Both the position numbers and the translations under genes were made by a program. Below the pieces are notes generated by a model. The model was given only the letters and a program-made list of their open reading frames with translations, did not search any database and was not told the DNA's origin. Below are positions 1 through 64,000 of a stretch of 64,000 bases of DNA, piece after piece. Source of the DNA: Christiangramia sediminis (GTDB lineage Bacteria; Bacteroidota; Bacteroidia; Flavobacteriales; Flavobacteriaceae); assembly GCF_020552705.1 (NCBI RefSeq), contig NZ_JAJBZG010000005.1:496001-560000 (forward strand). Reading direction: 5' to 3'. How positions within the stretch are numbered: the first letter of the stretch is position 1; every line of letters begins with the position of its first letter.

Positions 1-194
1 TCTTTAGGCATATTCACTCCCTTGGCATTAGAAATCGCATTTCTAAGCGATGGATTGGTTTCAGGATCGGGTCCTCCGCCCTCTTTTACCGCTACCGTAA
101 TCTCCTTGATCGCCCTGGTAAACTGTTTGGCTCTCTTCTTGTCTTGCGCTCCTTTTCTATGCTTTATATTCGCCCATTTACTATGTCCGGCCAT
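1..194 (-). CDS. yebC: YebC/PmpR-family regulator, 5' part only
   Basis: Only the first 64 codons lie in the window; the gene runs off the left edge. The start ATG is the complement of 192-194 and the protein opens with [20 protein letters not shown], the hallmark N-terminus of the YebC/TACO1 family. These proteins are cytoplasmic; the family has been linked both to transcriptional regulation and to ribosome function at polyproline stretches. A 25-bp inverted repeat begins 5 bp upstream of the start, so the native 5' region may have been displaced by the neighbouring small element. The family call is secure. Confidence 0.95.
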
Positions 195-198
195 AATG

Positions 199-223
199 TA
201 GTCTGTAGTCTTTAGTCGGTAGA
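199..223 (+). repeat. Left inverted repeat of the S23/IVS element
   Basis: A 25-bp sequence that matches the complement of 718-742 at about 21 positions. Its inner end overlaps a small hairpin with arms CGGTA (217-221) and TACCG (229-233). Confidence 0.6.
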
Positions 224-351
224 ATTTTTACCGGTTATAAATTAAAAATTTGATATAGCTACAAAGTTAAAAAAATGTACTCATGAAGAAAATTGAGTAT
301 ATTTTATTGTAAGTGAATGGTTTACCATAGTTTTATTTAAAGATTCAAAAG

Positions 352-708
352 ATGGAGAAGTTTAATTTTGAAGAACTAAAGGTGTATCAAAAATCTCTAA
401 TTTTTATAGATGAGGTATATAAAAAGACTAAAGAATTCCCAAAAGAAGAAATTTATGGGTTGACTTCTCAATTTCACAGAGCAGCTTCTTCTATTGCTTT
501 AAATATAGCAGAGGGAGCAGGCAGTACTAATCCTGAATTTCGTAGATATTTACAAATTGCATTGAATTCTATAAAAGAATGTGTAGTATGCACAGAAATT
601 GCTAAACGACAATCCTTTTTAGAAGTTAAGGAATATGAAAAAGCCCGAAAAGATCTTTCAGAATTATCAAAAATGATAACTTCTTTGATGAAATATCTTT
701 CTAATTAG
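352..708 (+). CDS. Four-helix bundle protein (S23 / 23S rRNA intervening-sequence family)
   Basis: This 118-residue all-helical protein belongs to the S23 ribosomal/IVS family, first seen encoded in intervening sequences of Leptospira 23S rRNA. Typical features are FEELKVYQKS at the N-terminus, a central SSIALNIAEGAGSTNPEFRR segment and a C-terminal helix with KMITSLMKYL. Its biochemical role is unknown; solved relatives form a pentameric four-helix bundle. Here it sits alone between yebC and lepA, in the opposite orientation to both and inside an inverted repeat pair, which suggests a small selfish or domesticated unit. The family assignment is firm. Confidence 0.9.
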   Translation: MEKFNFEELKVYQKSLIFIDEVYKKTKEFPKEEIYGLTSQFHRAASSIALNIAEGAGSTNPEFRRYLQIALNSIKECVVCTEIAKRQSFLEVKEYEKARKDLSELSKMITSLMKYLSN

Positions 709-717
709 TTTCTAAAG

Positions 718-742
718 TCTACCGGCTAAAGTCTAATGACTA
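718..742 (-). repeat. Right inverted repeat of the S23/IVS element
   Basis: Imperfect complement of 199-223. It also overlaps a short direct repeat, CTAAAGTCTA, at 712-721 and 726-735 separated by CCGG. It ends 1 bp before the lepA stop codon region. Confidence 0.6.
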
Positions 743-743
743 A

Positions 744-2546
744 TTAATCATTTAACTTAAGAACCGCCATAAATGCTTCCTGCGGGATCTCTACGTTACC
801 TACCTGGCGCATACGTTTTTTACCTTTTTTCTGCTTTTCAAGTAGCTTTCTTTTACGGGAAATATCACCACCATAACATTTTGCGGTAACATCCTTTCTA
901 AGTGCTTTTACGGTTTCACGAGCAATGACCTTTGCTCCAATAGCCGCCTGAATAGGAATATCAAATTGCTGTCTTGGAATTAATTCCTTCAGTTTTTCGC
1001 ACATTTTCTTACCAATATCATAGGCATTATCTACGTGTAATAAAGCTGAAAGTGCATCGACAACATTTCCGTTTAATAAAACATCCACTTTTACCAGTTT
1101 AGACTGTCGCAGACCGATTGGTGTATAATCAAAGGAAGCGTAACCTCTGGAAACGGTCTTTAAGCGATCATAAAAATCGAATACGATCTCTGCTAAAGGC
1201 ATGTCAAAAGTTAATTCTACCCTTTCTGTGGTTAAATAGGTCTGATTGGTGATCTCTCCCCTTTTTTCAATACAAAGACCCATCACATTCCCCACATAAT
1301 CTGCTTTGGTAATGATGGTTGCTTTAATAAAAGGCTCTTCTACCCTATTTAAACTTGAAGGTTCCGGAAGGTCTGATGGGTTATTTACCAGGATCACATC
1401 ATCCGGATTTTTATTGGTATATGCCTGGTAAGATACGTTGGGAACCGTAGTAATTACAGTCATATCGAACTCACGTTCCAGTCTTTCCTGAATGATCTCC
1501 AGGTGCAACATTCCCAGGAATCCACAACGGAAACCAAAACCAAGAGCAGCAGAACTTTCAGGAGTAAAAACCAGTGAAGCATCGTTCAACTGAAGTTTTT
1601 CCATAGAAGATCTTAATTCTTCATAATCTTCAGTATCTACCGGATAGATTCCGGCGAAAACCATAGGTTTTACATCCTCGAAACCTGCTACAGCTTCGGT
1701 GGTAGGATTAACGGCACTCGTAATGGTATCTCCCACTTTTACTTCGCGGGCATCTTTGATCCCGGTGATTAGATAACCAACATCCCCGGTTTTGATCTCT
1801 TTCCGCGGAAATTGTTTTAGGCGAAGAGTTCCAACCTCATCGGCATCATATGTTTTATTGGTAGCTACGAATTTAATTTTTTCCCCTTTTTTAATAGAAC
1901 CGTTAATCACTCTAAAATAGGTTTCAACTCCTCTAAACGGGTTGTAAACAGAGTCGAAGATCAAAGCCCTAAGCGGAGCATCGACTTTCCCGCTTGGAGC
2001 AGGAATACGATTAATGATGGCATCCAGAATTTCTTTTATTCCAAGACCGGTTTTGGCACTTGCCGGAATAACTTCCGAAGGATCGCAACCTAAAAGGTCC
2101 ACGATATCATCGGTTACTTCTTCAGGATTCGCGCTTGGAAGGTCCACTTTATTCAAAACCGGAATGATTTCCAGGTCATTTTCTAAAGCCAGGTAAAGGT
2201 TTGAAATTGTTTGCGCCTGAATACTCTGCGCTGCATCTACCACCAGCAAAGCACCTTCGCAGGCAGCGATAGAACGTGAAACCTCATAAGAGAAATCCAC
2301 GTGACCGGGAGTATCAATTAGATTCAGAACAAATTCCTCACCTTCATGGATATAATCCATTTGAATAGCGTGAGATTTAATAGTGATCCCGCGTTCCCGT
2401 TCCAGATCCATACTGTCCAGCAATTGTTCCTGTTTTTCTCTTTCAGTAACAGTCCCTGTATAGTCCAGTAAACGATCGGCAAGTGTACTTTTCCCGTGAT
2501 CTATATGCGCAATTATGCAAAAGTTTCGAATGTTCTTCATCTTCAA
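744..2546 (-). CDS. lepA: Elongation factor 4 (LepA) GTPase
   Basis: EF4 is a ribosome-associated translational GTPase implicated in back-translocation and in 30S biogenesis. At 600 residues it has the usual length. The P-loop AHIDHGKST is at residues 13-21, switch I RGITI at about 52-56, DTPGH follows near 77, and the NKVD base-recognition motif is near 131. The LepA-specific C-terminal domain includes [20 protein letters not shown] and ends with the basic GKKRMRQVG tail. The start may be the second Met (MKNIRNF), two codons in. A TAtaTTTG -7 element lies about 50 bp upstream on the minus strand. Confidence 0.98.
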
Positions 2547-2592
2547 ATTTTGTATCCTTTCCTCCTGTTTAAATCAGGCGAGTTTAAGAGTA

Positions 2593-2600
2593 CAAATATA
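2593..2600 (-). promoter_or_regulatory. -7 promoter element (TATATTTG) for lepA
   Basis: Minus-strand match to the Bacteroidota -7 consensus TAnnTTTG, 47 bp upstream of the lepA start. No convincing -33 TTG was placed. Confidence 0.55.
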
Positions 2601-2739
2601 ATTGAATTAATAGTCTTAAATAAAATTTCAAGTTTATGTTTGTTTTCTTGTGCAATCGGCTTTAGTTGCAGAAATTTAGATCATATTTTTAAATGACTGA
2701 ATGCCCATATTTACCGCATTTTCAGAATAAATCACCTCA

Positions 2740-3564
2740 ATGGAAAAGAATAGTCCAAACACTGAAAAAGTTTCTAATTACGATCATCTTGAGAAGATGA
2801 GCACATCAGAATTGTTGAATAATATCAATAATGAAGATCAATCGGTTGCCAAAAGTGTTCAGAAAGTGATCCCGGAGATCGAAAAACTGGTAAATGAGAT
2901 CGTTCCAAAAATTGCAGCAGGCGGCCGACTTTTTTATATTGGCGCTGGAACCAGTGGCCGACTTGGAGTTTTAGATGCTTCCGAATGTCCCCCAACTTTC
3001 GGGGTGAGTCCGGGAATAGTCATCGGGCTCATTGCTGGAGGAGATACCGCTTTAAGAAATGCGGTTGAAAATGCTGAAGATAATACCCAACAAGCCTGGA
3101 AAGACCTCCAGGAATATGATATTTCAGAAAAAGATGTTCTGGTTGGTATCGCAGCTTCAGGCACCACTCCGTATGTGATTGGAGGAATAAAGGAGGCAAG
3201 AAATAATGCTATTATCACCGGATGTGTCACCTGTAGTTCAAGTAGTCCGTTAGCAATGGCTTCAGAATATCCCATTGAAGTAATTACCGGTCCTGAATTT
3301 GTAACAGGAAGCACGAGGATGAAAGCAGGAACGGCACAAAAAATGGTGCTGAATATGATATCCACTTCTGTAATGATAAAACTAGGTCGGGTAAAAGGAA
3401 ATAAGATGGTAGATATGCAGTTATCAAATGACAAACTGGTAGGCCGTGGCACCAGAATGATCATGGAAGAACTTAATATTGAAAAAGAAGAAGCTGCAAG
3501 ATTATTGATGCAGCATAAAAGTGTAAGAAAAGTGATAATGGCATATAAAAAGAGCGATAATTAA
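2740..3564 (+). CDS. murQ: N-acetylmuramic acid 6-phosphate etherase
   Basis: MurQ cleaves the lactyl ether of MurNAc-6-phosphate to give GlcNAc-6-phosphate and D-lactate during cell-wall recycling. The SIS-domain signature GAGTSGRLG is at residues 68-76, followed by DASECPPTFG with the conserved catalytic-region glutamate (about residue 82), and PEFVTGSTRMKAGTAQKM further on. The 274 residues are slightly shorter than the roughly 300 of the E. coli enzyme, at the C-terminus. Its stop overlaps the start of the next gene (TAATG), so the two are probably translationally coupled, and both flank an NlpC/P60 hydrolase. Confidence 0.97.
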   Translation: MEKNSPNTEKVSNYDHLEKMSTSELLNNINNEDQSVAKSVQKVIPEIEKLVNEIVPKIAAGGRLFYIGAGTSGRLGVLDASECPPTFGVSPGIVIGLIAGGDTALRNAVENAEDNTQQAWKDLQEYDISEKDVLVGIAASGTTPYVIGGIKEARNNAIITGCVTCSSSSPLAMASEYPIEVITGPEFVTGSTRMKAGTAQKMVLNMISTSVMIKLGRVKGNKMVDMQLSNDKLVGRGTRMIMEELNIEKEEAARLLMQHKSVRKVIMAYKKSDN

Positions 3565-5195
3565 TGGGTAGCAATTTCATCTTTTCAAATTCTCTGAGGT
3601 CCCTTGGATTTATTGTATTGATCCTGCTCATGAATGCGTGTAAATCTACACAGGCGGTAAAAACTGAACCTACCGAACCAAAGGTTGTGGAAAAGGAAAC
3701 CGAAAAGCCAGTGGAAGAAATTCCGGAGATAGAACAACCTGAAGAGACTTCTGAAGAAATTAATTTTATGGAACCTCCCATAGATATTGAGGAATTCAGG
3801 GCTGCATGGATCGCAACCGTGGCGAATATTAACTGGCCAAGCAGAAATGATCTTTCTACCGAAGCTCAAAAAAAGGAAGCGATCGCCATGCTCGATTTTC
3901 TTGAGAAACATAATTTTAATGCCGTGATATTGCAGGTGAGACCCCAGGCTGACGCGCTATATGAAAGTGACATTGAACCCTGGTCTTATTTTCTAACCGG
4001 AAAAAGTGGAAAAGCCCCGCAACCCTATTATGATCCCTTAGAATTCTGGATAGAAGAAGCTCATAACCGCGGAATGGAATTACATGTCTGGTTAAATCCA
4101 TATAGGGCACATCACACTACAGGAAAGGAAATAGGGGAGAAGTCTATTGTAAAAACGCATCCCGGCCTGGTTAGAGAATTGAAAAATGGAATGTGGTGGA
4201 TGGATCCCGGAAGTAATCAAGTTCAGGAGCATTCAGCCAATGTGGTGATGGATATTGTAAAAAGATATGATATAGATGCAGTTCATTTTGACGATTACTT
4301 CTATCCCTATGCCTCTTATAATGGAAAAAAAGACTTTCCAGATGAAAACAGCTGGCAGAAGTATGTAAGTGAAGGCGGTGAACTTTCGCGCGGGGACTGG
4401 AGAAGGAAAAATGTGAACGACTTTATAGAAAGAATCGCAGAAGAAATAAAGGCTGAAAAATCATACGTAAAATTCGGTATAAGTCCGTTTGGAATTTGGA
4501 GGCCTGGATTTCCGAAGGGGATTAGCGGGATGGACCAGTATGAAGAATTATATGCCGATGCCAAATTATGGTTGAACAAAGGCTGGATAGATTATTTTAC
4601 GCCGCAGCTGTACTGGCCAACAAATCAGATGAAACAAAGTTTCCCGGTACTTCTTGGATGGTGGGAGTCTGAAAATGTAGTAGGACGGCACGTATGGCCG
4701 GGAATTAATCTTGGACTGGAAGAAAAAGAAGAACATAAAGGAGAGATTGCTTCTCAAATCCTGATCTCCAGAGGAATTTTAAGAGACAATCCGGGTACAG
4801 TACACTGGAATATTGGCCCGTTAATGAAAAATGACAGCCTGGCTAAATCCTTGCTTAATGGGCCTTATCATCGAAATGCCCTTGTGCCTGCCAGTCCGTG
4901 GTTAGACGAAGAAGTACCTGCTGTACCAGATTTTAAACTTAAAAATTCAGCGGATGATATTCACTTAAGCTGGATTCAGAATGAATTAGAAGAAACCTTT
5001 CGCTGCGTGGTATATTACAGATACGAGAATTCAGGTTGGGAATTTAAAATATTGAATCTAAATTCAAAAAACATTGAAATCCCCAAGGTAAATACAGACA
5101 AAAATAAGCTTGAAAAAGTGGGGATAACTGCGGTGGATAGAACTGGAAACCAGAGTAGTTTTAAAGAACTTGAAATTGAGAAATTATTACCTTGA
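3564..5195 (+). CDS. Glycoside-hydrolase-10-like (GHL10/DUF187) lipoprotein
   Basis: A 543-residue predicted lipoprotein: the signal segment ends with the lipobox LMNAC, with Cys26 as the acylated residue. A Pro/Glu-rich linker (about residues 30-70) precedes the GHL10 domain, recognised by EFRAAWIATVANINWPS, LQVRPQADALY, LHVWLNPYRAHH and AVHFDDYFYPY, all typical of the (beta/alpha)8 DUF187 family. A C-terminal fibronectin-like module follows from about residue 450. The family acts on glycans, and some members have been linked to peptidoglycan glycans. Its overlap with murQ makes a role in wall-sugar salvage at the cell surface plausible, but this is inference. Confidence 0.85.
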   Translation: MGSNFIFSNSLRSLGFIVLILLMNACKSTQAVKTEPTEPKVVEKETEKPVEEIPEIEQPEETSEEINFMEPPIDIEEFRAAWIATVANINWPSRNDLSTEAQKKEAIAMLDFLEKHNFNAVILQVRPQADALYESDIEPWSYFLTGKSGKAPQPYYDPLEFWIEEAHNRGMELHVWLNPYRAHHTTGKEIGEKSIVKTHPGLVRELKNGMWWMDPGSNQVQEHSANVVMDIVKRYDIDAVHFDDYFYPYASYNGKKDFPDENSWQKYVSEGGELSRGDWRRKNVNDFIERIAEEIKAEKSYVKFGISPFGIWRPGFPKGISGMDQYEELYADAKLWLNKGWIDYFTPQLYWPTNQMKQSFPVLLGWWESENVVGRHVWPGINLGLEEKEEHKGEIASQILISRGILRDNPGTVHWNIGPLMKNDSLAKSLLNGPYHRNALVPASPWLDEEVPAVPDFKLKNSADDIHLSWIQNELEETFRCVVYYRYENSGWEFKILNLNSKNIEIPKVNTDKNKLEKVGITAVDRTGNQSSFKELEIEKLLP

Positions 5196-5210
5196 TCAAA
5201 ATTATTAGAT

Positions 5211-6428
5211 ATGAACTTCTATAAATATATACTGGCTTTTTTGATGTTCGCGGCAATAGCCTGTAATGAACAGAGAAGCGGGAATAATCTACAGGTCGCT
5301 GAGGATCATATTGAAGAGGTGCGTTCAAAATTTGCACCCGACAAGAGAATAGCTTTATTCAATATAGATTCTGAAATTCGGGAAGGGAAACTTATAGTAA
5401 GGGGAGAAACCAATATGGCACACGCCAAGGATTCCTTGTTTTCTAAACTGGATTCTGCCGAAATTGAATATATAGATAGCATTCAGGTATTACCAGCTTC
5501 GAATCTTAACGATAGTATTTATGGAATAATTGACGTGTCTGTAGCCAATTTAAGAGGGGAAGCGAAACATTCTGCTGAGTTGGTAACGCAGGCTACGCTG
5601 GGGACTCCTGTTGATATATGGAAAAGAACTGATGAATGGTATTATATCCAAACCCCGGATGGTTATTTATCCTGGGTAGACCACGGTGGAATTACCACCA
5701 TGAATAAGTATGAATTTGAGAAGTGGAAATCTTCTGAAAAGATCATTTTTCAAAAGCCTTTTGGTCAATCATTCAAAGACGCTTCATTAGACTCAAAACC
5801 GGTTACAGATCTTGTGGCCGGGGCTATTTTGGAAATGGAGGCTGAAAAAGGAAATTTTTATAAAGTCAGGTATCCTGATGGCCGGGCTGCATTTATCTCT
5901 AAAGATGATTCAGCCGTATATTCACAATGGCTTTCAGCGCTGAAGGCTTCCGAAGAAAACCTAATGGGAACAGCCGAAAAATTAATGGGAGTTCCTTATC
6001 TATGGGGAGGGACTTCAGCAAAAGGAGTGGACTGTAGTGGATTTACAAAAACCATTTTCTTTATGAACGGAATGGTGATCCCCAGGGATGCTTCTCAGCA
6101 GATAAGAGAAGGGAAGCTGATAGATTCAACAGGAAAATTTGAAAAACTGGCGGTAGGAGATCTTTTATTCTTTGGAAGACCTGCGACCGACTCGACCTCT
6201 GAACGTGTTGTTCACGTTGGAATGTGGCTGGGAAATAATGAATTTATACATTCTTCAGGAGACGTGCATATAAGCAGTATGGACTCAACTGCTGAGAATT
6301 TCGATGATTTTAATAAGAACAGGTATTTGAGGACAAAAAGATATTTGGATCAAAAAAGTGAAGGTTTAACCTATTTAAAATCTGAAAATATCTATATGAC
6401 TGAAGAAGCGGATACTCTGTATAATTAG
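5211..6428 (+). CDS. SH3 plus NlpC/P60 peptidoglycan peptidase, lipoprotein
   Basis: A 405-residue lipoprotein (lipobox AIAC, Cys18) with bacterial SH3-like segments at about 105-165 and 195-235 and a C40-family NlpC/P60 domain at about 248-385. The catalytic Cys is Cys275 in GVDCSGFTK, the His is His335 in VVHVGMWL and a third polar residue is His347 in EFIHSSG. Such enzymes cut gamma-D-Glu-diamino acid bonds in wall peptides, as in YkfC-like recycling enzymes. It follows the GHL10 gene by 15 bp, completing a sugar-plus-peptide recycling set, and its stop overlaps the convergent nagB-like gene by 4 bp. Confidence 0.93.
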   Translation: MNFYKYILAFLMFAAIACNEQRSGNNLQVAEDHIEEVRSKFAPDKRIALFNIDSEIREGKLIVRGETNMAHAKDSLFSKLDSAEIEYIDSIQVLPASNLNDSIYGIIDVSVANLRGEAKHSAELVTQATLGTPVDIWKRTDEWYYIQTPDGYLSWVDHGGITTMNKYEFEKWKSSEKIIFQKPFGQSFKDASLDSKPVTDLVAGAILEMEAEKGNFYKVRYPDGRAAFISKDDSAVYSQWLSALKASEENLMGTAEKLMGVPYLWGGTSAKGVDCSGFTKTIFFMNGMVIPRDASQQIREGKLIDSTGKFEKLAVGDLLFFGRPATDSTSERVVHVGMWLGNNEFIHSSGDVHISSMDSTAENFDDFNKNRYLRTKRYLDQKSEGLTYLKSENIYMTEEADTLYN

Positions 6429-8344
6429 AATTTCCATCTAACAAAAGCTTCCATAGCTTCATAATTGGCCAGGCCAAGCCGGTGGAATGCTTCGGCTGTT
6501 TCCCTGTTTCGTTCTTCCGCTCTTAACCAGAACTCTCTTTCATCATCTCCCGGAAAAACCGGTCTGTCCTTTTGAGATTGATGTTGAAAGATCGCAAGTC
6601 GTTTTTGTTCTACTTCCTTAGGTGATAAGGGCACAGCCATCTCTATTTCATGGATTGGAAATTCCTCCCAGGCTCCTCTATACATCCATAACCAGCAATC
6701 TTTTGTCCATTCTTCTTTTTTTCTAAGTCTCTTTAAAGCCTGAAGGATTATATTAAAACAAACAATATGAGTGCCGTGAGGATCGGCAAAGTCACCGGCA
6801 GCAAAAATCTGCTGAGGTTTTATTTTTTGCAATAACTTTCTGGTTATCTCTATATCCTTTTCCACGGAGGGATTTTTAACAGATTTGCCTACCTCATAGA
6901 AAGGCAGGTTCATAAAAGTTATATTCTCATCTTTCATTCCGGCAAAACGTGCCCCGGCAATAGCTTCAGATTTTCTAATAAAAGCCTTTACATTTTGAAT
7001 TTCCTGGGTATCAACCTGGTTCGGTTTTTTCTTTTCGATGAAATTTCTCATTTCATTATAGGTAACTTCTAAATTATCTGTATCCATACCTATGCTTTTA
7101 TTAAAATCCATGGCAAACTCTACATACCGCAGGACATCTCTATCCCACACCGCCGTATTCCCTGAAGTTTGATAGGCCACCTGTACTTCATGTCCCTGTT
7201 CGATCAATCTTATAAAAGTACCTCCCATAGAGACAACATCATCGTCTGGGTGAGGAGCAAAAATCAATGACCTCTTTTGGGAGGGTTCTTTTCTCTCAGG
7301 TCTTTGAGTGTCATCGGCATGAGGTTTTCCTCCCGGCCATCCAGTAATGCTATGTTGTAACTGGTTAAATACTTTTATGTTTATATCATAAGCGGGACCT
7401 TTTTCGGTAATTAATTGAGCCATCCCAAAATTATTATAATCTTCATCCATTAATTTCAGAATTGGCTTTTTCACCTCTTCCGAAAGCCAGATGACGGCTT
7501 TTTTAACCAGTTCTTTATCCCACTTACAATCCTTTACCAGCCATGGGGTATCGAACCTGGTGAGTTCAGAAGCAGCGGCTTTATCCAGGATTATCTCGAC
7601 ATTTTCAGCATGTTGCAGGTATGTTGCAGGCACACTACCTGAAACCCTGCCTTCTACAGCCTTTTTAATAATAGAAGCTTTCTTTTTGCTCCAGGCCATA
7701 AGAATGATCTCCTTTGCCTTGAAGATCGTTCCAATTCCCATGGTGATCGCTTTAGTAGGAACATTTTCTTTTCCGCCAAATTCCCTGGAGGCATCCCTTC
7801 TGGTAAGATCGTCCAGATTAACCAGGCGTGTACCCGAATTGGGTGCTGATCCAGGCTCATTAAAGCCTATATGTCCCGTTCTTCCTATTCCGAGGATCTG
7901 GAGATCCAAACCGCCCAGTTCATTAATCTTTTGTTCGTAAGAGAGGCAATACTCATGTATCTTCGATTTTGGGAGTGTACCATCGGGGATATGAATATTC
8001 TCTTCAGGAATATCTACATGATCAAAGAGATGTTCATTCATAAATTTCACATAGCTCTGGGAAGCATCTGGAGACATGGGATAATATTCGTCCAGGTTAA
8101 AACTAATGACGTTTTTAAAACTGAGGCCCTCTTTTTTATGAAGTCTAACCAGTTCTTTATATAAAAGAATGGGAGTAGATCCGGTTGCCAATCCCAGTTT
8201 AGTGTTCTTGCCAGATTCTGAGTTTTTTTTAATTATTCTTGAGATATGTGCAGCTACTTCCGTTGAAGCTTCCATTTCAGATGTATATACTTTTACTGGT
8301 AATTTCTCGTACCGAGTCTCCTCAAGAAAATTCAATCTCTTCAT
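6425..8344 (-). CDS. nagB: Glucosamine-6-phosphate deaminase fused to a PIG-L-type deacetylase
   Basis: A 639-residue two-domain protein. Residues about 15-275 form a NagB-type isomerase-deaminase domain with GLATGSTP (51-58), NLDEYY (83-88) and GIGRTGHIGFNEPGS (152-166). Residues about 355-635 form a PIG-L/LmbE metal-dependent deacetylase domain with the signature APHPDDD at 363-369 and DPHGTH further on. NagB makes fructose-6-phosphate and ammonia from GlcN-6-P; PIG-L enzymes remove acetyl from GlcNAc moieties. This architecture is known in Bacteroidota. One chain could therefore deacetylate and deaminate, downstream of MurQ, but the substrate of the second domain is inferred. Confidence 0.93.
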   Translation of the reverse strand: MKRLNFLEETRYEKLPVKVYTSEMEASTEVAAHISRIIKKNSESGKNTKLGLATGSTPILLYKELVRLHKKEGLSFKNVISFNLDEYYPMSPDASQSYVKFMNEHLFDHVDIPEENIHIPDGTLPKSKIHEYCLSYEQKINELGGLDLQILGIGRTGHIGFNEPGSAPNSGTRLVNLDDLTRRDASREFGGKENVPTKAITMGIGTIFKAKEIILMAWSKKKASIIKKAVEGRVSGSVPATYLQHAENVEIILDKAAASELTRFDTPWLVKDCKWDKELVKKAVIWLSEEVKKPILKLMDEDYNNFGMAQLITEKGPAYDINIKVFNQLQHSITGWPGGKPHADDTQRPERKEPSQKRSLIFAPHPDDDVVSMGGTFIRLIEQGHEVQVAYQTSGNTAVWDRDVLRYVEFAMDFNKSIGMDTDNLEVTYNEMRNFIEKKKPNQVDTQEIQNVKAFIRKSEAIAGARFAGMKDENITFMNLPFYEVGKSVKNPSVEKDIEITRKLLQKIKPQQIFAAGDFADPHGTHIVCFNIILQALKRLRKKEEWTKDCWLWMYRGAWEEFPIHEIEMAVPLSPKEVEQKRLAIFQHQSQKDRPVFPGDDEREFWLRAEERNRETAEAFHRLGLANYEAMEAFVRWKF

Positions 8345-8469
8345 AATCTAAAAATTTATAGGTTAAGTATATACAAAACTCAAACTTTGAAATAAGCAGC
8401 GAATCAGTTAATTAAAATAAAGATTATTTTTAACATTTTCAGTTTAAGATTATTAGAAAAAGAAAAAAC

Positions 8470-8499
8470 TTGGTGGGAAATTCAGAAACTTTATATTTG
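8470..8499 (+). promoter_or_regulatory. Promoter of the TonB-dependent receptor gene
   Basis: TTG at 8470-8472, a 19-bp spacer and TATATTTG at 8492-8499 match the Bacteroidota -33/-7 promoter architecture. The start codon is 34 bp further on. Confidence 0.7.
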
Positions 8500-8533
8500 T
8501 TAAGCTTTTGCTGAAAACTGACCAACGCATTCA

Positions 8534-10954
8534 ATGAAAATCATCAGGTTCACCCCCCTTATTATCCTACTTATTCCATATGTTTTCTTTTCTCAGAATT
8601 CTCTTAGTGGAAATATTCAAGATCGGGAAAATGCCCCGGTTGCTTTTGCAAATATCATTTTATTAAGTGCAGAAGACTCAACCAGCGTATATAGAGGCAC
8701 TATTTCTGAAGAGGATGGAAGTTTTGTGATAGAAAATATAGAAGATAGTACCTACCTGTTAAAGGTTTCTTTTGTGGGGTATAAGGAATCCCTTCAAAAG
8801 GTCAACGTAAAAGGAAACACGAATATTCCCCCAATTATCCTGGAAGAAACCTCAGACGCTCTGGATGAAGTGGTAGTGAACGCACGAAAACCTAAAGTTA
8901 CCAGAAAGATAGACCGGTTGGTATTTGAAGTGGAGAATACCATTCTTTCTACCGGGAACACTTTTGAAGTTTTGAAAAGAACGCCGGGTGTGATCCTGAG
9001 TCAGGGAAACTTATTAGTAAAGAACAGGCCTGCCACGGTTTATATCAATGACCGGAAGGTGTATTTAAGTTCACAAGAACTTCAGCAATTACTGGAAGGT
9101 TTTTCTGCAGAAAACATAAAATCTGTTGAAGTGATCACCAATCCGCCGGCCCAGTATGATGCAGAAGGAGGGGCAATTCTTAATATTAAGACCTCAAAAA
9201 ATATTTCCATTGGCTACAAGGGAAGTGTGAATGCTTCCAATACTATTGCCATAGTTCCTAAATATAATATTGGTACCAGTCACTATTACAAAACAGATTG
9301 GTTGAACATCTATGCAAGTTATAATTACAACCAGCGAGACCTAGTAAAAAAGGATGAAGGCTTTATAGAATATTATACGCCCAACGGTGAAGCTGATTCA
9401 AGGTGGTTAACCGATTTTGAAAGGAATACTTCTATGTATTCGCACAGTCTTAATACGATACTCGATTTTACACTTAGTGAAGCAAGCACCTTAAGCTTAA
9501 GTGCCAATATCCAGATCACTCCAGATTCTGATAGTGATATAAATGGCTTGACGAATATCTATGATAGCAATAATTCGCTGGATTCATTATTTACTACAGA
9601 TAGCCGCTTGCACAGCAACACAGATAATATACTTCTGGCTGCTACTTATAATACCAGTTTGGGTGAAAATGGAAGTTTATCTGCCATTGGAAATTATATC
9701 AATTATGATAACAGCCAGTTTCAGCAGATCATGACAAATTATTTTGAAGAGGACGAAAGTTTTATAAGAGATAATTCTTTTACTACAGAAGCAATGCAAA
9801 ATAGTGAGATCTATACAGGCCAGGTTGATATCTCTACACCTCTGGGATCTACAAGTTTTGAAACCGGGCTAAAGTATTCCGGGTTAAAGACTGAAAGTGG
9901 GCAGGATTATTTTGATACAAATACGGGAACCAGGCAATTTTCAGGAGAATTATCAGACGTGCTTGATTATGAAGAAGATATTTATGCCGCTTATGCCAGT
10001 ATGTCTAAAGAATGGGAAAAATGGTCTATGAAGTTAGGACTTCGTGGAGAATATACCGATGTACAGGGGATTTCTGAAAGCCAGGGATTGGTTAATTCCC
10101 AGAATTATTTTGAATTATTTCCCACCTTTTATCTCAATTATAACGCATCTGAAGCTCATTCTTTTGGTTTTGAATATAGCCGAAGAATTACCAGGCCCCG
10201 TTTTGAAAATTTAAATACCTATAGATATTTTCTGAATGAGAATAATTTTCAGGATGGGAACCCAGATCTTATGCCTGCCATTTCAAATATGCTGAAATTG
10301 AGCTATAGCTATAAGAATAAATTATATTTTGACCTTTACTGGGACAAAGCAAATAATGCGATCGCTACCATACCATTTCAGGACAATGAGAACAGAAATT
10401 TGCGATCTTCAAGTTTGAATATGGATTTCTCTCAGCAATATAGTTTTGATATAAGTTATTATGACTACTTGAACGACTGGTGGTCTGTTTCGGCTTATAC
10501 CTCTTTCTTTTATATGCAAAATGACTTTCCAGCTTTGGAAAGCAATGGCCAGATCGTAACCAATGATACTTTTGGAGCTTATATATATGCCGGTAATTTC
10601 TTTACATTATCCAAGGATGGCACTTTTTCTGGTGAACTAACCACGACCTATATCCCAGATTATATTGTAGGTTCTTATGATTTTGAAGAACCTCAATTCG
10701 GTTTGAACTTTGGTTTTCGAAAAACCTTTTTTGATTCCAGGTTGGTCACCACCGTGAATGTGGAGGATATCTTCAATACCATGAATATGCCCTTGAGGTC
10801 ACAATATTTGAACCAGAATAACTCCTTTTTCGCCATGCCTGAGTCACGTATGATCAGGTTTGGAATAACCTATAAATTTGGTAATTTCAAATTAGGAGAT
10901 AATAAGCGTGCGATCACCGCAGAAGAAAGTGCACGTTTAGAATCTAAAAACTAA
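8534..10954 (+). CDS. TonB-dependent receptor, OMP_b-brl_3 type
   Basis: An 806-residue outer-membrane protein with a signal peptide (residues 1 to about 21, ending before QNSLSG). A carboxypeptidase-regulatory-like beta-sandwich follows at about 24-110, with VAFANIILL and ISEEDGSFVIENI, then a plug domain at about 125-225 (LKRTPGVILSQGNLLVKNRP, ITNPPAQYDAEGGAILNI). The rest is a beta-barrel rich in alternating aromatic strands. It has no SusD partner next to it, so it is not a polysaccharide-utilisation pair. The substrate cannot be told. It is monocistronic with its own promoter. Confidence 0.9.
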   Translation: MKIIRFTPLIILLIPYVFFSQNSLSGNIQDRENAPVAFANIILLSAEDSTSVYRGTISEEDGSFVIENIEDSTYLLKVSFVGYKESLQKVNVKGNTNIPPIILEETSDALDEVVVNARKPKVTRKIDRLVFEVENTILSTGNTFEVLKRTPGVILSQGNLLVKNRPATVYINDRKVYLSSQELQQLLEGFSAENIKSVEVITNPPAQYDAEGGAILNIKTSKNISIGYKGSVNASNTIAIVPKYNIGTSHYYKTDWLNIYASYNYNQRDLVKKDEGFIEYYTPNGEADSRWLTDFERNTSMYSHSLNTILDFTLSEASTLSLSANIQITPDSDSDINGLTNIYDSNNSLDSLFTTDSRLHSNTDNILLAATYNTSLGENGSLSAIGNYINYDNSQFQQIMTNYFEEDESFIRDNSFTTEAMQNSEIYTGQVDISTPLGSTSFETGLKYSGLKTESGQDYFDTNTGTRQFSGELSDVLDYEEDIYAAYASMSKEWEKWSMKLGLRGEYTDVQGISESQGLVNSQNYFELFPTFYLNYNASEAHSFGFEYSRRITRPRFENLNTYRYFLNENNFQDGNPDLMPAISNMLKLSYSYKNKLYFDLYWDKANNAIATIPFQDNENRNLRSSSLNMDFSQQYSFDISYYDYLNDWWSVSAYTSFFYMQNDFPALESNGQIVTNDTFGAYIYAGNFFTLSKDGTFSGELTTTYIPDYIVGSYDFEEPQFGLNFGFRKTFFDSRLVTTVNVEDIFNTMNMPLRSQYLNQNNSFFAMPESRMIRFGITYKFGNFKLGDNKRAITAEESARLESKN

Positions 10955-11002
10955 TTAAAGGGGAGCCTGTTTAACTTATTTTCAGGCATAGGAATTATTT
11001 AG

Positions 11003-11010
11003 TAATTTTG
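11003..11010 (+). promoter_or_regulatory. -7 promoter element (TAATTTTG) for dusB
   Basis: Match to TAnnTTTG ending 20 bp before the TTG start of dusB. It implies a very short 5' leader and supports the non-ATG start. Confidence 0.55.
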
Positions 11011-11030
11011 CCACCTGAAAAACAGCAACT

Positions 11031-12023
11031 TTGGCAAAAATTGGAAATATAGATGTAGGAGACTTCCCCTTGCTTTTGGCACCGATGGAAGACGTGAGTG
11101 ACCCGCCATTCCGTGCACTTTGCAAGGAACAGGGAGCAGATGTGGTATATACTGAATTTATCTCTTCAGAAGGCCTTATTCGCGATGCCGCGAAAAGCAC
11201 CATGAAACTTGATATTTACGAAAAGGAACGTCCGGTTGGTATCCAAATCTTTGGAGCTAACCTGGAATCCATGCTACAATCTGTTGAAATTGTTGAAAAA
11301 TCAGGCCCAGATATTATTGATATCAATTTTGGCTGCCCGGTAAAAAAGGTGGTTTCTAAAGGAGCAGGTGCAGGTATATTGAAAGATGTAGATCTTATGG
11401 TTTCGCTTACCAAGGCTATGGTAGAACACACAAAATTGCCAATTACGGTAAAAACGAGATTAGGCTGGGACCATGATTCTATTAAGATCCTTGAAGTTGC
11501 TGAAAAACTTCAGGACGTGGGTTGCCAGGCAATTTCGATTCACGGCAGAACCAGAGCGCAGATGTATAAAGGCGAAGCCGACTGGGCACCTATTGCTGAA
11601 GTGAAGAATAATCCAAGAATGCATATTCCGGTATTTGGTAATGGCGATGTGGATTCTCCTGAAAAAGCCATGGAAATGCGCGATAAATTCGGATTGGATG
11701 GCGCCATGATAGGCCGGGCTAGTATTGGTTATCCCTGGTTTTTCAGAGAAGTAAAGCATTATTTTAAAACCGGTGAACAGATGGCTCCTCCAAGTCTGGA
11801 AGAAAGAGTAGATGCCGCCAGAAGACATTTGCAAATGGCGATCGACTGGAAAGGGGAGCGATTAGGCGTTTTTGAGACGCGTCGTCATTATACCAATTAT
11901 TTCAAGGGAATTCCACACTTCAAGGAATACCGCATGAAGATGGTGACCAGCGACGATTCCATAGACGTTTTTAAAGCTTTTGATGAGGTGGAAAAGGAAT
12001 TCGCAGGTTACGAATTTGCCTGA
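11031..12023 (+). CDS. dusB: tRNA-dihydrouridine synthase B
   Basis: A 330-residue FMN enzyme that reduces uridine in the tRNA D-loop. It begins AKIGNIDVGDFPLLLAPMED, typical of flavobacterial DusB. The catalytic cysteine is Cys102 in FGCPVKKVVSKGAGAG, and the HGRTRAQMYKGEADW and FGNGDV motifs contact substrate and FMN. The initiator is TTG: no ATG lies upstream in frame within reach of the -7 element, and the N-terminus aligns with the family from this codon. The 3' end overlaps the convergent permease gene by 16 bp. Confidence 0.96.
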   Translation: MAKIGNIDVGDFPLLLAPMEDVSDPPFRALCKEQGADVVYTEFISSEGLIRDAAKSTMKLDIYEKERPVGIQIFGANLESMLQSVEIVEKSGPDIIDINFGCPVKKVVSKGAGAGILKDVDLMVSLTKAMVEHTKLPITVKTRLGWDHDSIKILEVAEKLQDVGCQAISIHGRTRAQMYKGEADWAPIAEVKNNPRMHIPVFGNGDVDSPEKAMEMRDKFGLDGAMIGRASIGYPWFFREVKHYFKTGEQMAPPSLEERVDAARRHLQMAIDWKGERLGVFETRRHYTNYFKGIPHFKEYRMKMVTSDDSIDVFKAFDEVEKEFAGYEFA

Positions 12024-13222
12024 GAAAGTGCTTTTTTGCTTCGGCCCGCTGCAATATAAGAGGCGATAAGCCCAAGCGTAAAAATAGTACCGAGGACAAT
12101 AAGTATATTTTCAATTTTCATCTTTACCGGGTAGGGTAAATTTGGCGTGATCATGACCAGGTCGTAATTCATCTGAAGAATTATAAGAATCACCGCCACG
12201 GCAAGACCAATTATTCCGCCCAGACCGGTCATTAACATTCCCTGTAAAAAGAATATGTTCTTGATCTGATTGGGCGTAGCACCAAGGTTATAGAGCGTTC
12301 TAATATTCTCCCTTTTATCCAGGATCATCACAATAATAGATCCTACCACGTTAAATAGCGCAATGGTCAGTACCAGGGTAAAGATGAGGTAAACAAATAG
12401 ATTTTCTGAATTCAGCATTTTATTAAGCGCATCATTAAGCTCTGCCCGGGTTTTTATGATCACCTTCCCGTCAAAGAGTTTATTTAATTCTGCACTAACC
12501 TCACTTTCAGAAGCTTCAGGTTTTAATTTAAATTCTATTCCAGAATATTCATTTTCAGCAAGATTCAGCAGATCTTTGGCAAAATTCAGATGTGTAAAAA
12601 CATATTTATCGTCCAGTTCCTCATTTACGCTATAGATACCGCTAACAATAGTTTGCCTGGAATTGAAGGCATCCTGAAGATTGGTCATGGTGATGGCCCC
12701 TTTTCCAGGTTTGGGAACCATGATCTTAAGTAGATTCTGATAATTAAATGTTCCTACATCCAGCAATCTTGAAAGTCCGTTTCCTATAACTACCTGCGGT
12801 TCACTGTCGGTAAGCCAGGTTCCAAAAACTATAGAACTATCAATTTTATTAACGCTTCGGTAAGTTTCGTCCACTCCTTTAATATAGGCTGGCTGTTCTT
12901 TAGATTTATAGGTGAGGATCACCCGTTCTTCAGCTATCTTGCTATAAGCCTCAATACCTTCAATTTGCTGAAGTTGGTTTAATTGATCTTCTGAGATCTT
13001 TATAACTTTCCCAGATTGAGGCAATGCTTTTAGATCGGGATCAAATTCATTTGAAAAGGAAAGACTGAAATCTCTTAATCCGGAAAAACCGCTAAGAACT
13101 ATAAATAAAGAAAAAGCTCCTGCAAATACGCCAATCGCTGCAATGATGGTAATAATATTAATAGCATTACTTTTACTTTTAGTAAAGAGATACCTTTTGG
13201 CGATATAGAGCGGGAACTTCAA
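12008..13222 (-). CDS. FtsX-like permease of a LolC/LolE-type ABC transporter
   Basis: A 404-residue integral membrane protein with the lipoprotein-releasing permease layout: an N-terminal helix at about 22-45 (IITIIAAIGVFAGAFSLFIV) after FPLYIAKRYLFTKSKSNAIN, a periplasmic MacB-like domain at about 50-255, and three C-terminal helices at about 265-395 with the FtsX-type segment MILDKRENIRTLYNLGA. LolCDE moves lipoproteins from the inner membrane to LolA. The ATPase is not adjacent, as is usual in this phylum. It lies 1 bp after rbfA in the same direction. Confidence 0.88.
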   Translation of the reverse strand: MKFPLYIAKRYLFTKSKSNAINIITIIAAIGVFAGAFSLFIVLSGFSGLRDFSLSFSNEFDPDLKALPQSGKVIKISEDQLNQLQQIEGIEAYSKIAEERVILTYKSKEQPAYIKGVDETYRSVNKIDSSIVFGTWLTDSEPQVVIGNGLSRLLDVGTFNYQNLLKIMVPKPGKGAITMTNLQDAFNSRQTIVSGIYSVNEELDDKYVFTHLNFAKDLLNLAENEYSGIEFKLKPEASESEVSAELNKLFDGKVIIKTRAELNDALNKMLNSENLFVYLIFTLVLTIALFNVVGSIIVMILDKRENIRTLYNLGATPNQIKNIFFLQGMLMTGLGGIIGLAVAVILIILQMNYDLVMITPNLPYPVKMKIENILIVLGTIFTLGLIASYIAAGRSKKALSQANS

Positions 13223-13223
13223 A

Positions 13224-13619
13224 TTAAGATTTTTTCCTCTTATCTAAAAGATCGGGATTTGCCACGGGATCTTCTTTTCCTTTGATAGATTTTTCAATTC
13301 CGTCGATATATTCCAGCGAATCATCTATAAAAAAACTAAGATCAGGCATTTTTCTTAACTGATGTCTTGTACGTTGAGCCATCTCATGTTTGATCTGAGA
13401 TTTGTTCTCGTTGATCTCTTTGATCACTTCTTCCTGATGTTTAGAAGGGAATATGCTCACATAAGCCTTGGCAATAGAAAGGTCTGTGGTTACCCGAACT
13501 TTAGAAACTGAAACCAAAATTCCTGTACGGCCGCTATCTCTCAGAGAATTCTGTAAGATATCTGCCAGATCCTTCTGCAACAATCCACCTATCTTTTTTT
13601 GTCTGTTTGTTTCTTCCAT
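13224..13619 (-). CDS. rbfA: 30S ribosome-binding factor A
   Basis: RbfA is a KH-like cold-shock maturation factor that binds near helix 1 of 16S rRNA in immature 30S subunits. The 131-residue protein has the family start ETNRQKKIGGLLQKDLADIL, the central VRVTTDLSIAKAYVSIFP and the PDLSFFIDDSLEY segment. The C-terminus is Lys-rich (LLDKRKKS). It is the first gene of a two-gene transcript with the Lol-type permease, and a -7 element lies just upstream. Confidence 0.95.
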   Translation of the reverse strand: MEETNRQKKIGGLLQKDLADILQNSLRDSGRTGILVSVSKVRVTTDLSIAKAYVSIFPSKHQEEVIKEINENKSQIKHEMAQRTRHQLRKMPDLSFFIDDSLEYIDGIEKSIKGKEDPVANPDLLDKRKKS

Positions 13620-13623
13620 GCTA

Positions 13624-13631
13624 CAAAAGTA
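13624..13631 (-). promoter_or_regulatory. -7 promoter element (TACTTTTG) for rbfA
   Basis: Minus-strand TAnnTTTG match only 5 bp from the rbfA ATG, predicting an almost leaderless mRNA if real. Confidence 0.45.
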
Positions 13632-13719
13632 AAATTTTTAACTGTGATTTATCTTCATATGAATGAATTTGAATCATATAACATTAATTATTGATATTTG
13701 TTCTATCAAAATATGACCA

Positions 13720-14118
13720 ATGAAGAGAATAGAACATATAGGAATCGCGGTAAAAGATCTGGAAGCAGCCAATAAAACCTATAATGCCGTGTTAGGTTCA
13801 GAACATTATAAAACTGAAAGCGTGGAAAGTGAAGGAGTTTCTACTTCCTTTTTTAAAATAGGAGAAAGTAAGATCGAATTACTGGCAGCTACGAATCCTG
13901 AAAGTCCTATTGCCAAATTTATAGATAAGAGGGGAGAGGGTATTCATCATATTGCTTTTTATGTTGATGATATTACCGCTGAAATTGAACGACTTAAAGG
14001 CGAAGGTTTCAGGTTATTGAATGAAACGCCCAAGCCCGGCGCTGATAATAAACTGGTTGCTTTTATGCATCCCAAAGATGCCAATGGGGTGCTGGTAGAA
14101 TTGTGTCAGGAAAAATAG
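13720..14118 (+). CDS. mce: Methylmalonyl-CoA epimerase
   Basis: A 132-residue vicinal-oxygen-chelate protein that interconverts the R and S forms of methylmalonyl-CoA, linking succinyl-CoA and propionyl-CoA metabolism. Metal ligands are visible as His6 in RIEHIGIAV, the His pair in GEGIHHIAFYVDD and the Glu in GVLVELCQ near the C-terminus. Length and motif spacing match the family. It stands alone between rbfA and a tRNA gene; the mutase genes are not in the window. Confidence 0.95.
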   Translation: MKRIEHIGIAVKDLEAANKTYNAVLGSEHYKTESVESEGVSTSFFKIGESKIELLAATNPESPIAKFIDKRGEGIHHIAFYVDDITAEIERLKGEGFRLLNETPKPGADNKLVAFMHPKDANGVLVELCQEK

Positions 14119-14128
14119 AATTATTTTG

Positions 14129-14160
14129 TTTGGTACGTAAGCTGCAATTATCTAAATTTG
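14129..14160 (+). promoter_or_regulatory. Promoter of the CAT-anticodon tRNA
   Basis: TTTG at 14129-14132, a 20-bp spacer and TAAATTTG at 14153-14160, a full -33/-7 match. The tRNA begins 25 bp downstream. Confidence 0.75.
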
Positions 14161-14184
14161 CGCTCGCGATACAAACAGGTATCC

Positions 14185-14258
14185 GGTCCCATAGCTCAGT
14201 TGGTTAGAGCACCTGACTCATAATCAGGTGGTCCTTGGTTCGAGCCCAAGTGGGACCA
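14185..14258 (+). tRNA. tRNA with CAT anticodon, probably tRNA-Ile2 (lysidine type)
   Basis: A complete cloverleaf: acceptor GGTCCCA pairs with TGGGACC, a D-arm TAGCTCAGTTGGTTAGAGCA, anticodon stem CCTGA/TCAGG with loop CTCATAA, and a T-arm TTGGTTCGAGCCCAA. The discriminator is A and CCA is not encoded. A CAT anticodon could be initiator Met, elongator Met or Ile2. The 5' end is not the initiator type, and C4 and C5 in the acceptor stem resemble the TilS-recognised Ile2 determinants, so I lean to Ile2; elongator Met cannot be excluded. Confidence 0.93.
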
Positions 14259-14270
14259 CAGATAATTAGA

Positions 14271-14298
14271 AGCCTTGCAGAGATGCAGGGCTTTTTTT
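14271..14298 (+). terminator. Intrinsic terminator after the tRNA
   Basis: Stem AGCCTTGCA / TGCAGGGCT with loop GAGA followed by seven T. Confidence 0.9.
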
Positions 14299-14426
14299 AT
14301 TAAAGCGATATTACTCTATTTGATTCCGTGCATCATTTTTCTTTCCGTATTTCCCTCCTTAAATTATCTTGTGAATTTTCCAGACGACTATTTTATTAAA
14401 ATGCAGTAAAAATTAATCGTTAAATC

Positions 14427-14457
14427 TTGAATTGAACTTACTTATTATTTACATTTG
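14427..14457 (+). promoter_or_regulatory. Promoter of the PID-CTERM-like gene
   Basis: TTG at 14427-14429, a 20-bp spacer and TACATTTG at 14450-14457. The coding start is about 240 bp further on, so a long leader is predicted. The rest of 14300-14560 is AT-rich with no gene that I can support. Confidence 0.65.
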
Positions 14458-14566
14458 AAGGTTATGAAGTTATTGGTTATTAGGTAGATATGCATATTAA
14501 TAGAATATAGATATTTGCTTTTTAGCCAGACATTTAAAACTTTGCGTAAGGAAATTTCGTAAATAT

Positions 14567-14640
14567 GCTAAGAATATATAGACGTCGCGGCTTAGCAAAG
14601 TAAGCCGGTAGCGGAAAATTCTTACCTTAGTAGCAAAATT
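14567..14640 (+). promoter_or_regulatory. Candidate structured RNA leader
   Basis: The leader can fold into an outer helix TAAGAAT (14569-14575) with ATTCTTA (14619-14625), enclosing an inner stem CGC+GGCTTA (14586-14594) with TAAGCC+GCG (14601-14606 and 14611-14613). The inner stem is capped by loop GCAAAG and interrupted by the bulge GGTA. The spacing of conserved-looking single-stranded purines resembles a small riboswitch or protein-binding leader. I do not recognise it as a known class. Confidence 0.45.
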
Positions 14641-14695
14641 TGTTTACAGAAAATTGAATTTAAAGGCTTTCGCCAAAAATACTAACCTAACATCA

Positions 14696-14962
14696 ATGGG
14701 GCAGATTAGATGTATATTCCTTATTATGATACTTTTCCTGGGAGTTACGCTTACTTCTTACGCCCAGAAAGATGGGCCGCCAGCACCCACAGAGAAAAGA
14801 CATAAGGGACCGCCATGCGATCCGGGTAACGGAAACGGGAACGGTAACGGACCTTCAGTTCCTCCGGGACTTTGTTTACCTATAGACGACTATGTGTATA
14901 TCTTAATGGCAGTAGGAGTGATGTATGGTTGCTATAAACTGCGAAATTTTGAAGCGGCCTAA
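14696..14962 (+). CDS. Small secreted protein with PID-CTERM-like sorting tail
   Basis: From the ATG at 14696 the product is 88 residues; an alternative TTG at 14654 would add 14 more. A signal peptide (GQIRCIFLIMILFLGVTL, cleaved near SYAQ) leads into a short Pro/Gly/Asn-rich mature part with a GNGNGNGNG run and two Cys. The C-terminus has the tripartite layout of a sorting signal: LCLPIDD, a hydrophobic helix YVYILMAVGVMYGCY and a basic KLR end. Flavobacterial proteins with a PID motif before a terminal helix are thought to be handled by an exosortase-like system. The gene has a promoter and long leader of its own. Function unknown. Confidence 0.7.
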   Translation: MGQIRCIFLIMILFLGVTLTSYAQKDGPPAPTEKRHKGPPCDPGNGNGNGNGPSVPPGLCLPIDDYVYILMAVGVMYGCYKLRNFEAA

Positions 14963-15546
14963 GAGACCTCAGTAATTCGCTTTACATACTTACCGATCAC
15001 ATCAAATTCGAGATTCACTTTAGCTCCCTTTTTTAAATTATTGAAAGTTGTATGATTATAGGTGTAGGGTATGATCGCCACACTGAATTCATTTTTTTTT
15101 GAATTCACCACGGTTAAACTTACCCCATTAACGGTAATAGAACCCTTTTCAATGGTGATATTTCCAATTGTTGAGTCGTATTCAAAAGTGAATTCCCAGC
15201 TACCGTCCTTTTCTTTAATTTCTTTACAAATGGCAGTTTGATCTACATGCCCCTGTACTATATGTCCGTCCAGTCTATCGCCTAACTTCATTCCTCTTTC
15301 CAGGTTTACAAAGTCTTTTTCCTTTAAATCTCCCAGATTGGTCTTCTCAAGAGTTTCACTTACTGCGGTTACTGTATAATTGTCATTATCAATAGAAACT
15401 ACGGTGAGGCAAACCCCATTATGGGATACACTCTGATCTATTTTGAGTTCAGGAGTCATTTTTGCGTTTACAATAATATCCAGGTTGCTTCCGGATTTTT
15501 TAATACTGCGAATAATTCCTGTTTCTTCAACTATTCCTGTGAACAT
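14959..15546 (-). CDS. ribE: Riboflavin synthase, alpha chain
   Basis: This enzyme dismutates two 6,7-dimethyl-8-ribityllumazine molecules to riboflavin. The 195 residues comprise two lumazine-binding repeats: MFTGIVEETG with SHNGVCLTV in the first half, and GHVDQTA with SITVNGVSLTVV in the second. Length is usual. The 3' end overlaps the convergent PID-CTERM-like gene by 4 bp, and the gene is divergent from pdxA, with a 61-bp shared upstream region. Confidence 0.96.
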   Translation of the reverse strand: MFTGIVEETGIIRSIKKSGSNLDIIVNAKMTPELKIDQSVSHNGVCLTVVSIDNDNYTVTAVSETLEKTNLGDLKEKDFVNLERGMKLGDRLDGHIVQGHVDQTAICKEIKEKDGSWEFTFEYDSTIGNITIEKGSITVNGVSLTVVNSKKNEFSVAIIPYTYNHTTFNNLKKGAKVNLEFDVIGKYVKRITEVS

Positions 15547-15565
15547 AGTTTTCTATAATAATGGT

Positions 15566-15573
15566 TACATTTG
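15566..15573 (+). promoter_or_regulatory. -7 promoter element (TACATTTG) for pdxA
   Basis: TAnnTTTG match 34 bp upstream of the pdxA start, inside the divergent ribE-pdxA spacer. Confidence 0.55.
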
Positions 15574-15607
15574 TGTGTAAAATTAAAATATTATATCGGG
15601 AAAGTTT

Positions 15608-16654
15608 ATGAAACAAAGCGAAATGATCAAATTGGGAATTAGCATTGGAGATTTGAATGGGATTGGTAGCGAAATTGTGCTTAGAACCTTTGATGATTCC
15701 AGGATGCTGGATTTTTGTACCCCGATTATCTTTGCATCTTCAAAAATTCTCAATTTCTTAAAAAAGCATTATAAGCTTTCCGTCAATTTTCAGGGGATAG
15801 ATCATCCCTCCAATGCTATTGATGGAAAGGTAAATGTTGTAAATGTGTGGAAAGAAAATGTCAATATTAATTTTGGAGAGGAAGATGTAAAGATTGGTGA
15901 CTATGCCTTCCGCTCTCTTGAAGCAGCTACGCATGCTTTAAAAAACGATGAGATAGATGTTTTGGTAACAGCTCCTATTAATAAAGCCACCATTCAATCT
16001 GATAAATTTAAATTTCCGGGGCATACAGATTACCTGGCCCAGGAACTGGGAGGAGAAAGCCTTATGTTCATGATCACCGATAATCTTAAAATAGGATTAT
16101 TAACAGATCATGTGGCACTCAAGGATATAGCTTCTGTGATTACGCCAGAATTAATCGAGAAGAAGATCAAAACCATTCAGCAAACATTAAAACAGGATTT
16201 TAGAGTTCAGAAGCCAAGAATTGCTGTATTGGGAATCAATCCGCATAGTGGAGATAATGGTGTGATAGGTAAAGAAGATGAAGAAGTTTTAAAGCCTACC
16301 ATACAAAAGATCAGAGATAAAGGGGATCTTGTTTTTGGACCCTATTCTGCAGATAGTTTTTTTGGTTCCAAGAATTATAAGAATTTTGACGCCGTAGTGG
16401 CTTCTTATCATGATCAGGGATTAATTCCATTTAAGACCTTATCTTTTGGAATGGGCGTTAATTTTACAGCGGGACTTAAAAAGGTAAGGACTTCACCCGA
16501 TCATGGAACTGCATTTGAAATAGCCGGTAAAAATGAGGCGAACATCAATTCTTTTAAAGAAGCTGTTTTTAAAGGAATAGAGATCTATAAAGCGCGTGAA
16601 GAATATAAACTTCTGACGGAAAATCCGTTGAAGAAACAAGGGAAGAAGATATAA
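15608..16654 (+). CDS. pdxA: 4-hydroxythreonine-4-phosphate dehydrogenase
   Basis: PdxA oxidises 4-phosphohydroxy-L-threonine in the DXP-dependent route to pyridoxal phosphate. The 348-residue protein shows GDLNGIGSEI at the N-terminus, TAPINKA, FPGHTDYLAQ with a metal-ligand His, INPHSGDNG, and SYHDQGLIPFK with a second ligand His. TSPDHGTAFEIAG carries the third. An alternative start at MIKLGISIGD is possible a few codons in. It has its own promoter and no metabolic partner beside it. Confidence 0.95.
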   Translation: MKQSEMIKLGISIGDLNGIGSEIVLRTFDDSRMLDFCTPIIFASSKILNFLKKHYKLSVNFQGIDHPSNAIDGKVNVVNVWKENVNINFGEEDVKIGDYAFRSLEAATHALKNDEIDVLVTAPINKATIQSDKFKFPGHTDYLAQELGGESLMFMITDNLKIGLLTDHVALKDIASVITPELIEKKIKTIQQTLKQDFRVQKPRIAVLGINPHSGDNGVIGKEDEEVLKPTIQKIRDKGDLVFGPYSADSFFGSKNYKNFDAVVASYHDQGLIPFKTLSFGMGVNFTAGLKKVRTSPDHGTAFEIAGKNEANINSFKEAVFKGIEIYKAREEYKLLTENPLKKQGKKI

Positions 16655-16697
16655 ACAAAAATTTGTTTATAAAAAGAGCAAAATTCATTAATTTTTA

Positions 16698-16705
16698 TAT
16701 CTTTG
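16698..16705 (+). promoter_or_regulatory. -7 promoter element (TATCTTTG) for the yceD-rpmF operon
   Basis: TAnnTTTG match about 45 bp upstream of the DUF177 gene. A good -33 element at the right spacing is not seen. Confidence 0.55.
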
Positions 16706-16749
16706 CACCCGCCTTAACGGAAACGTTGGGCACTCAAAACTGAGGAGAG

Positions 16750-17283
16750 ATGAGGAATTTAGCAGAGTTTACGATTCCTTTCAAGGGATTAAAACTTGGG
16801 AAACACCAGTTTGAGTATGAGCTAGATAACAGGTTCTTTGAACATTTTGAGTACGAGGAATTCAATAGCGCCGATGTAAAGATCGACCTGTTGTTCGAGA
16901 AGAAAAGCACCATGATGGAGCTTACCTTCAGGGCAAGCGGAACGGTAAATGTTAATTGCGATCTTACCAACGAGCCTTACGATCAGCCTATAGACAGTGA
17001 ATTGTTTTTGGTGATCAAATTCGGTGATGAATTCAATAACGAAGATGAAGATCTGCTTATATTACCCCACGGGGATTATGAAGTAAATATTCAGCAATAT
17101 GTTTACGAATTGGTAGTACTTTCTGTACCACCAAAGAGAATTCATCCGGGAGTTGAAGACGGAACATTGAAATCTGACGTACTTGATAAGCTAGAAGAGC
17201 TTAGTTTGAAAAATCAGAAAAAGAAAAATGAGGACGATATAGATCCTCGCTGGGACAAATTAAAAAATTTACTAAACGAATAA
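16750..17283 (+). CDS. yceD: YceD/DUF177 family protein
   Basis: A 177-residue acidic protein of the DUF177 family, which throughout bacteria is encoded immediately upstream of rpmF and is thought to aid 23S rRNA accumulation. The core is recognisable in MELTFRASGTVNVNCDLTNE, PIDSELFLVIKFGDE and LPHGDYEVNIQQYVYELVVL. The C-terminal DPRWDKLKNLL is shared by family members. The rpmF start follows after 13 bp. Confidence 0.9.
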   Translation: MRNLAEFTIPFKGLKLGKHQFEYELDNRFFEHFEYEEFNSADVKIDLLFEKKSTMMELTFRASGTVNVNCDLTNEPYDQPIDSELFLVIKFGDEFNNEDEDLLILPHGDYEVNIQQYVYELVVLSVPPKRIHPGVEDGTLKSDVLDKLEELSLKNQKKKNEDDIDPRWDKLKNLLNE

Positions 17284-17296
17284 TTAATAGGAAGCC

Positions 17297-17494
17297 ATGG
17301 CACATCCAAAGAGAAAAATCTCGAAAACCAGAAGAGATAAGAGAAGAACACATTATAAAGCTTCAGCTCCAAAAGTGGCTGTAGATTCTGTAACAGGTGA
17401 AGCACACCTTTACCACAGAGCTCACTGGCACGAGGGTAAACTTTATTACCGTGGTCAGGTTTTAATCGACAATACAGAAGAAGTAGAAGCTTAA
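17297..17494 (+). CDS. rpmF: 50S ribosomal protein L32, Cys-free form
   Basis: A 65-residue L32 starting [20 protein letters not shown]. It has no cysteines, so it is the zinc-independent (C-minus) version. The acidic tail NTEEVEA is typical of Bacteroidota. It ends the DUF177 operon and is followed by a strong terminator. Confidence 0.97.
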
Positions 17495-17526
17495 TCTAAT
17501 TAAGGAGCTTCAAAGAAAAATTAGGA

Positions 17527-17552
17527 AACTCTCACTTAGTGGGAGTTTTTTG
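17527..17552 (+). terminator. Intrinsic terminator after rpmF
   Basis: Stem AACTCTCAC / GTGGGAGTT, loop TTA, then a T tract. Confidence 0.9.
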
Positions 17553-17675
17553 TTTTTAGTTGATTAAGTCCTAAAAAGACCTTAATTTGCACGCCGGTTA
17601 GAAGAATATTTAGTAATTTTCTAAGAATGTAGATATTATTCCGGGACCGATGAAGGGTGAATTAAATCCAAATTT

Positions 17676-18674
17676 ATGAACAAAATCACAGCAGCGATTA
17701 CGGCTGTAGGTGCTTATGTGCCTGAAGATGTTTTAACCAACAAAATGTTGGAAGAACTGGTGGATACGACAGATGAATGGATCACCGCCAGAACAGGAAT
17801 TAAGGAAAGAAGAATACTCAAGGATCCCACCAAAGGAACTTCATACTTAGCCATTCAGGCGGCAAAGGATTTAATTCGAAAATCGAACCTGGATCCAGCG
17901 GAAATAGACCTTATTATTCTGGGAACGGTAACCCCGGATATGCCTGTAGCTGCTACGGGGGTACATGTAGCTTCTGAAATTGGAGCTGTAAATGCATTTT
18001 CTTATGACCTGCAGGCGGCCTGTTCAAGCTTCTTATATGGAATGTCTACCGGGGCTGCTTACATAGAATCAGGTAGATATAAGAAAGTTCTGGTAATAGG
18101 CGCAGATAAAATGTCTTCCATTATAGATTATTCAGATCGTACGACCTGTATCATCTTTGGAGATGGAGCCGGAGCGGTTTTAATGGAACCTAATTACGAA
18201 GGCCTGGGCTTACAGGACGAAATTCTGCGTAGTGATTCTATAGGGCGTCATTCTCTCAAAATCGCAGCCGGGGGATCATTAATGCCAACTTCTGAAGAAA
18301 CTATTGCCAAAAAACTGCATTCTGTGCAGCAGGATGGCAAAACAGTTTTCAAGTTTGCAGTTTCCAACATGGCTGATGTAAGTGCAGAGATCATGGAGCG
18401 AAACAATCTTACCAATGAAGATATAAACTGGTTGGTAGCCCATCAGGCTAACAAAAGAATTATCGATGCTACCGCTAACAGGATGAACCTTAACGACGAA
18501 AGTAAAGTCCTTATGAACATCCAGAGATACGGTAATACCACTGCTGCCACATTACCATTATTATTAAGCGATTACGAAAAGCAATTTAAAAAAGGAGATA
18601 ATTTAATATTTGCCTCTTTCGGAGGTGGCTTCACTTGGGGAGCTGCTTACCTGAAATGGGCTTATAACTCATAA
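17676..18674 (+). CDS. fabH: 3-oxoacyl-ACP synthase III
   Basis: FabH condenses acetyl- or branched acyl-CoA with malonyl-ACP to begin fatty acid synthesis. The 332-residue protein has the Cys-His-Asn triad as Cys116 in LQAACSSFLYG, His in VAHQANKRI and Asn in YGNTTAATLP. The N-terminus TAVGAYVPEDVLTN and DEWITARTGIKERRI are typical. It starts a three-gene set with accB (18 bp later) and accC, so initiation and malonyl-CoA supply are co-encoded. Confidence 0.97.
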   Translation: MNKITAAITAVGAYVPEDVLTNKMLEELVDTTDEWITARTGIKERRILKDPTKGTSYLAIQAAKDLIRKSNLDPAEIDLIILGTVTPDMPVAATGVHVASEIGAVNAFSYDLQAACSSFLYGMSTGAAYIESGRYKKVLVIGADKMSSIIDYSDRTTCIIFGDGAGAVLMEPNYEGLGLQDEILRSDSIGRHSLKIAAGGSLMPTSEETIAKKLHSVQQDGKTVFKFAVSNMADVSAEIMERNNLTNEDINWLVAHQANKRIIDATANRMNLNDESKVLMNIQRYGNTTAATLPLLLSDYEKQFKKGDNLIFASFGGGFTWGAAYLKWAYNS

Positions 18675-18692
18675 AAATCAACACCAATTATT

Positions 18693-19193
18693 ATGGATTT
18701 AAAAGAAATTCAGAATCTGATTAAATTTGTGGCCAAATCTGGCGCAAGTGAGGTAAAACTGGAAACAGGAGATGTAAAAATCACCATTAGAACAGGTTCA
18801 GACGAAAAGGAGACCACCATAGTACAACAGGTTCCGCAGCAAATGCCTCAGCAAATGCCAGCGCAGCAACCACAACAGCAACAGGCGCCTGCACCACAAC
18901 AGGAAAGTTCTTCCCCAGAAAAAGAAGAAAAAGGCTCTGCTGATGATTCAAAATATATCACCGTAAAGTCTCCAATTATTGGAACTTTTTACCGAAAACC
19001 TTCTCCAGATAAGCCTGCTTTCGTGGAAATTGGAGACAGTGTTAAAGAAGGAGATGTACTTTGCGTTATTGAAGCAATGAAACTTTTCAATGAGATTGAA
19101 AGTGAAGTTTCAGGAAAGATCGTAAAAGTATTGGTGGATGATTCTTCTCCGGTAGAATTTGATCAGCCCTTATTCTTAGTAGATCCGTCATAA
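18693..19193 (+). CDS. accB: Biotin carboxyl carrier protein of acetyl-CoA carboxylase
   Basis: A 166-residue carrier. The N-terminal helical segment (1-35) is followed by a Gln/Pro-rich linker at about 45-72 and a biotinyl domain at about 88-166. The biotinylated lysine is Lys130 in [29 protein letters not shown] is the usual domain start, including the family thumb region. It passes carboxyl from AccC to the AccAD transferase, whose genes are not here. Confidence 0.97.
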
Positions 19194-19258
19194 ATCACTA
19201 CCCGTTTTATCAACTGCAAGCCCTTTCTCGGGCTTCAGAACTTTAAAAGCAACTAGGT

Positions 19259-20611
19259 ATGTTTAAAAAAATATTAATTGCCAACAGAGGGGAGATCGCT
19301 TTACGCGTGATTCGTACCTGTAAAGAAATGGGTATTAAAACGGTGGCAGTGTATTCTACGGCAGATGCAGAAAGTCTGCATGTAAGATTTGCTGATGAAG
19401 CCGTTTGTATAGGTCCTGCACCCAGTAACCTTTCTTACCTTAAAATATCAAATATCATTGCAGCTGCAGAAATTACAAATGCAGACGCTATACATCCGGG
19501 ATACGGATTCCTTTCTGAAAATGCGAAATTTTCAAAAATATGTGAAGAGCACGAGATCAAGTTTATCGGTGCTTCTCCAGAGATGATCTCAAAAATGGGA
19601 GATAAGGCAACTGCCAAAGCTACGATGAGAGCTGCCGGCGTACCTTGTGTTCCGGGATCTGAAGGAATTATAAAAGATTATAAAGAGTGCCTGAAACTGG
19701 CAAAAGATATGGGATTTCCCGTAATGCTGAAAGCCACCGCCGGTGGTGGAGGTAAGGGAATGCGCGCAGTCTGGAAAGAAGAAGAGCTTGAACCGGCCTG
19801 GGAATCTGCCAGAAAAGAAGCCGATGCCTCTTTTGGAAATGATGGTATGTATATGGAGAAGCTTATTGAAGAGCCTCGCCATATAGAGATACAGATCGTT
19901 GGAGACAGCAGTGGTAAGGCATGTCACCTTTCAGAAAGGGATTGTTCTATACAACGTCGTCACCAGAAGTTAACTGAAGAAACCCCTTCTCCATTTATGA
20001 CGGATACACTCCGTAAGAAAATGGGAGATGCAGCTGTGAAAGCAGCAGAATATATTAAATATGAAGGAGCCGGTACGGTTGAATTTCTTGTAGATAAGCA
20101 CAGGAATTTCTACTTCATGGAAATGAATACGCGTATACAGGTAGAACACCCAATTACAGAACAGGTTATTGATTATGATCTTATTCGAGAGCAGATCCTT
20201 GTGGCTGCTGGGGTGCCGATCTCCGGGAAGAACTATTTTCCTCAACTGCATTCTATAGAATGTAGAATAAATGCAGAAGATCCGTATCATAATTTCAGGC
20301 CTTCGCCAGGTATGATCACGAATTTACATGCACCGGGAGGTCACGGGATTCGTATAGATACTCATGTTTACAGTGGCTATACCATTCCGCCAAACTATGA
20401 TTCTATGATCGCTAAGTTGATCACCACAGCTCAAACGCGGGAAGAAGCGATCAACAAAATGAAACGGGCGTTGGATGAATTTGTAATTGAGGGTGTTAAA
20501 ACTACTATTCCATTCCATCGCCAATTGATGGATCATCCAGATTATATTGAAGGTAATTACACGACGAAATTCATGGAGGATTTCAAGATGAATCCTAAAG
20601 AAGAAGCTTAA
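19259..20611 (+). CDS. accC: Biotin carboxylase subunit of acetyl-CoA carboxylase
   Basis: A 450-residue ATP-grasp enzyme that carboxylates biotin on AccB. Domains follow in order: N-terminal Rossmann-like [19 protein letters not shown], the ATP-grasp with the glycine-rich [12 protein letters not shown] and [12 protein letters not shown], then [14 protein letters not shown] and the C-terminal [16 protein letters not shown]. Length matches single-domain AccC rather than the larger pyruvate carboxylases. The 65-bp gap after accB has no obvious signal, and a strong terminator follows. Confidence 0.97.
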
Positions 20612-20638
20612 AAAGTAAATCCTTTTTAATTTATATAG

Positions 20639-20672
20639 ACCTCACAGGTTCCAGAAACCTGTGAGGTTTTTT
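20639..20672 (+). terminator. Intrinsic terminator after accC
   Basis: Perfect 12-bp stem ACCTCACAGGTT / AACCTGTGAGGT, loop CCAGA, then T-rich. Confidence 0.95.
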
Positions 20673-20701
20673 GTATTTTCAGCCATAGAAAATATTAACC
20701 T

Positions 20702-21823
20702 ATGAATTTCTCCTTTTGGGAAACCGACTCCTGGTTCTCTGATATTGATTATTGTATTATTGGCAGCGGAATCACCGGACTTAATTGTGCGCTAAGAATT
20801 AAAGAGCAAAAGCCCAATTCAAAAGTTATAATTCTCGAAAAAGGGATGTTGCCAGAGGGGGCAAGCACAAAAAATGCTGGTTTCGCCTGTTTCGGGAGTA
20901 TTTCGGAGATCCTGGAAGATCTTACTAATCATTCGCAAGGGGAAGTCGCAAAACTGGTTAAGATGCGAACAGAAGGCCTTGAATTACTTCGGAAGAATCT
21001 TGGTGATGAATTTATCGATTATCAAAATCTGGGCGGTTATGAATTATTTACGGAATCCGATAAGGAATTATACGAGGAATGTCTTAAAAGGATCCCCGAG
21101 GTAAATGAATTACTAAGGCCAATTTTTGCGGAAGATGTATTTGAAATTTCAGAAAATAAGTTTGGATTCTGGAATATCCAGCCCAAACTGGTCTATAACA
21201 AATTTGAGGCTCAGATAGATACAGGAAAGATGATGGCCAGGCTTGTTGAAAAGGCTGTTGGTAGCGGTATTCGAATTCTGAATGGAGTGGAAGTTGAATC
21301 TTATAAAGAATCGGAAAAATTTATTTCAGTTATAACGAATAAATTTGATCTACATGCGAAAAAGCTCATTATTGCAACCAATGGTTTTGCTGCAAGACTG
21401 GGAATAGATCAGGTAAAACCAGCCAGGGCTCAGGTTCTAATTACCAAACCCATTAAAAATATTCCATTTAAAGGAACATTTCATCTGGATAAAGGCTATT
21501 ATTATTTCCGTAATATTGGGGACAGGGTTTTATTTGGGGGTGGTAGGAATTTGGATTTTCAAACCGAAGAAACCGATGAGATTGGCTTAACCGATCTAAT
21601 TCAGAATAGACTGAAAGAACTTCTAAAAACCTGTGTTTTACGTGAAACTGAATTTGAGATCCAGCAATCCTGGAGTGGAATTATGGGAGTAGGAGCTCAA
21701 AAAAAGCCAATTATCAATCAAATAAGTAATCACGTCTACTGTGGTGTTCGGCTCGGCGGAATGGGAATTGCCATTGGAAGTCTTGTAGGTAAAGAAATAG
21801 CAGATCTAGCATTAAAATCATGA
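20702..21823 (+). CDS. FAD-dependent oxidoreductase, DAO family
   Basis: A 373-residue flavoprotein of the glycine/D-amino-acid oxidase fold. The FAD dinucleotide motif is IIGSGITGLNCALRI at about residues 19-33, followed by the acidic strand end VIILEKG. GASTKNAGFACFG is the second FAD contact typical of the family, and the C-terminus has the closing motif GVRLGGMGIAIGSLVGKEIA. Relatives oxidise amines or amino acids; the substrate here is unknown. Its stop overlaps the mtgA start by 4 bp (ATGA). Confidence 0.88.
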   Translation: MNFSFWETDSWFSDIDYCIIGSGITGLNCALRIKEQKPNSKVIILEKGMLPEGASTKNAGFACFGSISEILEDLTNHSQGEVAKLVKMRTEGLELLRKNLGDEFIDYQNLGGYELFTESDKELYEECLKRIPEVNELLRPIFAEDVFEISENKFGFWNIQPKLVYNKFEAQIDTGKMMARLVEKAVGSGIRILNGVEVESYKESEKFISVITNKFDLHAKKLIIATNGFAARLGIDQVKPARAQVLITKPIKNIPFKGTFHLDKGYYYFRNIGDRVLFGGGRNLDFQTEETDEIGLTDLIQNRLKELLKTCVLRETEFEIQQSWSGIMGVGAQKKPIINQISNHVYCGVRLGGMGIAIGSLVGKEIADLALKS

Positions 21824-22491
21824 TTAAAAAATTCTTCAGATTCATTTTTAAGGTCCTGCTGGGGCTTTTCCTATTTAGTATTTTTATCGTGGTTGTATAT
21901 AAATGGGTACCCGTACCTTTTACCCCCCTCATGGCCATAAGATATTTTGAAAACCCTGACGAGCCGATAGAACATGACTGGGTTCCTATGGAAGATATTT
22001 CGAGACATCTTCAGTTAGCCGTAATAGCAAGTGAAGATCAGAATTTCGCCAATCATAGTGGATTCGATTTTAAAGCAATAGAGAAGGCGATGGAAGATAA
22101 CAGGTCCGGAAGAAAAATTAGAGGCGCATCAACCATCTCTCAGCAAACAGCAAAAAATGTTTTTCTATGGCCTGGCAGAACCTGGTTTAGGAAAGGCCTT
22201 GAAGCATATTTCACTTTTTTGATTGAGATCATTTGGAGCAAAGAGCGAATCCTGGAAGTTTATCTTAATAGTATTGAAATGGGAAAAGGGGTCTATGGAG
22301 CTCAGGCTGCCTCCCAATATTGGTTCAAAAAGAATGCCTCAGATCTTGGTCCTTACGAAGCTGCTGCGATTGCTGCGGTATTGCCCAATCCAAGGGAATA
22401 TAGAGCCAATCCTGCTTCCGGCTTTATCCAGGGAAGAAAGAATTGGATCGTAAGACAGATGCGTAATTATGGTAAATTCATGTTGGATTAA
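21820..22491 (+). CDS. mtgA: Monofunctional peptidoglycan glycosyltransferase
   Basis: MtgA polymerises lipid II into glycan strands without transpeptidation. The 223-residue protein has one N-terminal membrane helix (about 9-29, LGLFLFSIFIVVVYKW) and a GT51 domain. The catalytic Glu is Glu72 in AVIASEDQNFANHSGFD, followed by RGASTISQQTAKNVFLWPGR, EAYFTFLIE and VYLNSIEMGKGVYGAQ. It is translationally coupled on both sides: ATGA with the oxidoreductase and TAATG with the next gene. Confidence 0.95.
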   Translation: MIKKFFRFIFKVLLGLFLFSIFIVVVYKWVPVPFTPLMAIRYFENPDEPIEHDWVPMEDISRHLQLAVIASEDQNFANHSGFDFKAIEKAMEDNRSGRKIRGASTISQQTAKNVFLWPGRTWFRKGLEAYFTFLIEIIWSKERILEVYLNSIEMGKGVYGAQAASQYWFKKNASDLGPYEAAAIAAVLPNPREYRANPASGFIQGRKNWIVRQMRNYGKFMLD

Positions 22492-22946
22492 TGGAAGACT
22501 TGATGCGTAATGAACTTATGGCAGCCTGCAGGGAATATCTCAATAAGAAGATTTCTGTGGTTAAAAATGCGATGGCTGGTCTAAAAGAAGATCTCGAAAA
22601 TGAGTCTAAAAGCAGTGCCGGTGATAAATATGAAACAGGCCGTGAAATGATCAATATTGAATGGAATAAATTGACCGTTCAGCTAAATGAATATGATCGC
22701 TTAGCACAAATTTTAAAAAGGATTGAAGATCACAGGTCTTCAGAAAAAGTGATTTTGGGAAGTATTGTTTTTACAGAGGCTGCCAGTTATTTTATTTCTA
22801 TTCCCGCGGCTGAGATCAAAGTAGGTAATAAAAAGTATTATGCTGTAGGTGTAAAAGCACCGATTGCTCAACAACTTCTTGGGAAAGAAAAAGGAGATCA
22901 GTTCAAAATGAACGCTAAGGAATTTGAAATTCTGAATGTTATTTAA
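22491..22946 (+). CDS. Gre-like protein (coiled coil plus GreA/B C-terminal fold)
   Basis: A 151-residue protein. Residues 1-85 are helical and charged, consistent with a coiled coil; residues about 90-151 resemble the FKBP-like C-terminal domain of GreA/GreB: GSIVFTEAASYFISIP, then KAPIAQQLLGKEKGDQFKM and FEILNVI. Gre factors enter the RNA polymerase secondary channel. Similar short proteins in this family are sometimes mislabelled as 3-oxoacyl-ACP synthase; no thiolase fold is present. It overlaps the mtgA stop by one base and the convergent ABC gene by 8 bp. Confidence 0.7.
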   Translation: MEDLMRNELMAACREYLNKKISVVKNAMAGLKEDLENESKSSAGDKYETGREMINIEWNKLTVQLNEYDRLAQILKRIEDHRSSEKVILGSIVFTEAASYFISIPAAEIKVGNKKYYAVGVKAPIAQQLLGKEKGDQFKMNAKEFEILNVI

Positions 22947-23907
22947 GACGTTGTTGAATGAGCGAGTCTGAAACTTTCAGCTTGATCTTTTTCCCGGGGG
23001 CGATTTCTTTTGTATGGTCAATAAGAATTTTCTCTCCGTTTAAATTTGCTTCGATAAGGTAATTTTCTCCCTTAAAATAGACTCTTTGTACTTCAGCTTC
23101 GACGTTTGAAGAACTGGTGATCTTAATATCGTGGGGATACAGTACCACTCTTTTTCGGCTCGATTCATTATCACTGATATTCTTCAGCATCACATAATTC
23201 ACATCCCCAAAAAGGGATGCAACATATTTGTTTGGCGGATTTTGATATAATTCTTCGGGCGTTCCTTCGGCATAAATATGAGAGTTCTTTAGAACGAAAG
23301 TGCGGTCTGCAAAAGATAAAGCATCGGTGCTGTCGTGCGTGGCAATAATACAGGTAATATTCTTTTCCTTTAGATATGAAAAAAGCCGTCTTCTTAGATT
23401 ATTCTTTCTGAAATGATCTATATGGCTAAAAGGTTCGTCCAGTAAGATTATTTCAGGTTCTCTTGCCAGGGCTCTTGCCAGTGCAATCCGTTGTTGTTGC
23501 CCACCACTCAGTAATTTTGCTTTTTTATCGGCAAGATCTTCCATTTCCACCACCTCTAGCAATTCCTTAATTCTTCGTTTCTTTTTCACGGGATAGAAAT
23601 TGCTTAGATGTTTACCAACATTTTCTGCAGCGGTTAAAGGCAGCATCAGGTCAAAATCCTGAGCGAGATATTTTATAAAAGCTTCACCGGGAACCAGGTT
23701 AAAATTCGGACCCAATAGTTCTTTATCGCCCCAAAAGATCTTGCCATCGGTATGCAGCAATCCGTAAACCAGTTTCAATAAAGTGCTTTTCCCGCATCCG
23801 CTCTGCCCTATAACAGAAATATTTTCACCTTTTTCCAGCGTGAAATTAATATTCTTAAGTACAGGCTCTTTGCCATAAGAGAAGCTAACATTTTGAAGTT
23901 TCAGCAT
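22939..23907 (-). CDS. ABC transporter ATPase, PotA/FbpC-like
   Basis: A 322-residue ATPase with Walker A GQSGCGKST at 34-42, the signature LSGGQQQRIALARAL, Walker B IILLDEPFSHID and the switch His in IATHDSTDAL. The extra C-terminal region of about 100 residues (VVLYPHDIKITS, VQRVYFKGENYLIEA) is a TOBE-like regulatory domain as in PotA, FbpC or ModC importers of polyamines, iron or anions. No permease or binding protein is adjacent, so the substrate cannot be assigned. Confidence 0.9.
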   Translation of the reverse strand: MLKLQNVSFSYGKEPVLKNINFTLEKGENISVIGQSGCGKSTLLKLVYGLLHTDGKIFWGDKELLGPNFNLVPGEAFIKYLAQDFDLMLPLTAAENVGKHLSNFYPVKKKRRIKELLEVVEMEDLADKKAKLLSGGQQQRIALARALAREPEIILLDEPFSHIDHFRKNNLRRRLFSYLKEKNITCIIATHDSTDALSFADRTFVLKNSHIYAEGTPEELYQNPPNKYVASLFGDVNYVMLKNISDNESSRKRVVLYPHDIKITSSSNVEAEVQRVYFKGENYLIEANLNGEKILIDHTKEIAPGKKIKLKVSDSLIQQRLK

Positions 23908-24014
23908 AATTGAATACAGGATTAAATACTTGAAATAAAGTACATTTTAACCTAATAACAACAAACAATATCAGCAGTTTTTATCAACTTTAGGGGAATT
24001 AAAATTCCAGCATT

Positions 24015-24620
24015 TTGAAAGTTGTCGTTTATGATCTCAATAAAACGCTTTATAGGGAATCGTCCAAGGATGAATTCTTCAAGTTCATTTGCTATAAAAG
24101 GAATTACAAGATTCTAAACCTAATCGAACTTGGATGGTATAAATTTATGGGCAAGTTGAGGTTGATCACAAAAACTGAATTCAAGGAAAATTTCTATAAT
24201 TATTTAAAAGGTCTGGATCCTCAAACTGTAAAAAAATATGCCCGGCAGTTCTGGGACATGGAATATCCTGAGAAGTTTAGAAGCTATATGATAGATGATA
24301 TCAAAAAATTTCATGATGCCGGGATTAAAGTATATGTCATCACGGGCGGGTTTGAGGTGTATACTAAATATCTGGAAGAATTATTGCCGGTAAAAATCCT
24401 GGGAACAAGGACCGAATATGAGAACGGAAATTATAAAGTGATCGGTAAAGCCTGTAATGACCAGGAAAAGTTAAAAAGACTCGGAGAAGATACCAATGGG
24501 AATTATCAAATTATAGAAGCATATTCAGATGATAAAGAAGAAATTCTTTTTAATGCGGAAAAAGGATATTTTCTAAATGATGATAAGTTGGAATTGGTAA
24601 CAGAGTCTGAAAAGCATTAA
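24015..24620 (+). CDS. HAD-superfamily protein with Asn at the acid/base position
   Basis: A 201-residue HAD-IB-like protein. Motif I is VVYDLNKTLY: Asp7 is the nucleophile but the usual second Asp is Asn9. Motif II is the Thr in VYVITGG (about 110), motif III a Lys near 152 in DQEKLKRL, and motif IV is AYSDDKEE (171-173). HAD-IB proteins are phosphoserine-phosphatase-like enzymes of small phosphomonoesters. The D-x-N change may lower or alter activity. The start is TTG at 24015; no in-frame ATG is nearby. Substrate unknown. Confidence 0.82.
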   Translation: MKVVVYDLNKTLYRESSKDEFFKFICYKRNYKILNLIELGWYKFMGKLRLITKTEFKENFYNYLKGLDPQTVKKYARQFWDMEYPEKFRSYMIDDIKKFHDAGIKVYVITGGFEVYTKYLEELLPVKILGTRTEYENGNYKVIGKACNDQEKLKRLGEDTNGNYQIIEAYSDDKEEILFNAEKGYFLNDDKLELVTESEKH

Positions 24621-24653
24621 AAAACCCTTCTGAAAATCTGTTTCAGAAGGGTT
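24617..24653 (-). terminator. Intrinsic terminator for the prolyl oligopeptidase gene
   Basis: Perfect 13-bp stem AACCCTTCTGAAA / TTTCAGAAGGGTT with a T6 tract on the minus strand; the plus side has no T tract, so it mainly serves the minus-strand peptidase gene. Confidence 0.9.
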
Positions 24654-24679
24654 GATATTGTAAAGAGGTTTTTATCAGG

Positions 24680-26839
24680 TTATCCTTTTACCTTCTTGTT
24701 TACATTATTAGGCAAACTTTCGTAACCCATATTGTATAAGGTAAAACCAAAGATATCGGCATATTCTTCGATGATCATGCTGGTCGGTTTCCCGGCACCA
24801 TGACCTGCTTTTGTTTCAATCCTGATCAATACCGGTTCATTTCCGGCTTGTTTTTCCTGTAATTCCGCAGCAAATTTGAATGAATGCGCAGGCACCACGC
24901 GATCATCATGGTCTCCGGTAGTTACCATTGTCGCAGGGTATTCAACTCCTTCTTTCACATTATGAACAGGTGAATAATCAAGTAAATAATTGAACATTTC
25001 CTTATCATCCTCGGAAGTTCCATAATCATAAGCCCAGCCTGCTCCGGCGGTGAATGTATGATATCTTAGCATGTCCATCACTCCAACTGCTGGTAATGCC
25101 ACTTTCATAAGATCTGGACGCTGGGTCATGGTTGCTCCAACCAGTAATCCCCCGTTAGAACCACCACGAATCGCTAAGTAATCGCTGGAGGTATACTTAT
25201 TTTCGATTAAATATTCTGCAGCGGCTATAAAATCATCAAAAACATTCTGTTTTTTCAGTTTTGTCCCGGCATTATGCCATTTTTTACCATATTCTCCACC
25301 ACCTCTTAGGTTAGGAACCGCATAAATACCTCCCTGCTCCAGCCATACGCTCATGGCAGTACTAAATCCAGGAGTCAGACTAACGTTAAATCCACCATAA
25401 CCGTAAAGGATCGTTGGATTCTTACCATTTAGTTCAGTTCCTTTTTTGTAGGTAATGATCATGGGAACTTTCGTTCCATCCTTTGAATTATAGAACACCT
25501 GCTTACTCTCGTAGTTTTCAGGATTAAAATCGATATTAGGTTTATTGTAAACTTCAGATTTACCTTCCTCGATATTATATTTATAAATAGTTCCCGGGGT
25601 CACATAGTTAGTAAAGGAATAATATAGAACATCATCTTCTTTCTTGGCACCGAATCCTCCCGCTGAACCAATCCCTGGAAGTTCCACTTCACGGATCAAT
25701 TTTCCTTCAGCATCATACTGCTTAACCTGAGAAATTGCATCTACCATATATTCAGCAAAGAAATCTCCACCAGCGGTAGAAGCGCTTAATACATTTTCGG
25801 TTTCCGGAATAAAATCCTCCCAATTCTCTGGGGTTGGATTGGAAGCATCCACGCTTACAACTTTTTTATTTGGTGCATCAAGGTTGGTAACAAGAAATAA
25901 TTTACTTCCTTCATTAAAAAGCAGATCGGTATCAGAATCTTCATTATCGAGGATGGTTATCAATTCTGGATCTTTCTGAGTAAGATCCATTAAAAATAAC
26001 TTTCCGCCGGAAGTTGAATTCCTTGCAGAAATAGTAAGATAACGATCATCTTCAGTTACACCTCCACCAACATATCTATGTTTTTGATCAGCGCTATCTC
26101 CAAAGATCACTTTATCTTCAGACTGGGCTGTACCTAATTTGTGGTAGTATAATTTGTGCTGATCTGTTTTTGCAGAAAGTTCACTTCCGTCAGGTTTATC
26201 ATAGCTGGAATAGTAGAAACCATCATTTCCTTTCCAGGACATTCCGCTGAACTTCACATCCCGAATAGTATCTCCAAGGATCTCATTATTTTCAGCATTC
26301 ATAACGATTATCTTTCTCCAGTCGCTTCCTCCTTCTGAAATTGCATAGGCAAGTTTACTTCCATCTTTAGAAAAGCTCAACCCACCAAGCGAGGTAGTTC
26401 CATCTTCGCTGAATTTATTTGGATCAAGGAAAACTTCCGCATCTCCGTCTTCACCTTTTTTTCTGTACATCACACTCTGGTTCTGTAAACCATCGTTTTT
26501 AAAGAAATAGATGTATTCTCCTTCGGTAAAAGGAGCGCTCAATTTTTCATAATCCCAAAGCTCGGTAAGTCTTTCTTTCAGCTTATTTCGATAAGAGATA
26601 TTTTCAAGATAATTGAAAGTGACTTTATTTTCCGCCTGCACCCAATTTTCGGTTTCTTCACTGCGATCGTTCTCCAGCCAGCGATATGGATCTTTTACTT
26701 CAGTTCCGAAATAATCGGTTACGGTGTCTACTTTTTTAGTTTCTGGATAATTCAAGGCAGTAGTTTCAGTTTTTTTATTGTCATCGTTACAGGCGGTTAA
26801 TAAACCTGCAGCGATGACCATGGTAAGCATTTTTCTCAT
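24680..26839 (-). CDS. Prolyl oligopeptidase (S9A), lipoprotein
   Basis: A serine peptidase that cleaves after proline in short peptides. I start it at the ATG complementing 26837-26839 because the reading frame upstream runs through a terminator; from here the protein is 719 residues and begins with a lipoprotein signal ([17 protein letters not shown]). An N-terminal seven-bladed propeller (about 90-430) is followed by the alpha/beta-hydrolase domain. The triad is Ser561 in RGGSNGGLL, an Asp of the DHDDR cluster at 643-647 and His680 in KAGHGAGKP. It is probably exported to the cell surface or periplasm. Confidence 0.95.
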
Positions 26840-26872
26840 AAGGTAAGTTTCTAATTTGCATAAAATAAGTAT

Positions 26873-26904
26873 AAAAAAAGCCTGAAAGTTACATTCCTTC
26901 AGGC
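26873..26904 (-). terminator. Intrinsic terminator after asd
   Basis: On the minus strand the stem GCCTGAAG / CTTTCAGGC is followed by seven T. It lies upstream of the peptidase start, which is why the longer peptidase frame was not used. Confidence 0.88.
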
Positions 26905-26933
26905 ATTTATATTTATTGATATATTGAAAATAT

Positions 26934-27923
26934 CTATACGAGCTTGTTTTCAATAAGATATTCAGCAATTTGAACTGCGTTGGTGGCCGCACCCTTTCGT
27001 AAATTATCGGCAACGATCCACATATTTAAAGTATTTGGCTGTGAATAATCCCTTCGTATCCTTCCCACAAATACGTCATCTTTTCCTTCCGCATAAATAG
27101 GCATGGGATATGTGTTTACTGCGGGATTATCCTGAACTGTGATGCCCGGGAAATCGCTTAGTAATTTTCTTACTTCACCCTCGTCAAATTCTTTGTTGAA
27201 TTCGATATTTACAGATTCTGAATGTCCGCCAACCACAGGAATTCTTATAGCGGTAGCAGTTACGTTTACTGAATCGTCCCCAAGTATTTTTTTGGTTTCG
27301 TTACTAAGTTTCATTTCCTCCTTGGTATATCCATTATCCTGAAAAACATCACAATGCGGCAATGCATTTCTATGAATTGGATAAGGATAGGCCATTTCAC
27401 CACTCTCCCCTGCATATTCATTTTCCAGTTGCTGCACAGCTTTTACTCCAGTTCCGGTAATTGACTGATAGGTAGATACCACTACACGTTTAATACTGTA
27501 TTTATCGTGCAAAGGCTTTAGGGCCATTAATAATTGAATAGTGGAACAGTTTGGATTCGCAATGATCTTATCTGTTTTGCTTAGAAGATTGGCATTGATT
27601 TCCGGGATCACCAGTTTATTCTCGGGATTCATTCTCCAGGCCGAAGAATTATCGATAACTGTGGTGCCAACTTCTGCAAACCTGGGCGCCCATTCCAGCG
27701 AAGTATCTCCTCCTGCTGAAAATATAGCGATCTCAGGTTTCATAGAAACAGCTTTCTCCAGACCAACGATTTCATATTCCTTATTCGCAAAAACTATCTT
27801 TTTACCTACAGATCTTTCTGAGGCTACGGGGATAAGTTCAGTAAGTGGAAAATTTCTTTCTTCCAGCACTTTTAGCATTACGCTTCCCACCATTCCGGTG
27901 GCTCCAACAACAGCTACTTTCAT
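26934..27923 (-). CDS. asd: Aspartate-semialdehyde dehydrogenase
   Basis: Asd reduces aspartyl phosphate to the semialdehyde on the way to lysine/diaminopimelate, threonine and methionine. The 329-residue enzyme has the NADP motif [15 protein letters not shown] at the N-terminus, the active-site Cys in [10 protein letters not shown], and the conserved [10 protein letters not shown] with the catalytic His. Length is typical of the Gram-negative-type enzyme. It is monocistronic between a -7 element and a terminator. Confidence 0.97.
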
Positions 27924-27952
27924 ATTACAGGATACTTTTAAAAATTTGACTG

Positions 27953-27960
27953 CAAAGGTA
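27953..27960 (-). promoter_or_regulatory. -7 promoter element (TACCTTTG) for asd
   Basis: Minus-strand TAnnTTTG match 30 bp before the asd start. Confidence 0.55.
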
Positions 27961-28042
27961 TTAGTTGCTAATTAACCTAGGGTGTTTAGAACAAAAAAAT
28001 TATTTTGATTATAAAAATTTATACGCATTTACCAATTTTGTT

Positions 28043-28068
28043 AAAAAAGACCCCCGGTATTCCGGGGG
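28043..28068 (-). terminator. Intrinsic terminator after mscL
   Basis: Stem CCCCCGG / CCGGGGG with loop TATT and a T6 tract on the minus strand. Confidence 0.9.
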
Positions 28069-28109
28069 TTTATGATTAAAAATGAATAGTGTAGCGGTAA
28101 GCGTACTTC

Positions 28110-28538
28110 TTAAATATTCTTTTTTCTTAATTCGTCTCTTATTTCGAGAAGGATCTCTTCCTGAGTTGGTCCTTTTGGTGCCGGAGCCTCCTCAACATTT
28201 TCTTTTTTCTTGGTCTTCTCATAAGATCTCAGAACCAAAAATATAAAAAACCCAATGATAATAAAATAGATAATTGCCTGTATAAGATTACCATAGGTGA
28301 GCACCGCGGCTTCAGCTTCTTTTGCTGCATCCAGAGATTCGTAGGCCCGGCCATCGAGTGATATGAATTTTTGAGAAAAGTCTATTCCGCCGGTAAATAC
28401 TCCAATAAGAGGCATAATTACATCGTTTACTACAGAAGTTACGATCTTATTGAAGGCTGCACCAATTACAACGGCAGTGGCCAGCATCACTATATCTTTC
28501 TGAAACAGGAAGGTCTTGAAATCTGAAAAGAAACTCAT
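28110..28538 (-). CDS. mscL: Large-conductance mechanosensitive channel
   Basis: MscL opens under membrane tension to release solutes during hypo-osmotic shock. The 142-residue protein begins with the amphipathic [20 protein letters not shown] and the first helix [20 protein letters not shown], the gate region of the family. A periplasmic loop (about 50-85) and a second helix [20 protein letters not shown] follow, then a cytoplasmic charged tail ending in [10 protein letters not shown]. Monocistronic. Confidence 0.97.
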
Positions 28539-28603
28539 ATAAAAGTATTAAGGGTTAGTTGAGTCCTAATTTAGAGAAAAAAAATTAACCGGCGTGCAGT
28601 AGT

Positions 28604-29713
28604 CTATTCTGGAATAATTTTTCTGGTCACCCGTCGCTGAATTCCCGTGATCAGTTCGTAGGAAATGGTTCCGCCTGCTTCCGCAAATTTTACAGGGTGC
28701 TGAGGTCCGCCAAAGATGATCACTTCGTCCCCCTCTTCGCAATCTATTCCGGTGACATCTATCATGATAATATCCATGCAAACATTTCCAACAATAGGGG
28801 CGTATTTACCATTTACAATAACCCCTGCTTTTTCTTTTCCATAGATCCGGTTAATCCCATCGGCATGTCCAACAGGCAAAGTCGCGATCTTTGAGGGCTT
28901 TTCAATTTTATAGGCGCGATTATAGCCTACTGTGGCTCCTTTATCCAGTTTTCTTATCTGCGAAATAATGGTCTTTAATGTTACAACCGGCTTTAGGTAA
29001 GGATCTACGGTTTTATCATTACCGTATCCATAAAGTCCTATTCCGGTTCTAACCATGCTAAAGGCTGCTTTCGGGTAATTTATAAGACCTGAAGTATTGC
29101 AAATATGAAGTAATGGTTCATGATCGAGATCCTGGATAAGTTCCCAGCTCATTTTTCTGAAAAGATCTATCTGGCCTACGGTAAAATCTCTTTCCTGCCA
29201 GTCCTCGCTTGCGGCCAGGTGTGAAAATACCGATGCAATCTTTAAAGTTGAAGTATTTGCAATTAGTTCTTTTACTTTAGAAATTTCAGGCTGATCAAAA
29301 CCTAAACGATTTAGCCCGGTATTCAGCTTAATATGAACGGGATAATTTTTCTGATTGAGTTTTTCAGCGATAGAAATAAAAGACCTTAATGTTTTCTCAC
29401 TGTAAAGATTAGGTTCAAGACAGTTTTCAATGATCTGTTCAAAGTGGGTGTATTGAGGATGTAATACCAGAATTGGTTTAGTAATGCCATTTTCTCTTAG
29501 GCGGACGCCTTCTTCCACATAAGCCACTGCGAAATAATCGGTGCCTAATTCTTCCAGTTTTTTAGCGATCGCTACAGAATCACTTCCGTAAGCATGTGCT
29601 TTTACTACGGAAAGGAATTTTACCTCTTTGTCTATTTTAGATCTTAAATAGCGATAATTATGAGCCAGGTTTCCAAGATTAATTTCCAGAACAGTTTCTT
29701 TGGCTTCAGGCAT
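28604..29713 (-). CDS. alr: Alanine racemase
   Basis: Alr makes D-alanine for peptidoglycan. The 369-residue PLP enzyme has the Schiff-base lysine Lys38 in [12 protein letters not shown], the [11 protein letters not shown] motif, the catalytic-Tyr region GYNRAY and [12 protein letters not shown]. Its start lies inside the end of tdk (8-bp overlap), so alr and tdk form a two-gene transcript led by tdk. Confidence 0.97.
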
Positions 29714-30353
29714 TTTCTTGTTTGGGTTTTTGATTCAACTCTTCTGCATCCTTCACATCCAGTTTCTTCACTCTTTCCCGTAACATGGCTCTATAATAAG
29801 CGGCACGGCTCAAAGGTTCATATTCTTCATTTTCGCCAAGAAAGACAAGATCGTCGTTAATGGCTTTTCGGTAACTGAACTGCGCGAGATTCCCGGTTCT
29901 GGTACAAACCGCATGAACTTTGGTAACATATTCTGCAGTGGCCATTAAATTGGGCATGGGACCAAAGGGATTTCCTTTAAAATCCATATCAAGTCCGGCC
30001 ACAATTACGCGAACCCCTCGATTTGCAAGGTCATTACAAACAGTTACGATCTCATCATCAAAAAACTGTGCTTCATCAATTCCTACAACATCACATCCAT
30101 CTGCAAGTAATCTGATATTGGAGGCGGAGGGAACGGGAGTTGAACGTATTTCATTGGAATCATGCGAAACTACCATTTCCTCGTCATAGCGAGTATCTAT
30201 AGCAGGTTTGAAGATTTCAACATTCTGCTTGGCAAATTTTGCACGTTTGAGTCTACGGATGAGTTCTTCCGTTTTTCCGGAAAACATAGAGCCGCAAATA
30301 ACCTCAATCCAGCCAAATTGCTCTTCGTGATTTACTGTATTTTCGAGAAACAT
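29706..30353 (-). CDS. tdk: Thymidine kinase (type II)
   Basis: Tdk phosphorylates thymidine in pyrimidine salvage. The 215-residue protein carries the P-loop [11 protein letters not shown] from residue 21, the [14 protein letters not shown] catalytic segment, and [15 protein letters not shown]. The lasso region contains [15 protein letters not shown], in which only one Cys of the usual structural-zinc set is seen there, so zinc binding may be absent. It is the promoter-proximal gene of tdk-alr. Confidence 0.96.
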
Positions 30354-30406
30354 TTTGTATTTTTCAAATCGAAACGGGGAAATACCTCTTTCGCATAAAG
30401 GTGGAA

Positions 30407-30414
30407 CAAATTTA
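30407..30414 (-). promoter_or_regulatory. -7 promoter element (TAAATTTG) for tdk-alr
   Basis: Minus-strand TAnnTTTG match 54 bp upstream of the tdk start. Confidence 0.5.
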
Positions 30415-30454
30415 TTAAAAATACAACCCTGTACCAGGGCGAATCATTAAAGTT

Positions 30455-31231
30455 ATGAAAAAGAAAATCGAAGCGGACCTAGTTCAAATTGCTGAAAAAA
30501 TACTCAATGAGAAAGGCAAATTGGATGCAGGACAACTGAAGGAAATGGCGAAAGATCTTTATGAAAAACTTACGGTATTGGCTTTCACTGAAAAATATCT
30601 GGCTGAAGAAACGAAAGAAGCTGAACCTAAACCTGAACAAAAAGCCGAACCTGTTCCTCAACCTAAAGTGACAAAGCAGAATAATCTTTACGATGAGTTC
30701 TATCCTGATGGAACCGAGTATAATGAGGATTATGATGCCATTACCGAACCAAATACAGAAAAAATCAAAGATATAGTGGCTCAAATGCCGCCGGAAACAG
30801 CAAAGGTGGATCATATGATGAACAATATCAATGAGGCGCCTCAAAAGCCTCAGGCTTCAAAGCCAAAACCAGCAGAGCCGGAACCGGATAAAAGAGATTT
30901 CAGGAATATTGGAGTAGACTATGATAATCTTCCAGATTTTGAGCCGGTAAATCATGTGGAAAAAAATAACAAGCCAAGATCTTTGAACGATCGCCTTAAG
31001 AAGGGAATCAATATTGGTCTTAATGAGCGCCTTGCTTATATAAAGCATCTTTTTGACGGAAATACTGCCGATTACAATCGGGTTCTTTCGCAATTAAACA
31101 CCTTCACCAGCCTGGAAGAATCAATTAAATTTATAGATAAGGTCGTAAAACCAGATTATAATAACTGGGAAGGCAAAGAGGTATATGAAGAGCGATTTAT
31201 GGCTCATATTGAAAATAAATTCAGCAAATAG
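30455..31231 (+). CDS. Conserved-looking flavobacterial protein of unknown function
   Basis: I do not recognise a named domain in this 258-residue acidic protein. Residues 1-50 are helical (VQIAEKILNEKGKLDAGQLK), followed by a Pro/Glu/Lys-rich linker at about 55-75, an acidic Tyr/Asp-rich stretch, a second Pro/Lys linker at about 130-146 and a helical C-terminal domain at about 175-258 (IGLNERLAYIKHLFDGN, DYNRVLSQLNTF, ERFMAHIENKF). There is no signal peptide or membrane segment, so it is probably cytoplasmic. It lies 11 bp before rsmI and is likely co-transcribed with it. Confidence 0.75.
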   Translation: MKKKIEADLVQIAEKILNEKGKLDAGQLKEMAKDLYEKLTVLAFTEKYLAEETKEAEPKPEQKAEPVPQPKVTKQNNLYDEFYPDGTEYNEDYDAITEPNTEKIKDIVAQMPPETAKVDHMMNNINEAPQKPQASKPKPAEPEPDKRDFRNIGVDYDNLPDFEPVNHVEKNNKPRSLNDRLKKGINIGLNERLAYIKHLFDGNTADYNRVLSQLNTFTSLEESIKFIDKVVKPDYNNWEGKEVYEERFMAHIENKFSK

Positions 31232-31242
31232 CAACCTGATTT

Positions 31243-31914
31243 ATGGGAAAATTATTTCTGGTTCCAACACCTATTGGAAACCTGGAGGATATTACTTTTA
31301 GAGCGCTTAGAGTTTTAAAGGAGGCTGACCTAATTCTTGCTGAAGATACACGCAATAGCGGAAAACTATTGAAGCATTTTGAGATCCAAACTCAAATGTA
31401 TAGTCACCATATGCATAATGAGCATAAAACCGTAGATAATATCGTCTCCAGGATCAAAGCCGGAGAAACGGTTGCCCTGATAAGCGATGCCGGTACTCCT
31501 GCCATTTCAGATCCGGGATTTTTGTTAACCCGTGCCTGTGTGGAAGCTGGAGTGGAGGTAGATTGCCTTCCCGGGGCTACGGCATTTGTACCAGCATTGG
31601 TAAATAGCGGACTACCAAATGATAAATTTGTTTTTGAGGGATTTCTTCCGGTAAAGAAAGGAAGACAAACCCGTTTAAAGATCCTGGCAGAAGAGACCAG
31701 AACCATGGTTTTTTATGAATCACCGCATAAACTTCTGAAAACGCTGGGTCATTTTATCGAATATTTCGGCGAAGACAGAAGGGTTTCAGTATCCCGGGAA
31801 ATCACCAAGATGCATGAGGAGACTATTAGAGGAACCGCTTCAGAAGTGCTTCAGCATTATACCGATAATCCTCCCAAAGGAGAGATCGTAGTTGTAGTAG
31901 AAGGTAAATCCTGA
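31243..31914 (+). CDS. rsmI: 16S rRNA (cytidine-1402 2'-O) methyltransferase
   Basis: RsmI methylates the ribose of C1402 in the decoding centre using SAM. The 223-residue protein shows VPTPIGNLEDITFRAL, LAEDTRNSGKLLKHF, the SAM-loop LISDAGTPAISDPGFLL and FEGFLPVKKGRQTRL, all family hallmarks. It ends before the C-terminal extension found in some homologues (the E. coli protein is longer). The UDG-like gene begins 4 bp after its stop. Confidence 0.97.
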   Translation: MGKLFLVPTPIGNLEDITFRALRVLKEADLILAEDTRNSGKLLKHFEIQTQMYSHHMHNEHKTVDNIVSRIKAGETVALISDAGTPAISDPGFLLTRACVEAGVEVDCLPGATAFVPALVNSGLPNDKFVFEGFLPVKKGRQTRLKILAEETRTMVFYESPHKLLKTLGHFIEYFGEDRRVSVSREITKMHEETIRGTASEVLQHYTDNPPKGEIVVVVEGKS

Positions 31915-31918
31915 TCTT

Positions 31919-32485
31919 TTGGAAGACCTGTTATGTGAAATAAGAGATTGCAGAGTTTGTAAGGAACATCTTCCTTTAGGTCCTAAACCAATCATTGAGG
32001 CGAATAAAAATTCGAAGATCGTTTTGATCAGCCAGGCACCTGGACGTATAGTTCATGAATCTGGTATTGCCTGGAATGATCAGAGCGGCAAAAAACTTAG
32101 AGAATGGCTGGGAGTAAATAATAAAACCTTTTACAATGTAGAAAACTTTGCTATTCTCCCAATGGGTTTTTGCTATCCCGGAAAAGCAAAGACCGGTGAC
32201 CTACCTCCAAGAAAGGAATGTGCTCCATTATGGCATGAGACGGTCTGGAAAGATATGGAGAACGTACAGCTTAAACTAGTTATTGGTTCTTATGCCGCGA
32301 ATTATTACCTGGGAAAAGAGAATAATCTTACTGAAAAAGTTCAGAATTATGAAGAATACCTGCCTGAATTCTGGACGCTTCCACACCCTTCACCCGTTAA
32401 CAGGTTTTGGAGAATGAAAAATCCCTGGTTTGAAGCCGAGGTTGTACCAAAACTTCAGCATAAAATTGCAGATATATTAACCTGA
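31919..32485 (+). CDS. Uracil-DNA glycosylase-family protein
   Basis: A 188-residue member of the UDG superfamily. Motif A region reads LISQAPGRIVHESGIAWND (about 36-54) and the motif-2-like HPSPVNRFW begins at about His156. N-terminal cysteines Cys6, Cys11 and Cys14 recall the iron-sulfur site of family 4/5 enzymes, but a fourth ligand is not obvious. The start is TTG at 31919, 4 bp after rsmI, with no in-frame ATG nearby. Family-level assignment only; uracil excision is inferred. Confidence 0.82.
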   Translation: MEDLLCEIRDCRVCKEHLPLGPKPIIEANKNSKIVLISQAPGRIVHESGIAWNDQSGKKLREWLGVNNKTFYNVENFAILPMGFCYPGKAKTGDLPPRKECAPLWHETVWKDMENVQLKLVIGSYAANYYLGKENNLTEKVQNYEEYLPEFWTLPHPSPVNRFWRMKNPWFEAEVVPKLQHKIADILT

Positions 32486-32550
32486 AAAATTAAATTCCAG
32501 TAACTTGTTTTTTTGCTATTTTCGGCATTAATCCTTTTCAATAAAATTCT

Positions 32551-34245
32551 ATGCGCTGGACCTTAAAACCCAAACCCGATCCTATTACCACGACTGCTTT
32601 GGCAGATAAGTTGGGAATTGGTATTCCGGTGGCAAAATTGCTTGTTCAGCGGGGAATTAATTCTTTTGAAGAAGCTAAAAAATTCTTCCGCCCTGAGCTT
32701 AAGGATCTTCATGATCCTTTTCTAATGAAGGATATGGAAAAGGCTGTAGAACGTATAGAAAGTGCCATTGAAAATGAAGAAAATATCATGGTTTATGGAG
32801 ATTATGATGTAGATGGTACCACCAGTGTGGCACTCATGTCTTCATTTCTGAAATTCCGGTATCCAAATGTCACCACTTATATTCCAGATCGTTATGAAGA
32901 AGGTTATGGCGTTTCCTACCAGGGTATTGATTATGCCGAAGACAATGATATTCATCTTATTATTGCCCTGGATTGCGGAATAAAGGCCATAGACAAAGTT
33001 GCTTATGCAAAGAAAAAAGGAATCGATTTTGTTATTTGTGATCACCATCGTCCCGGAAGTGAAATTCCCGATGCCATCGCGGTATTAGATCCCAAACGTG
33101 AAGATTGTAATTATCCCTATGATGAACTTTGTGGTTGTGGAGTGGGTTTTAAACTTATTCAGGCAATTACCCAAAAGAATAATGAACCGGAGGAAACTTT
33201 ATTACCTTATCTGGATCTCGTTGCTACTGCCATTGGTGCCGATATTGTGCCGATTACGGGAGAGAACCGAATTCTTGCCTATCATGGCCTGTATGTAATT
33301 AATGTAGCTCCTCGTAAAGGAATTAGAAGTATTCTGGGTGATAGAAAGAATGTAAGTATTACCGATGTTGTTTTTATTGTAGCTCCGCGTATCAATGCAG
33401 CTGGACGAATGAAACATGGTTTGCATGCTGTAAATTTGCTTACCGAGGAAGATGAAGCGATCTCAAAGAAATATGCTGAGGAAATTGAAGCTTATAATAC
33501 AGACAGACGTAGTGCTGATAAAACGATCACCGAGGAAGCGAAGCAGCAGATCATAAAGTCTAAGGAAGAGGAGCGACTTACTTCGGTGGTATACCAGGAA
33601 AACTGGCATAAAGGAGTAATTGGGATCGTTGCTTCCAGGCTTACAGAAACCTGGTATCGTCCAACGCTGGTCTTCACTAAAAGCGGAGAGAGGCTGGCAG
33701 CGTCAGCAAGATCGGTAAAAGGTTTTGATGTTTATGAAGCCCTGGAAGCCTGTAAAGATCATATTGAGCAATTTGGAGGTCATAAATATGCCGCAGGCTT
33801 AACTCTTCTGGAATCAGAATATCTCAATTTCAAACAAAAATTTGAGGAGGTAGTTTCAGAAACTATAGATCGGGCTCTTCTAACTCCCGAGATAAGCATA
33901 GATGCCGAACTTTCGTTAAAGGATATAACCTCTAAATTCTATAGAATCTTAAAACAGTTCGCTCCTTATGGGCCTGGAAATATGTCGCCCGTCTTTATTA
34001 GTCGAGGTTTAACAGATACCGGTTACGGAAAATGCGTGGGAGAAGATAAAACGCACTTAAAAAGCCAGGTAAGACAGGAGGAAAACGGGCGAGTATTTGA
34101 TATGATAGGATTTAATCTTGGCGATAAACTAGATATAATTAAAGAGGGTAAAAAATTTGATGCCGTCTATAGTCTCGATGAAAATACCTGGAATGGAAAT
34201 ACTAAAATTCAGCTTAAGCTGAAAGATATTAGGGAGAGTGTTTAA
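32551..34245 (+). CDS. recJ: Single-stranded-DNA-specific exonuclease RecJ
   Basis: RecJ degrades single-stranded DNA 5' to 3' in recombination and repair. The 564-residue protein has the DHH catalytic motifs DYDVDG (84-89), LDCG (Asp141) and DHH (164-166), then a DHHA1 domain with GIVASRLTE and SARSVKGFDVYEALEACKDH followed by GGHKYAAGL. The C-terminal OB-fold segment includes PYGPGNMSPVF. Its stop overlaps the convergent LpxH-like gene by 4 bp. Confidence 0.97.
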   Translation: MRWTLKPKPDPITTTALADKLGIGIPVAKLLVQRGINSFEEAKKFFRPELKDLHDPFLMKDMEKAVERIESAIENEENIMVYGDYDVDGTTSVALMSSFLKFRYPNVTTYIPDRYEEGYGVSYQGIDYAEDNDIHLIIALDCGIKAIDKVAYAKKKGIDFVICDHHRPGSEIPDAIAVLDPKREDCNYPYDELCGCGVGFKLIQAITQKNNEPEETLLPYLDLVATAIGADIVPITGENRILAYHGLYVINVAPRKGIRSILGDRKNVSITDVVFIVAPRINAAGRMKHGLHAVNLLTEEDEAISKKYAEEIEAYNTDRRSADKTITEEAKQQIIKSKEEERLTSVVYQENWHKGVIGIVASRLTETWYRPTLVFTKSGERLAASARSVKGFDVYEALEACKDHIEQFGGHKYAAGLTLLESEYLNFKQKFEEVVSETIDRALLTPEISIDAELSLKDITSKFYRILKQFAPYGPGNMSPVFISRGLTDTGYGKCVGEDKTHLKSQVRQEENGRVFDMIGFNLGDKLDIIKEGKKFDAVYSLDENTWNGNTKIQLKLKDIRESV

Positions 34246-35000
34246 GATCGAAGCTTTTTAAGGTTTAATGCCTCTCCGTCAAATTCGGCATACGTATAAT
34301 GACTTATCCAGTCTCCGGTGTTGATATAAGTAGATTTACCATTAAGGTCTATTTCTAAAGGCAGATGCCTGTGACCAAATAAAAAATAATCATAATGTTC
34401 AGTTTCCAGTTTTCTTTTGCAATACTGAATAAGCCATTCTTTGTCTTCTCCGAGAAACTTTTGATCTTCTACTCCAGAGATCATTTTATTTTTTACTGAA
34501 AAATATTGTGCTAACGGAACTCCAAGATCGGGATGTAACCACCTGTAAAGCCATTTAGAAAGCGGATTGGTAAAAACCTTTTTCATTCGTTTGTAGCCTT
34601 CGTCGCCGGGCCCGAGACCATCGCCGTGACCAATAAGGAATTTTTTCCCGTTGAACTCGAATTCTTTTGGTTGATGATAAACAGGAATATTCAATTCACT
34701 TTCAAAATAATCGTTCATCCATAGATCATGGTTCCCCACGAAGAAATACACAGGGATTCCACTGTCTTTAATTTCGGCCAGTTTTCCCAAAGTCCGCACA
34801 AATCCTTTTGGAACCACATGTTTGTATTCAAACCAGAAATCAAAAAGGTCTCCCAGCAAAAAAATAGCCGCGGCATCTTCTTTTATTTCATCCAGCCATT
34901 TTACGAAAACAGCTTCGCGCTCCCGGCTTTCTTCCATGGTAGGAGCACCAAGATGATTATCACTGGAGAAATATATTTTTTTGCCTTGAGGGATGTTCAT
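34242..35000 (-). CDS. lpxH: UDP-2,3-diacylglucosamine diphosphatase-like metallophosphoesterase
   Basis: A 252-residue calcineurin-like phosphoesterase with the full metal-ligand set: SDNHLGAPT (Asp14, His16), LLGDLFDFW, VGNHDLW, GHGDGLG and FGHRHLP. The DFWFEY and WLYRWLHPDLG segments are typical of LpxH, which hydrolyses UDP-diacylglucosamine to lipid X in lipid A synthesis. LpxH is the best fit, though paralogous UDP-sugar hydrolases look alike. It is monocistronic and convergent with recJ. Confidence 0.88.
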   Translation of the reverse strand: MNIPQGKKIYFSSDNHLGAPTMEESREREAVFVKWLDEIKEDAAAIFLLGDLFDFWFEYKHVVPKGFVRTLGKLAEIKDSGIPVYFFVGNHDLWMNDYFESELNIPVYHQPKEFEFNGKKFLIGHGDGLGPGDEGYKRMKKVFTNPLSKWLYRWLHPDLGVPLAQYFSVKNKMISGVEDQKFLGEDKEWLIQYCKRKLETEHYDYFLFGHRHLPLEIDLNGKSTYINTGDWISHYTYAEFDGEALNLKKLRS

Positions 35001-35027
35001 AAATGCTTTGTTCGAGGGTAAAGATAT

Positions 35028-35360
35028 GAGATTTCTCTCCCGATAGCAATCGGGATCGAAATGACGAATTTAATTGGATATTTTTATTTCAAAAATTAGC
35101 CATCCTGAGCGTATTTCAGGATTTTACTGAACGCATAAGAGATCCCAGCATAGGCTCTGTTAGCATGTCATTTCGACCAGAGAGAGAGATCTAATTAAAA
35201 TATGATTTAATCAAGAGATTTCTCCTTCGCTAAACTTCGTCGAAATGACAAATAATACAAGTTCTTAAAGAATTCAACAGAGTGCACTTCGACAGGCTCA
35301 GTGCGGCTAGTTTATTAATTAAAAGTCTTAAAAGAATTCAACTGCCTACTGCGACTACAA
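35028..35360. repeat. Repeat-rich intergenic spacer with interrupted palindromes
   Basis: This gene-free stretch holds TGTCATTTCGAC (35166-35177) and its exact complement GTCGAAATGACA (35239-35250) as arms around about 60 bp with a partial inner match AGAGATCT / AGATTTCTC. A related fragment ATCGAAATGACG occurs at about 35055, next to a small hairpin CCCGAT/ATCGGG. At about 35284-35305 a short stem CACTTCGACAGGCTCAGTG follows. Similar fragments are, from memory, common between flavobacterial genes; they may be remnants of REP- or MITE-like units. Confidence 0.55.
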
Positions 35361-35376
35361 ACTGCATAACTATAAT

Positions 35377-35465
35377 TGCGCAAGGGATAGCAGCGGTTAG
35401 CTCCCGATGGCTGATAAGCGATCGGGACTAAAAGCGAATAGCCCGACCCGACAGGGTTGCGCCCT
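35377..35465 (+). repeat. GC-rich intergenic element abutting queD
   Basis: An 89-bp stretch, more GC-rich than its surroundings, beginning TTGCGCAAGGGATAGCAGC and ending CCCGACAGGGTTGCGCCC. It contains a hairpin CCCGAT (35403-35408) / ATCGGG (35421-35426). TTGCGC occurs at both ends. It ends exactly at the queD stop codon. It resembles a recurrent flavobacterial intergenic element I recall, but this was not checked. Confidence 0.45.
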
Positions 35466-35916
35466 AATTATTATCACTCGCATACCACTCGGCAAACGAA
35501 GTTTCGGTCTCCTGAAGTTTTAATGAATATAAACTGATGTGTGAAGGCAGGTGTTTTTTGATCTTTTTAGCGAAATCTATCACCATATTTTCACTCGTAG
35601 GCTGGTATTCCACCAGGATCACATGATGTCCACGATCTTTTAATTCATTGGCCAGTTCCAGATGTGGTGTGTTTTTGTTGAAAACAGTAGCATGATCAAA
35701 TTGATCCACGATCTCAGATTTCACGATTTTTTTCAAATCTCCAAAATCTATCACCATTCCAAACTTCACATGATCACTGTCTGTAATAGGTTTGCCAATT
35801 ACGGTTACACTCAACTTGTAGCTGTGACCATGTACATTTCGGCATTTCCCGTCGTATCCATAAAGGGCATGACCGGTTTCAAATGAAAATTGTTTAGTGA
35901 TTCTTATATTGCTCAT
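35464..35916 (-). CDS. queD: 6-carboxytetrahydropterin synthase / PTPS family
   Basis: A 150-residue T-fold enzyme. Zinc ligands are His16 (FETGHALYG), His29 and His31 (CRNVHGHSYKL), the catalytic Cys is Cys25, and DFGDLK plus DQFDHATVFN supply the second-half catalytic His/Asp. QueD makes 6-carboxy-tetrahydropterin for queuosine; 6-pyruvoyl-tetrahydropterin synthases share the fold. Without neighbouring queuosine genes the exact reaction is not certain. A -7 element lies 18 bp upstream. Confidence 0.9.
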   Translation of the reverse strand: MSNIRITKQFSFETGHALYGYDGKCRNVHGHSYKLSVTVIGKPITDSDHVKFGMVIDFGDLKKIVKSEIVDQFDHATVFNKNTPHLELANELKDRGHHVILVEYQPTSENMVIDFAKKIKKHLPSHISLYSLKLQETETSFAEWYASDNN

Positions 35917-35933
35917 TTCAGCAGATTTTGCTA

Positions 35934-35941
35934 CAAAGATA
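35934..35941 (-). promoter_or_regulatory. -7 promoter element (TATCTTTG) for queD
   Basis: Minus-strand TAnnTTTG match close to the queD start, in a divergent spacer with the oxygenase gene. Confidence 0.5.
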
Positions 35942-35991
35942 ATTGAATTTTTAAGCCCACATTTTAACAGTTTTCAATTTACTTTCTGAAG

Positions 35992-35999
35992 TATATTTG
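35992..35999 (+). promoter_or_regulatory. -7 promoter element (TATATTTG) for the 2OG oxygenase
   Basis: TAnnTTTG match 14 bp before the start codon. Confidence 0.55.
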
Positions 36000-36012
36000 C
36001 GAAATTATTTAA

Positions 36013-36669
36013 GTGATGCTGCAAACAGACCAGGAACTTTTCGAACAGATTAAATTTAAAGAGAATCCTCTTTACGAGCAGATTATTCAGGATATTCTGG
36101 AAAAGAAGTACAGTATCGTCGATAACTTCTTTGATACTGCTGAGGTGGATATTCTGCGAGAAAATTTACTGGAGAAATATGAAGAGGATAATTTTAAAAA
36201 AGCAGCGATAGGGAACAAGACCAGCGAAGTTATTGAGCGTTCTATTCGCGGCGATTTTATTCTTTGGATCAACGAGGCTGAAGCCGGAAAAGCGGAAAAA
36301 ACCTACTTCAATAAGATCAATTCTCTGATTGAATACCTGAACAGAACCTGTTTTATGGGAATTCTAACCAAAGAATTTCATTATGCACTTTATCCAGAAG
36401 GCACTTTTTATAAACGTCATTTAGATACTTTTCAGAATGATGGAAGAAGAAAGTTATCTATGGTGTGCTACCTGAATAATGAAGACTGGAAACCTGAAAA
36501 TGGGGGGGAACTTGCTATTTATACCCATGAAAATGGAAAAGAAGAGCAGATTAATATTTTTCCTTTTCCAGGGAGAGTAGTCATTTTTGAAAGCCAGGAA
36601 CTGGAACATGAGGTGAAACCCGTAAAGGTTCCCCGCCTAAGTATTACCGGGTGGCTTAAGACCAGGTAG
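36013..36669 (+). CDS. 2-oxoglutarate/Fe(II)-dependent oxygenase
   Basis: A 218-residue prolyl-4-hydroxylase-like dioxygenase. Iron ligands are His136 and Asp138 in YKRHLDTFQND and His199 in ELEHEVKPV; Arg208 in VPRLSITGW should bind 2-oxoglutarate. LSMVCYLNN and GGELAIY are the usual jelly-roll strands. Small proteins of this type hydroxylate prolyl or other protein residues; the target is unknown. The gene ends directly against the convergent 36-residue microprotein gene with no spacer. Confidence 0.9.
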   Translation: MMLQTDQELFEQIKFKENPLYEQIIQDILEKKYSIVDNFFDTAEVDILRENLLEKYEEDNFKKAAIGNKTSEVIERSIRGDFILWINEAEAGKAEKTYFNKINSLIEYLNRTCFMGILTKEFHYALYPEGTFYKRHLDTFQNDGRRKLSMVCYLNNEDWKPENGGELAIYTHENGKEEQINIFPFPGRVVIFESQELEHEVKPVKVPRLSITGWLKTR

Positions 36670-36780
36670 TTATTTTCGAAATTTTTTATATAGAACCACT
36701 CCAATAAGGATCAGGGCTAAAATTAGCCAAAATCCCACTCCGCTTAAAAAGCTGAAAAATTCCCAGGTATCCTGATCCAT
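36670..36780 (-). CDS. 36-residue single-span membrane microprotein
   Basis: A tiny gene: DQDTWEFFSF, then a hydrophobic helix GFWLILALILIGVVLY and a basic end KKFRK, predicting one membrane span with the C-terminus inside. Its ATG overlaps the stop of the preceding 60-codon gene (TAATG), which argues for translational coupling and for a real gene. It is the last of three tandem small membrane-protein genes. The WEFF..GVGFW part echoes WEF/W patterns in the next protein (NFWYLLAIL). Function unknown. Confidence 0.65.
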   Translation of the reverse strand: MDQDTWEFFSFLSGVGFWLILALILIGVVLYKKFRK

Positions 36781-36962
36781 TAGTTTTTAAATTTTCTTCG
36801 GTTTCTTATGTTCCAGCGATGACGAGCAAAAAAGAAAAGACCCAGCAATACTAGTATTGCCAGTAAATACCAGAAATTTTCAGTTACAAACTCCTGTATA
36901 GTCCATCCCCACTCCTGCACTTCATTAGGGTCCTTATCCTTTGGTAAATGTTCCTGCATCAT
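36780..36962 (-). CDS. 60-residue single-span membrane microprotein
   Basis: Residues 1-28 are polar and acidic (EHLPKDKDPNEVQEWGW), followed by a membrane helix at about 31-47 (WYLLAILVLLGLFFFA) and a strongly basic tail RHRWNIRNRRKFKN. One span with the tail in the cytoplasm is predicted. Its ATG overlaps the TGA of the 51-codon gene (ATGA), and its stop overlaps the next ATG. No family is recognised. Confidence 0.7.
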   Translation of the reverse strand: MMQEHLPKDKDPNEVQEWGWTIQEFVTENFWYLLAILVLLGLFFFARHRWNIRNRRKFKN

Positions 36963-37114
36963 GGTTTTGTGTTAAAAGTTTTTCTCATTAGAATAATTAC
37001 TACTATTCCGATAATGAGTCCAATTATAAGATAGATATTTTCAATCAGAAAAGTACCAAGATCCTCACTGGCCTTCTTTGTTTTACTCACTTTGCTGATT
37101 AAACTAAAAAGCAT
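36959..37114 (-). CDS. 51-residue single-span membrane microprotein
   Basis: Starts 2 bp after the enoyl-CoA hydratase stop. Residues 1-25 are polar and basic (LISKVSKTKKASEDLG), then a long hydrophobic helix (IYLIIGLIIGIVVIILM, about 28-43) and a short basic tail RKTFNTKP. It is too short for routine gene callers, but its tight fit in the four-gene overlap chain supports it. Function unknown; a link to the upstream CoA enzyme or MATE exporter is only positional. Confidence 0.65.
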   Translation of the reverse strand: MLFSLISKVSKTKKASEDLGTFLIENIYLIIGLIIGIVVIILMRKTFNTKP

Positions 37115-37116
37115 AT

Positions 37117-37884
37117 CTACTTTTTAAATTTGGCTAAAGCATTCTTTGTAAAGTCTGAAAGTACCAATTCTCCTGAAACTGCAGCTCTTTCTTCCAGAAG
37201 CTGAGTCCAGTGATCGGTATTTTTCCAAAGGATCTTTTTCATTTCCAAAAGCGCCTGGGGATTATAAGAAGCCAGTTTTTCGGTAAAAATTTCTATTTCA
37301 TTATCCAGATCTTTGATAGATTCAAATACCCGGGCGTACAGACCTTTTTCCTGTGCCCAATAGGCATTCTTCCATTCGTGCGCTGCAAGACTTAATTCAG
37401 CTAATGCATCCACACCCATCTTCCGTTCCACAGCCGGCGCGATCACGAAGGGACCAATTCCTATACTCAATTCGGAAAGTTTGATCGCTGCAGCATCTGT
37501 AGCCATCGCGTAATCACATGCCGCCACCAATCCAACACCGCCACCAACAGTTTTTCCCTGAACGCGACCCACGATAAGTTTTTTACATTTTCTCATGGCA
37601 TTGATCACCCTGGCAAAACCTGAAAAAAATTCTTTTCCAGTTTGCAGATCATCAATTTCAATAAGTTCATTAAAAGACGCACCGGCACAAAATGCTTTTT
37701 CTCCTTCAGATTTTAAGAGAATTACATTCACCGTCTCGTCTTCAGATAATTTATTGATCTCTTTTTCCAGTCTGTCCAAAAGGACCGAAGGAAATGAGTT
37801 GCTCGCAGGGTGTCCAAATTCTATTGTAGCAATCTTATTTTCAATATTGGTATATAAACTTCCGTTCTCGCGGCTGGTAGTCAT
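37117..37884 (-). CDS. Enoyl-CoA hydratase/isomerase family protein
   Basis: A 255-residue crotonase-fold protein. The oxyanion-hole segments are AFCAGASFNEL and VGRVQGKTVGGGVGLVAACDYAMAT-type GGGVGL; the usual catalytic acidic residues of hydratases are not both evident in SELSIGIGPFVIAP, so isomerase or hydrolase activity is possible. Substrate unknown. It heads a tight transcript with three membrane microprotein genes and lies 63 bp downstream of the MATE gene on the same strand. Confidence 0.88.
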   Translation of the reverse strand: MTTSRENGSLYTNIENKIATIEFGHPASNSFPSVLLDRLEKEINKLSEDETVNVILLKSEGEKAFCAGASFNELIEIDDLQTGKEFFSGFARVINAMRKCKKLIVGRVQGKTVGGGVGLVAACDYAMATDAAAIKLSELSIGIGPFVIAPAVERKMGVDALAELSLAAHEWKNAYWAQEKGLYARVFESIKDLDNEIEIFTEKLASYNPQALLEMKKILWKNTDHWTQLLEERAAVSGELVLSDFTKNALAKFKK

Positions 37885-37947
37885 AAATTTTCAGTTTTTA
37901 TCAAAGTTAAGGATATTGAAGGAAAGCAGTGGAGTACTTAACAGAAT

Positions 37948-39276
37948 CTAAACTTCCTTGTGCAGATATTTTCTTCGGAAATAAATAACCAGGGTGCTAC
38001 TTCTAATAAGCATCCAGACAAAAAAGGCGATCCAGATTCCGTATAACTCCAGTCCGAAATAATCTGATATCAGCAGGGCAGGGGTAAAACCTAAAAAAGT
38101 AGCCACGAGAAGCACATTTCGAAGATATTTTGCTTCCCCCAGACCTTTAAAGATCCCGTCGAACATAAAGGCGATGGCATTTACCGGTTGCATTAACAGC
38201 ACGATCCAGAAAACCGAGGAAAATAAGGCCAGAACACTAGTTTCTTTATTAAATAGCAAACCTATTTCATCGTAAAACAGGGCACAAATTGCCATTAAAA
38301 TCAGGGCGATATAAACTGCATATTTGCTGATTTTCTTACTGAGCTCCCATAGATTCTTATAATCCATCGCTCCTAAGAGTTTACCACCAATAGCATTTCC
38401 GGCATTGGCGTAACCATCTATAAAAAAGCTGAAGAAAAGCCAGATGTTCATTAAAATACTCTGTGCCGCGATATAATTTTTTCCGTAACCTGTAGCGTAA
38501 GCGTTGGCGAGGTAAATAGCAAAATTTAATGCTGCAGTCCGCACAAAAAGATTCGCAGCCATAAGAAGAAGTCCTTTCATTCTCGGATTGATTGTAAAAC
38601 TCAATTTTAAATGAAAGGGGGTTTTTTTAAAAAAGAACCATAAACCCATAAATAGCATGGTTCCCTGGGCGGCAAGGCTAGCGTATGCAGCCCCTTTAAG
38701 ATGCATTGGAGGGATTAAGCCATCTACTCCATAAACCAGCAGAAAATCCAGCGCAACGTTTACAGCGGCTCCGGCGAGGCTACATTTCATTGCCCACAAT
38801 GTATTTTGTAATCCTCTAAAAACACCAAATATCGCAAAAGTCACCAGTGTTAAAGGATAACCCAGAGCCCGGATCTGGTAATAATCTTCAGAATACTGGA
38901 GTATCAAACCTTCGGCGTTATATGCACCGAAAATCGCTTTAGCGAAATAAGCTGTAGTTGCATATATAACCAGACTGAAAAGAAAATTGAAAAAAATAGC
39001 CTGCGGAATAAGTGTTTTTACCGCATGCAGCCTGTTGGCTCCTAAATGTTGCGAAACAATTGCCGAAATTGCTGTTTTTGTCTGGGCTACGATCCATATA
39101 ATGGCTGAAAGAAAGGAACCCACGATCCCTGCAGCGGCCAGGGCCTCAATAGAATTCTCCTCTACATTCCCTATAACGGCAATATCGGTAAGGGAAATAA
39201 GGGGTTCGGCGATCCCGGCGATAATTGCCGGAATGGCGATCTTATTGATATTTTTAAAACTTACAGGTGTTTCCAA
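37948..39276 (-). CDS. MATE-family efflux transporter
   Basis: A multidrug and toxic-compound extrusion antiporter with about twelve membrane helices in two similar halves. I start it at the TTG complementing 39274-39276 (442 residues, beginning ETPVSFKNINKIAIPAII): a longer in-frame ATG at 39318 lies upstream of a -7 element at 39284-39291 and would need a different promoter. Family signs are PAIIAGIAEPLISLTDIAVIG and the matching second-half segment. Drug or cation substrate unknown. Confidence 0.9.
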   Translation of the reverse strand: METPVSFKNINKIAIPAIIAGIAEPLISLTDIAVIGNVEENSIEALAAAGIVGSFLSAIIWIVAQTKTAISAIVSQHLGANRLHAVKTLIPQAIFFNFLFSLVIYATTAYFAKAIFGAYNAEGLILQYSEDYYQIRALGYPLTLVTFAIFGVFRGLQNTLWAMKCSLAGAAVNVALDFLLVYGVDGLIPPMHLKGAAYASLAAQGTMLFMGLWFFFKKTPFHLKLSFTINPRMKGLLLMAANLFVRTAALNFAIYLANAYATGYGKNYIAAQSILMNIWLFFSFFIDGYANAGNAIGGKLLGAMDYKNLWELSKKISKYAVYIALILMAICALFYDEIGLLFNKETSVLALFSSVFWIVLLMQPVNAIAFMFDGIFKGLGEAKYLRNVLLVATFLGFTPALLISDYFGLELYGIWIAFFVWMLIRSSTLVIYFRRKYLHKEV

Positions 39277-39283
39277 GACTGGG

Positions 39284-39291
39284 CAAATATA
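39284..39291 (-). promoter_or_regulatory. -7 promoter element (TATATTTG) for the MATE gene
   Basis: Minus-strand TAnnTTTG match 8 bp before the proposed TTG start, predicting a nearly leaderless mRNA. Confidence 0.5.
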
Positions 39292-39373
39292 AAAATAAGA
39301 TCTGGCGTGGATTAGCACATTTTCAGTAATAAATATTTAAAAAAATTAAACCACTTCGCATTATTAAAGTCCT

Positions 39374-39381
39374 ATTTTTGA
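39374..39381 (+). promoter_or_regulatory. -7 promoter element (TATTTTTG) for the M14 peptidase pair
   Basis: TAnnTTTG match about 30 bp upstream of the first peptidase-like gene. Confidence 0.5.
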
Positions 39382-39411
39382 ATAAATAGATTAAAAAATC
39401 CATAAAAGCTT

Positions 39412-41055
39412 ATGAATTTAAAACTACGCTGTTTAATGCTGTTAAGCATTTTCTATGTTTTTAACAGCTATGCCCAGCAAGATTATCCAACTAATCGCCA
39501 GGTGGAACAACGCCTTAAACAAATGGCAGCTTCTGGAAACGCAAAACTAATTTCTCTCACTAAAACCGAAGGAGGCCAGGATATTTGGGCGCTTCAACTG
39601 GGAAAAGGAGATATGGAAAATAAACCCGCCATCGCAATCACCGGCGGTGTGGAAGGCTATCACCTTTTAAGCGTGGAACTCGCGCTTAAAGTTTCTGAAA
39701 AAATACTTGAGGAGCATTCAGAAATTTTAGATGAGACAACTTTTTATGTTTTTCCGAATATGTCGCCAGATGCTTATGCTCAATATTTCAGCAATATGAA
39801 ATATGAGCGCAGAGGAAATTCAGTAAAAGCGGACCAGGATCGCGATGGTGAAATTAGTGAAGATTCTTATGAGGACCTGAATAATGACGGCTGGATCTCT
39901 TCTTTACGCGTGGAAAGCCCGATGGGAAACCATGTTCTGCATCAAAGCGATGCACGGGTATTGGTAAAAGCCGATGAAACAGCGAAAAGGGATGACAACC
40001 GCTATATGGTTTATTCAGAAGGAATTGATAATGATAAAGACAAGGAATTCAATGAAGATCCCGAAGAAGGGATCGCTTTCAATAAAAGTTTGACCTATAA
40101 ATTCCCATATTTTGAGCCTTATGCCGGAGATTTTCCGGTATCGCAAAGAGAAAGTCGAGCTCTGTTGGATTACCTGTTTGAGCGCTGGAATATTTTTGCA
40201 TTTGTAACTTTCGGGCCTGCGAATAATCTAAGCACTCCCTTGAAATATAATAAGTCGGAAGCCGAAAAACGAGTGGTTACTTCGATGTTGGAAAAGGATG
40301 TGAAGCTTAATGAAATGATCTCTGAAATTTATAAAGAGACTATTCCTCAAAAAGCTAACAACCAGGATAATCAGGGTACCGGTGGGGATTTCTTTCAGTG
40401 GGCTTATTTTCACTTCGGGAGACTTAGTTTTAGTACACCAGGTTGGTGGGTGCCCGAGGTGAAGGATGAGAAAGCTGATAATGCTGCAAAAACCGATTCG
40501 GTTTCTAATGGAAAAATTAAACCATCCCCAGAAACCAATTTCCTTGCCTGGGCGGAGAAAAAAGGTTTAAAGGATGTATTTCTTCCCTGGACAGAAGTAA
40601 ACCATCCCGATTTTCCAAATCAGAAAGTGGAAGTGGGTGGACTAAAACCTTTTGTGATGGTCAATCCGCCATATGAAATGACTGATAGCATCGCTTCAAA
40701 TCATACAGATTTTATCATCAAACTTGCCGAAATGCAACCTAAGCTGGAATTGCACAATCTCAAAACCGAAGAATTAGGCGGCGGGCTCACAAGAATTACG
40801 GTTGATTTATTTAATAATTCAACCCTGCCTACACATTCTGAATTGGGTGAAAAATCGCGCTGGCTACAAAAACTTCAGATAAGATTAAGCAAGGATAAAA
40901 AAGATATTCTGGCGGGCAATATCATAAAACTGGTAGATAAACTTGAGGCCTATGAAAAGCAAACATTGAGCTGGATCGTAAAAGGGGGTGGCACAGCGAC
41001 CTTAAGAATTGGGGCACCTCATACCGGTTTTGCCACGATGAATATAAAACTTTAA
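39412..41055 (+). CDS. M14 carboxypeptidase-like protein, probably inactive
   Basis: A 547-residue secreted protein (signal peptide to about SYAQ, residue 21) of the zinc carboxypeptidase fold. Aligned by eye with the next gene, the zinc motif HxxE is replaced by ExxH (Glu81, His84 in GGVEGYHLL), the third zinc His is lost (FVTFGPANN), the catalytic Glu becomes Pro (SFSTPGWW) and the substrate NR pair is absent. EF-hand-like acidic loops (DQDRDGEISED and DNDKDKEFNED) are kept. It is likely a non-catalytic partner of the downstream peptidase, 11 bp away. Confidence 0.85.
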   Translation: MNLKLRCLMLLSIFYVFNSYAQQDYPTNRQVEQRLKQMAASGNAKLISLTKTEGGQDIWALQLGKGDMENKPAIAITGGVEGYHLLSVELALKVSEKILEEHSEILDETTFYVFPNMSPDAYAQYFSNMKYERRGNSVKADQDRDGEISEDSYEDLNNDGWISSLRVESPMGNHVLHQSDARVLVKADETAKRDDNRYMVYSEGIDNDKDKEFNEDPEEGIAFNKSLTYKFPYFEPYAGDFPVSQRESRALLDYLFERWNIFAFVTFGPANNLSTPLKYNKSEAEKRVVTSMLEKDVKLNEMISEIYKETIPQKANNQDNQGTGGDFFQWAYFHFGRLSFSTPGWWVPEVKDEKADNAAKTDSVSNGKIKPSPETNFLAWAEKKGLKDVFLPWTEVNHPDFPNQKVEVGGLKPFVMVNPPYEMTDSIASNHTDFIIKLAEMQPKLELHNLKTEELGGGLTRITVDLFNNSTLPTHSELGEKSRWLQKLQIRLSKDKKDILAGNIIKLVDKLEAYEKQTLSWIVKGGGTATLRIGAPHTGFATMNIKL

Positions 41056-41066
41056 TTTTTAGAAAA

Positions 41067-42806
41067 ATGAATTTAAAAAACATACAAAATACCATCGTTC
41101 TGGGAATTTTAAGTTTTCTGCTGAATATCGCATCCGCCGATGCCCAGGAGAAATTTTTCAGAGCTATAGGTACACCGCATATGCCTGAAGTTCAGGTGAG
41201 CTGGAACAGGTATTATACTTATGAGGGAATGGTGGATATCATGGAAAAAATAGCCAAAGCCCACCCTGATTTAGCTAAAATGGAAAGCATTGGGAAATCC
41301 TATGAAGGCCGGGATATTTATGTACTCACGATCTCAGATTTCAATACGGGGAACCCTAATAAAAAACCGGCGATGTATATTGATGGGAATATACATTCCA
41401 ACGAAATTCAGGGGACTGAATTCTCCCTATATACGGCCTGGTATCTTACCGAAATGTATGATGAGCTGGATTTCATTAAGGAATTACTGAAAGACAAGAC
41501 CTTTTATATAAACCCCAGTATCAATCCTGATGCAAGGAATGATTATATGAATGAACCCAATACCCCGCATTCGCCGCGTTCCGGTATGATCGTTTTAGAC
41601 AATGACGGCGATGGAGAAGCTGGCGAAGATGGTTTTGATGATATCAACAAGGATAATCACATCACCATGATGTTAAGAAAATCACCTACTGGTCGCTACA
41701 TAAAAGATCCAAGAGATGAGCGTAAACTTATTAGAGTTGAGGCAGAAGAGAAAGGCGAATATGAAATGCTGGGTTATGAAGGGATTGATACAGACGACGA
41801 CGGTGAAGTCAATGAAGATGGTATAGGTTATTATGATCCCAACCGTGACTGGGGTTGGAAATGGCAACCGGACTATATTCAGCGCGGGGCTTATAAATAT
41901 CCCTTCAGTCTTCCTGAAAACAGGGCAGTCATGGAGTTTGTAATGAAGCACCCTAATATAGCCGGAGCCCAGAGTTATCACAATTACGGTGGAATGATCC
42001 TTCGAGGGCCTGGGGCCGAAGAGGATGCTGAAACATACAATAGGGAAGATGTACAAATATATGATGCGATTGCTAAAAAAGGAGAAGAAATGATCCCAGG
42101 CTATCGTTATTTGGTAGTGTACAAGGATCTATATTCTGTTTTTGGAGGGGAATTAGATTGGTTTTACGGCGGAAGAGGGATTTACACCTACTCTAATGAG
42201 TTGATGGTTTCTTACCTGTATTTTCACGAAAATCAGGGTCGTGGAAATCAGGATGAAGAATTAAAAGTCGATCGTTACCTCACTTTTGGTGATGCGTTTG
42301 TAGACTGGCAGGAATACGATCATCCCCAATATGGTAAAATAGAAATTGGCGGATTCAAAAAGAATTTTGGCAGAGCGCATCCCGGTTTCCTTCTGGAACA
42401 GGACGCTCATCGAAATATGGCTTTTACTATTTATCACGCTTACCACACCCCAAAACTTAGCATTACCGAAGTAAAAGAAAAAGACCTGGGCAACGGATTG
42501 AGAGAGGTAACGGCAACAATTTACAACGAAAGATTAATGCCTACACATTCCAGCCAGGATTTGAAATATAATATTGAGCGACCCGATTATGTAAGTATAT
42601 CTGGTAGCAATGTGGTTGCCGGAATGTTAGTAAACGATGAAGATTTTAATAAGGTAGAAGAGCAGGATGTTAACCCGGAAACCATAAAGGTGGATAATAT
42701 ACCGGGGATGGAAACAGTGAAAGTTCGCTGGATCATTTCGGGCGGGAGAAATTATTCTCTAAAAGTAGATTCAGCCAAAGGCGGAATTGCAGAATGGGAG
42801 AGTTAA
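41067..42806 (+). CDS. M14 family zinc carboxypeptidase, secreted
   Basis: A 579-residue exported metallopeptidase (signal peptide to about ADAQ, residue 27). The zinc site is complete: His110 and Glu113 in GNIHSNEIQG and His305 in QSYHNYGG; the catalytic Glu is Glu378 in YSNELM and substrate carboxylate binders Asn259-Arg260 are in DPNRDWGW. Two acidic loops DNDGDGEAGEDG and DTDDDGEVNEDG look like calcium-binding inserts. A C-terminal beta domain follows from about 470. It probably trims C-terminal residues from extracellular peptides. Substrate preference unknown. Confidence 0.93.
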   Translation: MNLKNIQNTIVLGILSFLLNIASADAQEKFFRAIGTPHMPEVQVSWNRYYTYEGMVDIMEKIAKAHPDLAKMESIGKSYEGRDIYVLTISDFNTGNPNKKPAMYIDGNIHSNEIQGTEFSLYTAWYLTEMYDELDFIKELLKDKTFYINPSINPDARNDYMNEPNTPHSPRSGMIVLDNDGDGEAGEDGFDDINKDNHITMMLRKSPTGRYIKDPRDERKLIRVEAEEKGEYEMLGYEGIDTDDDGEVNEDGIGYYDPNRDWGWKWQPDYIQRGAYKYPFSLPENRAVMEFVMKHPNIAGAQSYHNYGGMILRGPGAEEDAETYNREDVQIYDAIAKKGEEMIPGYRYLVVYKDLYSVFGGELDWFYGGRGIYTYSNELMVSYLYFHENQGRGNQDEELKVDRYLTFGDAFVDWQEYDHPQYGKIEIGGFKKNFGRAHPGFLLEQDAHRNMAFTIYHAYHTPKLSITEVKEKDLGNGLREVTATIYNERLMPTHSSQDLKYNIERPDYVSISGSNVVAGMLVNDEDFNKVEEQDVNPETIKVDNIPGMETVKVRWIISGGRNYSLKVDSAKGGIAEWES

Positions 42807-42823
42807 ACTAGTCAATAAAAATT

Positions 42824-42858
42824 AAAAGCCCTTATTTAAAGAAGGGCTTTTAATTTTT
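42824..42858. terminator. Bidirectional terminator between the M14 and GNAT genes
   Basis: Stem AAAAGCCCTT / AAGGGCTTTT with flanking A and T tracts serving both converging genes. Confidence 0.85.
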
Positions 42859-42859
42859 A

Positions 42860-43360
42860 CTAAAACACTAATTCATAGCAATAAAATGGATGTTCACTTT
42901 GTTTGGGAAAATAGATATCTCCCAGTCTTTTATAACTTCTAGATTCATAGAATTGCTGATTACGTTCATTCTGGCTGAAAGTATCCAGTCTTACCGATTC
43001 AAATCCTTCAGAGCTAGCTTTGTTTTCTGCAAAATCCATGAGTTGTTGCCCGTAGCCCTGTCCCCAGAAATCAGGGTGTGTGGCCAGGCGATGTATATAG
43101 ATATTGTTGCTTGTTTTACTCAACCATTTAATGGGAATATACTCATCATCCATGATTTCAGTAATTACGATGATGCCGATAATATTTCCTGATTTTTCAA
43201 GGATATACAGCTCATCTTTCAATATATCTTCTTGCAGTTTTTCCCGGGAAGGATAGTGTTCATTCCATTGAAAAATATCTTTTTTTATCATTGCGGTGGC
43301 ACAAGCCCCGGTTAAGTTCTTTATTTCCTGTAGTTCAGTAATTTTGGCCTTTCTAATCAT
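42860..43360 (-). CDS. GNAT-family N-acetyltransferase
   Basis: A 166-residue acetyl-CoA-dependent acyltransferase. The acetyl-CoA loop is in RLATHPDFWGQGYGQQLMDFA, matching the R/Q-x-x-G-x-G/A motif, and the preceding strands carry YILEKSGNIIGIIVI. The C-terminal strand VRLDTFSQNERNQQFYESRS is typical. Substrate unknown. Monocistronic, flanked by a terminator and tRNA-Ala. Confidence 0.9.
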   Translation of the reverse strand: MIRKAKITELQEIKNLTGACATAMIKKDIFQWNEHYPSREKLQEDILKDELYILEKSGNIIGIIVITEIMDDEYIPIKWLSKTSNNIYIHRLATHPDFWGQGYGQQLMDFAENKASSEGFESVRLDTFSQNERNQQFYESRSYKRLGDIYFPKQSEHPFYCYELVF

Positions 43361-43404
43361 TTTGCATATAAAAAATAAACATTTTCATATTTAGGAAAAA
43401 TTCT

Positions 43405-43412
43405 TACATTTG
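43405..43412 (+). promoter_or_regulatory. -7 promoter element (TACATTTG) for tRNA-Ala
   Basis: TAnnTTTG match 10 bp before the mature tRNA 5' end; no clear -33 TTG. Confidence 0.55.
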
Positions 43413-43421
43413 CTCCCAGCC

Positions 43422-43495
43422 GGGGGATTAGCTCAGCTGGCTAGAGCGTTTGGCTGGCAGCCAAAAGGTCATCGGTTCGACTCCGATATTCTCCA
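43422..43495 (+). tRNA. tRNA-Ala (GGC anticodon)
   Basis: Acceptor GGGGGAT pairs with ATTCTCC and includes the G3-U70 wobble that identifies alanine tRNAs. D-arm TAGCTCAGCTGGCTAGAGC, anticodon stem TTTGG/CCAAA with loop CTGGCAG (anticodon GGC), and T-arm ATCGGTTCGACTCCGAT complete the cloverleaf. Discriminator A; CCA is not encoded. Confidence 0.96.
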
Positions 43496-43500
43496 CAAAA

Positions 43501-43528
43501 AAACCACTGTAATTACAGTGGTTTTTTT
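43501..43528. terminator. Terminator after tRNA-Ala, also usable from the minus strand
   Basis: Perfect palindrome with arms AAACCACTGTAA / TTACAGTGGTTT and T tracts on either side; it also lies 5 bp past the convergent hydrolase gene. Confidence 0.9.
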
Positions 43529-43532
43529 ATTT

Positions 43533-44429
43533 CTAATCGTCGTTAGAATCGCCGTACTCATCCCAGAGTGTCTTTGAATCTGTTTTAAGAAATTCAATAC
43601 TCTTTTTAATGACGTGCTTAAATTCCTTTGGAAGTTCCTCCCCATCCCATGGATGTTTAGTTCCAAAAACATGGTCGGCATTTTCAACTAAAAGGAGTTT
43701 GGGTGCCGGGCTCCATTCAAACAGGTTACCAGCTTCTCCTATAGAAACGCTGGTGTCACTACTACCATGTGCTATTAAATGTGGAATTTGAAGTTTTTTA
43801 GCTGCTTTTTTGATATTCAGGCGTTCGCGGTTTTCCCTGAAATTCTTATAGAACTGATAGTGATGAGGCAACTGCTGCCCAGTCCTGGTATTTACGATAT
43901 ATTGGACTCCTTTCTTTTCCCATGCTTCCAATTTTTTTTCTTCTGGAAAACGGGATGCGAAATCTGAAACAGAAGCAAGGGTAATAAGCTTGGTTATTCT
44001 TTTATCCTCAGCTGCTTTTAAAACTACAATTCCACCGCCTCTTGAATGACCAATAAGATTAATATCGTCCGGCTTAATTTGCTGGGCAAACTTGAAGTCC
44101 GGGAGTAATATCCAGTCTATTACAGACTGCAGATCATCTAATTCAATTACGTAATTATTATCACCAAAGGCCTCTATATTCAAAAACTCGGTAAGGTTTT
44201 CAGGATCTGTACCATTATGACTAAAATTGAACTTGATAAAGAAGAAACCCTCTGCGGCAATTCTTTCCCCCATTTTTTCCCAGGCGCCCCAATCTTTAAA
44301 TCCTTTATAACCGTGACAAAATATAACAATAGGTTTTGGTTTTCCATCATCTTTAAAAATGATATCGGCGGTCATGGGTTTATTGTGCTTACCCTCTATT
44401 ACGATATTCTTTTCTTTAGAAACTTCCAT
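43533..44429 (-). CDS. Alpha/beta hydrolase (dienelactone-hydrolase/acyl-peptidase-like)
   Basis: A 298-residue soluble alpha/beta hydrolase. The oxyanion strand is IVIFCHGYKGFKDWGAW, the nucleophile elbow GHSRGGG has Ser near 129, the acid is in IAHGSSDTSVSIGEA and the His is in ENADHVFGTKHPW. No signal peptide is seen. Substrate unknown; an esterase role is likely. Its start overlaps the end of the addB-like gene by 14 bp, so both share a transcript. Confidence 0.88.
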   Translation of the reverse strand: MEVSKEKNIVIEGKHNKPMTADIIFKDDGKPKPIVIFCHGYKGFKDWGAWEKMGERIAAEGFFFIKFNFSHNGTDPENLTEFLNIEAFGDNNYVIELDDLQSVIDWILLPDFKFAQQIKPDDINLIGHSRGGGIVVLKAAEDKRITKLITLASVSDFASRFPEEKKLEAWEKKGVQYIVNTRTGQQLPHHYQFYKNFRENRERLNIKKAAKKLQIPHLIAHGSSDTSVSIGEAGNLFEWSPAPKLLLVENADHVFGTKHPWDGEELPKEFKHVIKKSIEFLKTDSKTLWDEYGDSNDD

Positions 44430-47172
44430 AGTTCTTTTTAATTTCCTTTTCTACAAATGGGATCTCGACATCGCAGATCTCCATAATTAAACTTTTCAAT
44501 TCGTGTTGGAACATTTGTAAAGTTTCCTCAGTTATTAAAGAATCTTTCTGGCGTGTTCCTGCTTTCTTTTTCTCAAACTTTAAAAATCCTGATTTTAAAT
44601 TTTTAAATGAGATAATTCCGGCTTCGGCGGGGAATTTAAGACCTTTCTCCAGCGCAATCAAGGAGGCATAAGTTAAAACCTGAAAACTTTTAGAGTAATT
44701 GTCATAATCTTTTGTTATTTCCTCCCACTCAGTGACATTCAAATTTTTGGATTCTACTTTTCCAGTCTTATAATCTATAATTCTTGGTGTCCCGTTTGTG
44801 CTTTCAAGCCGGTCTACTTTTCCGCGAAGATAAACTGAAAAAGGCAATTTTTCTATAGGAAGTTCCACTTTCAGATCATTTTCTATCTGCAGTATTTTAA
44901 TTTCTTCTCCCTCCTTAATACGCTTTGATTCAAATTTCAAAAAATTATGTAAATAGCGTTTGGCGACTTCAAAGATGAGCAGGTTCTTTCCTTTTTCCAG
45001 CGGAATTTTGCTGTAGGTTTCAGAAAACTCTTTTATAATTTCAAGATCTGCCCTTTTTATAAAATCCTGAATCACTTCTTCAGTAATAAGTTTTCCTTCC
45101 AAGGGCTTATAAAGATTTTCCAAGGCATTATGCACTACAGTTCCAAGAGTGTTGAATGCTACAGTTTCCTCCACTTCGTCCTGATCTCTTACTCCCAGCA
45201 CATATTGATGGTAGAAGTCCAGTGGATTTCGTATATACGTGGTTAGGGCAGAAGGGGAAAAACCTGAATTAGCCAAAGACCTTAACCTCTCCATAATCTC
45301 AGGAGTTTTTTTAATTTCTTTCAGATTTTTAGTTACTCCCGGGACTTCAGGACTAATAAGCAATTTTCTAAGCTGGTGCGCCGGCTGATTTTCAATTTCC
45401 AGTTGTGTGATAAACCTGCTTTTTTCTCCCGAATTTAGTCCATCCGCTTCCGTGTTATAAAGCAGGTAAACATTTTTAGCTCTCTGCAACAATCTGTAAA
45501 AGTGATAAGTGTATACAGCATCTTTCTCGCGGTAAGTGGGAAGTTTATATTCCTGTTTTAGATCGTACGGAATAAACGAATTATCTGATTTTCCTGCCGG
45601 AAGCACCCCTTCATTCAGGGAAGTTATAATTACGGTTTCAAAATCCAGCGCACGTGATTCCAGCATACCCATTAACTGAAGACCCTGAAATGGCCGCCCT
45701 TGAAAATCCAGAGTTTCTGTACTTACCAGCTCTCTATAAAATCCGTAGAGAGATTTGATGGTTTTTAGGTGGGTATATTTTTCATTCAGATTTTTAAGTT
45801 TATTAAAAAGAACATGAAAATGGTAAAGAAATTCCAGACCTATTTTATCTTCATCCTCTTTCAATTGAATTTTTAAATGCTGAATTATTTTTTGAATAGC
45901 ATTGATAAACAATGAAACGGAATCATCTTTTGGATCAAAACAGGCTTCCATCAAGTCTTTCATTTCCTTTGGAAAAGCTGCCTTGATCTTTCCAGGTTCC
46001 AGATAGACCAGATTTTCTGAATTGATCTTTATAATTAAATCTTCAGCATGCTTCAGCAAAATTGGATTGAAGGAGGGATGATTAATAATTGAAATAACAT
46101 CTTTGTAATAATAAGCCTCAGTCTTATTAATATGTAAATGAAAAAGACTTTCAAAGAGTGAATTTATAGGAGCATTTTTAACCGGAAAACCCATGGTGAT
46201 ATTCAGTTCCTTTATTTCCCCAGGTAATGAATTTAAAACCGGCAATAGTAATTCTTCTTCCCCAAGGACTATGGCGGTATTCTCAAGCTGGCTGGATGTC
46301 ATACCGGTTAATATTTCTCCAAGATATTTCGCCTGCCCAATATTTTTTGGAACACCAATTAATTCAATTTGCTTTTCTTTTTCAAAATTCCTTGGAAATT
46401 CATTCGAAGAATGATCCTGATAGTATTTCCAGTTCTTTAAATAGTCTCTGATGAAAATTGAAGCTCCGTGATCTGGATCTGAGTAGAAAATTTGATCGAG
46501 ATCCCAGTGAACTTCTGCAAGTTCTGCTTCCAGTAATTCCTGAATAATTAACTGTTCTGAAGCATTTAAAGCGTTGAAACCTATAAATACATGTTTCTGC
46601 CTCTTAACAGTTGCATAATCCTTTATATTATGTGCTGCCTTTCTATAAATAAGTCCTTGATATCCCTGGTTTCTTGAAAGTAGACGACTGGAAAGAGCTT
46701 CATAGTAATCTGGTAGATTTTTCCAGAACGCCAGATATCTCTTAATTAGCTCTGTTTTATCCTGTTTAAGATACCAGTGATTGATATCCTGGATCCCGGA
46801 CAGATAATTGAAAAAAGGTTTATAGTCTATTAAATAGCGGTCAATTTCATTGAAATCATGAATAAGGCTTTGTGCCCAGGAAATAAAGGTTTCAAAATCT
46901 TCCCTGTTTTCTTTATCGGTTAGGTCTTTATAAACTTCGTAAAATTCGAAGAGACTAATCGTATTATCTACAGTTTCCAGATTAGAGATTACCTCTGTAA
47001 ACTCCTCAATACTATAAATAGTTGGAGAAAATATATTTTTATCAGAAATAGAAGAGAGTTCTTTTAAAAGGTAGGATCCAGCCCGTTTACTTGGGAGAAT
47101 AAAAGTAATTTCAGATAAAGGAGTATCAGAATTTTTAAGTTTCTGTAAAACTTCACGTATAAATGATTCCAT
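44416..47172 (-). CDS. addB: AddB-like PD-(D/E)XK nuclease
   Basis: A large (918-residue) exonuclease-V-type subunit. I start it at the ATG complementing 47170-47172 (MESFIREVLQKL) because an upstream in-frame ATG would place codons inside the ompA terminator. N-terminal residues TFILPSKRAGSYLLKEL and SRALDFETVIITSLNEGVLP show the inactivated helicase core of AddB; the nuclease domain at the C-terminus carries RIIDYKTGKVES. With an AddA-like protein it would process double-strand ends for RecA. The partner gene lies 3 kb upstream, separated by ompA and kbl. Confidence 0.88.
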   Translation of the reverse strand: MESFIREVLQKLKNSDTPLSEITFILPSKRAGSYLLKELSSISDKNIFSPTIYSIEEFTEVISNLETVDNTISLFEFYEVYKDLTDKENREDFETFISWAQSLIHDFNEIDRYLIDYKPFFNYLSGIQDINHWYLKQDKTELIKRYLAFWKNLPDYYEALSSRLLSRNQGYQGLIYRKAAHNIKDYATVKRQKHVFIGFNALNASEQLIIQELLEAELAEVHWDLDQIFYSDPDHGASIFIRDYLKNWKYYQDHSSNEFPRNFEKEKQIELIGVPKNIGQAKYLGEILTGMTSSQLENTAIVLGEEELLLPVLNSLPGEIKELNITMGFPVKNAPINSLFESLFHLHINKTEAYYYKDVISIINHPSFNPILLKHAEDLIIKINSENLVYLEPGKIKAAFPKEMKDLMEACFDPKDDSVSLFINAIQKIIQHLKIQLKEDEDKIGLEFLYHFHVLFNKLKNLNEKYTHLKTIKSLYGFYRELVSTETLDFQGRPFQGLQLMGMLESRALDFETVIITSLNEGVLPAGKSDNSFIPYDLKQEYKLPTYREKDAVYTYHFYRLLQRAKNVYLLYNTEADGLNSGEKSRFITQLEIENQPAHQLRKLLISPEVPGVTKNLKEIKKTPEIMERLRSLANSGFSPSALTTYIRNPLDFYHQYVLGVRDQDEVEETVAFNTLGTVVHNALENLYKPLEGKLITEEVIQDFIKRADLEIIKEFSETYSKIPLEKGKNLLIFEVAKRYLHNFLKFESKRIKEGEEIKILQIENDLKVELPIEKLPFSVYLRGKVDRLESTNGTPRIIDYKTGKVESKNLNVTEWEEITKDYDNYSKSFQVLTYASLIALEKGLKFPAEAGIISFKNLKSGFLKFEKKKAGTRQKDSLITEETLQMFQHELKSLIMEICDVEIPFVEKEIKKNYGSF

Positions 47173-47183
47173 ACGCCTAAAAT

Positions 47184-47212
47184 AAAAAACGCCCCGCAAT
47201 GCGGGGCGTTTT
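47184..47212 (-). terminator. Intrinsic terminator after ompA
   Basis: Stem ACGCCCCGC / GCGGGGCGT with loop AAT and T tract on the minus strand. Confidence 0.93.
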
Positions 47213-47235
47213 CCTATGTGATTTATTCAGAAATA

Positions 47236-48660
47236 TTAGTTCATTTCTTCGTCACCAGACTTATCTTTCATCTCTTTGTCTTTATCAAGAGAAATTTCAA
47301 CTCGTCTGTTATCTTGTCTACCTTGTGCAGTATTGTTAGTTGCAATTGGCTGAGTTTCACCATAACCTTCAGAAGTTAATCTGTTAGCAGGTACCCCATT
47401 TTCTTGTAACCAAGTTTTTACTGAAGCAGCACGCTCTTTTGAAAGCTTCATATTATATGCATCACTACCAGTACTATCAGTATGTCCTTCTACATGGAAA
47501 ATAGTTGTAGAATACTCATTCATGATATCTACAATAGATTGTAGTGCGTCCGCAGATTCTGGTCTTATTGTAGCCTTATTAAGGTCAAAAAGAACAGTTT
47601 TAGAATATTCATTTAATTCAGAAATTACTTCTGCAGTAGGTTCTGGACATCCGTTAGATGCAGCAGGACCAGCTTCTTCTGGACACTCATCATCTTTGTC
47701 AAGGATTCCGTCACCATCAGTATCAGGCCATGGGCATCCATCATTTTCAGCAGGACCAGCTTCTTCAGGACAGTTATCTTCATCATCTCTTACACCATCA
47801 CCATCAGCATCTGGACAACCATTCATTTCAGCAAGACCAGCAACTTCTGGACAATCATCATCAGGATCAGCTACACCGTCACCATCAGAGTCTGGACATC
47901 CGTCAAATTCAGCAAGACCAGCTTCGTTTGGACAAGCATCCTGACGATCTTCAATTCCGTCACCGTCAGTATCAGGACAACCGTTAAATTCTTCAAGACC
48001 TGGTTGCTCTGGACACTCATCATCTTTATCGTAGATTCCGTCACCGTCTGTATCAGTTCCTCCAAATACGAATTTAACTCCTGCCGCATGTTGGAAATGA
48101 GAAGCAGTTTCAGTTTCGAAAACATGCTTATATTTTGATTCTAGAGAAAGAGCGATATTGTCTGAAAACCAAAAATTAAGACCTACTTTACCGTTTAAGG
48201 TAGCAGCGTCAAGATTCTCAATATCAGCTCCATCCTGATCACCAATCCATGTGTAACCACCACCAAGACCAACAACAGGATCTATCCATCCGTCGTTAAG
48301 TAGTGCTCTAAGACTATAATCTAATCCAAGATCTACACCGTAATAAGAAAGATCAGAAACAGATCTATCTCCATATTTATCAATCTGGTTTAAGGAACCA
48401 CTTAATTCACCAACAAAACCTGCTCCAATATATCTGGATACAGAAAGTTTAGATATAGCAGGTAAAACGTTCCAGTGATCTCCAGTATTAAAATATTCGT
48501 CGAACATTCCTCCAAGAGGTGCGTCTTCACCCGTAGGATAAAAATCAACTGCATTGGTTCCAATACCAATTGCCCATGGGTTGTCAGCATCCTGTGCCTT
48601 AACCGAAGTAAAGCCAAATATCAGTAATGTGGCCAGTACAATTTTGCTAAGATGTTTCAT
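47236..48660 (-). CDS. OmpA-family outer membrane protein with TSP3 repeats
   Basis: A 474-residue outer-membrane protein. The signal peptide ends near VKAQD (residue 23); about 25-210 form a beta-barrel of porin type. Residues about 212-335 hold five or six calcium-binding thrombospondin type-3 repeats of the DTDGDGIxDxxDxCPxxxG pattern with EEAGPA linkers. The OmpA peptidoglycan-binding domain follows ([29 protein letters not shown]). The tail is acidic and basic ([11 protein letters not shown]). It tethers the outer membrane to the wall. A strong promoter fits high expression. Confidence 0.96.
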
Positions 48661-48694
48661 ATTTAATAGTTTAGTTTTAAGTGTTAATTGTAAG

Positions 48695-48725
48695 CAAAAG
48701 TAGATGCTTAATGTATATTAACAAA
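48695..48725 (-). promoter_or_regulatory. Promoter of ompA
   Basis: On the minus strand, TTTG (48722-48725), a 19-bp spacer and TACTTTTG (48695-48702): a full -33/-7 match about 35 bp before the start. Confidence 0.75.
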
Positions 48726-48845
48726 AGTAAAAATAATAAAGTTTTCTTAATTACAGCGCCTTTCCAAGCGATATGTGTGGTTCATAGCAACTGATTATCA
48801 AATCTTTTTACGATAAAATTGAAAGTTTTTAAATTTAAATTTTAC

Positions 48846-50045
48846 TTAAATCACCTTTAATTCCTTACCAACTTTCTTAAATGCGTTAATAGCCTTGTCC
48901 AGATGTTCTTTGTTATGAGCTGCAGATAGTTGCACCCTAATTCTTGCTTTTCCCTTTGGAACTACAGGATAAAAGAACCCAATTACATAGATTCCTTCTT
49001 CCAGTAATTTATCGGCCATATCTTGTGATAATTTCGCATCATGCAGCATCACCGGTACAATGGCGGCTTCACCATCAATAATTTCAAATCCCGCATCTAT
49101 AATTCCTTTCTTGAAATAAGCAGTATTTTCTTTTAATTTCTTACGCAGACTGTCATCTGTTTTAAGCATATCAAACACCTTAATGGAGGCTCCCACGATT
49201 GCAGGTGCTAAGGAGTTTGAAAATAAATAGGGTCTTGATCTTTGTCTTAAGAGTTCGATGATCTCTTTTTTGGCAGTGGTATAACCACCCATGGCTCCAC
49301 CTAGTGCTTTACCCAAGGTGCCGGTGATAATATCTACACGGTCTAAAACTCCTTTTTCCTCTAATGTTCCAATTCCCTTTTCACCTATAAAGCCTGTGGC
49401 ATGACATTCATCTATCATTACCAGGGCATCATATTTATCGGCCAGATCACATATCTTATCTAATGGAGCTACCAGGCCATCCATGGAAAACACCCCATCT
49501 GTTACTATTATTTTGAATCTTGCACCATTATTATTGGCATCCTGCAGTTGCTTTTCCAGATCGTCCATATTTCCATTCTCGTAACGATATCTGGCTGCTT
49601 TACATAATCTTACCCCGTCGATGATGGAAGCATGGTTTAGAGAATCTGAGATTATTGCATCTTCTTTTGTGAGAAGTGGCTCAAAGATTCCACCGTTGGC
49701 ATCAAAACATGCCGCGTATAGGATGGTGTCTTCAGTTCCGTAGAAATCGGCTATCTTTTGTTCCAGTTCTTTATGTATATCTTGAGTTCCGCAGATAAAA
49801 CGTACACTAGACATTCCAAATCCATGAGTATCCATTGTATCTTTTGCGGCTTGAACTACTTCGGGATGTGAGGACAATCCTAAATAATTGTTTGCACAAA
49901 AGTTGATCACTTCCTGTCCGGTAGATATTTTAATTACTGCATCCTGAGGCCCTGTAATAATTCTTTCTCTTTTATAGAGACCGTCATTTTTGATTTCTTC
50001 AATTTCCTTTTCTAAATGTTCTTTTATCTTTCCGTACATGTTCAA
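48846..50045 (-). CDS. kbl: Glycine C-acetyltransferase (2-amino-3-ketobutyrate CoA ligase)
   Basis: A 399-residue PLP enzyme of the alpha-oxoamine synthase family that cleaves 2-amino-3-ketobutyrate to glycine and acetyl-CoA in threonine breakdown. Motifs: [33 protein letters not shown], the [15 protein letters not shown] cofactor site, and [15 protein letters not shown] with the PLP lysine. The threonine dehydrogenase gene is not adjacent. Its own promoter lies upstream and no clear terminator follows. Confidence 0.95.
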
Positions 50046-50101
50046 AATTATTTTTTCTTATCTAATTATTTGATTTTGAGTTTTAAACTCAATTATAACT
50101 A

Positions 50102-50109
50102 CAAATTTA
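50102..50109 (-). promoter_or_regulatory. -7 promoter element (TAAATTTG) for kbl
   Basis: Minus-strand TAnnTTTG match 57 bp before the kbl start and close to the addA stop. Confidence 0.5.
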
Positions 50110-50117
50110 AATTTCTT

Positions 50118-53100
50118 TTACACATTCTTTATAAGAATAGGCTTATTGGTGTAAATCAATAAACATTTTTCCACTTTATAATCCATAGCACTTAAGGCCC
50201 TCGCATAATTTGAAATTTGTCTTGTATGCGTGTCCACGAAACCACCGGTCTTGTAGTCTATAATTGTAACATTATTTCCCTCTATGTTGATTCTGTCTGG
50301 CCTAAGGCGCTGACCGTTTAAAGTGATGATCTCTTTTTCATTCAGATTTTCTGAACCTTCGGAATAATATTTTTTTAATTCAGGGTGATGGATAATTCCT
50401 GAGATCAACTCTGTAATCTCTTCTTTTGACTCTAAAGTTAACATTCCTGAATTTATAGCCCAGTTAATCGCTTTATCAAGATCTTTGTAGTTATTAATAC
50501 GCGCAAGGATCTCATGGGCGATCTCCCCTTTTTCTATAGCTTCCTGTTGCTTAGAGTCCCACAAAGCTCCAGATTTGGTTACAATATGAACCGCTTTATT
50601 CTGAGTTGGAGATGAATAATAATGCTGGTTAGAAATACTTGAGTTTACAGGCTTTTTAGATTCTATTATATTTTCTGAATTTCCGAATTCATACTCCAGT
50701 TGGTCATTCCATTTTCCGGCAAATCTCAGGTAATCTGTAAGAAGATCTGAAATATTAGGAGAGTTTTTAGGTTTATCGTGAAAATTTGAAAGTATATATA
50801 ATTGCTGGGCGGCTCTAGTACACGCCACATATAATACATTTAAAGTATCTAATTCATTTTTAAAAATCAGGTCTTTGTAGGTTTCTGAGGCATTTTCATT
50901 CCAGTTCAGCATTTTCTGGGATGCGCTCACATAAGCAACCGGGATATTCCCGTCATTTATATTCAGCCATAAATTGTCATTCCTGGTATCCTGAAGATCC
51001 GAGTTCGCAAACGGGTAAATTACTACAGGAAATTCCAGGCCTTTAGATTTATGAATCGTCATGATCTGGACGGCATTATCAGTCTCGGGAACCACAATGC
51101 TGAGTTTATCTTTTTTCTGCTCCCATTTTTCCAGAAAATCGTTCAGGCTGTTAGAGGTCTTTTGGGCCGTTTCAAATACAAAATCCAGAAAGAATTGAAT
51201 ATATGCATCAGACTTTTCAACCAAACTGAAACTTCGAATGATATATTCAACAGCTTCATATAATGAAAGTCTTTTAAGTTCTTCCATTTCAAAATGGATA
51301 TTAAATTCCGAAAGCCAGCCGAAGAATTCAGACCCATTCCTGGGTAAATTCTGAACAAGTATTTTATGAGTCTCTTCCAGTGATAGATATTTTTCAGCCA
51401 GGTAATCGAAGATCTGAAGTTTTAATTGATCATCTTCAGAATTCATAGAGAAAGCAAGAAGGTTAACAATGAACTGCACCCTGGGCGATTGAGAGAGCAG
51501 GAGCGTTTCAGATGAGATTACTGAAACCGAATGCTCATTGAGGAACTCAGCAATGGCGACACCTTCACTTCTTTTTCGGGTAAGAATGCAGATATCTTTC
51601 CTGTTCATTCCTTTGGCGTCAAGATCTTTGATGATCTCCAGGATCTTTTCAGGATAGATCTCGAACTCCTCTTCCCGGTTTGCCGCTTCGACAAAATTTA
51701 AATTCACATATCCAAAATCTCCTTTTTTCGGTTTTTGTATAGAAGCTTTAAAAAGTTCGGAGTATTCGGGAAAACTCAGAATGGATGCGGCATACTGGAA
51801 AAAACTATTATTAAAATTCACAATTTCAGAGCCACTTCTAAAATTATCGGGGAGGTTCACCACGTTTTGCTGAAGCTGAAAAGGTTGAATTGTCAAATTA
51901 CTAAGATCGATGAGCTGTTCGGCCCGGCCTCCACGCCAGCGATAGATACTTTGTTTGGCGTCCCCAACGATTGTAAGGCTGGAATCAGTTTCAGTCCCCG
52001 ACAGGTTGTGACCTATAAGCGGGATGAGATTTTCCCATTGCATCGTAGAAGTATCCTGAAATTCGTCAATAAAATAATGTTGATAGCGCTCTCCCAGCCT
52101 TTCATAAATAAATGGCGCGGGTTGATCTTTGACCTGCTCACTGATTTTTGGGTTGAATTCTGAAATAAGAACCAGGTTCCGGTCCTTTTTGATCGCTTCA
52201 ACTTCACGGTTTATCTCGTTCAATAGAGAAAGCTGAACCAGATTTTTCTTTATCTCGTTAAGAAATTCAATTTGAAAGAAGGCTTGTTTTGAAGCATTGA
52301 AAATATCAACTATTTGTGGCTGTATGCTATCAAGAGCAATTTTTGCATCCGCGGCAGCTTTCTTTGGGTAAAGTGGTTGTTCGGCAATTTTCTCGGCCCA
52401 TTTTGCATTAAAATTTACTGAAGTGTTTCCAGATTGTAGCTTTCTAAAATGTTTCGGAACATACTGGCCGCTAAAATCAGTCTCCTGAACTCCGCTATTC
52501 TGTATAAGTTCAAAAAACGAATCGGCAGAAAGTTCTAGTGTTTCTTCAGCTATTTTAATATCAGATCGGAGCTTCCTTCCGAATTTTTCAAAATCTTCTA
52601 AAGTTTTGTCTTTTAAAAGTTGAATTGATTTTTGATGATTTTCATTGATCAGGAGTTTGGAGATGCTGAATAAGTCCCGGCTAATATCCCAGCTTTTATC
52701 ATCGTCGGTTTTCGTCAATGTGTAGTTCACCAATATCCGGGTTAATTTTTCATCGGAACCTGCTCGATTGATCAAACTATCCACAGCTTCCATTAATACC
52801 TCATCTGCACCAAGCTCCACTTCAAAATTCATGGGAATTCCGAGGTCTCTGGCGAAAGTCCTTAGCACCCGGTGCGTAAAACCATCGATGGTTGAAATTT
52901 CAAAAGCAGCATAATTATGAATGATGCTTTTTAGAATTTCAGTTGATTTAGCGCGAATAATTTCCGGAGCAAAGCCTGTTTCTTCAATTATCACCTTTAG
53001 AAGCGGATTATTTTCAGGAGTGGTTTCAGCTTTAGAAAATTCTGCCAGACTTTCGATGATCCTGGTTTTCATCTCTCCAACGGCCTTATTGGTAAAAGTG

Positions 53101-53228
53101 ATGGCCAGTATATTTTTATATCGATCTCTTTTAGGAGAGGTGTAAAGAATGCTAAGATATTCCTTTACAAGCGTAAAGGTCTTTCCCGAGCCAGCCGAGG
53201 CATTGTAAATATTAAAGGAATTTTTCAA
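50118..53228 (-). CDS. addA: AddA-like UvrD helicase-nuclease
   Basis: A 1036-residue fused helicase and nuclease. Motif I NASAGSGKTFTLV is at about 9-21; IFIDEFQDTSTMQWENL-type motif II reads FIDEFQDTS, GDAKQSIYRWRGG is motif III, and VIMTIHKSKGLEFPVVI-type motif V reads TIHKSKGLEFPVV. Near the C-terminus the RecB-type nuclease motif is IIDYKTGGF, preceded by EKGEIAHEILARI. With AddB it would resect double-strand breaks. It lies upstream of kbl and ompA and in the same direction. Confidence 0.93.
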   Translation of the reverse strand: MKNSFNIYNASAGSGKTFTLVKEYLSILYTSPKRDRYKNILAITFTNKAVGEMKTRIIESLAEFSKAETTPENNPLLKVIIEETGFAPEIIRAKSTEILKSIIHNYAAFEISTIDGFTHRVLRTFARDLGIPMNFEVELGADEVLMEAVDSLINRAGSDEKLTRILVNYTLTKTDDDKSWDISRDLFSISKLLINENHQKSIQLLKDKTLEDFEKFGRKLRSDIKIAEETLELSADSFFELIQNSGVQETDFSGQYVPKHFRKLQSGNTSVNFNAKWAEKIAEQPLYPKKAAADAKIALDSIQPQIVDIFNASKQAFFQIEFLNEIKKNLVQLSLLNEINREVEAIKKDRNLVLISEFNPKISEQVKDQPAPFIYERLGERYQHYFIDEFQDTSTMQWENLIPLIGHNLSGTETDSSLTIVGDAKQSIYRWRGGRAEQLIDLSNLTIQPFQLQQNVVNLPDNFRSGSEIVNFNNSFFQYAASILSFPEYSELFKASIQKPKKGDFGYVNLNFVEAANREEEFEIYPEKILEIIKDLDAKGMNRKDICILTRKRSEGVAIAEFLNEHSVSVISSETLLLSQSPRVQFIVNLLAFSMNSEDDQLKLQIFDYLAEKYLSLEETHKILVQNLPRNGSEFFGWLSEFNIHFEMEELKRLSLYEAVEYIIRSFSLVEKSDAYIQFFLDFVFETAQKTSNSLNDFLEKWEQKKDKLSIVVPETDNAVQIMTIHKSKGLEFPVVIYPFANSDLQDTRNDNLWLNINDGNIPVAYVSASQKMLNWNENASETYKDLIFKNELDTLNVLYVACTRAAQQLYILSNFHDKPKNSPNISDLLTDYLRFAGKWNDQLEYEFGNSENIIESKKPVNSSISNQHYYSSPTQNKAVHIVTKSGALWDSKQQEAIEKGEIAHEILARINNYKDLDKAINWAINSGMLTLESKEEITELISGIIHHPELKKYYSEGSENLNEKEIITLNGQRLRPDRINIEGNNVTIIDYKTGGFVDTHTRQISNYARALSAMDYKVEKCLLIYTNKPILIKNV

Positions 53229-53356
53229 AAAGACTTTGTTATCTGGATTAGTTAGAATCGTAAAACTCTAAATTTAAAATAAAAATGACTTTTTAAATGC
53301 AGATGCTTTTAAGTATTTTATAACACTAAATAATTTCCATTAAATACCTGAATGGC

Positions 53357-53364
53357 TAAATTTG
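53357..53364 (+). promoter_or_regulatory. -7 promoter element (TAAATTTG) for sodB
   Basis: TAnnTTTG match 39 bp upstream of the sodB start. Confidence 0.5.
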
Positions 53365-53403
53365 AATGAGTTTAAGTACTAATCACTAAAAAATCAGATA
53401 ATT

Positions 53404-54012
53404 ATGTCTTTTGAATTACCAAAATTAAAATATGCCTTTGATGCATTGGAGCCACATATCGATGCAAAAACAATGGAGATTCATCATGGTAAACACCATG
53501 CTGGTTATACTAAAAAATTAAATGACGCCATTGAAGGAACTGATATGGACGGAAAAAATATCGAGAATATTTTGAAAAATCTTGATATGTCTAATAAAGC
53601 GGTTCGTAATAATGGTGGTGGATTTTATAACCACAGTCTTTTCTGGGAAATTATGTCTCCAGACGGAGGTGGAAAGCCTGAGGGTGAATTAGCCAGTGCA
53701 ATTGATGCGGCTTATGGATCTTTTGAAGCTTTTAAAGAAGAGTTCTCTAAAGCTGCAGCAGGTCAGTTTGGTTCTGGATGGGCCTGGCTTTGTGTACATA
53801 GCGGAGGTAAAGTAGAAGTATGCTCTACACCAAATCAGGATAACCCAATTATGCCTGAGGTAGGATGTGGAGGAACTCCAATCCTTGGTCTTGATGTATG
53901 GGAGCATGCTTATTATTTGAATTATCAGAATAAGCGTCCTGAATATATTGATGCATTTTTTAATGTGATAGACTGGAAAGAAGTTTCAAGTCGTTATGCA
54001 AAGGCGAAATAA
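53404..54012 (+). CDS. sodB: Fe/Mn superoxide dismutase
   Basis: A 202-residue dismutase of the Fe/Mn family that turns superoxide into peroxide and oxygen. Metal ligands are His27 in [12 protein letters not shown], a His in [13 protein letters not shown], and the Asp and His of [19 protein letters not shown]. No signal peptide, so it is cytoplasmic. The metal cannot be fixed from sequence with certainty. A strong terminator follows. Confidence 0.96.
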
Positions 54013-54034
54013 TAAAGACTCTTAATAGATAGAG

Positions 54035-54060
54035 AAAGGCCGCATTTTGCGGCCTTTTTT
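54035..54060 (+). terminator. Intrinsic terminator after sodB
   Basis: Stem AAAGGCCGCA / TGCGGCCTTT with loop TTT, then T-rich. Confidence 0.93.
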
Positions 54061-54084
54061 TATGTGCTTACCTGAGTTTATTCC

Positions 54085-54234
54085 ATAAAAAAAGGCGGAA
54101 TAAATTCCACCTTTCTTTGCCCCAAATCTACCATGAACTTAACCTACTTATGCTATGGTATAGTAAATATAAATCGAATTATCTTCTGAACTTTATTTTT
54201 TAGACGAACTACCTAAATATTAGTTAAATAACTG
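54085..54234 (-). ncRNA. Tandem unit 1: putative sibling small RNA
   Basis: First of three homologous units between sodB and the purF-like gene. Read on the minus strand it starts at ACTAATATTTAGGTAGTT, crosses a variable AT-rich part, a near-invariant block (CCATAGCATAAGTAGG through GGTAGATTTGGGGC) and ends in a hairpin GGTGGAAT / ATTCCGCC with a T7 tract. The T-G pair is a wobble only in the minus-strand RNA (C-A mismatch on plus). A -7-like TAGATTTG sits inside the block, so the 5' end is uncertain. No family recognised. Confidence 0.55.
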
Positions 54235-54304
54235 TTTTTCAGTTTTTTGAGCTTTTTACCGATTAATTCTACACTTAAAAATTTTAATGATCTTCACTTA
54301 ATCC

Positions 54305-54453
54305 AATAAAAAAAGGCGGAATTAAAATTCCACCTTTTTTTGCCCCAAATCTACCATGAACTTAACCTACTTATGCTATGGTCTAATAAAGATAAAAAGA
54401 AACTATCTATGATTTTAATTTTTTAGACAAACTACCTGAATAATAGTTAAAAT
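54305..54453 (-). ncRNA. Tandem unit 2: putative sibling small RNA
   Basis: Second unit, about 221 bp from the first by hairpin position. The block of about 40 bp from GCCCCAAATCTACC to TATGCTATGG is identical to unit 1. The terminator hairpin has a longer loop (GGTGGAAT, TTTA, ATTCCGCC) and T7 on the minus strand. Upstream it keeps CTATTATTCAGGTAGTTTGTC. The spacer 54240-54300 to unit 1 holds nothing else that I can identify. Confidence 0.55.
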
Positions 54454-54516
54454 GTTGAAAATCAAAAAATTGTAAAATATAAGAGGGTTTTTTACCCAGG
54501 ATTGAGGGGAGTAGAA

Positions 54517-54664
54517 ATAAAAAAAGGCGGAATAAATCCCACCTTTTTTTGCCCCAAATCTACCATGAACTTAACCTACTTATGTTATGGCAATACTAAA
54601 GTATATAGAAATCTACTATGCACAAAGAATAATAGACAAAGTGCAGTTATATTAGTTAAAAGGT
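54517..54664 (-). ncRNA. Tandem unit 3: putative sibling small RNA
   Basis: Third unit, about 211 bp from the second and immediately downstream of the purF-like stop. It differs by one base in the block (TATGTTATGG) and by a second wobble in the hairpin (GGTGGGAT / ATTCCGCC), again pairable only in the minus-strand RNA. It could also act as the purF-like gene terminator. Confidence 0.55.
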
Positions 54665-54669
54665 AATTT

Positions 54670-56568
54670 TTAATAGGCTCGGTCTTTATTCCCTTCGAAA
54701 AAGTTCATAAATGCTCTGTTTACTACTCTATTACCTCCGGGTGTGGGATAATTACCAGTAAAATACCAATCTCCCAGGTTTTTGGGACAGGCTTTATGAA
54801 GGTTATCTACTGTTTGATAGATCACCTTGACCTCTGCATTTACGTCTTCGTTACTAAGTAGCTCTGAGATTTTATCAGAAATTTCTTCATCCGTAAACGG
54901 ATCGTAGATCTCCTTAACAAAGTTCTGAACTTCTTTATCGTCAAGGTCTACCTGCACTTTGCATTTATCGTACACCTTTTCTACAATATCATATTGATTA
55001 TTATCTTTTAAAAGCTCTAGAGCTGCTCTAAATGCTACCAGATCTTCCAGTCTGGCCATATCTATTCCATAACAATCAGGATACCTAATTTGAGGAGCAG
55101 AGGAAACAACCACGATCTTTTTAGGCTTTAACCTATCCATCATTTTAATGATACTCTTTTTAAGAGTTGTACCTCTAACGATACTATCATCTATGATCAC
55201 TAAATTATCCTCAGGCTTGACAACCCCGTAAGTAACATCATAAACGTGAGCCACCAAATCATCACGACTGCTGTCTTCAGTAATAAATGTTCTAAGTTTT
55301 ACATCCTTGATAGCGATCTTTTCTGTCCTTAGACGATGTGAAAGTATTTCCTGAAGCCTTGCATCAGTAAGAGTTTCTTTTTCCTCAAGAATCGCTTCAT
55401 TCTTTTGTTTGTTCAGTTCATCCTGTGCAGCTTCTACCATTCCGTAGAAAGAAGTTTCAGCCGTATTGGGAATGAAAGAGAAAACTGTTTTCAGGGTATC
55501 GTGATCTATAGATTTTAGCACATCTGGCATCAGTAATCGCCCAAGCATTTTCCGCTCCTGATAAATTTCAGCATCACTTCCTCGAGAAAAATAGATACGT
55601 TCAAAAGAACATGCTTTTCTTTCTAATGGTTCGAGAATCTCTGTGATAGAAACATCTCCATTCTTTTTAGTGATAATTGCATTTCCTGGAGGTAATTCAT
55701 GTACATCATCAAAATCTACATTAAATACGGTTTGAATTACCGGCCTTTCTGAAGCCACCACCACCACTTCATCATCTTTATAGTAATAGGCGGGTCTTAT
55801 TCCGGCTGGATCACGTAATACAAAGGAATCACCGTGACCAATTAATCCGGCCATGGCATAACCACCATCCCAGTCTTTCGAAGATTTTCTAAGGATCTTG
55901 GCAACATTCAGTTTTTCAGCTATTACCGGGGAGGCTTCAACCTTTGAATACCCTTGCTTTTTTAGTTTTTTGTATAATTTACGAACTTCATCATCCAGAA
56001 AATGACCAATCTTTTCCATGACGGTAACAGTATCGGCTCTTTCTTTCGGATGCTGACCAAGCTCCACAAGATTATTGAAAAGCTTATTCACATTCGTCAT
56101 ATTAAAATTCCCGGCCACGATAAGGTTACGGTGCATCCAGTTATTTTGTCTCAGGAAAGGATGAACGCTTTCTATGCTGTTCTTTCCAAAAGTTCCATAT
56201 CGCACGTGCCCCAGAAAAACCTCTCCCAGATAAGGAATATGTCTTTTTTGAAGCTCTGTATCTTCTGCATACTCAGGATTGGCCTGAATCTCCTCATTAA
56301 TCCTTTCGTTGATCTGTGCAAAAATATCCTGAATTGGTTGTGCAGCATTGGATCTAACCCGACTGATATATCTTTCTCCCGGAATAGTATTGAGTTTGAT
56401 ACTTGCAAAACCAGCACCATCCTGACCACGGTTATGTTGCTTTTCCATCATCAGGTACATTTTATTTACACCATAAAATGCTGTCCCGTATTTTTTCTTA
56501 TAGTAATCAAGAGGTTTTAAAAGCCTTATATGTGCAATTCCGCATTCGTGTTTTAAAGCATCACTCAT
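54670..56568 (-). CDS. purF: Amidophosphoribosyltransferase, long form
   Basis: A 632-residue Ntn-type amidotransferase fused to a phosphoribosyltransferase. Cys9 (KHECGIAHI) would be the nucleophile after removal of an eight-residue propeptide; glutaminase motifs RGQDGAGFASI and HVRYGTFG follow. The PRPP loop is VIIDDSIVRGTTLKKSI. It is clearly longer than the roughly 500-residue E. coli PurF, with extra segments around residues 170-220 and 360-430. PurF makes phosphoribosylamine, the first purine step; the long form is a known flavobacterial variant. Whether it is the main PurF cannot be told here. Confidence 0.88.
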   Translation of the reverse strand: MSDALKHECGIAHIRLLKPLDYYKKKYGTAFYGVNKMYLMMEKQHNRGQDGAGFASIKLNTIPGERYISRVRSNAAQPIQDIFAQINERINEEIQANPEYAEDTELQKRHIPYLGEVFLGHVRYGTFGKNSIESVHPFLRQNNWMHRNLIVAGNFNMTNVNKLFNNLVELGQHPKERADTVTVMEKIGHFLDDEVRKLYKKLKKQGYSKVEASPVIAEKLNVAKILRKSSKDWDGGYAMAGLIGHGDSFVLRDPAGIRPAYYYKDDEVVVVASERPVIQTVFNVDFDDVHELPPGNAIITKKNGDVSITEILEPLERKACSFERIYFSRGSDAEIYQERKMLGRLLMPDVLKSIDHDTLKTVFSFIPNTAETSFYGMVEAAQDELNKQKNEAILEEKETLTDARLQEILSHRLRTEKIAIKDVKLRTFITEDSSRDDLVAHVYDVTYGVVKPEDNLVIIDDSIVRGTTLKKSIIKMMDRLKPKKIVVVSSAPQIRYPDCYGIDMARLEDLVAFRAALELLKDNNQYDIVEKVYDKCKVQVDLDDKEVQNFVKEIYDPFTDEEISDKISELLSNEDVNAEVKVIYQTVDNLHKACPKNLGDWYFTGNYPTPGGNRVVNRAFMNFFEGNKDRAY

Positions 56569-56605
56569 ATCTTAGTTTCCTTTAGGAATTTTGTTGTGTT
56601 TGTCA

Positions 56606-56632
56606 CAAAAAAAGCCCTGAAATTACAGGGTA
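56606..56632 (-). terminator. Intrinsic terminator after the PfkB kinase gene
   Basis: Stem CCCTG / CAGGG with loop TAATTT and seven T on the minus strand, ahead of the purF-like gene. Confidence 0.8.
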
Positions 56633-56638
56633 TTATAT

Positions 56639-57562
56639 TTAATCTAGTTGTGTTTCGAATTGTGTTAACCTCTTGAATTCGTCAAGCCTTTTATTCATTT
56701 GATCTCCGGTTAGCGATTGCATCCTTTCGGTACCAAACTTCTCTACACAAAAGGAGGCAAGATTGGAACCGTAAATAATCGCGCTCTTCATATTTTCAAA
56801 AGAGATGTCACCTGTTCTGGCAAGATAGCCTATAAAACCTCCGGCGAAAGTATCACCTGCTCCGGTTGGATCAAAAACTTCTTCCAACGGAAGAGCCGGC
56901 GCAAAAAATATCTGATCTTTATGGAAAAGCAAGGCGCCATGTTCTCCTTTTTTGATAACGACATATTTAGGACCCATTTCCTCAATTTTCCTGGCCGCTT
57001 TTACTAAGGAATATTCTCCGGAAAGTTGTCTTGCTTCCTCATCATTAATGGTGATCACATCTACTTTTGCGATTACCTTCATTAAATCATCAAGACTGTT
57101 GTCCATCCAGAAGTTCATGGTATCCAAAACCACAAGTTTTGGATTCTTCACCTGTTCCAGTACACTTAATTGAACTAAAGGGTGCAGATTTCCAAGCATT
57201 ACAAACTCGGCATCTTTATGTGTTTGTGGTACTACAGGATTAAAATCTGCAAGTACATTAAGTTGGGTGTCCAGGGTATCTCTTGTATTCAGGTCGTTGT
57301 GATATTTACCACTCCAGAAGAAGGTTTTACCGCCTTTTACGATTTCAACACCTTCTATATCTATTTTGTTGTTTTTTAAAAGGTCAAGATATTCTTCAGG
57401 AAAATCATCCCCAACTACAGATACTACAGCAGTGTTAATATCAAAATTTGAAGCTGAAAGGCCAATATAAGTGGCGGCACCGCCTAAAATTTTATCTGTT
57501 TTTCCAAAAGGGGTTTCAATGGCATCGAACGCAACGGTTCCTACAATAAGTAATTTACTCAT
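56639..57562 (-). CDS. PfkB-family sugar/nucleoside kinase
   Basis: A ribokinase-family kinase started here at the ATG complementing 57560-57562 (307 residues, SKLLIVGTVAFDAIETPFG); an earlier in-frame ATG lies upstream of the -7 element. The signature DPTGAGDTFAGGFIGYLA holds the catalytic Asp and anion hole, and GGAATYIGLSASNF is the substrate-side motif. Members phosphorylate ribose, adenosine or related sugars; adenosine kinase is possible but not proven. It precedes the purF-like gene, hinting at nucleotide salvage. Confidence 0.88.
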   Translation of the reverse strand: MSKLLIVGTVAFDAIETPFGKTDKILGGAATYIGLSASNFDINTAVVSVVGDDFPEEYLDLLKNNKIDIEGVEIVKGGKTFFWSGKYHNDLNTRDTLDTQLNVLADFNPVVPQTHKDAEFVMLGNLHPLVQLSVLEQVKNPKLVVLDTMNFWMDNSLDDLMKVIAKVDVITINDEEARQLSGEYSLVKAARKIEEMGPKYVVIKKGEHGALLFHKDQIFFAPALPLEEVFDPTGAGDTFAGGFIGYLARTGDISFENMKSAIIYGSNLASFCVEKFGTERMQSLTGDQMNKRLDEFKRLTQFETQLD

Positions 57563-57584
57563 AACGGGTTTTAAAATGACGCTG

Positions 57585-57592
57585 CAAATATA
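57585..57592 (-). promoter_or_regulatory. -7 promoter element (TATATTTG) for the PfkB kinase
   Basis: Minus-strand TAnnTTTG match 23 bp before the chosen start, which supports that start over the longer frame. Confidence 0.55.
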
Positions 57593-57636
57593 CAGTTTGT
57601 TTTTCAAGGTATAAACCTCAAATAAGGTCCAAAATG

Positions 57637-58101
57637 TTAAGCTTTATAGCCAGTGTCTTCCAACAGGTCTTTAGCTTTTGAAGCCATCACCGCCAATTCA
57701 TCACATCGTTCATTTTGTGGGTGGTCATTATGACCTTTAATCCATTGAAATTGCACTTCATGTCTCCGGAAAACTTTTAAGAAGGCTTTCCAGAGATCTG
57801 TGTTTTTTCGGTTTGCGAAATTTTTCTTTTCCCAGTTGAACACCCAGCCTTTATTGACCGCATCTGCAACATATTTAGAATCTGTGAAGACCTTCGCTGG
57901 AGTCCCCGGATTTTTTAGTTTGCTAATAGCTACGATAACTGCCATTAATTCCATCCGGTTGTTGGTGGTAAGCTTGAAGCCCTGGGCAAATTCTTTTCTA
58001 TAGGGCTTGCCTACCCATTCCATCACCACTCCAAAACCTCCGGGTCCCGGGTTGCCTCGTGCTGCACCATCGGTATAAATATGAACTTTTGGACTTTGCA
58101 C
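57637..58101 (-). CDS. rnhA: Ribonuclease HI
   Basis: RNase HI degrades the RNA of RNA-DNA hybrids. The 154-residue enzyme has the catalytic acidic set: Asp in YTDGAARGNPGPGGFG, Glu in NRMELMAVI, Asp in FTDSKYVADAV and Asp in NERCDELA. The start codon is GTG, overlapping the purN stop by one base (TAGTG), so purN and rnhA are translationally coupled. Confidence 0.96.
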   Translation of the reverse strand: MQSPKVHIYTDGAARGNPGPGGFGVVMEWVGKPYRKEFAQGFKLTTNNRMELMAVIVAISKLKNPGTPAKVFTDSKYVADAVNKGWVFNWEKKNFANRKNTDLWKAFLKVFRRHEVQFQWIKGHNDHPQNERCDELAVMASKAKDLLEDTGYKA

Positions 58102-58697
58102 TAGTTATTTTTTTCTAATAGTTGCTGAATCACTTCCGGAAAATGCCTGTATTCCAAATCATGGATTTTTGCGGCCAGGCTCTCTGCAGTATCATGATTT
58201 TCTATGCCGGTAGTAGCCTGAAAAATGGTGTTTCCTTCATCATATTTTTCATTCACATAATGTATGGTGATTCCGCTTTCCTTTTCCTTATCCTCAATAA
58301 CTGTTTCATGGACCCTGGAGCCATACATTCCTTTTCCACCGTATTTAGGTAGTAAAGCCGGGTGGATATTTATAATTTTATCAGGGAACTCCTGGATGAT
58401 ATTAGAAGGGAATAACCATAAAAACCCCGCCAGCACAATAATGTCGGGATTCATGTCTTTTAAGACATTTAATACATCATTAGTTTGATAAAGGGCCTCC
58501 TTGTCGAACAGTAAAGCTTTTACATTAAGATCATGTGCTCTCTTTAATGCACCCGCCGATCTGCGGTTGGAAAGAACCGCTACAACCTCAATATTTTTGG
58601 AATTTTGGAAATATTTGATGATATTTTCGGCATTGGTGCCGGAACCCGAAGCAAAAATTACAATCTTTTTTGTGTTAGGACTTTTTTTCTTACTCAA
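58101..58697 (-). CDS. purN: Phosphoribosylglycinamide formyltransferase
   Basis: PurN formylates GAR with 10-formyl-THF in purine synthesis. The 198-residue protein shows the N-terminal KIVIFASGSGTNAENI motif, LAGFLWLFPSNII, the HPALLPKYGGKGMYG catalytic segment with the conserved Asn/His pair (INIHPALLP), and GITIHYVNEKYDEGNTIFQ. The start follows a Lys-rich MSKKKSPNTKK. It is divergent from acpP. Confidence 0.96.
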   Translation of the reverse strand: MSKKKSPNTKKIVIFASGSGTNAENIIKYFQNSKNIEVVAVLSNRRSAGALKRAHDLNVKALLFDKEALYQTNDVLNVLKDMNPDIIVLAGFLWLFPSNIIQEFPDKIINIHPALLPKYGGKGMYGSRVHETVIEDKEKESGITIHYVNEKYDEGNTIFQATTGIENHDTAESLAAKIHDLEYRHFPEVIQQLLEKNN

Positions 58698-58806
58698 AAT
58701 AAGGCTGTTAACATTTATTAGGATGTAAAATTAATTGCTTTCAATGAATTTATGTAAATTACCATCACATTTTTAGAGGAAAAATCGGTTTTAAAATAAA
58801 GTTTTT

Positions 58807-58814
58807 TATTTTTG
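58807..58814 (+). promoter_or_regulatory. -7 promoter element (TATTTTTG) for acpP-fabF-rnc
   Basis: TAnnTTTG match 29 bp upstream of the acpP start. Confidence 0.6.
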
Positions 58815-58843
58815 CCACCTAATCAAAATTAAAATAAAAAATT

Positions 58844-59080
58844 ATGTCAGACATTGCATCAAGAGTAAAAGCTATTATCGTTGACAAATTGGGAGTTGAC
58901 GAAAATGAAGTTGTAAACGAAGCCAGCTTCACCAACGACTTGGGTGCTGATTCACTAGACACGGTAGAATTGATCATGGAATTTGAGAAGGAATTTGACA
59001 TTCAGATCCCAGATGATCAGGCAGAGAATATTGCTACTGTAGGTCAGGCAATTTCATATATCGAAGACGCTAAAAAATAA
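58844..59080 (+). CDS. acpP: Acyl carrier protein
   Basis: A 78-residue acidic four-helix carrier of fatty acid intermediates. The phosphopantetheine attachment serine is Ser37 in [12 protein letters not shown], and the C-terminus has [19 protein letters not shown]. fabF follows after 13 bp, the usual bacterial arrangement. Confidence 0.98.
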
Positions 59081-59093
59081 ATCAACACACCAT

Positions 59094-60347
59094 ATGGAGT
59101 TAAAGCGAGTAGTAGTTACAGGCCTTGGTGCCTTAACCCCAATTGGTAACAATTTAGAGGAATATTGGGAGGGACTTGTAAACGGTAAAAGTGGTAGCGC
59201 GCCTATCACTTATTTTGATACCGAAAAGTTCAAGACTAAATTCGCTTGCGAACTCAAAAACTTCAATCCGCTTGATCATTTTGATCGTAAGGAAGCGAGA
59301 AAACTTGACAGGTTCGCTCAGTATGCCATGGTTTCTGCAGATGAAGCCATTCTGGATTCAGGAATTGACCTTGATACGGTAGACAAATTCCGCGTAGGCG
59401 TGATTTGGGGTGCCGGGATAGGCGGTCTTGAAACTTTTCAGAATGAAGTTATCAATTTTGCGGAAGGTGATGGCTCTCCAAGATTCAATCCTTTCTTTAT
59501 TCCGAAGATGATCGCAGATATTGCCCCGGGTAATATCTCTATCAAACACGGATTTATGGGCGCTAATTATACCACAGTATCCGCCTGCGCATCTTCAGCA
59601 AATGCTATGATAGATGCCCTGAACAATATACGTTTGGGATACAGTGATATAATTGTTTCCGGAGGATCTGAAGCGGCTGTTACGATAGCGGGAATGGGCG
59701 GATTTAACGCAATGCATGCTCTTTCTACTAGAAATGACAGTCCTGAAACTGCATCAAGACCTTTTGATGCAACCAGGGATGGATTCGTGCTTGGTGAAGG
59801 TGGTGGAGCGCTTATACTGGAAGAGTACGAGCACGCCAAAGCCAGAGGAGCCAAGATCTATGCGGAAGTACTGGGGGGAGGATTATCCTCAGATGCTTAC
59901 CATATGACTGCACCTCATCCTGAAGGAGATGGCGTAGTAGCGGTGATGAAGAATTGCCTTAAAAATGCCGGACTAAACCCCGAAGACGTTGATGCGATTA
60001 ATACACATGGAACTTCAACCCCTCTTGGAGATGTTGCTGAACTTAAAGCAATATCCAAGGTTTTTGGAGATCATGCAAAAACCATGAATATCAACTCTAC
60101 CAAGTCCATGACCGGTCATTTACTGGGAGCAGCGGGCGCTATTGAAGCAATTGCAGCAATCCTTTCCATGAAGCATGGAATTGTACCTCCAACGATTAAT
60201 CATGAACATATTGACGAAAATATCGATCCTGAATTAAACCTTACTCTTAATAAGGCTCAGAAAAGAGACGTTAATGTGGTAATGAGCAATACATTTGGTT
60301 TTGGAGGACACAATGCGTGCGTGGTGTTTAAAAAACTTGACGAATAA
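59094..60347 (+). CDS. fabF: 3-oxoacyl-ACP synthase II
   Basis: FabF elongates acyl-ACP with malonyl-ACP. The 417-residue protein has the catalytic Cys165 in TVSACASSANAM and the two histidines in INTHGTSTPLGD and SMTGHLLGAAGAIEA, with GFGGHNACVVF at the C-terminal end. RNase III begins 3 bp after its stop. Confidence 0.98.
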   Translation: MELKRVVVTGLGALTPIGNNLEEYWEGLVNGKSGSAPITYFDTEKFKTKFACELKNFNPLDHFDRKEARKLDRFAQYAMVSADEAILDSGIDLDTVDKFRVGVIWGAGIGGLETFQNEVINFAEGDGSPRFNPFFIPKMIADIAPGNISIKHGFMGANYTTVSACASSANAMIDALNNIRLGYSDIIVSGGSEAAVTIAGMGGFNAMHALSTRNDSPETASRPFDATRDGFVLGEGGGALILEEYEHAKARGAKIYAEVLGGGLSSDAYHMTAPHPEGDGVVAVMKNCLKNAGLNPEDVDAINTHGTSTPLGDVAELKAISKVFGDHAKTMNINSTKSMTGHLLGAAGAIEAIAAILSMKHGIVPPTINHEHIDENIDPELNLTLNKAQKRDVNVVMSNTFGFGGHNACVVFKKLDE

Positions 60348-60350
60348 ACG

Positions 60351-61082
60351 ATGAGTGTTATTCGTAACATATTAAATTCCCGTTCTTCTAAAGGCGGGAA
60401 TTTTTTTAATATACTTACTAAAATTCTGGGATTTAAACCTAAATCCATCACCCATTATAAAAAAGCCTTTACGCATCGGTCTTTAAACAGAAAAGATGAA
60501 GAAGGGAATGCCATTAATTTTGAAAGGATGGAATTTCTTGGGGATGCCATGCTAAGTGCGGTGGTAGCATCCCATTTATTTAAAGCTGTGCCCGGAGGTA
60601 ATGAAGGTTATCTAACCAAAATGCGCTCTAAAGTGGTTAGCCGAAAACATCTCAATGAACTTGGGAAAGACCTAGACCTTATTGCACATGTTCAAACAAA
60701 TATCCCCAAAAACCAGTTTGGTGTTAATATTCACGGAAACTTATTTGAAGCTTTAATTGGAGCGATCTATCTAGACCGCGGTTATAAATATTGTAAAAGA
60801 TTTATCTACGAGAGGGTCATAGATCCATATGTAGATATTGAACAGCTGGAAGGTAAAGTAATAAGCTATAAAAGTCTTGTTATTGAATGGTGCCAGAAGG
60901 AAAAAAAAGAATTCGATTTTAATATTTATGAGGATACGGGCAACGATGAACTTAAGCACTTTGCGGTAAAACTGCGAATTGATGGGCGCGTTGTAGGTAA
61001 GGCAAGAGCTACTTCAAAGAAAAAAGCCGAGGAAAAAGCCTCTAAAAGAGCTTATTATGCTCTTCAGACACAAATGGATTAA
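60351..61082 (+). CDS. rnc: Ribonuclease III
   Basis: RNase III cuts double-stranded RNA in rRNA and mRNA maturation. The 243-residue protein has the signature ERMEFLGDAMLSAVV with the catalytic Glu and Asp, a second acidic pair in LFEALIGAIYLDRG, and a C-terminal dsRNA-binding domain (KSLVIEWCQKEKKEF, RATSKKKAEEKASKRAYYAL). It is 3 bp from fabF and probably shares the acpP promoter. Confidence 0.97.
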   Translation: MSVIRNILNSRSSKGGNFFNILTKILGFKPKSITHYKKAFTHRSLNRKDEEGNAINFERMEFLGDAMLSAVVASHLFKAVPGGNEGYLTKMRSKVVSRKHLNELGKDLDLIAHVQTNIPKNQFGVNIHGNLFEALIGAIYLDRGYKYCKRFIYERVIDPYVDIEQLEGKVISYKSLVIEWCQKEKKEFDFNIYEDTGNDELKHFAVKLRIDGRVVGKARATSKKKAEEKASKRAYYALQTQMD

Positions 61083-61197
61083 ATTTTTAAGGATTTCACG
61101 TAAACTAAAACGTTTTCGTAAAAAATTATGAATTTTTGAGCCTTAATATCTTCATTTTGTTAATCATATAGTATCTTTAACCTTAAAGTATTAGTTT

Positions 61198-61683
61198 ATG
61201 CAATCGCATAAAACACTCCTGGAAGTTGAAGATGAGCATTTTAATTTGATCGCCATTTATTCCTCACTCGAGGGGTATAAAATGGCGTATTTTTTAAATA
61301 AGTATCTTAAAGTCAGGCTTGAAAGGGAGCGAATGGATATTGACTTTAACCATACTGAATATAATGCACTATATGCCCTGTTCTCACATAAAGATCCAAA
61401 CTCCTATTATAGCTTAGATCTTGTGGCTAATAAATTTAAAGGGAAGCCTAAAAAAATTCTCAGTTCAGGATCACTATTTGAAGAGGAAGAACTGAGCCCT
61501 CAGGAAGTAAATCTAATTCCTGAATATAATAAGGTTGATTATTTTCTAAAGATAAGTGAAGAGATCCAACCAAAAGAATTTAATAAGATGCTCAATATAA
61601 TAGGGCAGATACCTGGAGTACAGGCTGCATATGCTATTGAAATAGAAAATTTAAAATCCAAACAAAATCTAATATTCGAATAA
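61198..61683 (+). CDS. IPExxxVDY family protein
   Basis: A 161-residue protein restricted, as far as I know, to Bacteroidota and named for its motif, seen here as LIPEYNKVDYFLKI. Its function is unknown. The rest is mixed alpha/beta with no signal peptide or membrane helix. It is consistently found next to the pyruvate kinase gene; here its stop overlaps the pyk start (TAATG), so the two are translationally coupled. Confidence 0.92.
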   Translation: MQSHKTLLEVEDEHFNLIAIYSSLEGYKMAYFLNKYLKVRLERERMDIDFNHTEYNALYALFSHKDPNSYYSLDLVANKFKGKPKKILSSGSLFEEEELSPQEVNLIPEYNKVDYFLKISEEIQPKEFNKMLNIIGQIPGVQAAYAIEIENLKSKQNLIFE

Positions 61684-63113
61684 TGCCTACCAACAAAAAA
61701 ACAAAAATAGTAGCCACGCTGGGCCCTGCAACCAGTAGTAAGGATGTGTTAAGGAAAATGCTGCAGGCGGGCGTGAATGTTTTTCGTATCAATTTCTCTC
61801 ATGCAAATTATGATGATGTCAGGGAAAGGATCCAAATGATTCGAGAGCTGAACGAAGAGGACGGCTTTAACGCTGCTATTCTAGGAGATCTCCAGGGCCC
61901 GAAACTTCGAGTTGGGGTAATGAAGGAAGAAGTAGTAGTGAATGAAGGAGATCAGATTGTTTTTGCTACAGGCAAGGAATTCAAAGGAACTGCCGAAAGA
62001 GTTTATATGAATTATGACTCTTTTCCAAGGGATGTTAAGGCTGGGGAAAGAATTTTGCTGGATGATGGTAAACTTATCTTTGAAGTGGTGAAAACCAATA
62101 AAAAGGATGAAGTAAAGACCAAAGTTATTCAGGGAGGTCCTTTAAAATCTAAGAAAGGAGTAAATCTTCCAAATACTAATATTTCACTGCCTGCTCTAAC
62201 CGAAAAGGATATTAAGGATGCAGAGTTTGCCTGTGAAATGGGAGTAGACTGGATGGCGCTTTCTTTTGTAAGACATGCGGAAGATCTTATGGAACTTCAG
62301 GAACTTATAAAAAAGCACTCCAAATATAAGATCCCGATTATTGCTAAAATTGAGAAACCTGAAGGGGTTGCTAATATTGATAAAATTGTAGCCTATTGTG
62401 ACGGATTGATGGTTGCACGTGGCGATCTGGGTGTTGAAATTCCTGCACAGGAAGTTCCGTTAATTCAGAAGAAACTGGTGCTTACAGCAAAAAAAGCACG
62501 AATTCCGGTGATCATCGCCACTCAAATGATGGAGACCATGATCACGAGTCTAACTCCTACGAGAGCTGAGGTGAACGATGTTGCAAACTCTGTAATGGAT
62601 GGTGCAGATGCGGTGATGTTAAGCGGAGAAACCTCTGTTGGGCAGTATCCGGTTCAGGTAATCCAGAAAATGGCGCAGATACTTGAAAGTGTAGAGAATT
62701 CTCCATTGATCAAGGTGCCACACGAGCCACCACATGTAAGGACCAAGAGATATATCACTAAAGCTGTTTGTTTCCATGCGGCGCATATGGCGAACGAGAT
62801 CAAAGCAAAAGCTATTTGTACATTGACCAACAGTGGGTATACAGCATTTCAGATTTCAGCCTGGAGACCCGAAGCGCATATTCTGGTATTCACTTCTAAC
62901 AGGAGAATTCTTAATCAGTTAAGTTTACTTTGGGGAGTGAAAGCTTTCTTCTACGATAAATTTGTAAGTACAGATGAAACGATAGATGATATAAATGTCA
63001 TGGCGAAGAAATTCAAATTTGTGGAAACTGGTGATTTTACGATCAATCTCGCTGCAATGCCTATTACTGCTAAAGGAATGGTGAATACCTTGCGTGTTTC
63101 TGAGATAGTATAG
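61683..63113 (+). CDS. pyk: Pyruvate kinase
   Basis: Pyk converts PEP and ADP to pyruvate and ATP. The 476-residue enzyme starts TKIVATLGPATSSKDVLRKM and shows GDLQGPKLRVG, the metal/active-site segment IPIIAKIEKPEGVANID, ARGDLGVEIPAQEVPL and DGADAVMLSGETSVGQYP. The C-terminal domain (SNRRILNQLSLLWGVKAFF) is the usual regulatory part. Last gene of the acpP-rnc-pyk direction, closed by a terminator shared with dinB. Confidence 0.97.
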   Translation: MPTNKKTKIVATLGPATSSKDVLRKMLQAGVNVFRINFSHANYDDVRERIQMIRELNEEDGFNAAILGDLQGPKLRVGVMKEEVVVNEGDQIVFATGKEFKGTAERVYMNYDSFPRDVKAGERILLDDGKLIFEVVKTNKKDEVKTKVIQGGPLKSKKGVNLPNTNISLPALTEKDIKDAEFACEMGVDWMALSFVRHAEDLMELQELIKKHSKYKIPIIAKIEKPEGVANIDKIVAYCDGLMVARGDLGVEIPAQEVPLIQKKLVLTAKKARIPVIIATQMMETMITSLTPTRAEVNDVANSVMDGADAVMLSGETSVGQYPVQVIQKMAQILESVENSPLIKVPHEPPHVRTKRYITKAVCFHAAHMANEIKAKAICTLTNSGYTAFQISAWRPEAHILVFTSNRRILNQLSLLWGVKAFFYDKFVSTDETIDDINVMAKKFKFVETGDFTINLAAMPITAKGMVNTLRVSEIV

Positions 63114-63132
63114 ATTACACAAAAATAAATTT

Positions 63133-63174
63133 AAAGCCACGAATGTATCAATAAGGTATATTCGTGGCTTTTTT
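63133..63174. terminator. Bidirectional terminator between pyk and dinB
   Basis: Stem AAAGCCACGAAT / ATTCGTGGCTTT around a 15-nt loop, with T tract on the plus side and A-rich left flank for the minus side. Confidence 0.85.
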
Positions 63175-63175
63175 A

Positions 63176-64000
63176 TTAAAATTTAAATTTCAACTGAACA
63201 AAGATCTCTTTTTTTTCATCTTTTGAATCTCCCTTTTCGGTATTTAGATTAGATAAACTAATTCCCAGTAAGCGTACCGAATTCTTCATTTTTTCCTGGT
63301 ATAATAAGTCTTTAGCAATTTCAAGAATAAGGTCTTTGCCTGATATATAATAATCAATGGTTTTACTCCGGGTTTGTAGGGTAAAATCGCTGTATTTGAT
63401 CTTTAGGGTAATAGTCTTGCCGGCGACCTTACTTTTCTTTAAGCGGCGTTCTATCTCTTCGGCAATATTTTCCAGTCTTTCCAGCATGAAAATTTCGGAA
63501 GAGATATTCTCATTAAAAGTCCTCTCTGCACCCAGCGATTTTCTTATTCGGTGAGGCTTTACCTCGCTTAAATGAATTCCTCGAACCACATTATAAAAAT
63601 GCGCACCGCTTTTACCAAAATGCTCGGAGAGGTATTCTTCAGACTTCAATTTTAGGTCTTTTCCGCTGAAAATTCCCAGCCGATACATTTTTTCAGCAGT
63701 TACTTTTCCAACCCCATAGAACTTTCTGATGTCCAGTTCCTCAAGAAATTCTATTACTTCTTCTGGCTGAACCGTTTTTTGTCCGTTGGGCTTATTGATG
63801 TCACTGGCTATTTTGGCTATGAATTTATTGATGGAAATTCCCGCCGAAGCATTTAAACCCGTTTTTTCTTTAATTCTGTTTCTTATTTGTTTGGCAATTA
63901 AGGTGGCACTGGGATTTCCCTTCTTATTTTCGGTTACGTCGAGATATGCTTCATCCAGGGAAAGAGGTTCTACCAGGTCTGTATATTCAAAAAAGATCTC
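63176..64000 (-). CDS. dinB: DNA polymerase IV, 3' part only
   Basis: The Y-family translesion polymerase continues past the right edge; about 275 C-terminal codons are visible. The palm has the catalytic Asp-Glu pair in EPLSLDEAYLDVTE and GLNASAGISINKFIAKIASD. The thumb helix-hairpin-helix reads LDIRKFYGVGKVTAEKMYRLG, and the little-finger domain follows (ERRLKKSKVAGKTITLKI). An internal ATG near 63688 is not the true start. Confidence 0.95.
   Translation of the reverse strand, partial: EIFFEYTDLVEPLSLDEAYLDVTENKKGNPSATLIAKQIRNRIKEKTGLNASAGISINKFIAKIASDINKPNGQKTVQPEEVIEFLEELDIRKFYGVGKVTAEKMYRLGIFSGKDLKLKSEEYLSEHFGKSGAHFYNVVRGIHLSEVKPHRIRKSLGAERTFNENISSEIFMLERLENIAEEIERRLKKSKVAGKTITLKIKYSDFTLQTRSKTIDYYISGKDLILEIAKDLLYQEKMKNSVRLLGISLSNLNTEKGDSKDEKKEIFVQLKFKF

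Follow-up and report, generated by a model that had tools for sequence, protein, structure and literature searches.

A family of tandem sibling small RNAs between purF and sodB in Flavobacteriaceae, with a LytTR response regulator as candidate activator

Three repeated units lie between purF and sodB in the window, by which we mean the whole stretch of Christiangramia sediminis DNA analysed here, 64,000 nucleotides long, and they raise the question of what such units encode, what switches them on and on what their products act. The first-pass annotation had picked out the repetition from the sequence alone, and it is real: three 127-nt direct repeats start at 54102, 54325 and 54534 (spacings 223 and 209) and share an exact core 37-mer, for which the 3.25-Mb genome has no other match even when 3 mismatches are allowed. 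Judged from the sequence, the reading of the units as small RNA (sRNA) genes on the minus strand, each with a predicted RNA of about 74 nt, appears to be right. The features are as follows, the 5' ends of the three sRNAs being placed from the position of the -7 box.

54670..56568, minus strand: purF, the conserved upstream neighbour, on the same strand as the units
54632..54660, minus strand: 20-bp direct repeat upstream of copy 1, proposed LytTR site, which differs from the pattern at 2 positions and lies 9 bp from the stop codon of purF
54596..54603, minus strand: -7 box TACTTTAG of copy 1, from column conservation over 191 units
54519..54592, minus strand: sRNA copy 1, nearest purF, about 74 nt; 5' hairpin, linker and intrinsic terminator (hairpin 54519-54550); E 1.6e-23
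54423..54451, minus strand: 20-bp direct repeat upstream of copy 2, proposed LytTR site, 0 mismatches
54387..54394, minus strand: -7 box TATCTTTA of copy 2, from column conservation over 191 units
54308..54383, minus strand: sRNA copy 2, about 76 nt; E 1.0e-22
54200..54228, minus strand: 20-bp direct repeat upstream of copy 3, proposed LytTR site, 0 mismatches
54164..54171, minus strand: -7 box TATATTTA of copy 3, from column conservation over 191 units
54087..54160, minus strand: sRNA copy 3, nearest sodB, about 74 nt; E 8.5e-24
53404..54012, plus strand: sodB, the conserved convergent neighbour, with a terminator-like hairpin at 54029-54063

The RNA of each unit consists of a 5' hairpin with a nearly invariant loop, the conserved linker AGAUUUGGGGC and a covarying intrinsic terminator. 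More specifically, the 5' hairpin has 8 bp and one bulged base, ACCAU-AAC-[AUAAGUAGGUUAA]-GUU-(C/U)-AUGGU, and is followed by AGAUUUGGGGCAAA and then by the U-rich terminator. When 45 diverse units out of 133 distinct transcripts were aligned, 10 of the 11 terminator pairs changed on both sides. Covariation of the whole structure reached 0.276, above all 500 shuffles and every slid control (at most 0.115), with the tool's own warning on the shuffle test that related sequences can beat shuffles without structure. Five of the 8 pairs of the 5' helix never vary, and covariation thus says little about this helix. Read as minus-strand RNA, 806 of the 832 base-pair cells in the 45 members are standard (96.9%) with 69 G-U pairs, as compared with 739 of 832 (88.8%) and 2 G-U pairs in the plus reading. 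The wobble asymmetry first seen in the three hairpins of the window therefore extends over the family in favor of the minus strand, the strand on which these three hairpins also end in T7. The three minus-strand RNAs of the window fold with z scores of -3.6, -3.7 and -4.2 against shuffles, while the plus strand of one unit reaches -3.2, so that the strand is not decided by folding alone. The initial claim of minus-strand RNAs ending in intrinsic terminators is upheld by family-wide conservation, by the covarying terminator and by the G-U asymmetry; it had been staked on hairpin substitutions that preserve pairing, and the terminator substitutions of the homologues do keep pairing in the minus-strand RNA. 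The units show the attributes of an intrinsically terminated bacterial sRNA, namely a promoter box, a short RNA, a hairpin with a U tract and covariation of the structure.

Column profiles were taken over 191 units, from a set of 192 drawn from the listed exact-match loci and the window. Near the RNA, the promoter side is marked most strongly by a TA..TTT box, which covers -22 to -15, and by CCAT, almost invariant, at -9: T and A stand at -22/-21 in 86-87% of the units, and CCAT at -9 to -6 in 94-100%. The strict form TAnnTTT begins at -22 in 68 of 191 units and at -23 to -25 in 32. TTG stands at the -33 distance in 30 units, a slight excess over shifted windows, where 0-16 of the tested units have it, and a weak -33 element may exist in some units. 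A much shorter transcript of about 40 nt, which the annotation had left open, is not indicated, since the -7-like TAGATTTG within the block belongs to the conserved linker, and a conserved -7 box stands before the core at -22 to -15.

It is very improbable that the conserved block is instead a short coding gene (AUG GUA GAU UUG GGG CAA ...). An AUG does lie 7 nt after a Shine-Dalgarno-like AAGUAGGU, and the first codons are common to most units of the exact-match set, as expected where the DNA itself is invariant. However, a one-base difference in the linker (GGTAGATTT versus GGTAAGATTT) shifts the frame between clades, the open frame may be as short as 8 codons or meet no stop in the part read, and the terminator follows directly. 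We dropped this reading because of the frame shift between linker types.

The units are not peculiar to this genome. In public contigs of other genomes, at least 115 stretches contain an exact 31-mer core, which excludes chance, and the records among the listed matches belong to flavobacterial genera or to unplaced Bacteroidetes/Bacteroidia bins, plus one bin labelled Algicola. Among the loci compared, Christiangramia provides the nearest named relatives of the window, with sodB at 85.6% to L099. Of 397 Flavobacteriaceae genomes searched with a covariance model, which unlike the exact scan needs no invariant core, 327 had a match at E<=1e-3. For 16 of these (counted by eye) the best E lies above 1e-8 and the match may be noise, so that 311 remain at E<=1e-8. 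Outside the family, a class-level search of 295 genomes returned nothing better than E 1.8e-6, and an order-level search of 196 genomes placed 26 of 27 matches at 1e-6 within Flavobacteriaceae, the remaining one having an E of 8.6e-7. We take the outside matches as noise, as all 14 inspected (L155-L168) are without the loop core. Four of these weak matches (L155, L163, L164 and L166) keep GGGCAAAA before the terminator, and a very remote relationship is possible for them. Among 119 units from genomes chosen by model or by hand (L197-L236 and L282-L308), the 11-nt loop core AGTAGGTTAAG is intact in 106, and the linker occurs as GATTTGGGGC, GGGGA, GGGAC/T and rarer types. No sRNA copies were found on viral contigs by exact pattern or in phages by blastn, and the plasmid search returned one 29-base match, which covers the terminator part.

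The covariance models of Rfam 15, run over the whole window, gave only two tRNAs at or above the gathering score. With the thresholds relaxed, 58 matches between 53900 and 54800 (to STnc40, HrrF, FopS and others) have E values of 0.015-10, near chance; they look like terminator resemblance and were rejected. In 8 relatives, Rfam matched only Flavo-1 (RF01705), likewise a small RNA of Flavobacteria, at another place than the units. In one genome Flavo-1 lies at L217:1366-1443 (67 bits), about 2 kb from the array, whose units are at 3280-3528, and it is rejected as the identity of the family. We did not find a paper on the family in the open-access literature, where supplementary tables could list the transcript. 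From its conservation, it is almost certain that the units form a real sRNA family without an Rfam entry.

The arrays keep their place. Of the 153 loci with units, 136 have purF upstream in the same orientation and 123 have sodB downstream and convergent; both are found in 112 and neither in six, some loci being cut short at their edges. Arrays hold one to seven copies across the family, with 2-5 in each of 24 same-genus genomes (counted by eye), and in the exact-match set the 76 gaps between copies have a median of 227 bp, with 70 falling within 150-300 bp. The first copy's core follows purF by about 80-170 nt on the same strand in most loci, as it would if the units were serial terminators or 3'-UTR fragments of purF devoid of promoters of their own. 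We consider that explanation improbable, in that the -7 box is common to the units and the direct repeats are kept in most of them, arrays reach seven copies, and copies lie away from purF in L005, L060, L207, L209 and L223. The loci found off purF, or showing no purF or sodB in the part read, are these five together with L011, L028 and L214, the units of L011 and L028 sitting at the locus edge. Single extra copies away from purF, at L005:4552 (in the same isolate as L081), L060:7449 and L223:2894, imply that copies can move. We also observed a recurring GGGGTGGCGAG element just after the terminator in L016, L019, L027, L035, L101 and L104, in records of Aequorivita, Ulvibacter and some unclassified Flavobacteriaceae.

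The siblings within an array differ in an ordered manner. In 58 two-copy loci, the bulge base is C and then T in 39 and C in both copies in 18, one locus having an unusual first copy; T followed by C occurs in none, and one three-copy locus begins with T. The linker subtypes GGGGC, GGGGA and GGGAC also vary between siblings. These patterns indicate that the siblings are not freely homogenised, and because they differ by position, dosage is not the whole story of copy number. In one clade (L198-L202, L235 and L236), the last sibling has the linker GGGACGAAAA or GGGATGAAAA and carries an upstream stretch, AATACCAGTAATTTAG or AATACCAGTATTTTAG, in place of the direct repeat; this last sibling is probably a separately controlled subtype.

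What, then, would switch the units on? A 20-bp direct repeat is present upstream in most units. It covers -84 to -65 and -64 to -45, its 14-column profiles correlate at r 0.79 with a 20-bp shift, and a third, weaker copy gives a correlation of 0.52 near -101. LytTR regulators are described as binding two repeats of 9-11 nt with a spacer of 11-13 nt, and YpdB of E. coli as binding GGCATTTCAT (PMC4847170). The repeats of the units agree with this two-repeat rule, their 20-bp period being its lower limit. For the YpdB 10-mer GGCATTTCAT, which was picked after the motif had been seen, matches of at least 8/10 occur in 27% of the 191 units versus 2.2% of shuffles, mostly at -64/-65 and -84, and matches of at least 9/10 in 8.9% versus 0.05%. 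When the repeat pattern was sought in the 24 same-genus genomes with 0-1 mismatch, the matches listed were the sRNA arrays and one other site (G266:C27). We propose that the 20-bp repeats resemble the sites of LytTR response regulators, and it is likely, from the sequence comparisons that follow, that the sRNAs are activated by such a regulator.

The genome of the window has eight LytTR matches, one of which is a regulator with receiver and LytTR domains encoded between priA and rpsF. A search of 31 mostly small genomes narrows the choice. Seven sRNA-bearing genomes among them have exactly one LytTR match (G137, G249, G092, G046, G178, G167 and G327), and this single gene adjoins priA in all seven and rpsF in six, the seventh locus showing no rpsF. 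Four other sRNA-bearing genomes (G187, G358, G139 and G065) are without any LytTR match. A profile of 15 orthologues of the regulator was searched in 80 chosen, related genomes, where it separated matches of at least 234 bits from others of at most 221. The regulator was present in 34 of 42 sRNA-positive genomes (E<=1e-8) versus 7 of 38 that were negative or weak (Fisher P 2.7e-8, relatedness ignored). Six genomes (G001, G011, G018, G032, G056 and G160) have more than one match of at least 234 bits, with two or three proteins each. More than one such match was observed in 6 of the 7 genomes with the deviant last sibling.

The position of the regulator gene is itself conserved: 47 of 56 regulator loci show both a convergent priA and a divergent rpsF, 53 show at least one, and three show neither (G276, G199 and the extra copy L330 of G056). 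The phospho-acceptor aspartate is kept in 42 of the 56 regulators, and all 14 losses fall in genomes of at most 2.2 Mb, giving a pseudo-receiver; the aspartate-less loci are L261-L264, L266, L269-L271, L279, L342 and L345-L348. No kinase gene was recognised beside the regulator in the neighbourhood loci inspected.

The repeats also follow the regulator. The repeat score, taken as the best over all copies in a genome, has a median of 13.2 in 45 genomes with the regulator; in the 8 genomes that lack it, the median is 3.3 (P = 1.8e-4 by a one-sided rank test, relatedness and copy number uncorrected, regulator-bearing genomes having more copies). For 13 of the regulator-bearing genomes in this test the regulator was assigned by synteny rather than by the profile search, and two more genomes had no upstream sequence. 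Counted per copy, 65 of 106 copies exceed the 99th percentile of shuffles in genomes with the regulator as compared with 1 of 12 in genomes without it. From these associations we infer activation by the priA-rpsF regulator, which would be the most likely activator.

It is rather unlikely that the sRNAs are real and trans-acting while their repeats are bound by some activator other than this regulator. Seven genomes carry the regulator without a clear sRNA (G010, G095, G112, G151, G199, G333 and G367), four have both regulator and sRNA with repeat scores that do not reach the 95th percentile of shuffles (G053, G087, G166 and G167), six more with both score between the 95th and the 99th, and G188 reaches a repeat score of 10.7 with the regulator absent. 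Moreover, the genomes lacking the regulator are mostly streamlined; they have lost many regulators together and may have lost other factors. Contrarily, the regulator is the sole LytTR protein matched in the seven small sRNA-bearing genomes, and within genus g140, G327 has regulator and repeats, whereas G139 (a draft, 86% complete) has neither.

Diverged units near LytTR genes argue in the same direction, against another activator. In a LytTR profile scan of ten non-standard loci, matches appeared in L207 and L214 only. L207 (G096; 3019-3919 and 4609-5349) holds about five strongly diverged units, some of them weak, with a LytTR-domain gene about 0.7 kb off on the same strand; the match of this gene is borderline, at 23.1 bits against a cut-off of 22.6. 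The array carries a different repeated motif, CCACTTATTAC, at six sites by eye, and G096 carries two ordinary copies at its purF as well (L208). In L214 (G015; 3370-3448, 1998-3335 and 681-1403), a diverged unit with one CCACTTATTAC site stands directly before a histidine-kinase gene, which is followed by a LytTR response-regulator gene about 2 kb from the unit. In a third locus, L209 (2644-3427) of G139, the place between priA and rpsF that the regulator usually takes is occupied by two sRNA copies; the flanking genes were confirmed by tblastn. L207, L214 and L209 all come from draft genomes, in which misassembly is possible in single cases.

On what the RNAs act was approached through 11- and 12-base complements of the loop and the linker in 39 genomes, and no conserved sense target was found among these long complements. 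In the 24 same-genus genomes, the loop complement has 88 matches, 77 of which are sRNA copies, against 36 for the control; outside the sRNA genes it is thus rarer than the control (11 versus 36). The linker complement has 104 matches against 6 for the control. Of these, 78 lie in the arrays (by eye), and the other 26 include two more sRNA copies (L370 and L374), which leaves 24 outside sRNA genes versus 6 for the control. Thirteen of these 24 fall on the antisense strand where one conserved gene begins, and three share a coding region within a long ORF. A sense complement 75 nt before a 277-aa ORF, found in L351 and L363 (2 of the 24 genomes), is a weak candidate. Consistent pairing was likewise not found with the 5' regions of AddA, SodB and PurF (60 loci each) or of RpsF and RpsR (16 each), the mean z lying between -0.6 (SodB) and 0.

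The conserved gene with the antisense complements encodes a propeller-type sensor/regulator of 1286 aa in the genome of the window, whose C-terminal part looks by eye like a receiver and an AraC-type HTH. Around its TTG start, 13 of the 24 same-genus genomes have AGATTTGGGGCA, which reads in the sense of the sRNA linker. The mRNA of this gene thus has the same sequence as the sRNA and does not qualify as a pairing target. At the site in the window's own genome (L375:4650-4690), the TTG start lies within AGATTTGGGGCAT, the same 12 bases as in the sRNA linker, and 12 orthologous sites were seen (L353, L356-L359, L361, L362, L365, L368, L369, L371 and L372). The occurrence of AGATTTGGGGCAT at this start may be due to chance or may reflect a shared binding site.

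Since loop and linker are so conserved and their sequence is shared with this gene start, the main rival to pairing is that the sRNAs are real and bind a protein as a decoy (an RRM-type RNA-binding protein, a ribosomal protein or RNA polymerase), the conservation reflecting protein contacts. Conservation reaches far beyond the usual seed, as the intact loop cores illustrate, and the searches gave no conserved complementary target. The start of the sensor gene, with AGATTTGGGGCA in the sense of the linker, would fit a decoy, though chance together with coding conservation could equally account for that start. Linker subtypes that differ between siblings, however, fit diversified pairing at least as well, and we hold the decoy explanation to be unlikely.

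Our main reading, to which we give a probability of about 0.6, is a LytTR-activated, trans-acting family of sibling sRNAs. Each unit would have its own promoter, in which a -7 box of the TAnnTTT type lies about 4-5 nt before the hairpin and no -33 element is recognised, and its own intrinsic terminator, transcription running leftwards on the minus strand. Upstream of the box, a LytTR response regulator would bind as activator to two or sometimes three direct repeats of 20-bp period, the best candidate being the regulator encoded between priA and rpsF. The RNA is then assumed to act in trans, its loop AGUAGGUUAAG and G-rich linker (AUUUGGG) pairing with the translation-initiation regions of several mRNAs, which would be the simplest mechanism by analogy with FopS and csRNAs. 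Siblings would add dosage and, in some clades, separate inputs.

A broader view seems doubtful to us. It would see a near-universal module of the Flavobacteriaceae, in which the LytTR regulator by the rpsF-rpsR-rplI operon is dedicated to sRNA arrays that adjust translation broadly, through contacts with the ribosome or RNA-binding proteins as much as through single targets, and which has been copied, as at least two diverged loci with CCACTTATTAC repeats near other LytTR genes might suggest. To our knowledge, post-transcriptional control in flavobacteria has been little described. An RNA of about 74 nt whose core is nearly invariant in most of the family's genomes searched, a testable candidate regulator and the usual place between purF and sodB make cultured flavobacteria usable for direct tests. 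In addition, sibling arrays with position-specific paralogues and clade-specific promoters offer a natural experiment on the retention of multi-copy sRNAs in bacteria.

Regulation of an sRNA by a LytTR protein has precedents in AgrA and RNAIII, FasA and FasX, and VirR and VR-RNA, and we know of no relationship between RNAIII, FasX or VR-RNA and the flavobacterial family. LytTR-activated promoters, as described for YpdB and yhjX of E. coli (PMC4847170) and for AgrA at P2/P3 of S. aureus (PMC4227749), have direct repeats upstream, as here; the YpdB motif GGCATTTCAT matches part of the units, and the promoter-proximal repeats of AgrA are given as centred near -60 (PMC4227749). Among flavobacterial RNAs, Rfp18 of Flavobacterium psychrophilum is described as a conserved sRNA with its own transcription unit, but a third stem-loop pairs with its targets (PMC9723704); the units here have two hairpins and do not fit that description. 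The family may nevertheless be listed under an Rfp number (Rfp1-89). The FopS sRNAs of Bacteroides are reported as multicopy RNAs of about 65-70 nt with their own promoters that repress translation near start codons (PMC11697453), and they resemble the present family as a multicopy family of small sRNAs of Bacteroidota. They differ in having 14 copies, for which the main text of PMC11697453 does not use the word tandem, and identity with FopS (RF04319) is rejected, as the three units score 20.6, 20.2 and 18.3 bits against a gathering score of 56 (E 1.6-4.6). The Cia-dependent csRNAs of streptococci are portrayed as several similar sRNAs under one response regulator and a direct repeat, with a tandem pair in S. 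sanguinis and additive action on shared targets (PMC8186281). By description, they share with the present units the principle of similar siblings each driven by one response regulator via a direct repeat, but the CiaR site is TTTAAG-N5-TTTAAG and not a 20-bp LytTR-like repeat, and the phylum is a different one. The best model is an sRNA family that is comparable to the csRNAs or to FopS but separate from both.
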